Both the position numbers and the translations under genes were made by a program. The notes below the pieces were generated by a model. The model worked only from the letters and a program-made list of their open reading frames with translations. It was not told the origin of the DNA and searched no databases. Source: a virus. From it: DNA of 23,420 nt. The stretch lies in the IMG/VR virus record IMGVR_UViG_3300032093_000855, positions 1 to 23,420 of that record. One strand, written 5' to 3'. Every line of letters begins with the position of its first letter. The first letter of the stretch is position 1. Below are positions 1 through 23,420 of the stretch, piece after piece.

Positions 1-13
1 TGAAACTTTTCAA

Positions 14-63
14 TACACCCCGCTGGGCTCGAACCAGCAACCTTCGGTTCCGTAGACCGATGC
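14..63 (-). other. 3' segment of tRNA-Arg(ACG); putative phage attachment site
   Basis: Read on the minus strand this is the 3' part of a tRNA. The anticodon stem TCGGT/ACCGA encloses the loop CTACGGA (anticodon ACG at 53-51). A 5-nt variable region and the T arm GCTGG-TTCGAGC-CCAGC follow, then the acceptor strand GGGGTGT and discriminator A. The D arm and the 5' acceptor strand are absent: the sequence to the right (64-90) does not pair with GGGGTGT. A tRNA 3' fragment directly beside a tyrosine integrase is the usual signature of an att core, because phages carry the tRNA 3' end to restore the gene they enter. Here the host would lie to the left and the phage to the right, so the intact tRNA should be at the other end of the element. 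An attP in a free phage genome is the alternative. Confidence 0.8.
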
Positions 64-184
64 CTTACGTGAGGGGTTAGGCCGCCTGTAAGGGTGGTAC
101 GGAAAGATTGTTGATTGAGACCACCAACCGTGCCGGGAGTCGGCACGCTCGCGGGCACGGAGCGCCCTACGTTGGAGCGCTACC
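64..184 (+). promoter_or_regulatory. att-integrase intergenic region with inverted repeats
   Basis: Non-coding leader between the tRNA fragment and the integrase. CCTTAC (63-68) and GTAAGG (88-93) form a 6-bp inverted repeat next to the att core and could be integrase or excisionase arm sites. CGTGCCG (129-135) and CGGCACG (141-147) form a perfect 7-bp hairpin with loop GGAGT. The heptamer GGAGCGC occurs twice (160-181); the second copy supplies the GGAG Shine-Dalgarno 7 nt before the integrase ATG. No clear -35/-10 promoter was recognised. The regulatory role is inferred. Confidence 0.35.
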
Positions 185-1069
185 ATGATTCGACGAGCAC
201 GACCCGAAACCCTGCGCGAATACCTCGAGGACTACCAGCTCCAGCGAGACATCCGGGGCGGGACAGTACGGCAGTACCGAATCGCTGTCAACCTCATTGA
301 CCGCTGGGCAGGAAAGCCCGTTCGTCTCGACGAACTGGACGAGCGGCTGGCATCGGAATGGCTACAGGCCTATTCGGCCACCGTAGCCCCCCACACGGTG
401 CGGGCGAAGAAGCAATCGCTCCTCGCGTTGTGGCGTGCGGCCTCAGACGAGGGGCTTTGCGACGAGCCGCGTACCCGTCGCGTGCGGCGGGTTCGGCTTC
501 CCGAGCTGGTCGTCGTCGCGTGGACGAAGGATGAGGTCGAGAGGCTGCTGGCCGCCGCCGCCACGCTGCCCCGCTGGCACCGCTGCGGGCTCCGGCGGTC
601 GGTCTGGTGGGATCTTGCGATCCGCGTGGCGTGGGACTCCGGAATCCGCTGGGGAGACCTCGTCACGCTGCGGGCAGACCAGATCGGCCCCGACGGGGCT
701 TGCACACTGTCGCAGAGCAAGACGGCGAAGGTGTCCGCCTTCCGCCTGTCGCCGTCGACGCTGGAGGCCCTACGCGCCTCCATGGAGGCCTGCCCGAGAA
801 AGCTGGTATGTCCGTGGCCTACAAGCCCTGAGACCTTCCGGGACCAAATGACGAGGCTCGTCGCGAAGGCCGGGATCCGGCCCGGCACCTGGAAGTGGAT
901 CCGCAGGGGCAGCGGCACCGATGTCGAGCTTCAGGCCCGCGGCCTCGGCCACCGGCACCTGGGGAACACGCCGGCCGTGTTCAGGGCCTCGTATGAAGAC
1001 AAATCGCAGACAGGAACAGGAATCCCAGGGCCACGAGAACTAGGCACACTTCCGCCAGTGGCAAACTAG
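185..1069 (+). CDS. int: Tyrosine recombinase / phage integrase
   Basis: A 294-aa site-specific recombinase that would catalyse insertion and excision of the element at the neighbouring tRNA-Arg core. Residues ~1-105 form an N-terminal SAM-like DNA-binding domain, and ~112-272 the catalytic domain. Visible catalytic elements are R155 in DSGIRWGDL, the beta-hairpin lysine in SKTAK (K179 or K182), R240/R241 in KWIRRGSGT, H256 in GLGHRHLG, and the tyrosine nucleophile Y270 in ASYED. The first histidine of the usual HxxR box appears replaced by Lys or Trp. The start is supported by GGAG 7 nt upstream. About 24 residues follow the tyrosine. It is transcribed away from the att fragment and convergent to the late operon. 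Integrase identity is secure; control of direction is not visible because no excisionase is present. Confidence 0.95.
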   Translation: MIRRARPETLREYLEDYQLQRDIRGGTVRQYRIAVNLIDRWAGKPVRLDELDERLASEWLQAYSATVAPHTVRAKKQSLLALWRAASDEGLCDEPRTRRVRRVRLPELVVVAWTKDEVERLLAAAATLPRWHRCGLRRSVWWDLAIRVAWDSGIRWGDLVTLRADQIGPDGACTLSQSKTAKVSAFRLSPSTLEALRASMEACPRKLVCPWPTSPETFRDQMTRLVAKAGIRPGTWKWIRRGSGTDVELQARGLGHRHLGNTPAVFRASYEDKSQTGTGIPGPRELGTLPPVAN

Positions 1070-1106
1070 CTGTATAGGGTATTGAGCTACCCGGAAGGAG
1101 GGACTT

Positions 1107-1874
1107 ATGAGCCGGTATTCGCTGGTTGCTGCGATCCTGATTGCCAGCACGATCCAGGCCATGGCAGACGAAGACCAAATGGCCCGCGAAGCAAAAGCTG
1201 CCGACATAGCTTCCGCTAAGGATGCAGTTGATACGTGCGAGCAAGCCCTGAAGTGGGCGATAAAAAACAAAGATCAAGAAAACGCCAAGAAGCTTCGCGC
1301 CGAGTTAAACGCCGCCAAGGCGAAGCTTGCCGCGACGAAGCGCAAAAAACACGAAGATTATGTTGCGAGCGCAGCATGGTCAGAGCAAAAGAGGCAGGAA
1401 GATGAATCAAGCGAGCGGGAGTTGGCGGCAGAGAGGCGAGAGAAACGGTTGCGCGAGGCGGAGGCCACACAGAGGGCTCGCGAGGAGAAGGCGAAAGCAG
1501 GCCCTGTTTTCATAGAATCGGCCGTGATTGGAAGGAGCATTATAGGGCTGCCAGAACTGAACTTTGTTGTCAGCAACGCGGCCGGAGTCACCGTAGAAGC
1601 ATTCGACATTGAAGTTGAGTGCTTCAATTCGTTCGACGAACCAGTTAAGAATCTTGTTGGCAGCAATGTTTTTACCGGTGCAGTATCAACCCCAATACTT
1701 CCCAATGGCCAAGGCATTTACAGTGTGCAATTGTCGCTTCACGGCGGAACATCGAACGCGATGGTTCGTGTAACTCGCGCCAAGTTGTCGAACGGCGAGG
1801 TGTGGAAGCAGAGCCGCGACGAAGCGAAAGAAAAGCCAGGGGCCATCTATCAGGCAAAGCCGCCTAGGCGATAG
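1107..1874 (+). CDS. Secreted coiled-coil protein of unknown function (possible moron)
   Basis: A 255-aa protein with an N-terminal signal peptide (hydrophobic stretch ~5-19, likely cleavage after AMA near residue 20). A strongly charged Ala/Lys/Glu helix from ~22 to ~130 should form a coiled coil. A C-terminal beta-rich domain (~132-240) contains LNFVVSN and VEAFDIEVECFNSFDEPV, resembling extracellular immunoglobulin-like or DUF5780-like domains; that resemblance is weak. A very strong Shine-Dalgarno (GGAAGGAGGG, 1093-1102) lies 4 nt before ATG. The coding sequence is visibly richer in A/T than the structural genes (about 50% GC in the stretch 1501-1560). It follows the integrase by 37 nt with no evident terminator between. 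Being next to int, secreted and compositionally different fits lysogenic-conversion cargo acting in the envelope, but no function can be assigned. Confidence 0.8.
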   Translation: MSRYSLVAAILIASTIQAMADEDQMAREAKAADIASAKDAVDTCEQALKWAIKNKDQENAKKLRAELNAAKAKLAATKRKKHEDYVASAAWSEQKRQEDESSERELAAERREKRLREAEATQRAREEKAKAGPVFIESAVIGRSIIGLPELNFVVSNAAGVTVEAFDIEVECFNSFDEPVKNLVGSNVFTGAVSTPILPNGQGIYSVQLSLHGGTSNAMVRVTRAKLSNGEVWKQSRDEAKEKPGAIYQAKPPRR

Positions 1875-1906
1875 CGATTGCTCCCGCAGATCGCACGGGG
1901 CGACCA

Positions 1907-1924
1907 GAAGCCTCCCGAGGCTTC
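1907..1924. terminator. Hairpin between convergent genes, possible bidirectional terminator
   Basis: GAAGCCTC (1907-1914) and GAGGCTTC (1917-1924) are perfectly complementary, giving a compact GC-rich stem in the 87-nt gap between the stops of the two convergent units. No U-tract follows on either strand, so it is not a classical intrinsic terminator. Its position between converging genes is the main support. Confidence 0.45.
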
Positions 1925-1961
1925 GGCACGATCCGCGTGATCCGTGCGAGCGAACGTCCAC

Positions 1962-2483
1962 TCAGTGCTCAACCGATCGCTGCAGCTCCCAGATTGAGAA
2001 TTGGTAGTCAGCAGCGGATTGTGACACGACTGAGAAGTCGAGCACCGTGACGCCGTATGATGCCAGCTCGGTGCGGATCCGATTGATGACACGCTTCCGC
2101 GACCGCACCGACACCATTTCTTCGGCGTTCGGCGTCGAACGATAGACGTGTGAGAACGCGATCTCGCAGAAGTCTGCGATCGTCTCGTCGAAATCGTATG
2201 TGTTCGTGACCAGTTTCAACGCGTCCGCGATCTCGTAGACGACCTTCCACCGGAACGCGTGCGATCCAAACCGCTGCGCACGGGATGTTACTTGCCGGCG
2301 AACGTGAACCGACTCGTACTTCGCCATAAGCGGCCATTCGATGTACCACCCCGGGCGGAGCACGCGCGGAAATGCTCCGATGACGAACTCGACGCACCGC
2401 TCGTCCGTGCGGACGATCCGGGGCCTGGGGATGAAATCCGCGAGGGTGTGCAGCAGTTGGGCGAGCCACTCCCATTCCATCAT
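1962..2483 (-). CDS. SPFH/band-7 (stomatin-like) domain protein
   Basis: A 173-aa protein. After a short amphipathic N-terminal helix (MMEWEWLAQL...), the PRIVRTDERCVEFVIGAFPR segment, the VLRPGWYIEWPL segment and the alternating VHVRRQVTS strand match the start of the SPFH/band-7 fold of stomatins, prohibitins and HflK/C. Those proteins form membrane-associated oligomers. An EIADALKLVTNTYDFDETIAD stretch and a C-terminal RTELASYGVTVLDFSVV segment correspond to the rest of the domain. It is shorter than cellular family members and lacks a clear transmembrane helix and the long C-terminal coiled coil. The start ATG at 2483 overlaps the stop of the upstream gene (ATGA); an adjacent second ATG follows. 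It is the last gene of the late operon. A role in membrane organisation, host protease control or exclusion is speculative. Confidence 0.72.
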   Translation of the reverse strand: MMEWEWLAQLLHTLADFIPRPRIVRTDERCVEFVIGAFPRVLRPGWYIEWPLMAKYESVHVRRQVTSRAQRFGSHAFRWKVVYEIADALKLVTNTYDFDETIADFCEIAFSHVYRSTPNAEEMVSVRSRKRVINRIRTELASYGVTVLDFSVVSQSAADYQFSIWELQRSVEH

Positions 2484-2995
2484 TTCGGCCCCAGATCTGG
2501 CGGCCGGCACCCCGGCCCGCGGAGCGTCGCGGCGTTGAGCTGCGGCCACAGGGCTTCCGAGTGGATCGCGGCGAGCAAGCCCCACGCGGCGTGCGGCAGA
2601 TGATCCTCCGAGCGGTCGCCGGACAGGTACAGGTTCACGTGCCGCAGAGCGTGATTGAGCAGGTCCGCTACCGGCATGCCCTTTTCCCAGTTGAAATCCC
2701 CGTACTTCGCCGCCCCCTCCGCGCACGTGCGAGCCACGGCCTCCAGGCCGATGGGCGAGATCAGATCGTATCGGGTGGCCTCCGCGTCGCTCGACCGAAC
2801 GGCACCCGTAGCGAACCGCACAGTCGACCCTTCCTGCTCCTTCACGGTGTCTGCCTCCTGGTAGTGTCTGACCATGCCGATGAGGTGAATCACGTAGCCT
2901 GCCAGCGTTCCGCTCGTGCCGTGGTAGGCCCCGGAGAAGCGTCGAGCCCGCCGCTCGGCATCCCGCAGCTCGTCGTCCGTCAGCCAGTGGCTCAC
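2480..2995 (-). CDS. dATP/dGTP diphosphohydrolase-like protein (DUF5664 family)
   Basis: A 171-aa protein whose core (residues ~75-147) matches the phage family annotated as dATP/dGTP diphosphohydrolase domain proteins. It shows RYDLISPIGLEAVA, EGAAKYGDFNWEKG, NHALRHVNLYLSGD, then EDHLPHAAWGL. Acidic and histidine residues E85, E93, H115, H119, E130, D131, H132 and H135 sit on helices as in MazG-like all-alpha NTP pyrophosphohydrolases and could bind metal and nucleotide. Such enzymes would remove pyrophosphate from purine dNTPs, altering the nucleotide pool. The N-terminal ~70 residues are extra and unassigned. The start is GTG at 2995, overlapping the upstream metallophosphoesterase stop (GTGA), and its own stop overlaps the SPFH start. 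Family membership is fairly confident; substrate specificity is inferred. Confidence 0.8.
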   Translation of the reverse strand: MSHWLTDDELRDAERRARRFSGAYHGTSGTLAGYVIHLIGMVRHYQEADTVKEQEGSTVRFATGAVRSSDAEATRYDLISPIGLEAVARTCAEGAAKYGDFNWEKGMPVADLLNHALRHVNLYLSGDRSEDHLPHAAWGLLAAIHSEALWPQLNAATLRGPGCRPPDLGPK

Positions 2996-4008
2996 GACGT
3001 CCTCACCTTCCCGTTCGCGATTCGGAAATTGCTGACGTCGAACTGGCCGTCGGCATGCACTCGCACGGACGCGAAGCCGTGATTGAACTTGTTGATGCGG
3101 GCGTACTCCGGCCGGAGATCGCAGAGGCAGCCCGTGCTCCAGCAGAAAACTTCGCGGCCGAACATGTCAGGCTCGCAATGGGCGCTCGTGCGGTGGCCGT
3201 GGCCCTCGAGCACGGTGTGTTGCAGCCGGAGGAACGCCCCGCGGGCCTGGTTGACCGGGGCCGCGAACCCCTTGCCCTTCTCGTGCCCGTGGAGGATCGG
3301 CAGCTGGCCAGCCATGATCGGCCGCTGGTCGTCAACGTAGGCGATGCCGTGGTCCGCCATGTCTAGCCACTCGTCGAGGCCCGTCCGCTTGTCGTCGCTG
3401 ATTTCCGGGGCGTGCTGAAACAGCCAGTGGTCCCACCGCTCTTCGTGGTTCCCGGCCTTGAAGACGATCGGGATGGACTTGAACTGCCCGCGGATCCACG
3501 CGAGCATGTCGCGAGCGGCATCCACCTCCGCGGAGAACTTCCGCTTCTTGGGATTCTTCGTGTAGCGGCTGATCGCGTAGAAGTCGCACGTGTCGCCGTT
3601 GAGGACCAGGGCCTCGATTCTGTCGCCCCGCAGCTGGTCGACCGCAGCCCGGAGCGCCACCTCGTCGTGATAGGGCACGTGGATGTCCGACAGCACGCCG
3701 ACCGTGCCCGTGACGTCGAGCTCGTAGGGCTTCCAGTCGTCGGCCTTGCTAGGCGGCATCGCCGGGACGGCTCCGGCGGATCGCTTGGCCCGAGGGGTGA
3801 TCGTCGACATCCGGCCGCGACTGTACTGGCCGTTGACCCCCAGCTGCCTCCTGATTCGCGAGTAGGCCTGTTCCAGCGTGAGGGCCCCGTTGGCCTCCGC
3901 CTGGAGGCGACGGCCGAGCGTTTTGGCTGGGGCGTCAGGATGAGCCGCCACAAGCCGGCGGGCCATTGCCGTTATCGCGTCACCGCCGAGTTGTCCTTTG
4001 GTTGGCAT
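2992..4008 (-). CDS. Calcineurin-like metallophosphoesterase
   Basis: A 338-aa protein. All motifs of the metallophosphoesterase fold are present: DIH (D108, H110), GDTCD (D139), GNHEER (N187, H188), HGHE (H240, H242) and GHGH (H270, H272). These residues would hold a two-metal centre hydrolysing phosphomono- or diesters. Residues ~1-95 form a basic, helical N-terminal extension (RRLQAEANG, YSRIRRQLG) that could bind DNA. I chose ATG at 4008 because GAGGAGGG lies about 6 nt upstream; an upstream in-frame ATG at 4044 lacks a well-placed ribosome site. It overlaps the downstream diphosphohydrolase-like gene by GTGA, so the two may act together on nucleotides or DNA ends. Substrate unknown. Confidence 0.88.
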   Translation of the reverse strand: MPTKGQLGGDAITAMARRLVAAHPDAPAKTLGRRLQAEANGALTLEQAYSRIRRQLGVNGQYSRGRMSTITPRAKRSAGAVPAMPPSKADDWKPYELDVTGTVGVLSDIHVPYHDEVALRAAVDQLRGDRIEALVLNGDTCDFYAISRYTKNPKKRKFSAEVDAARDMLAWIRGQFKSIPIVFKAGNHEERWDHWLFQHAPEISDDKRTGLDEWLDMADHGIAYVDDQRPIMAGQLPILHGHEKGKGFAAPVNQARGAFLRLQHTVLEGHGHRTSAHCEPDMFGREVFCWSTGCLCDLRPEYARINKFNHGFASVRVHADGQFDVSNFRIANGKVRTS

Positions 4009-4050
4009 CCTTGCCCTCCTCATTGGTGTGTCAGTCCCCGACATAAAAAC

Positions 4051-4485
4051 TTATTGCCGACCTCGTTCAACAACCTCTGCCGCCCGCTTCGCGTTCTTGA
4101 TCGCCCGCCTGACAAGCATCCGCCCGGCGGCGTCGAGGAACGGGAGGCCGCGCCTTACCGCCTCCTCGCGGAGCCAGCCGACGATCTCATCGATCCTTTT
4201 CTCGCATTCATCCGGCCCCCACGCATCCATGACCATCGCGTGCTTTTCGCACGGGCAATTCCCAGAGGGCTCAATCTTCAGCCAGCGGCGCAAGGTATTT
4301 TTCAAAAATGTGCCCGGCCCCGGAATCGCCCCGGTGATCCTCGCGTGCGTCTCGGCGTAGTCTGCCGATGCCTTGCAGGCCGCGTAAACCTCGCGGCTCT
4401 TTGATTGCGTTTTCCTGCCGCACTCAGCACAGGTAGCCAAGTAGCCGCCATCGCGATTGACGTACTCAAACCGACAGAGGCTCAT
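4051..4485 (-). CDS. Conserved phage-associated protein with Cys motifs
   Basis: A 144-aa protein. The N-terminus holds CAECGRK and an upstream Cys (C4), suggesting a small zinc ribbon. The middle reads PGPGTFLKNTLRRWLKI followed by NCPCEKHAMVMDAWG, then a helical C-terminus with WLREEAVRRGLPF. This PGPGT...CxC...MD.WG...WLREEA layout is one I recognise from uncharacterised proteins near tail or late genes of planctomycete-type prophages; no biochemical function is known to me. The start ATG (4485) overlaps the stop of the 767-aa tail protein (ATGA), indicating translational coupling. Located after the tail-tip genes, it could be a DNA-binding or assembly factor; this is a guess. Confidence 0.7.
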   Translation of the reverse strand: MSLCRFEYVNRDGGYLATCAECGRKTQSKSREVYAACKASADYAETHARITGAIPGPGTFLKNTLRRWLKIEPSGNCPCEKHAMVMDAWGPDECEKRIDEIVGWLREEAVRRGLPFLDAAGRMLVRRAIKNAKRAAEVVERGRQ

Positions 4486-6785
4486 TGGAATGTCACCGTT
4501 ATTTCAGGGTCTTCGCATATTCGCGTTGCGGTGTGTCCGATTTCCGGGAATTCATAAATGTCACCAAGCGCGATCATGAAAACGTCCTTGAACGTATACT
4601 GCTCACCAACACGAGGGCTGATCCGCAGTTCGGGATTTCCTGACTCCCCAACGTCCGCAGACTCAAATACGTGCGACTCCCAACCGCCTGGGTAGTTCAA
4701 ACACTCTAGCGGTGGCAGTGGATTTGTCGTTTGGCTAAACGATTGGCGGTAATACTTTCCGCCGCTGGTAACAGAAATGGAGCCCAGTTGTTTGCGGTAG
4801 TAGGCACCGCCGAAGTCGATCATCACGCTCTGGATGATGCCGTTGGATTTGTAATACTCGTCGCCCCCGTAGAACGCGATGCCGGTGATGGCCCCGTTTT
4901 CGTCCACCGACGACACTTCGGCATTTGGCCCCCACCACCACCATCCTGCCGATTCGCCGTCCGTCACGATGACGTAGATTGGATCGTACTCAGAGTAGCC
5001 GCTGCCGCCGTTGGTGATCGAGATGCCATCGACGTACCAGTAGGTCTGGCCGTTCCAGCCGGTGGCCGACGCGAGCGATGCCGCCAGCACGGCCCCGCTG
5101 CCGGAGCCGTAAGTCTGTACGGCGAGCGTCGGCTCCATGCGTCCGGAGCGGAACTCGACCTGGGCACCCTCATCGGCCGTATCGCCACTGGCAGCGCTGA
5201 AATCCAAGTAGCCCGATGAAGGGTAGCCCGTGCCGCCGTTTGTCACGGTGACGCCCGTCACGCTCCAGGTTTGCGGCGTCGTGCCGTTGGGGGCAATCGT
5301 CACGCCGAACGTAGCCCCGCTGCCGCCGGATGCCGACGCCGTGACGGTGGGCTGGACGCGAGACACGTTCGCGACGGCGACAGCAACTTGCTGCGTGACG
5401 ACATCCTCTCCTGCCTGGGCCGTGAACGCGATGGGGTCTCCGTCATTCCAGCCGCTCCCAGCAGCAGCCGCCACCACGGCATCGACATACCAATATGCCG
5501 TATCTCCATCACCGGCCTTTTCGAGCGAAACAGAAAGCACGGCCCCGGTAACACCGGCTGGCGGCGACGCGACAACCGTCGGCTCGGCTCGCGTTCTGGT
5601 TACGACATAGCCCGCAAGCCCGACGATTTCCGAGGGGCCGTCAATTGTGGCCGCCACAGCCGACGCAGTTGGCCCCACGAATCCGCGCCCCTCGACCCCG
5701 CCAAGGTTGGGGCTTGGCATTTGGTGGATTACTGATTGTACGACACCGATGCTGTTTGTCTGCGCAAAAAACGCATACGGAACGTGCCACCACATGCCAG
5801 AAGGTGAGTAATATCCAGAAGTGATAGAGAACGAGACGACAATCGTCTGGTTAGGCGGATAGCCACCGCCGCCGTCCTGGACGGCGACAGAATCTACCTG
5901 CCACATTGGAATGATCGTCGGCTGGTCCAGGCCAATGTACCGGCTCAGGCCAGCCAACGCCTGCCGCATTGAAACCGACAACTGCGCAGGTGTCGTCGAT
6001 GCAGCAGCAACAGTAGCCGACATTGTTGGGGGCGTGTACGACCACTGCGATACACGCACGGCCGGGAGCGTGCCCGACCCGTTTTCCACAACAGCGGACA
6101 GCGTGTCGGAGAAGGGGCTGTAGCCACCGCCGCCGCTCGTTACCGAAACCCCTTCGACCTTCCAGTACGGCTGCCCTAAAACATCGGCGTGCTGGCTGAG
6201 ATTGGCCGAGAGCTCTGCGCCGCTGCCACCTGCGCCGAGCCACGCAATGCTTACAACTGGACGAGTCCTGTTGAAAAAACGAAAGAATCTGTAGCGCTGT
6301 CGCGACCAGCCGCGAATAATGGAAAAAAACGGAACGCCGTACAAATTGAATGGTACGACTCGCGTCTCGCCTCTCCAATTGATCCGATCAAGCGTAAATG
6401 CGGCCTCTCCTGGAAATAGCTTGGCAGACCCCCCGCCAATCGGAGAGATGGTTCTTCCTGTTGGCGTGAGCGAATAACTGAACGAATACGACTCGCCTTC
6501 GTTGCCGCCAGTTCCAGAGCAGTTTCGAGCAAGCGGGCCGTCGTTGTCCGACACAACACCAAGGCAGTATGCGTTTTGAGAAACGCCGGAACACGACTCG
6601 CTGATGTCCAGAACTATCGTGTAGTCCTGCGGCTGGCATTCGATTGAATACGTTTTGCCATCGTACTCAAACATTTGACCAGAGCCGTCTCCGGTGCTGA
6701 ACTCAATGACAATCTGCGTGGCTTCGTCAGTGCACGCGCACTTAGATGCACCGCAGCAACCGCAGGGAGTGCCTGGAAGGAACAT
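4482..6785 (-). CDS. Large GGxGY-repeat tail-tip/fibre protein (putative receptor binding)
   Basis: A 767-aa protein, the largest in the window. Residues 1-20 are cysteine-rich (CGCCGASKCAC), and residues ~20-175 form a beta-rich N-terminal region probably anchoring it to the tail. From ~178 to ~680 there are about five to six degenerate repeats of roughly 80-110 residues. Each runs PTV.A...GSGA.L.VSL...YWYVDGVSVTNGGSGY. The GGxGY turns are at 218-222, 305-309, 517-521 and 593-597, with degenerate versions near 443 and 675. A run of four tryptophans lies at ~615-618. A cysteine-containing tail closes the protein. Repeats of this kind occur in surface adhesins, and the gene follows the tape measure and tail-tip genes, so a fibre or host-recognition role is likely but inferred. 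Its start directly abuts the upstream stop. Confidence 0.75.
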   Translation of the reverse strand: MFLPGTPCGCCGASKCACTDEATQIVIEFSTGDGSGQMFEYDGKTYSIECQPQDYTIVLDISESCSGVSQNAYCLGVVSDNDGPLARNCSGTGGNEGESYSFSYSLTPTGRTISPIGGGSAKLFPGEAAFTLDRINWRGETRVVPFNLYGVPFFSIIRGWSRQRYRFFRFFNRTRPVVSIAWLGAGGSGAELSANLSQHADVLGQPYWKVEGVSVTSGGGGYSPFSDTLSAVVENGSGTLPAVRVSQWSYTPPTMSATVAAASTTPAQLSVSMRQALAGLSRYIGLDQPTIIPMWQVDSVAVQDGGGGYPPNQTIVVSFSITSGYYSPSGMWWHVPYAFFAQTNSIGVVQSVIHQMPSPNLGGVEGRGFVGPTASAVAATIDGPSEIVGLAGYVVTRTRAEPTVVASPPAGVTGAVLSVSLEKAGDGDTAYWYVDAVVAAAAGSGWNDGDPIAFTAQAGEDVVTQQVAVAVANVSRVQPTVTASASGGSGATFGVTIAPNGTTPQTWSVTGVTVTNGGTGYPSSGYLDFSAASGDTADEGAQVEFRSGRMEPTLAVQTYGSGSGAVLAASLASATGWNGQTYWYVDGISITNGGSGYSEYDPIYVIVTDGESAGWWWWGPNAEVSSVDENGAITGIAFYGGDEYYKSNGIIQSVMIDFGGAYYRKQLGSISVTSGGKYYRQSFSQTTNPLPPLECLNYPGGWESHVFESADVGESGNPELRISPRVGEQYTFKDVFMIALGDIYEFPEIGHTATRICEDPEITVTFQ

Positions 6786-7130
6786 CTAGCACTCCGCAGC
6801 AACGAGAAGCCACCGATCGCCGACGAAGAGGCACAACACCTTCCGGACGCCGCTCGGCACATTCACGGTGGCGAACCAGTTCGTGGCCGTAAATGTGACC
6901 GTTGGCGAAAGGGCCGTGCCGTCTGCGTTGATTTGTGTCACCGTGGCCGTGGCGTTCTTCGTCCACGTCGCGGAGATCGTGCCCAGCCGCGGCTCCTCGC
7001 CATCGCCGCCGCCGCCGTCTTGACGAAAGGTGATCGGCGGCATATCCCGATTGCCGCGCTCGTAGGCACGCGTGGCGGCTGCCACACGGCGGGCGGCGTC
7101 TTCGGTGAACGCGACCTTCCGCCCTGCCAT
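6786..7130 (-). CDS. Small tail-region protein, unknown function
   Basis: A 114-aa protein. Residues 1-30 are basic and helical (EDAARRVAAATRAYERG). A Gly-rich acidic linker follows (DGGGGDGEE). The C-terminal ~65 residues look like a beta domain with alternating hydrophobics (ISATWTKNATATVTQIN, VRKVLCLFVGDRWLLVA). It starts 3 nt after the stop of the 308-aa gene and ends immediately before the ATG of the repeat-containing tail protein. It is probably a minor tail-tip or adaptor component. No family recognised with certainty. Confidence 0.65.
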   Translation of the reverse strand: MAGRKVAFTEDAARRVAAATRAYERGNRDMPPITFRQDGGGGDGEEPRLGTISATWTKNATATVTQINADGTALSPTVTFTATNWFATVNVPSGVRKVLCLFVGDRWLLVAAEC

Positions 7131-7133
7131 GCG

Positions 7134-8060
7134 TCAGGCCCCCTGCACAATGAAGGGCGAGCCGAACTTGGCCGTGAAGTTCTTCTCCGGATAGAGCTTC
7201 GCCCCCTCGCCGTTGCGGATCACGCTGGGCGGCGAATTGCCGGTCTTTGCCGTGCCGTTCGCGTTGAGCGCGACGGGCTGCTTCACGGGCTTCCCGTCCA
7301 CCACGATCACCTTCCGCTGGCCGCTGACGATCTCGTGGAAGCCGACGTCCCACGGCATCGACTTCCAGGTGTCGGGGTCAAACCGAAACTCCCAAACCGT
7401 CTCGACCAGGACGAGCGTTTCGTCCGTGCCGCCGGCGACGGGCTCCCCCTCCGTGTCCGAGCTCGCCGTCTTGTTGCGGGAGACGTTTTGCACTTCGCGG
7501 CGCTTGGCGGTCTTGAAATAACACTTCCACTTGCCGGCGGATTCGCCGTCAAACGTGTCGCTGCTAACGCTTCCGGAATAGTCCTTTGCGTCGGTCTTCC
7601 ACGCGTCGCTCGTGTAATACTTCGTGAGCGTCCAATCTCGCTCGTCGCGTTCGCGTTGCAGTCCCTCGACCGGGTCGCCCGCGGAGTTGACGATCATCGT
7701 GCCGTCTTTGTCTTTGAAGGCCGGCACCGTCGAGACGCCACCGGCGCGCTCCCAGAAGTCTTCCGGAACGCCGGTGGACTTCAGTTCCGCGGCCTTCGGC
7801 GGGGGGTAAAACGCCACGTCGAGCCGCCAGAGCAGACCTTCCTTCGTGGTCGGCGCGAGCTTGAACTCCATCGCCTTGCAGGCGGAGTTTTCCCAGTGCG
7901 CCGAGTACCAGCCGACCGGAACTGCCTTCAGCAGCGAGAGCTTGCTGTCGAGCGGCGAGGTGTTGCGGATCAGCCAGGCCTCGTCATAGCGCAGCGGCTC
8001 GCCAACCTTGCCAGACAGGCCGGTGCCATCCAAAACGCGACGCCAGCCGATAGGGGGCAT
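7134..8060 (-). CDS. Putative minor tail / distal tail protein
   Basis: A 308-aa protein rich in Trp and aromatic residues, with predicted beta segments (GWYSAHWENSACKAMEFKLA; LVLVETVWEFRFDPDTW; GQRKVIVVDGKPVKQPVALN). It lies directly after the tape measure gene, where siphoviruses encode distal tail or baseplate hub proteins, and before the fibre-like protein. The segment SMPWDVGFHEIVSGQRKV and the ending GSPFIVQGA suggest a globular structural protein with no membrane segments or signal peptide. I do not recognise a named family; the tail assignment rests on gene order. The start ATG is 3 nt after the tape-measure stop. Confidence 0.68.
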   Translation of the reverse strand: MPPIGWRRVLDGTGLSGKVGEPLRYDEAWLIRNTSPLDSKLSLLKAVPVGWYSAHWENSACKAMEFKLAPTTKEGLLWRLDVAFYPPPKAAELKSTGVPEDFWERAGGVSTVPAFKDKDGTMIVNSAGDPVEGLQRERDERDWTLTKYYTSDAWKTDAKDYSGSVSSDTFDGESAGKWKCYFKTAKRREVQNVSRNKTASSDTEGEPVAGGTDETLVLVETVWEFRFDPDTWKSMPWDVGFHEIVSGQRKVIVVDGKPVKQPVALNANGTAKTGNSPPSVIRNGEGAKLYPEKNFTAKFGSPFIVQGA

Positions 8061-8063
8061 GGA

Positions 8064-9599
8064 TCACTCCAATGCAAACGGGTAAACGTCGTCGCCGCCG
8101 GAGGTGTTCTCGGCGATCTGCTCGAGCACGGAGAGCTGCTGCTGCTGGACGTCGGCACCCTGGCCGCGCATGAGGCGGAACATTTCGGCGACGCCTTCGG
8201 CCGAGCGGGAGTCGATGCCCTTGATGGCCTGGTCCACGCTCGCAAACTCGACGGTCTGCCGCACGTCCACAGGGGCCGGCTTCACGTCCTCGATCTGGCC
8301 GGCTGAGGCCTGGGCCTTGGCGATTGCCGAATCGAGGGCAGTCGTCAGCGGGCCGGCCAGGGCCTGCCCGACCGGCGTGGTGTTCTCGGCGAATGCTGCC
8401 GCGAACGCGGCCGAGGCCGCGTCGGCGTTTTCATTCATCGAGGCCGCGAACGTATCTGCCTGACCAGCCCAGGAGTCCGCGCTCGCCCGCAACTGGCCGG
8501 CCATCTCCCCAAACCCTGGGATGACTTCGGCGATCTCCGCGGCCGCCCCGTACAGAGCGCCGACGATGTCCGAAAACAGCCCGCCGATGACGTTGCCGAC
8601 GACCTCGAAAACGTTGAACGCCCCAACGAACAGATTTGCGACACGCTGCCCAAGATCGAGCACCACGCCCCACTGCTGCCCGACTTGCGACAGGAACTCA
8701 AACGTCGATCCGAAATTCTGAATCAGGAAGTCCCCGGCCCCAGCCAGAAACCTCGCGCCCTGCAGGATGCCCTCTCCGATCGCCTGACCGATGTTCGCTC
8801 CGCCGATGCTTCCGACAAGGTCGGAGAACGACGTCGCGACACTCTCGACGGCCGGTGCGAGGAATGCCACCACTTGCTGCACCACGCCCTCGACCGCCTT
8901 CTGGGCTCGCGTGAAAGCGTCGTTCATGGCCTCGACGTCCTGTCCCTGGGCGGTCGTCAGGGCCAGCCCGAATCGCTCCGCCTCCTCGCGAGCCGCGGCG
9001 ATGGCGTCAGCCCCGCCGGCAAAGAGCGGCAGCAGGCCGGCCCCGGCCCGGCCGAAGATCTGGACCGCAGCGGCCGACCGCTCGGCCTCGTTCGGGATTG
9101 CGGCGATCGCAGACGCGATCGTGTCGAACCGGTCCGCGGCGTTGAGGCCGGCGAGCTGCTCGACGTTGAGGCCGAGGTTGGCAAACGACGCGGCCGCCGT
9201 GGCGGAGCCTTGCTGGGCCTTGACGAACGCGACGTCGAGCTTCGTGGCGGCCGTGCCGATGGTATCCAGCGACACGCCCGCAAGGTCGCCGGCCAGCGCC
9301 AGCCCTGAGAGCTCGCCGTAGGTCATGCCGAGCCGGGCGGCCAGCTTGCTCGTCTGGTCGATCACCTCCGCCTGCGCCTGCCCCATGTTGACAAAGCTGT
9401 TGACGGCCTGCGAAGCGGAGTTGACCAGCGATCCGAAGAACTGGGCAGCGTTGATCGCCACGAGTGCCGACATGCCACCGCGCAGCCCGGCAAGGTCGCC
9501 TTGCAGCGACTTGAATGCCGATCCCGCGGCGTTCGTGCCAGACACGAGCCCACTCGTCGAGGCCGTGAAAACGGCGGAGACTTTGCCGATCGTCGCCAT
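8064..9599 (-). CDS. Tail tape measure protein
   Basis: A 511-aa Ala/Gly-rich, mostly helical protein. Residues 1-60 carry the KVSAVFTASTSGLVSG start and the LRGGMSALVAINAAQFFGSL segment typical of tape measure N-termini. Residues ~60-240 contain repeated helices, including LAARLGMTYGELSGLAL and VQIFGRAGAGLLPLF. Hydrophobic segments (~240-255 and ~322-350) correspond to those thought to help DNA cross the host membrane. It comes right after the frameshifted tail chaperone, the canonical position. By the rule of about 0.15 nm of tail per residue, it would set a tail of roughly 75-80 nm, which is short for a siphovirus. It starts 1 nt after the chaperone stop at 9601. Confidence 0.88.
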   Translation of the reverse strand: MATIGKVSAVFTASTSGLVSGTNAAGSAFKSLQGDLAGLRGGMSALVAINAAQFFGSLVNSASQAVNSFVNMGQAQAEVIDQTSKLAARLGMTYGELSGLALAGDLAGVSLDTIGTAATKLDVAFVKAQQGSATAAASFANLGLNVEQLAGLNAADRFDTIASAIAAIPNEAERSAAAVQIFGRAGAGLLPLFAGGADAIAAAREEAERFGLALTTAQGQDVEAMNDAFTRAQKAVEGVVQQVVAFLAPAVESVATSFSDLVGSIGGANIGQAIGEGILQGARFLAGAGDFLIQNFGSTFEFLSQVGQQWGVVLDLGQRVANLFVGAFNVFEVVGNVIGGLFSDIVGALYGAAAEIAEVIPGFGEMAGQLRASADSWAGQADTFAASMNENADAASAAFAAAFAENTTPVGQALAGPLTTALDSAIAKAQASAGQIEDVKPAPVDVRQTVEFASVDQAIKGIDSRSAEGVAEMFRLMRGQGADVQQQQLSVLEQIAENTSGGDDVYPFALE

Positions 9600-9600
9600 G

Positions 9601-10280
9601 CTATGCCTCTTCCTTCGGAGTCCACCTGGCTCCCGCTGCCTTCAACATCTCTGCCTCAATCTCGTCTTCTGTCATCTCGCGATCTGGGTCGTAGGAGGGC
9701 AGGAACATCTCTCGAAACTGCGGATCGACGTTGGCACCAAGCGCCTTCAGGATCAGCAGCGTCTGCAAGGCCGTTCGCCCCCACTCGTCGCCGAAGGGCT
9801 CGACGCGGTAGGAAGCGATCCATCTCTGCAGCGCCGAGATGGGGATGTTTCGCTTCAGCCGCTCGACGTTGAGAACCTTGTGATGAGCCGCCAGCCGGTA
9901 CAGGAACCGCTCCGTCAGTCCTGCCCGGCTGCGGAGTTTTTTTCCACCTCCGAAACTGCTTCGTCGTCGTTCTTGAACACCGTTTTCAGGGCGTGGTTGT
10001 AGAGCCACATGACGCGGTTCGGGTTCGCGCGCATGATCTGATCGATGCTGTCGTCGGTGAACAGCGGCTCGCCGTTTTTCTTGCAGTAGGAGCCGGCGAT
10101 CGTTTTCGCGACGAGCGCGGCCGACGCCGGGCGGCCGACGCATTCGCGATGCTCGGTCGCGATGGCATGCCACACGTCGAACGTCGGATAGCGCAGGTGA
10201 ACCGTTTTGTCAGTGCCGTCGACCTTGGCCTCGATGACCTCGGGCTCCCACGACAGCACATCGTCTTCGTGCTTGCTCAC
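9601..10280 (-). CDS. Tail assembly chaperone, long form made by -1 frameshift (gpGT-like)
   Basis: The 0-frame product and a downstream reading frame are joined at the slippery heptamer at 9942-9936. Translation would run through residue N115 of the short form, slip back one base and continue LRSRAGLTERFLYRL for 111 more residues to the stop at 9601. The fusion is about 226 aa. The added part is helical (HHKVLNVERLKR; TALQTLLILKALGANV; EIEAEMLKAAG) and has no good start of its own. Siphoviruses make two tail chaperones this way, like lambda gpG and gpGT. The long form is thought to bring tail-tube subunits to the tape measure. Position between tail tube and tape measure agrees. Confidence 0.85.
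9892..9931 (-). promoter_or_regulatory. Stem-loop downstream of the frameshift site
   Basis: Beginning 4 nt after the slippery heptamer, CAGCCGG (9931-9925) pairs perfectly with CCGGCTG (9898-9892) across a 26-nt loop. Such a structure could stall the ribosome and stimulate the -1 shift. A competing short pairing CTCCG/CGGAG also exists in the same stretch. Function is inferred from position. Confidence 0.5.
9915..10280 (-). CDS. Tail assembly chaperone, short form (gpG-like)
   Basis: A 121-aa soluble protein with GTG start at 10280, overlapping the stop of the tail tube gene (GTGA). The sequence SWEPEVIEAKV, VHLRYPTFDVWHAIATEHR and a helical C-terminal half match the general look of tail chaperones: an acidic protein with a domain binding the tape measure. 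It ends EKNSAAGQD just after the frameshift site. It would be made in excess over the fused long form and would coat the tape measure before tail-tube polymerisation. Identification depends on position and on the frameshift signal, not on a unique motif. Confidence 0.85.
   Translation of the reverse strand: MSKHEDDVLSWEPEVIEAKVDGTDKTVHLRYPTFDVWHAIATEHRECVGRPASAALVAKTIAGSYCKKNGEPLFTDDSIDQIMRANPNRVMWLYNHALKTVFKNDDEAVSEVEKNSAAGQD
9936..9942 (-). promoter_or_regulatory. -1 ribosomal frameshift heptamer A AAA AAC
   Basis: In the 0 frame the mRNA reads GAA AAA AAC, so the last A of the GAA codon plus the next two codons form the canonical X XXY YYZ slippery heptamer. Slippage by one base opens the frame that runs to 9601. 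It lies 22 nt before the 0-frame stop, as usual for tail chaperone genes. Confidence 0.88.
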
Positions 10281-10672
10281 GCTTTCACTCCTGAGAATCG
10301 GAATCGAGCGGTTCCACGGAGGAACTCGCCAACAGTGCCACTCACGTCAAACGTCTCGAGGAACGCTTCCATCGACAGGCTGCCGGTCGCGAAGTTCACG
10401 GCCAGCATGGCCAGCAGTCCGGTGTGGTCGAAGATGTACGGCGGCACGTTCCGCAGGCTGATGTCCACGCCCCCCGGCACGATGCCGATGCACTCGAACT
10501 GATTGACGACGCGCGTGTTGATGCCCGTGCCGACCACGCGGCAGCCGACATTCGTGACGTCCTCGATCCGTGCCGTAGCCGGTTGTAACCGCCAGTTCGT
10601 GAGCCGGCCAATCGGCACGCCGTTGAACGTGACGGTCGATCCTTGCGACGACGGAGGGGGGATGGTGGGCAT
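10277..10672 (-). CDS. Putative major tail (tube) protein
   Basis: A 131-aa protein, mostly beta strands, with GSTVTFNGVPIGRLTNWRLQ near the N-terminus. It continues with NTRVVNQFECIGIVPGGVDIS and ends with a strand pattern LRGTARFRFSGVKA. Small beta-barrel proteins just upstream of the tail chaperone pair are normally the tail tube subunit. The ATG at 10672 is preceded by GAGG at 6 nt, a good ribosome site suitable for an abundant protein, and the stop overlaps the chaperone start. It is small for a siphovirus tail tube subunit, so one of the two upstream proteins (10688-11418) could be the tube instead. Confidence 0.62.
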   Translation of the reverse strand: MPTIPPPSSQGSTVTFNGVPIGRLTNWRLQPATARIEDVTNVGCRVVGTGINTRVVNQFECIGIVPGGVDISLRNVPPYIFDHTGLLAMLAVNFATGSLSMEAFLETFDVSGTVGEFLRGTARFRFSGVKA

Positions 10673-10687
10673 TGAGCGCCTCGCCTA

Positions 10688-11053
10688 TCAGAAGTCAGAC
10701 GTGTACTCGGCAAGTCCCTCGCGGAGCTTTCCGGAGTCGTTGACAATCTCAGACTTTGTGCATTTGCAAGTCTTTCCCTTGAACGTCTTTGTGTCACCCT
10801 TTGCGGGTGGATCGCCCCACGTGTTCACAGTGGCAGTGACAGTGATGCCGTCGGTGCCTCCATTGGGGCCGGGATCGAACAAGCCTTGTTCGTAAACGCG
10901 GTCTCCGCCGTGAGGGATTGCCAGCGTCGAGGCATCGAGGCCGGACGACGAAGGACTTGGACGTGAAGACTTAATCGAGATTTTGTAGGCGTTCTGAATG
11001 CCGAAGTTCTGGCCTTGGGAGCTGAGAATCGCCGGCCCGGATGGCGTTGGCAT
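10688..11053 (-). CDS. Tail-region protein, unknown function
   Basis: A 121-aa protein with a Ser/Pro-rich middle (SSRPSPSSSGLDAS), an acidic Gly/Asp loop region and a beta segment GITVTATVNTWGD. Two cysteines form KCTCK-like order (CKC in KTCKCTKSE) and could bind metal. It lies between the tail terminator side and the tube candidate, 15 nt before the latter, with its own GAGG ribosome site 6 nt before ATG. A tail-tube-associated or decoration role is possible; I recognise no family. Confidence 0.6.
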   Translation of the reverse strand: MPTPSGPAILSSQGQNFGIQNAYKISIKSSRPSPSSSGLDASTLAIPHGGDRVYEQGLFDPGPNGGTDGITVTATVNTWGDPPAKGDTKTFKGKTCKCTKSEIVNDSGKLREGLAEYTSDF

Positions 11054-11061
11054 GTGTTACC

Positions 11062-11418
11062 TCAAATGGTTTGTGGTTCGATGTATTCCCAGTTGGCTGA
11101 CCATTGCGCGTACTTTCCGGCCTCGTAGACCTCTTCGGCGCTCGTGCAGATCCACCCGGTTTCCGGCGTTGCGTCTTGCGGCACGGGGGTGCAGGCTGGG
11201 AGCGCCCCCTTGGCCTGCCCAGACGCACTGCATGTCTGAGAAACCCGGCCTCCGGATCCTTCCTTCAGCGGCGGGTCTGCATACTCCACAACAGCGCTGT
11301 CGAGATCGGTGACGTCTTCTTTCTGCGTTCCGGAAGTGGTGTCGATGTCAGCGATGTTGACGCGCCTGACGCCAGCTGGAAGAGTCGGGCCATTCGCGGG
11401 TTTGGTGGAAAGCGGCAT
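11062..11418 (-). CDS. Tail-region protein, unknown function
   Basis: A 118-aa protein beginning MPLSTKPANGPTLPAGVRRV, acidic in the first half, with three cysteines in the second half (SQTCSASG, PACTPVP, WICTSAEE). It ends in an aromatic stretch (YAQWSANWEYIEPQTI). Ribosome site GAGGAG lies 6 nt upstream of ATG. It sits between the tail terminator candidate and another small Cys-containing protein. No domain recognised; structural role assumed from position. Confidence 0.58.
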   Translation of the reverse strand: MPLSTKPANGPTLPAGVRRVNIADIDTTSGTQKEDVTDLDSAVVEYADPPLKEGSGGRVSQTCSASGQAKGALPACTPVPQDATPETGWICTSAEEVYEAGKYAQWSANWEYIEPQTI

Positions 11419-11421
11419 TGG

Positions 11422-11841
11422 TCACTCCTCTGAAAAACGGATTTCGACGGATTGCTCGACCGTGTACGTGGGCTGCTCTCGCCCCTCGAGGTAGCCGGCG
11501 TCGCCATCCCGCTCGTCCAGCACGAGGCAGTGGTCGATCGTCTCGCCATGAGCCGAGCCGGAAAACTTGTGGATCGCCCCCGAGACAGCCCGTGCCAGCT
11601 GCCACGCCTGTGTGTAGGAATCGGCGTAGATCACGACGGTGAAGCGGGCCGCAGGGTGGAGCGTGTCCGCCTCGGGCGTCGCGTCGAACGTGTCGTCGAG
11701 CAGCTGCTCGCGGGCCGTCGCCTCGCGCGTGTAGATCGCGTAGGGCGGATCGCCGCCGCCGGTCATTTCGACCGGCCACGCCGTGACGCCGGAGGCCGCC
11801 TCGATGGTCGCTTTGAGCCAGTTGTGGGGAGCGTTGGCCAT
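11422..11841 (-). CDS. Putative tail terminator / tail completion protein
   Basis: A 139-aa protein with an N-terminal helix (HNWLKATIEAASGV). It then has PPYAIYTREA and a beta-alpha pattern (AARFTVVIYADSYTQAWQLARAVSGAIHKF) followed by strands at the C-terminus (TYTVEQSVEIRFSEE). This alpha-beta layout and the P-Y-x-x-Y motif resemble minor tail proteins of the lambda gpU / DUF3168 type that cap the tail tube. Position after the gp10-like gene and before tail proteins fits. It begins 1 nt after the upstream stop. Assignment is by fold pattern and gene order. Confidence 0.66.
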   Translation of the reverse strand: MANAPHNWLKATIEAASGVTAWPVEMTGGGDPPYAIYTREATAREQLLDDTFDATPEADTLHPAARFTVVIYADSYTQAWQLARAVSGAIHKFSGSAHGETIDHCLVLDERDGDAGYLEGREQPTYTVEQSVEIRFSEE

Positions 11842-11842
11842 G

Positions 11843-12385
11843 TCAGCCCCCCCCGAAGCTGCGAGTGGGATTCATGCCCGAGGCAAGCTCGTTCGCAGCC
11901 TTCTCCAGGGCGCGAGACATTTCCTCGGCCAGCCGCGAGGCCGCTGGCCCGCCGTATCGGGCGCGAAACTTCTCGATCAGGTTTTGAGGCTTGACGCCGC
12001 GGCTGGTGCCGAACTCCAGCCAGATTGCCTTGCGGCTCTCCGTGCCGGCCTTGTAGCCGACGACGCCGTACACCACGCCGTCGCGGTTCCGGCCGATGAA
12101 CTTCGCCTTCGACGTGGCGGCTCGCCTCAGGGCACCGCCTCGCACCCGTGACTTCTTGCCGCTGCCCGCCACAAACCGGCCGCCGGCTCCTCGCTTCAGG
12201 GCGGCCCGCACGACCCGCGTGCCGCCCTTCGGCGTCACCGCCTTCAGGATCGGAACGCCGTCTTTGAGCACGCGCTTCAAGGCCGCGATCAGATGCTTCT
12301 TCGCGATGTGCCGCGGCAGCTCGTCGAAGCGGGCCATGAGCGCCCCGATCTCCCCCCGCATGTCTTGCCAGTTGATCGAGATCAT
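11843..12385 (-). CDS. HK97 gp10-like neck/tail component
   Basis: A 180-aa basic protein. The N-terminal helix (RGEIGALMARFDELPRHIAKK) is followed by LKDGVPILKAVTPKGGTRVV. A Lys/Arg/Gly-rich region (AGGRFVAGSGKKSRVRGG) comes next, then GVVYGVVGYKAGT. The hallmark IWLEFGTSRG motif is at ~121-130, before a helical C-terminus. The LEFGT motif after a Gly-Tyr strand is characteristic of the HK97 gp10 family, which takes part in head-tail joining or tail completion. ATG overlaps the head closure gene's stop (ATGA). Identification is good. Confidence 0.82.
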   Translation of the reverse strand: MISINWQDMRGEIGALMARFDELPRHIAKKHLIAALKRVLKDGVPILKAVTPKGGTRVVRAALKRGAGGRFVAGSGKKSRVRGGALRRAATSKAKFIGRNRDGVVYGVVGYKAGTESRKAIWLEFGTSRGVKPQNLIEKFRARYGGPAASRLAEEMSRALEKAANELASGMNPTRSFGGG

Positions 12386-12705
12386 GCGACGGCCTCCTCG
12401 ACGGTGATGACGAGATCGCCGTCCTGTTCGACCACGCTGGAGATCTTCATGATGTCGCCGTTGCGCGAGTGGCAGACGAGCTGCATCGACGCATCGATGC
12501 CCTGGAACTTTCGGCAGATGACCGTGGCCTGGCGGTTGCCGCCGACCTGCCCGCGTCGCTGGGCCTGGCCGTAGCTCTCCTGGTCATAGGAACCCAGGAA
12601 CGAACGGACCTTCCCCCAGGTCGTGAGGCTCTCGCCGGAGGCGTTGCGCGTCTGCACTGGACGCTGAAGTTCGAAGCGGTGAGTAAGGCGGCCGGAGGCG
12701 ATCAT
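12382..12705 (-). CDS. Phage head closure (head-tail joining) protein
   Basis: A 107-aa all-beta protein. The pattern is GRLTHRFELQRPVQTRNASGE..TTW, then a central strand region with QATVICRKFQGIDASMQLV, and finally DIMKISSVVE...DLVITVEE. This matches the head closure family (SPP1 gp16, HK97 gp7-like). These proteins plug the connector below the adaptor and hold DNA until tail attachment. It starts 3 nt after the adaptor gene stop and overlaps gp10 by ATGA. Confidence 0.82.
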   Translation of the reverse strand: MIASGRLTHRFELQRPVQTRNASGESLTTWGKVRSFLGSYDQESYGQAQRRGQVGGNRQATVICRKFQGIDASMQLVCHSRNGDIMKISSVVEQDGDLVITVEEAVA

Positions 12706-12708
12706 GCG

Positions 12709-13275
12709 TCAGTACCTCCCCGACCACGAGGAGGCGGCGAGCAAGTCGTCGAAGCCCACAGGCAGCACGATTGTCTGGTCGTCGGCGAGCACGCCGCGAT
12801 TGCGGAACGCGTGATCGACGTACATGAGGATCGCGGAGTGGAGCAGCGGGCAGAGGATGAAGCCCGGGGCACGACCCGCCCACCACTCCACCACGAGCTT
12901 CCCGGAGGCTGCGACCTCGAGGGCGATCTCTCCCGGCCGCACGTCGGCGTCCACCTGGAAGTCGGACGGCGGCACCGCCTGGCCGTCGATCGTGACGCTG
13001 ACGGGATGGTCGGCATCGACAAGCAACGGCGGGGCCGGCAGAGCGACGACCCGCGGGCACTGCCGCCAGACGCCGCGGAGCTTCGTCGCCACCATCGTGA
13101 TGCCCAGCCGCTGCTCGATCAGCCGGCGGGCGGTCGAGATCTTCTGAGCCAGGAGGAAGTTGTGCTCTTCGTTGTCGGGCAAGAGGCCCACCTGAGCCCG
13201 CGCGTCGGCAAGCGACACCGGCTCGACCACGGGCGGGATCATCACCTGGACGTTGTCTGGTGGCGAGAGAATCAC
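12709..13275 (-). CDS. Head-tail connector / adaptor protein (HK97 gp6-like)
   Basis: A 188-aa protein with the adaptor signature EPVSLADARAQVGLLPDNEEHNFLLAQKISTARRLIEQRLG: two helices that ring the portal exit. A beta insert follows (~75-135), then a further helix with PLLHSAILMYVDHAFRNRG. Family members such as HK97 gp6 and YqbG attach below the portal. The start is GTG at 13275, overlapping the stop of the small gene before it (GTGA). The beta insert makes it longer than the minimal family length of about 100 residues. Confidence 0.82.
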   Translation of the reverse strand: MILSPPDNVQVMIPPVVEPVSLADARAQVGLLPDNEEHNFLLAQKISTARRLIEQRLGITMVATKLRGVWRQCPRVVALPAPPLLVDADHPVSVTIDGQAVPPSDFQVDADVRPGEIALEVAASGKLVVEWWAGRAPGFILCPLLHSAILMYVDHAFRNRGVLADDQTIVLPVGFDDLLAASSWSGRY

Positions 13276-13469
13276 GCTGCACCTCCCGGACGGGCAACGG
13301 CACGCTCGACAAGCGGTTCGGCCGCCCGCGAACCCTGAGCTGCAGGAATCGCCTCAGCCCGGCCAGTGGACGTCAGGAACCGCGCCAGCTCGGGCGTGGC
13401 GTTGAGGACCGCGCCTGGAGCGTTGCCGCGGAATGCAGCCGTGAGCCGGACAGGGACAAGGGATTCCAC
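13272..13469 (-). CDS. Small protein after the capsid gene, unknown function
   Basis: A 65-aa protein (MESLVPVRLTAAFRGN... to ...RPGGAA). It starts at a GTG (13469), with GGAGG 6 nt upstream; another GTG directly precedes it. Its stop overlaps the GTG of the gp6-like adaptor (GTGA), the same coupling seen across the operon, which supports it being translated. The sequence has two short beta-like segments and a helical Ala/Arg-rich end. Its place between capsid and adaptor could suit a decoration or assembly factor, but nothing identifies it. Reading on upstream in the same frame only continues through the hairpin, which makes a longer gene unlikely. Confidence 0.55.
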   Translation of the reverse strand: MESLVPVRLTAAFRGNAPGAVLNATPELARFLTSTGRAEAIPAAQGSRAAEPLVERAVARPGGAA

Positions 13470-13487
13470 CACGGGCCTCCGTGCGGC

Positions 13488-13527
13488 CCGGTGGGGGCTG
13501 GGGAAGAAGAAACCCAGCCCCCACCGG
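13488..13527 (-). terminator. 15-bp perfect hairpin after the capsid gene
   Basis: CCGGTGGGGGCTGGG (13488-13502) and its exact complement (13513-13527) flank a 10-nt loop that is pyrimidine-rich on the transcribed strand. It begins 28 nt downstream of the capsid stop. No U-tract follows, so it may be a partial terminator, an RNA-processing site or a 3' stabiliser raising capsid mRNA relative to downstream connectors. The next gene's ribosome site lies just beyond it. Confidence 0.65.
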
Positions 13528-13555
13528 AAACGGTGTGAGCAGTCAATCAACGCGA

Positions 13556-14782
13556 TCAGGTCGCGGCCTTGGCCAGCCGACCCACGAACTCGGGGCCGTG
13601 GTTGCTGACGCCGAGCCGCGTGCTCGCCACGTAGAGCAGCTGGCGGCTGCGCACGAGCAGCTCGCGGGCCACGGTGATCTCGAGGCCGGTGTCCTTGATG
13701 CCCACCGCGGTGGACATCGAGAAGTCGCCGAAGAGGGCCAGCGTGTTCGCCGGCAGCCCCTTGACGATGTAGACCGGAGCCCCGTAGATCGTCGGAACCA
13801 CGCGGCCGCCGCCGACCACCATCGTGGTCTGCTGCGCTGCCCAGATCTTCATGAGATCCACGTAGCCGGCCTTCGAGCACACCCACGCGCCCGTGCCCAT
13901 GATCGACTCGTCGACCTTGCCGACGACGTCGGCGAGGTTGTTGGCGGTCGTCGAGGCGTTGGCCGCCACGGTGACGGTATTGCCCGCAGTCACCGCACCG
14001 GCGAGGCCGCCGATAGTCGGGTTGCTCGCGTTGCCGCCGAGCCAGACCGTGTCGATCCAGCGGGCGAGCCCGTAGGAGCACCGGTCGACGATCAGGCCGG
14101 CCACGTCGATCGGCGAATCCTCGACGAGCGAACGCGACACGGGGATCGAGGCACCACCCTCGTAGAGGGTCAGGTCGGCACCGCTGCTAGCGATGTCCTG
14201 GTCGGTGAAGGCGACGTTCTCGCCGGCGAACCCGAACGTCACGTCACCGCTCTTCGGCAGCGTGATCTTCTGGCCGGATGGTCGGAAGATGCTGGCCAGC
14301 TGCACACCAACCGACTGGTAGGAGAGCCGGTTCACGATGGCGTTGTAGAGCTCGCCCATGACGAAGTCGGCACCGTAGCCGGCGACCGTTTCGCCCATAG
14401 CACGCTTCTCGCCGGCGGCGATCGAACAGAGCAGACGGCCAGCGGCCTCCGCGATCTTCGGCGAGCGGAACGCCTTGACGCCTGCTCGGATGTCGGGCGC
14501 GGCGAAGCGGTCTTCCTTCTCGGCGTCGAACTGCCGCTCGACGTCCTCGCGAGACTTGTCCTCCGATCGCACCTTTCGCATGGCGGCCACCTGGGCGTCG
14601 AGATCCTCCTCGCGCTGCACTTCGGCGGTGATCTTGCCGGCCCGCTCCGTGGCGGCCTTCAGCCGGCCCTCGATGCTCTCGCGCTCGGCGTCATCCTTGG
14701 GCTCGAGCGAACGGAGCGCGGTGATTTCGTTTTCGACCGCGGCGCTCTCGTCGCGGAGAAGGCGGAGCTTCGGACTGGGCAT
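13556..14782 (-). CDS. Major capsid protein, HK97 fold, with N-terminal scaffolding domain
   Basis: A 408-aa protein. Residues ~1-75 form a charged coiled coil (AAVENEITALRSLEPKDDAE; RLKAATERAGKITAEV), the delta domain that acts as internal scaffold and is removed by the prohead protease. The mature domain starts around residues 95-125. It shows typical family segments: ELYNAIVNRLSYQSVGVQLA, ITLPKSGDVTFGFAGENVA, LTLYEGGASIPVSRSLVED, a central helix with SYGLARWIDTVWLGG, and DFSMSTAVGIKDTGLEITV near the end. Ribosome site GAGG is 5 nt before ATG. The leader carries a 23-bp element shared with the portal region. No obvious crosslinking pair can be judged from sequence. Confidence 0.93.
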   Translation of the reverse strand: MPSPKLRLLRDESAAVENEITALRSLEPKDDAERESIEGRLKAATERAGKITAEVQREEDLDAQVAAMRKVRSEDKSREDVERQFDAEKEDRFAAPDIRAGVKAFRSPKIAEAAGRLLCSIAAGEKRAMGETVAGYGADFVMGELYNAIVNRLSYQSVGVQLASIFRPSGQKITLPKSGDVTFGFAGENVAFTDQDIASSGADLTLYEGGASIPVSRSLVEDSPIDVAGLIVDRCSYGLARWIDTVWLGGNASNPTIGGLAGAVTAGNTVTVAANASTTANNLADVVGKVDESIMGTGAWVCSKAGYVDLMKIWAAQQTTMVVGGGRVVPTIYGAPVYIVKGLPANTLALFGDFSMSTAVGIKDTGLEITVARELLVRSRQLLYVASTRLGVSNHGPEFVGRLAKAAT

Positions 14783-14844
14783 GATTACCTCTTTGGGAAT
14801 GTGACGCGGTCGATGTCGAACTCGCTCGCCGCAGGCTATGAAGA

Positions 14845-14867
14845 GGCCACCGATTTGCCCTATAGGC
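14845..14867 (-). repeat. 23-bp element, copy 1, in the capsid gene leader
   Basis: An exact 23-bp match to 20993-21015. On the transcribed strand it reads GCCTATAGGGC, then AAATCGGTGGCC. Similarity extends some 15 bp upstream (TTTGGYGRGCSG, 11 of 15 positions). It includes the perfect palindrome CCTATAGG. Here it is non-coding, 63-85 nt upstream of the capsid ATG in the 114-nt gap 14783-14896, the largest internal gap of the late operon. Likely a promoter, operator or RNA signal. Confidence 0.75.
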
Positions 14868-14896
14868 GGCCCGCCAAAAATTCTTGGGCGGGCTGG

Positions 14897-15178
14897 TCAG
14901 CCCTTCGGGCGGACGACGATTGCGTGGATTTCCCGCTGGCCTGCTGCCAGTTCGCGGAGCGTTTCTGCTTGCTGCTCCTGCGTGCGGCCGAGCCCCTCGA
15001 TCGCAGCGGCCGTTTGCTTCAGAAACGACGAGTGCGACTCCACGACTGGCACAACCACAGTGCGGTGCATGGCGTGCGCCCCCTCGCGCAAGAGCCACAG
15101 CAAGACCGCCAGCACAAGGCACGGGAAGCCGAATTCCCGGGCCGCACGGATTCCGATCTCGATCATTTCGCTGTTCAT
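14897..15178 (-). CDS. Small membrane protein with C-terminal coiled coil, holin-like candidate
   Basis: A 93-aa protein. One hydrophobic helix (~16-31, FGFPCLVLAVLLWLL) is followed by a polar helix with heptad character (SSFLKQTAAAIEGLGRTQ; QQAETLRELAAGQ). This single-span plus coiled-coil design resembles haemolysin XhlA/BhlA-type phage lysis proteins. The start ATG at 15178 overlaps the stop of the preceding gene (ATGA). The stop at 14897 opens the capsid leader. A holin or lysis-accessory role is inferred from topology only; it could also be a membrane anchor for the neighbouring proteins. Confidence 0.6.
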   Translation of the reverse strand: MNSEMIEIGIRAAREFGFPCLVLAVLLWLLREGAHAMHRTVVVPVVESHSSFLKQTAAAIEGLGRTQEQQAETLRELAAGQREIHAIVVRPKG

Positions 15179-15480
15179 GCCCGCTGCTCCCACCACCTTT
15201 GCACGAGGATCTCGACGATCTTGCCGATGGCCCAAAACAGGAGCATCGACAGCAGCGGCGATCCACAGCGGTCGCGGTAGACGAGCCGCACACGCTGCTC
15301 CCATCGCTCCCGCATGGCGGCGCTGTCGTGGCCGGCGAACAGGGATTCGCTGCCCTTCGGCGATTCACCTACGGCCGTCGCCACGATGGCGTCACACCGC
15401 TCCCGGCCGAGCATGGCCCGGCGCAGCGGATGAGCGGCGAGCGACCGCCAGACATGCTCCTCGAGGTCGGTCGTGCTCAT
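15175..15480 (-). CDS. Small C-terminally anchored membrane protein, unknown function
   Basis: A 101-aa protein with a charged N-terminal ~70 residues (TDLEEHVWRSLAAHPLRRAM; RERWEQRVRLVYRDR). A single hydrophobic helix near the C-terminus (SPLLSMLLFWAIGKIVEILV) is followed by a short basic-aromatic tail (QRWWEQRA). I chose ATG at 15480, which overlaps the upstream protease stop (ATGA). A longer in-frame start at 15519 would lie inside the protease gene. It is next to another membrane protein and between secreted proteases, suggesting a lysis or envelope role. Confidence 0.6.
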   Translation of the reverse strand: MSTTDLEEHVWRSLAAHPLRRAMLGRERCDAIVATAVGESPKGSESLFAGHDSAAMRERWEQRVRLVYRDRCGSPLLSMLLFWAIGKIVEILVQRWWEQRA

Positions 15481-16268
15481 CGCTTGGCGCACCTCCCGTC
15501 CGGGCAGTCTGTCGGCCACTTGGCCCGCGCGATGAGGGCACGGATCTCCGTGGCATCGCTGCCTGCGGCCACGGTTCCGTCAGAGCCGAACAGCACCGCG
15601 GCCAGCTCGCCGTTGGCGTTCAGGATCGGCCCGCCACTGTCGCCCTTCCGAGCATCGGCCCGCAGCTCGAGGATGTGGAAGGGGTGACGGGGGCCGAACG
15701 GGGAAAGCCGTTGGGTCATCGGCCCGGACTTTTCTCTGTAGGAGAACGGCGGCGGGCCGTATCCGGCGATCGTGAGCGTGTCGCCAGGGGCCGGTGGCCG
15801 CGCCGCGAGCCGCACCGGAGCCGCGTCGGGGGCAGCGGTCACGAGGGCCGCCAGGTCGAAGGCGTCGTCGCTCGCCACCACGCGAGCCGGGGCTGAGCTG
15901 CCGTCCGGCCAGCGGATCGTGATCGAGTCGCGATTGCCGCGCACCACGTGCCAGGCAGTGAGCACGAGGGCATGGCGGCCGCGAACATCGACGAGCACGC
16001 CCGAGCCGCAGTCAGTGCCAGGGCCGGATCCGCAGACCACGCGGGGCACTGCGGGCCGGGGACCGCCGGCGGCGGCAACAGGCGGCGAAGCCGGGGGCGC
16101 AGGCGGAGATTCAAGAGCGCCGGCACCATCGCAGAGCGGGCACACGAACCGCACCGGGCCGGGCCCGACGACGCGCTCGCCGTGGCAGTTGTCGCACGGG
16201 GCGGCCGCGGCGGTTGCGGCAAACAGGATCGCGAGCACGATAGCGTGGCGAAAAGAAGTCATGGTCAT
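15477..16268 (-). CDS. Secreted trypsin-like serine protease with zinc-ribbon motif
   Basis: A 263-aa protein. Residues ~1-23 form a signal peptide (hydrophobic AIVLAILFAATAAAA). Two CxxC knuckles follow (C25/C28 and C43/C46, CDNCHG and CPLCDG), like the DnaJ zinc ribbon, then a Pro/Ala linker (~52-75). The trypsin-like domain has H107 in TAWHVV, D138 in DDAFDLAAL and S211 in KGDSGGPI: a complete catalytic triad with the chymotrypsin/DegP-type order. Two further cysteine pairs (C79/C87, C254/C260) may form disulfides. The start ATG at 16268 overlaps the stop of the papain-like gene. A secreted active protease inside a capsid operon is unusual. It may act in the host periplasm during lysis or lysogeny, or be cargo. 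Confidence 0.82.
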   Translation of the reverse strand: MTMTSFRHAIVLAILFAATAAAAPCDNCHGERVVGPGPVRFVCPLCDGAGALESPPAPPASPPVAAAGGPRPAVPRVVCGSGPGTDCGSGVLVDVRGRHALVLTAWHVVRGNRDSITIRWPDGSSAPARVVASDDAFDLAALVTAAPDAAPVRLAARPPAPGDTLTIAGYGPPPFSYREKSGPMTQRLSPFGPRHPFHILELRADARKGDSGGPILNANGELAAVLFGSDGTVAAGSDATEIRALIARAKWPTDCPDGRCAKR

Positions 16269-17134
16269 CCGGCTGGCCGGCTCCAGTCGCCAGGCAGTGT
16301 CATGGACGCGATCGCAAACGACCCCTTCCACGCGGAGCGGGCCGTCCGCTCTGAGTCGTAGCGGATGATGTCGTACGAGTCGGGGTAGGCCATGAGCCGC
16401 TGGTCGGGGATCCACCGGGCCCACGGCACCGCGTGGCCATTGCGGCCAACGCTCACGACCAGGCCGTGAAGCACGAGACACACGGCCTGCTCGTAGCTCT
16501 CTGGGAAGATCACCTCGAGCGGGCGGAACTGACGGGCCGTTTCCTCCCAGCCCTCCGGGAACCGCGACACCGACACCCACGGGCCGCCGGCCTGGTTGAG
16601 TCCGCCCTTGCCGGACGTGCCCACGATCGCGTGGCGGAACTGGTAGTCGCGCGGCTGCACCGTCTCGGGGAGCATGCCGCGGCGGACGGCGATTTCGAGC
16701 ACGGCCCGGACATTCGCACCGCCCCACTTTCGAGGGTTGGCCTCCGCGTAGACGGAGAGCGGCGAGAGCCAGACGGAACCGAAGTCTTTCGATTCCTGAT
16801 AGCGGAAGTCTTTCTTCGGCCCACCGTAGTTCACGCCGCGCGCACGGTTGCGCGCGGCCTCCGCATTCGCCCGGAGACTGTGGCACGTGCATTCGTGCGT
16901 CGGATTCTGGTTGGTGAACCGGTCGATGAAGTTCATCCCCCACGATCCGGCCGCGTCGTTCTCGCGGGCCTTGGCCACCCAGTCGCGCGTCTCGATCCAG
17001 AGCGATTCGGGGAACTCGCGCGAGGCGTCGCCGCAGGCATCGCGGAGAGCGTCGGTCGTGTCCTCGGCCGCGAGCTCGGCCGGGTAGCCGTCGTGCTCGG
17101 CCGGAAAGACGTCGATGAGGGCAGGGTCGATCAC
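16265..17134 (-). CDS. Papain-like cysteine peptidase-fold protein, possible endolysin
   Basis: A 289-aa protein. The segment WGMNFIDRFTNQNPTHECTC followed by HSLRANAEAA corresponds to the active-site Gln-Cys helix of C1-type peptidases (Q76 as oxyanion residue, C84 or C82 as nucleophile). HGLVVSVGRNGHAVPWARWI supplies the catalytic His (H234), and PDSYDII may supply the Asn/Asp side. No signal peptide or prodomain is seen. It is translated from GTG at 17134, overlapping the stop of the gene before it. Phage papain-fold enzymes often cleave peptidoglycan peptides (CHAP, NlpC). No other lysis enzyme is visible in the window, so an endolysin function is possible. It could instead process structural proteins. 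Fold call moderate, role uncertain. Confidence 0.6.
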   Translation of the reverse strand: MIDPALIDVFPAEHDGYPAELAAEDTTDALRDACGDASREFPESLWIETRDWVAKARENDAAGSWGMNFIDRFTNQNPTHECTCHSLRANAEAARNRARGVNYGGPKKDFRYQESKDFGSVWLSPLSVYAEANPRKWGGANVRAVLEIAVRRGMLPETVQPRDYQFRHAIVGTSGKGGLNQAGGPWVSVSRFPEGWEETARQFRPLEVIFPESYEQAVCLVLHGLVVSVGRNGHAVPWARWIPDQRLMAYPDSYDIIRYDSERTARSAWKGSFAIASMTLPGDWSRPAG

Positions 17135-17508
17135 GGAACGGCCTCCATCACAGCGGCTTCGCTCGCAGGGGCAGGCGTCACCCGGATCACCTGTCCACCG
17201 GCCAGAGCCACGACGGCGGGCAGCCCGGCCTTGCGTGCCGCCTCCAGGGCCAGCCGATACTGGGCAGGAATCTCGCCGTCGCCGTTGGTCGTGTCGTCCT
17301 CGAGCAGGGTGGCCACGATCTTCCGCTCCCGGTTGAGCCGGTTGATCGCCACCGTGACGTAGGCCGGGATCGCGCTGTCGTCCTTTTCGTAGACGTAGAC
17401 GGCGGCCGTTGCCGTCGAAAGCGTCTGCGGATTCTCGGCGCGGCAGCCATCCACACGCGGCAGCGTGAGCAGGAGCAGGCCAGCGACGATGAAGGCAAAC
17501 GGCCTCAC
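17131..17508 (-). CDS. Exported small protein, possibly thioredoxin-fold without CxxC
   Basis: A 125-aa protein with a signal peptide (MRPFAFIVAGLLLLTLPRVDGC). The sequence VDGC at the end of the hydrophobic run could be a weak lipobox, giving a lipoprotein. The body shows a strand (AAVYVYEKDD), a helix, then IVATLLEDDT with DGEIPAQYRLALEAARKAG and a GLPAVVALAGGQVIRV strand pair. That resembles the thioredoxin-fold cis-Pro region but lacks CxxC, so no redox activity is expected. The start is GTG at 17508 within the overlap with the upstream gene (GTGA). Fold is tentative and function unknown. Confidence 0.55.
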   Translation of the reverse strand: MRPFAFIVAGLLLLTLPRVDGCRAENPQTLSTATAAVYVYEKDDSAIPAYVTVAINRLNRERKIVATLLEDDTTNGDGEIPAQYRLALEAARKAGLPAVVALAGGQVIRVTPAPASEAAVMEAVP

Positions 17509-17744
17509 GCCTTGGTCTCCGGCTGCAGCAGTTCGTCGAGCAGCTGCTGGCAGACGGCCACGGCCTGCGTCTTCCCTGCGTCGCGTAGCCGGGCCGCGAG
17601 GTCGATCACGAGCCGGAGGTCGTCCACCGGGGCCCGATCACGACGGCGGCTGAACATGCTGCGGACGGGCGGCACCCCTACGGCAACGCCGTATGCGATG
17701 CAGGCTGCGGCAAAGACGTACTGCGCGATCGTCAGGTAGTTCAT
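17505..17744 (-). CDS. Small N-terminally anchored membrane protein
   Basis: A 79-aa protein. One transmembrane helix at ~5-24 (TIAQYVFAAACIAYGVAVGV) is followed by a basic stretch (FSRRRDR) and a soluble helix (DDLRLVIDLAARLRDAGK). The positive charges after the helix suggest the N-terminus outside and the C-terminus in the cytoplasm. Its ATG overlaps the upstream stop and its stop overlaps the exported protein's GTG. It could be a holin-like or anchor protein; no family recognised. Confidence 0.6.
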   Translation of the reverse strand: MNYLTIAQYVFAAACIAYGVAVGVPPVRSMFSRRRDRAPVDDLRLVIDLAARLRDAGKTQAVAVCQQLLDELLQPETKA

Positions 17745-17992
17745 GTCGTCTCCAGTTCAGAGGCCTTGTCTGCGATCCAGCCGGCCAGAGCCGCGCCCTC
17801 CGCGGTCCTGAGCACGGCCGCGATCCGGCGGGCCAGTTCGTCGTCGAGGCGGTTGCCGGTCTTTGATGCCAGCCACTCAATCGCGTCGGCGATCGCGTCG
17901 GCCCGCTCGGCCTCTGCCGTGGCGGCCGACAGCCGCCGGGCGTAGCCGAGCAGGGGAGCCCACTCCACGAGCAGCCGCACGTTGTCGAGCAT
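17741..17992 (-). CDS. Small helical protein, unknown function
   Basis: An 83-aa, almost entirely helical, acidic protein (LVEWAPLLGYARRLSAATAEAERADAIADAI...). It has alternating hydrophobic and charged residues and a conserved-looking EWLASKTGNRLDDELARRI segment. No membrane span or signal peptide is present. ATG at 17992 lies 2 nt after the stop of the preceding gene; a longer in-frame reading begins inside that gene and is less likely. Perhaps a partner of the neighbouring helical protein. Confidence 0.55.
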   Translation of the reverse strand: MLDNVRLLVEWAPLLGYARRLSAATAEAERADAIADAIEWLASKTGNRLDDELARRIAAVLRTAEGAALAGWIADKASELETT

Positions 17993-17994
17993 GG

Positions 17995-18366
17995 TCACAC
18001 CCTCACGAGCGGCAGTAGCTGCTCCACGGCACCGCTCGCGATCGCGAGCACGAGCGACCGAACGGCCGGCCGCACGATCAGCCACAGCGGCCACATGGCC
18101 GCCGGCACGGCCTTGTCGGCCACCGCGTCGAAGAGACTTCCGACAGCCTCCAGAGCCAGCGTCTTTTTTTCCGGGCCCGTCATCGTGCTCACGCGGTCGA
18201 GTCCGCCGACGACCAGGCGGAGCAGGGCAAGCATGAGATCGCCGAACTCGGCCCACGTCAGGCCGTCGACTGCGGCCGATCGGGCCGTCGAGACGAATGC
18301 GTGAATCTTTGACAGCAAGCCGCCGTCGAGGTTCGTGGCCGCGGCCACTGGATCAGACGAGATCAT
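17995..18366 (-). CDS. Helical, partly hydrophobic protein, unknown function
   Basis: A 123-aa protein. The middle holds LTWAEFGDLMLALLRLVVGGLDRV followed by TGPEKKTLALEAVGSLFDAVADKA. The C-terminal third is hydrophobic (AAMWPLWLIVRPAVRSLVLAIASG). This may be an amphipathic or membrane-associated helix bundle. Its ATG overlaps the stop of the prohead protease-HAD gene (ATGA), so it is the first gene of the block separating protease from capsid. No family recognised; membrane lytic or regulatory roles are both possible. Confidence 0.58.
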   Translation of the reverse strand: MISSDPVAAATNLDGGLLSKIHAFVSTARSAAVDGLTWAEFGDLMLALLRLVVGGLDRVSTMTGPEKKTLALEAVGSLFDAVADKAVPAAMWPLWLIVRPAVRSLVLAIASGAVEQLLPLVRV

Positions 18367-19376
18367 TTCGCCACCTCCGTTGACGCAAGCGCCGCCCGCA
18401 TCCGGGCGGAGGCCGCCGCAGCGGCAGCCCGAGCCCCGGCGAGCGTGGAAACCTTGACGGCACGCGAGCCCTCCGCCGTGGTTGCACTTCGCTCCGGAAT
18501 CCCCTCGGGGTAGTCATCGATCCAGACGTCGACGGTGAGGCCGGCGGCTGCTGCGGCCGACCGTTTTTGCTGGTCCCGCCCACACAGCAGCACGCCGGCC
18601 AGCTCGTCATGGAGATCGCCGAAAGCCTGCCGCAGGACGGCCCGGTTTTCCTCCGTGTCGTCGCGGCGGGTGATGCACACCACGCGGTTGCCACGGGACT
18701 GCGCGTCGGTGACGAACGATCGCCACAGCCCGGGGGCCGCCGTGAACGTGCCGTCGAAGTCGAGAGAGATCGTCAGGCCGCGAGACTCTGACCGGTGGGC
18801 CATCACGCTCCGGGCCTGCTTCCAGAGCGGGAGCGACCTGATTCCGGCCGTGCTCTGCGGGTAGGCCGGGTAGGTCACGGCAGAGATGTCGTACAGGCCG
18901 CTGGCACGGAACACGGTCCGGATCACGTTGCCCTTCTCGTCCTCGGTCCATGTTTCCCCGTCGGGTGCGGCCGTGAACGCGAAGCTCGCGCCGGTGATCG
19001 TGCGATCGTCCACGAGCATCGCGAGATCGCGGCCGTGGGTCGTTTGGAGCGGGCGATGGATGTATTCCAGGCCCTTCAGCGCTTTCCGCAGTTCGAGCCG
19101 GCCGTTCGTAGTGCGACCGGTGATGAGGTGCGAGATGTGGTCAGTCAGGAACGGCACGTCGATCTTGCCGCGCGGGTCGTTCGCCTTGCGGTCGACAAGG
19201 CCGTCGAAGGCCGTGGGCGCGAACTTCTCGCGGAAGCCTCCAAGATCTACGGAGAACGAATCCCACGGCGGCGAGATTCCGGTGATCACTGGGGGCTCGC
19301 CGTCGCGAGTCTGGACGGTGATCGCGTCCGGGTATTCGGCCGTCATGAGGTAACGTCGCTCGATCGCCGTGGTCAT
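18363..19376 (-). CDS. Prohead maturation protease fused to a HAD-like phosphatase domain
   Basis: A 337-aa protein. Residues ~1-185 are the HK97 gp4/U35-type prohead protease. SFSVDLGGFREKFAPTAFDG is the typical early segment. H80 in FLTDHISHLITGR, S131 in ITGASFAF and the YDISAVTYPAYPQS motif at ~162-175 mark the catalytic core. It would cleave the scaffolding domain from the capsid protein. Residues ~200-295 form a second domain with all four HAD motifs: DFDGT (D206, D208), CITRRDD (T236), K271 in QQKRSAAAA, and WIDDYP (D287, D288). An Ala-rich helical tail (~305-337) follows. An internal ATG at 18803 (residue 192) with GGAG just upstream might also make the HAD part separately. ATG overlaps the portal stop. 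The fusion is unusual and its purpose unknown. Confidence 0.85.
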   Translation of the reverse strand: MTTAIERRYLMTAEYPDAITVQTRDGEPPVITGISPPWDSFSVDLGGFREKFAPTAFDGLVDRKANDPRGKIDVPFLTDHISHLITGRTTNGRLELRKALKGLEYIHRPLQTTHGRDLAMLVDDRTITGASFAFTAAPDGETWTEDEKGNVIRTVFRASGLYDISAVTYPAYPQSTAGIRSLPLWKQARSVMAHRSESRGLTISLDFDGTFTAAPGLWRSFVTDAQSRGNRVVCITRRDDTEENRAVLRQAFGDLHDELAGVLLCGRDQQKRSAAAAAGLTVDVWIDDYPEGIPERSATTAEGSRAVKVSTLAGARAAAAAASARMRAALASTEVAK

Positions 19377-20998
19377 TGGCTTTCCCCTGTGGAATCCGTG
19401 GAGAGTGGTGTGGCCGACAACTCTGAGGTCAGCTTGCCGACGGTGAACTCGGTCGGCTCGTCGTTCAGGTAGACGCGGATGAGGGCCGCGGGCTGCTCCG
19501 GCGTGGCCTCGATCGCGAACGGCGATCCCTCGACGCCGAGCGTCCCGGACGTCATGAGATGCTCGATCACGCCGTCGGCATCGTCCCAGTACACACGCTG
19601 GCCGACTGTGAAGCCGCCGGCCGCGGGCACGCTCTCGCCCTGGCTGTTGTCAGCGCCGCCCGGCACCGGATCGGCGGCAGCCCCGGCGGGGGCCTTTTGC
19701 GACTGGTTTGCCGCCATCTGGAGCGTCGAGAATCCAAGCTGCAGGAACGTCTTGTCGGCCTCCGGCTCTTCGAGCAGCGGCAAATCCTCGAGGTCGCGAA
19801 TCTCGTTCGGCGTGATGGCCGACATGGCGAAGAGCGCCCGATACAGGTTCGCCCGCGCGACCGAATCGCCGCGGAGCAGCGCGCGGTTGTCGAGTTGGAA
19901 GAACGTGTTCTCGCCGTAGGTGTCATTCAGCCACAGATTGACGGCACCCTCGAACCGCTTCTGCCACGGCAGCAGACACCACACCTGCGCCGCGAGGTTG
20001 TCGGCCTCGGGGCTGCCATACCGCTGGGCCTTCGCATCGCCGACGAGTGAGGCCGGCACGCCCCAGTGGCTGCACACCTCTGGCAGGATGGATTCGCGGA
20101 GCTGCTGATACTGGCTCTGCTCCATCGTGTTGGACTGCATCGGCACGAGCTTGTCGCCGTTGGTCATCACGGCCGGCACGCCGCGATTCTCGCCGCCGTA
20201 GAGGTCGCGGAACTCGTTGCGGTAGCGGGCGGCCGTCTGATCGTCGAGCCGCTTGGCCGTCTCAATCACGAAGTCGGGGCGGGCCCCGTTCTTCCAGTGA
20301 GCCATCGCAGCCGTGTCCAGCTCGCGAGCCAGACTGATCGCGGTCGAGAGGGTGTCGGTGGCCGGGGTGCCGGTGATGCCGTTGTCGCCGAGCCAACGGA
20401 AGTGAAGGACTTGACTCTGCTCCAGACGAGACCACCGGCCCTTTTCGTCAAACCATTCGTAGGCCAGCGTGTAGTCGTCGAGCTGCGCGGTCCGCATGCG
20501 GCGCGGATGCAGCGGGATCAGGTGTGTCATCGCGCCCCGCGCACCCGACACGACGCGAGCGAAACCGCCGCCGTGGAGCGCAGTCCAGTAACCCTGGAGC
20601 GTCCAGAAATCAAACGGGCTCTGCCAAGGGTTTGGCCGCACGCGGAGAGCCGTGACGCATTGCCGGTTGACGCTCGTGGCTGGATCGCCAAAGCCCTGCA
20701 CCGCGTCGAGGGTCTTCCCGCCGAGCCGAACCTTCAGCCGCGGCGACATGCACCCGATCGCCTGCGCGATGAATCGGCACACCGCGAACACACTGGACAC
20801 CCGCACGGCAACGTCGGGATGCACGCGGCGATGGGCCGGCGTGCCCCACGCCATTGGATCGAGCAGCGTGCTCGTGGCGATCGCAGAGCGCACGCCGCCG
20901 CGCGACGGCCTCCGCGAGGCCGGGCGTTCGGAACTCTTCGCCCGCCGGGGGGCCGCTTTGCTGGCGCGTGCCATGCGGCCATCGTTCCAAACGGCCAC
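19373..20998 (-). CDS. Phage portal protein (HK97 family) with C-terminal extension
   Basis: A 541-aa protein. It forms the dodecameric ring through which DNA enters and leaves the capsid. Diagnostic segments are RVSSVFAVCRFIAQAIGCMSPRL, LRVRPNPWQSPFDFWTLQGYW, IPLHPRRM, VLHFRW, GVPAVMTNGDKLVPM, QQLRESILPEVCSHWGVPAS and NEIRDLEDLPLLEEPEADK. The first ~45 residues are basic and Ser/Ala-rich. After a Pro/Gly/Ala linker (~437-462) a separate 79-residue domain (~463-541, FTVGQRVYWDDADGVIEHL) looks like a beta-barrel of SH3 type and is not part of the minimal family. Start is uncertain: GTG at 20998 has AGGG at 8 nt, while ATG at 20974 is also possible and would leave the 23-bp element wholly intergenic. 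The stop overlaps the protease start. Confidence 0.92.
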   Translation of the reverse strand: MAVWNDGRMARASKAAPRRAKSSERPASRRPSRGGVRSAIATSTLLDPMAWGTPAHRRVHPDVAVRVSSVFAVCRFIAQAIGCMSPRLKVRLGGKTLDAVQGFGDPATSVNRQCVTALRVRPNPWQSPFDFWTLQGYWTALHGGGFARVVSGARGAMTHLIPLHPRRMRTAQLDDYTLAYEWFDEKGRWSRLEQSQVLHFRWLGDNGITGTPATDTLSTAISLARELDTAAMAHWKNGARPDFVIETAKRLDDQTAARYRNEFRDLYGGENRGVPAVMTNGDKLVPMQSNTMEQSQYQQLRESILPEVCSHWGVPASLVGDAKAQRYGSPEADNLAAQVWCLLPWQKRFEGAVNLWLNDTYGENTFFQLDNRALLRGDSVARANLYRALFAMSAITPNEIRDLEDLPLLEEPEADKTFLQLGFSTLQMAANQSQKAPAGAAADPVPGGADNSQGESVPAAGGFTVGQRVYWDDADGVIEHLMTSGTLGVEGSPFAIEATPEQPAALIRVYLNDEPTEFTVGKLTSELSATPLSTDSTGESQ

Positions 20999-21015
20999 CG
21001 ATTTGCCCTATAGGC
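20993..21015 (-). repeat. 23-bp element, copy 2, at the terminase-portal junction
   Basis: Identical to 14845-14867. It fills the space between the large terminase stop (21019) and the portal start, containing the portal's putative AGGG ribosome site and GTG. Exact conservation of 23 bp between a gene start here and a non-coding leader there implies selection at the DNA or RNA level, or a recent duplication. Confidence 0.75.
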
Positions 21016-21018
21016 CGC

Positions 21019-22662
21019 TCACCAAAGACGCTGCAGGAAGGGGCCGGAGTCTGGCCGTTCCGAAAGTTCCGCGTCTTTTTCCATGGCGGCCGCGAACGCG
21101 TTGACGGCTGCCACGATCCCGTCGATCTTCTCGGGGCTCTTGTCCTTGTCTGGCTTGATCATGCCCGTGGAGTCTTCGACCCACACGAGATTGTTCGCGT
21201 TGAACAGCAGGATCGGGGATTCGTAGCCGAACTGCCCCTCGACGACACAACCCTCCAGCATCTTTGCCGGGGCGTTCATCACCGTGGTGCTCGGCCGCAC
21301 CGCCTTCAGGTCGATCGACTCTTCCTCGAGCATCGACGCGATCGGGCCGATCTGCCACGGGTCGGCACCGACGAGGGCGATTCTGTTTTGCCGGTCGAAG
21401 TCCGCGATGTCTTTGGCGACAACCTTGTGATTCAGCCGCGCCCCCGGCGTGACCGTCAGCCAGCCCTCGCGGGCCCACGTCGAATACGGAATGTTGTCCT
21501 TCGTCTCGCGCTCGCGGACGGTTTCCTCGGGCACCCAGTATTTCATGACGGCGTAGTAGGAGCCGTCGGCCAACTTGAACAGGAAGCACGCCGCTGTCAT
21601 GTCGAGATTGCTGGCCACGTCGATCCCGCAGACGCACGTGAGGCCCGCCAGGTCTGGCCGCTCCTTCCGGCAGTTGGAGAAGTGCTCGCCCGGGAAGGCA
21701 CGGTTGTCGGGAGCCGTCCACACGTTGAGCGAATAACGCAGCCACTTCGAGAATTTCCGTGGATGGGTAAGCGCGTCCTCGTAGTCAGAGCGGAACTCGT
21801 CTTCGGTGAAGGCCGTGCCCATTGCCGGGTTGGCCTTCGCCCACGTGGCCGGATCGTGCGGATCGTCGGCTTTCGGATCGGCCCCGAAGATCACGCCGAG
21901 AAGGCCCGTGTTGACCGACGGGTCTTTGATCGCCAGCTCCGTCGCCTCCCACCACTCCCAGCCGATGCCGTTGCGGTTGTCGCCGGCCGTCGAGATCGAT
22001 CCGATGATCGCGTTCGGGATGCCGCGCGTGGCGTACATGATGGTGTCGACCAGGTCGGGCTTCTTGAAACTGTGGATCTCGTCGAGCAGGACCAGGCCGT
22101 TGATGCCCTCTGAGACTTTCGCGTCGGCAGACAAGCAGCGAATTTCCTTGCCGTTCCGCTTGTTGCGGATCAGGTACTTGTGGTCGACGACGTCGAACAC
22201 TGGCTCGAGGATGGGCGACGCCTGGATCGAATCTCGCACCATCCGCCACATGGTGCGGGCCTGATCCTTCACGTTCGCCGCGAGGAAGACGTCCATGCCG
22301 GCCACGGTGTTCGCGTATTGGACGATCTGCGAGCAGCTCGTGGTCTTCCGGTTTTTCTTCGGCACGAACACGGAGAACCGGCGAAACCGGAGACGGCCAT
22401 TCGGGCGACGCCAGCCGAACAGCGGGTAGAGCACGCGATCACGGAACCACGGGATCGGCGAGACCCGGACGATCTCGCCGCCCTCCGCCCGGTGACGGCA
22501 GCACTTCTCGATGAACCGCCGCGGCTTGTCAGCCTCCTCCGCGCTCCACACAAAGCCCGGCACGTACTCGGGCCGCGAGGTCGGGTCGACGAAGAGGGAC
22601 TCCGGCGGCGGGCCGTAGTCCGGCTCAGCCGAACTCGGCGAGCGGGTCTTGCTCTTCCTCAT
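21019..22662 (-). CDS. terL: Terminase large subunit
   Basis: A 547-aa DNA-packaging motor. The ATPase domain has a Walker A variant PKKNRKTT (101-108), an adjacent VFLAANVKDQARTMW motif, Walker B VLLDEIH (191-197, D194/E195) and the coupling motif SISTAGDN (~222-229). The nuclease domain has a first catalytic aspartate D348 in CGIDVASNLD and D434 in LVGADPW, typical of the RNase H-like fold that cuts concatemers. The order agrees with the HK97-like Terminase_1 family (full length about 550). ATG at 22662 is preceded by GGAG at 7 nt, and the gene begins inside the last codons of the small terminase (38-nt overlap). Confidence 0.95.
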   Translation of the reverse strand: MRKSKTRSPSSAEPDYGPPPESLFVDPTSRPEYVPGFVWSAEEADKPRRFIEKCCRHRAEGGEIVRVSPIPWFRDRVLYPLFGWRRPNGRLRFRRFSVFVPKKNRKTTSCSQIVQYANTVAGMDVFLAANVKDQARTMWRMVRDSIQASPILEPVFDVVDHKYLIRNKRNGKEIRCLSADAKVSEGINGLVLLDEIHSFKKPDLVDTIMYATRGIPNAIIGSISTAGDNRNGIGWEWWEATELAIKDPSVNTGLLGVIFGADPKADDPHDPATWAKANPAMGTAFTEDEFRSDYEDALTHPRKFSKWLRYSLNVWTAPDNRAFPGEHFSNCRKERPDLAGLTCVCGIDVASNLDMTAACFLFKLADGSYYAVMKYWVPEETVRERETKDNIPYSTWAREGWLTVTPGARLNHKVVAKDIADFDRQNRIALVGADPWQIGPIASMLEEESIDLKAVRPSTTVMNAPAKMLEGCVVEGQFGYESPILLFNANNLVWVEDSTGMIKPDKDKSPEKIDGIVAAVNAFAAAMEKDAELSERPDSGPFLQRLW

Positions 22663-23074
22663 CCTCGATCTCCGGGAGCCGGGCGGACGAAGCGGCCGTC
22701 AGGCCGAAGTCGCGAGCGAGACTCACCCAGTCGTTTCGTGCGGCACGGGCCAGCCTGGCGATCGGGTTGGCAACCGGGCCACGCTCCGTCCCGATCACGA
22801 ACCCCTCCCTGGCCAGCTGGCCGTCGAGCACCTCGAGCTCCGCGTGGAGCCGGCAGAGCAGGGCGAACGCGTCGGCACTCTCGGGCGTGAGACGACCAGA
22901 CTCGATCATCGCAGGGGCCAGCCGCTTCCACATTGCCGCGGCCGACTTGATTTTGGCGAGCCCGGTCGGCATGCGCACCGGGCCCGGATCCGTGCGGCGA
23001 GCAGCGCGCAGGGTGTTGCGGCCGTCCGCGGAACGCTGGCTCTTTGGGTCGGCGACGGGGCCTCGGGAACCCAT
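22625..23074 (-). CDS. terS: Terminase small subunit (P27 family)
   Basis: A 149-aa protein. The start MGSRGPVADPKSQRSADGRNT is the hallmark opening of P27-type small terminases. It is followed by WKRLAPAMIESGRLTPESADAFALLCRLHAELEVLDGQL, a GPVANPIARLARAARNDW segment and an acidic C-terminal tail (EIEDEEEQDPLAEFG) that probably contacts the large subunit. It would recognise the packaging site and load DNA onto the motor. I chose ATG at 23074 for the family start and GGAG 9 nt upstream; an in-frame ATG at 23110 is less consistent. Confidence 0.92.
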   Translation of the reverse strand: MGSRGPVADPKSQRSADGRNTLRAARRTDPGPVRMPTGLAKIKSAAAMWKRLAPAMIESGRLTPESADAFALLCRLHAELEVLDGQLAREGFVIGTERGPVANPIARLARAARNDWVSLARDFGLTAASSARLPEIEDEEEQDPLAEFG

Positions 23075-23215
23075 GGCTACTGTCTCCAAAAATGGGGCAA
23101 AACCCGACACAAACTCACGTTGAGGCAGCGTGGGGTCTTCCCTTGAAGGGTCGTTTTTTGGCGCGCCCCACCCCGGTTTGCGTCGTGCGCCGAGGTTTTT
23201 CGGGTGTCTTTCATC
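23075..23215. other. HNH-terminase intergenic region, candidate cos/packaging region
   Basis: A 141-nt non-coding gap, the longest in the late operon. It contains an odd-length palindrome CCCTTGAAGGG, an A/T-homopolymer run (TTTTTT) and the palindrome GGCGCGCC next to each other, and the small terminase ribosome site. In HK97-like cos phages with an HNH protein, cos sites commonly lie close to the terminase and HNH genes. No cos can be proven from sequence. Confidence 0.35.
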
Positions 23216-23420
23216 TCAGTGCGTGCCCTTTTGCCGCTGTTCCTCGCGTGTTTTGCGTCCGTGGCAGCTGCCGCAGATCCACTGGAGATTGGCGTCGTCG
23301 TCGCTGCCTCCGTCTTCGAGTGGGATTCGATGGTCGGCGTGGCCGTTCTTGCCGTAAGCCACACGCCCGCAGTCCTGGCACGTGTAGGCGTCGCGGATGG
23401 CGACTCGCACACGCCGCTCC
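23216..23420 (-). CDS. HNH endonuclease, partial at the window edge
   Basis: At least 68 aa are visible and the reading frame stays open to the edge, so the true start may lie outside; an in-frame GTG at 23410 is the first internal candidate. The motif order is complete for a small HNH nuclease. CQDCG gives the first zinc pair, GHADHRIPLEDGG has the catalytic D-H, and NLQWICGSCHGRKTREE holds the Asn, second zinc pair and final His. Such proteins next to terminase genes in HK97-like phages assist cos cleavage during DNA packaging. It is the most upstream late gene visible and precedes the 141-nt gap. Confidence 0.88.
   Translation of the reverse strand, partial: ERRVRVAIRDAYTCQDCGRVAYGKNGHADHRIPLEDGGSDDDANLQWICGSCHGRKTREEQRQKGTH

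Follow-up and report, generated by a model that had tools for sequence, protein, structure and literature searches.

Small enzymes fused to phage head proteins have been described before. NudE-type Nudix domains are joined to MuF, to the portal and to a capsid-processing serine peptidase, and 2H domains to MuF or the portal, and packaging and injection have been proposed for them (Iyer et al. 2022, PMC9503650). In PAJU2 and Nocturne116, the prohead protease itself is fused to the capsid protein, with release by proteolysis proposed (PMC8306868). In procapsids of the HK97 type, the components that come in along with the capsid protein are the portal and the protease; the HK97 procapsid contains about 60 proteases and 12 portals, and that of D3 about 90 proteases, which are prominent in Prohead 1 and gone from purified Prohead 2 (PMC12749128).

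Here we describe an HK97-family prohead protease (Peptidase_S78/U35, PF04586) that carries a putative phosphatase domain of the HAD superfamily, found in a stretch of 23,420 nucleotides of viral DNA, the whole of which we call the window. Like the Nudix and 2H fusions, it would place a small nucleotide/phosphate enzyme on the same classes of head protein, and it differs from them in the enzyme superfamily and in that a one-copy rule, pairs of cassettes and empty sites, and recombination at the junction could be documented. With the PAJU2 and Nocturne116 proteins it shares the in-frame fusion to a prohead protease, whereas the partner there is a capsid protein and no enzyme is involved. The HAD fusions follow the logic of the published Nudix and 2H fusions with another enzyme. 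Our literature search found no description of a HAD fused to a portal or prohead protease. What is new is therefore the HAD as the enzyme on these two proteins, together with unusually clean comparative evidence, and not the fusion idea itself, for which the Nudix and 2H domains are the published precedent (PMC9503650).

The fused gene and its neighbourhood

On the minus strand of the window, a single open frame runs from the ATG at 19376 to the stop at 18363 with zero internal stops, as the sequence-only reading had claimed. Its start overlaps the upstream portal gene by 4 bp, and more late genes follow downstream. The N-terminal part matched Peptidase_S78 at residues 22-178 (Pfam E 1.8e-25, 90.4 bits against a cut-off of 21), and the narrower NCBIfam model TIGR01543 gave 52 bits, under its cut-off of 59. 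Across a 31-row alignment with identity down to 50 %, residues H80, S131, D206, D208, T210, K271, D287 and D288 were invariant and residue 236 was T or S throughout, so that the residue numbers given in the sequence-only reading proved right; H80 and S131 are the conserved catalytic His and Ser of the protease. The AlphaFold2 model of the full fused protein had a mean pLDDT of 83.9. The head-gene neighbourhood of an S78/U35 protease, with terminase, portal, protease and HK97 capsid genes, was present by Pfam. The protein is thus like HK97 gp4 in its protease domain, its invariant His and Ser and the portal-protease-capsid order, and unlike it in the TIGR01543 score, in the other genes lying between protease and capsid gene, and in the HAD inserted before the C-terminal tail. 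The features are collected in Table 1.

Table 1 Features of the window discussed in the text.
Feature	Position	Strand	Basis
Fused gene: S78 prohead protease, HAD-fold domain and conserved C-terminal helix (337 aa)	18363..19376	minus	ORF, Pfam, PHROGs, alignment
S78 (U35) prohead protease domain, aa 20-178, with invariant H80 and S131	18843..19319	minus	PF04586, alignment
Connecting helix/linker, aa 179-198, site of the protease/HAD recombination breakpoints	18783..18842	minus	model helix 176-193, DNA identity profiles
HAD-fold, phosphatase-like domain, aa 199-293 (D206xD208xT210, T236-x-R238, K271, D287 D288)	18498..18782	minus	PHROGs, fold, conservation
Low-confidence variable linker, aa 294-310	18447..18497	minus	pLDDT <50 at 297-310, alignment
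Ala/Arg-rich C-terminal helix, aa 311-337, with a counterpart tail in HAD-less proteases	18366..18446	minus	model helix 312-336, HAD+/HAD- alignment
ATG within the frame (M192; GGAG 4 nt upstream), a proposed alternative start	18801..18803	minus	sequence
HK97-type portal protein without HAD	19373..20998	minus	PF04860 E 8.8e-63
HK97-fold major capsid protein with a long, helical N-terminus like a scaffold (delta) domain	13556..14782	minus	PF05065 E 3.8e-19, match from residue 139
Large terminase	21019..22662	minus	Pfam
Small terminase	22625..23110	minus	Pfam

Between the protease and capsid genes (15477-17508, minus strand), the window encodes an unusual second protease within the head module, a serine peptidase of the trypsin-like type (PF13365, E 2.3e-18) that apparently has a signal peptide, and also a small protein whose start resembles a signal peptide. 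Farther away are an integrase (185-1069) and, at 2480-4044 (minus strand), two genes of nucleotide metabolism, a dATP/dGTP diphosphohydrolase (PF18909) that adjoins a calcineurin-like phosphoesterase (PF00149). Searches of the whole window found no second HAD.

A HAD-fold domain in the fused protein

Residues 199-311 matched the families phrog_4919 (E 2e-17, profile positions 8-99 of 126) and phrog_4256 (E 2.4e-16, positions 10-116 of 141), both listed in PHROGs as of unknown function. Since both profiles were covered nearly end to end, this region constitutes a whole additional domain. The four HAD motifs proposed earlier from the letters alone held up in 37 diverse rows comprising both types of fusion described below: DxD, K and DD (D206, D208, K271, D287 and D288 in the window) were invariant, and motif II was always S or T at the position of T236. 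The Arg of motif II, [ST]xR, was invariant in head-fused and standalone HADs alike.

Because Foldseek searches with the full-length two-domain model returned noise, we modelled the HAD domain separately (pLDDT 91, pTM 0.81). Structure prediction, which had been suggested as a check, gave a Rossmannoid HAD core at residues 202-286, with the order beta-alpha-beta-alpha-beta-alpha-beta and without an evident cap. Among the best fold matches in the PDB were several HADs, including the CopA P-domain (probability 0.99), T4 PNK phosphatase (0.94-0.97), KDN-9-P phosphatase (0.92) and YrbI, all weak with E values of at least 0.05, and KDN/KDO8P phosphatases scored similarly to T4 PNK phosphatase. In a viral structure library, matches reached down to E 1.9e-7 and included a 'HAD-like domain protein' of phage phiK7A1 (E 4.5e-5). 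By sequence, the region had no match in the PDB or NCBIfam. Because the PDB E values were weak, we rest the assignment on motifs, topology and viral HAD-like matches jointly, which together support membership of the HAD superfamily. For the described 'Swiss-army-knife' RNA-repair HADs (e.g. AUE22617.1, phage SP15), the search covered the first 50 kb of SP15, where no relative was found.

Standalone phage HADs of phrog_4919/4256, such as phiEco32 gp47, PVP-SE1 gp208 and a 'HAD-like domain protein' of Vibrio phage 1.015, share the domain type and the motifs DxDxT, [ST]xR, K and W[IV]DDxP, and differ in being free genes that lie mostly among early or nucleotide-metabolism genes. Contig scans seeded with standalone HADs likewise gave unfused ORFs. 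The relatives outside the fusion group are about 95-130 aa long and often lie among nucleotide-metabolism genes; those of cultured phages, with 105-136 aa, often have MazG, ribonucleotide reductase, thymidylate synthase or DNA polymerase as a neighbour. Foldseek also matched the window HAD to head proteases named 'XkdF' in the BFVD library (uncultured Caudovirales phages, probability 0.99-1.0, proteins of 301-531 aa; A0A6J7WLI9, A0A6J7WUA4, A0A6J7WEB6, A0A6J5NSI2 and A0A6J5N6Z6). This protease family is unrelated to S78, and judging from library names and structure matches these proteins are possibly a third type of fusion between a head protease and a HAD.

The catalytic residues of the HAD are under purifying selection. 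The median pairwise dN/dS of the domain was about 0.24, a rough value as many pairs were near saturation, and 0.13-0.15 between the window and its closest relatives.

A cassette swapped and lost as a unit

Viral contigs were scanned and gave 78 loci, about 70 of which had a complete open fusion, 50-94 % identical and from different metagenomes, so that the search for U35 and HAD in one protein, also suggested earlier, placed the architecture in independent viral contigs. The relatives L029, L039 and L059 were aberrant, through a protein shortened to 299 aa, a frameshift at the end or a stop inside the match. Of the GenBank phage records, 640 matched the fused protein, none of them over 80 % of its length. 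Environmental metagenomes thus often contain the fusion, whereas the collection of cultured phages that was searched does not. One copy lay in a 40-kb prophage contig of a Planctomycetaceae MAG. An integrase stands at one end of this contig, and close to the opposite end is a gene for an MFS-acyltransferase that is likely chromosomal. On the basis of this binning and the neighbouring gene, a Planctomycetota host is likely. A related prophage in a Planctomycetaceae MAG (L371/L372, JAIXPT010000413.1) carries a collagen-repeat protein and a YqaJ recombinase. In a survey of Planctomycetota genomes, the HAD occurred in only 2 of 392, once as a distant cellular protein. The few named sources point to freshwater as the origin of the fusion-bearing samples.

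To see proteases irrespective of the HAD, a scan was seeded with the protease domain alone; it recovered 47 loci with the HAD and 19 without. One of the latter (L228) was left out because its contig stops inside a linker of the HAD type, and 18 intact HAD-less loci remained. In three of these, the protease was very close to that of the HAD-bearing L071/L072, with identities of 97 % (L224), 95 % (L225) and 96 % (L226). When aligned, proteases with and without the HAD ended in the same terminal helix (RRRWSYALTAAAARLVSARLKSNAPRIK), and at the position of the HAD the HAD-less forms had about 20 residues, ENLTxxELEQLxEQQAD. The other type of tail was kept in the same way, as AAAAAAVARMRAHAG in HAD-less L284 and AAAAAAVARMRLHAG in L048. 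The HAD-less relatives thus pass from protease to tail through about 20 residues, which fits the earlier statement that the ordinary family ends before the HAD.

In the protease tree, the state 'HAD on protease' changed five times, at least four of these changes being forced by well-supported branches, with gains and losses not told apart. Swapped pairs such as L018/L063 had HADs 98-100 % identical in DNA and most of the protease at 47-67 %, with the break at the junction, and values such as 100 % for the HAD against 51 % for the protease. Metagenome chimeras could mimic such breaks in single cases, and several pairs came from different samples. Protease codons ~38-58 (window ~19200-19265) showed 78-97 % DNA identity within swapped-pair proteases otherwise 50-70 % identical, perhaps another recombination point.

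In a second Planctomycetota match (L081), the HAD lay outside the protease, in a frame resembling the C-terminus of a portal. A scan seeded with it gave 80 further loci, and about 60 loci had the HAD on the portal C-terminus. All eight representatives tested consisted of a portal (PF04860/phrog_12, with E 1e-85 to 1e-105 for PF04860), a linker that was usually Pro/Ala-rich, and a HAD of phrog_4919/4256. Some portal fusions carried extra domains beyond the HAD, namely a coiled coil in L164 and a TUDOR-like domain (PF11160) before or after the HAD (L143:3630-5801, L204:3162-5447, L209:1236-3509). The end of the window portal looks similar to this TUDOR-like region. In L185:1653-4640, the C-terminal region of the portal-HAD protein matched phrog_4529 (minor head protein and DNA pilot), which makes it a three-part head protein.

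We then counted arrangements in the loci whose portal and protease genes were both complete and whose HADs differed in DNA: 59 had a plain portal with an S78-HAD, 35 a portal-HAD with a plain S78, and none had both. As all were selected for the HAD, the zero for 'both' is informative, while finding no locus with neither would say nothing. When whole contigs were searched, each of 25 HAD-bearing contigs proved to have exactly one HAD, and the 18 HAD-less contigs, the largest of 31.8 kb, had none; these counts refer to contigs, many of which are fragments with the rest of the genome possibly beyond them. The HAD is a cassette that moves and disappears as a whole, with at most one copy per genome tested. 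In a HAD tree that included standalone forms, the portal HADs formed one clade (100/100), and the order of the protease, portal and standalone groups was not settled, with long branches. For this reason we do not claim two independent fusions; as the two genes are neighbours, the HADs on portal and protease could go back to one simple history, or they could reflect two independent recruitments to the head.

The sequence-only reading had also proposed that a free HAD might be made from the internal ATG. The ATG and its GGAG exist and recur in the near relatives of the window. At the corresponding column, however, an ATG or GTG stood in 34 of 48 distinct relatives and no start codon in the other 14, so we rejected the internal start as a conserved feature, and the family does not in general make a HAD by separate translation.

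Proposed cargo of the head and competing explanations

The reading that fits best, and that we hold to be moderately probable, is that the HAD is an optional enzyme cassette, placed before the C-terminal helix of the protease, which travels as cargo of the head through its fusion to the protease or, in the other lineage, to the portal. The fusion probably serves to build the HAD into the virus head and would act as an address label: as the procapsid is assembled, the HAD would be taken into the head interior by the protease, present in tens of copies, or by the portal, present in 12, and prohead proteolysis could then free it. The HAD is most likely a monophosphatase for a nucleotide or nucleic-acid end, and it may be ejected with the DNA and act in the cell that has just been infected, or may act on DNA or nucleotides inside the head. 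The standalone HADs among nucleotide-metabolism genes suggest that head proteins acquired a phosphatase acting on nucleotides or nucleic acids. The placement of the HAD before an unchanged protease tail suggests that this tail must stay free, and the tail helix is perhaps an encapsidation signal. The main weakness of the cargo reading, by analogy with D3, is the difference in retention: as the D3 protease is absent from purified Prohead 2, a protease-borne HAD might miss the virion unless released and retained, whereas a portal-borne HAD would stay. More tentatively, the heads of planctomycete phages may offer two docking sites that can stand in for each other, one on the protease before its tail and one at the C-terminus of the portal. 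A single exchangeable phosphatase would use either site, travel in the capsid and reach the cell with the genome, where it might, for instance, remove a nucleotide alarm signal or repair nucleic-acid ends at the start of infection.

It is also conceivable, if rather unlikely, that the HAD acts during assembly like a polynucleotide phosphatase, trimming phosphates from DNA ends or nicks in the prohead or at the portal during packaging. In its favour, one of the closest solved folds is T4 PNK phosphatase, packaging takes place with both the portal and the protease there, and motif II keeps its Arg in head-fused and standalone forms; the matching Arg of T4 PNK belongs to the active site. KDN/KDO8P phosphatases nevertheless scored alike in the fold search, and the HAD is not needed for packaging, since relatives up to 97 % identical in the protease lack it and carry none elsewhere in their contigs of up to 31.8 kb. 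Quite improbable, in our view, is that the fusion just secures late co-expression and that the HAD is cut off or works as a cytoplasmic nucleotide phosphatase in the producing cell. The company of the standalone relatives (MazG, ribonucleotide reductase, thymidylate synthase) and the dATP/dGTP diphosphohydrolase of the window phage would agree with this, but co-expression would require neither the choice of only portal or protease nor the keeping of the protease tail behind the HAD, and the internal start is not conserved. A non-catalytic spacer or scaffold-like domain would suit the small, cap-less HAD attached to structural proteins; this is very improbable given the invariant DxD, K and DD and the constant S/T of motif II in both fusion types. 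The chance that two genes were joined by a sequencing or assembly error is negligible: metagenomic contigs can be chimeric and frames are disrupted near the end in a few relatives (L039, L059), but the ~70 open fusions in independent samples, the low dN/dS and the prophage copy rule it out.

The fusion is a family and not a one-off, with a sister arrangement on the portal. Related phages with and without the cassette, together with the portal-HAD lineage, make the question of head cargo directly testable, and they offer a hypothesis of function for two PHROG families now listed as unknown (4919 and 4256). If the cargo reading is true, a phosphatase would join the enzymes that phages may deliver with their DNA, and the fusion partners would be address tags, supplied by nature, with which enzymes could be directed into capsids of the HK97 type.
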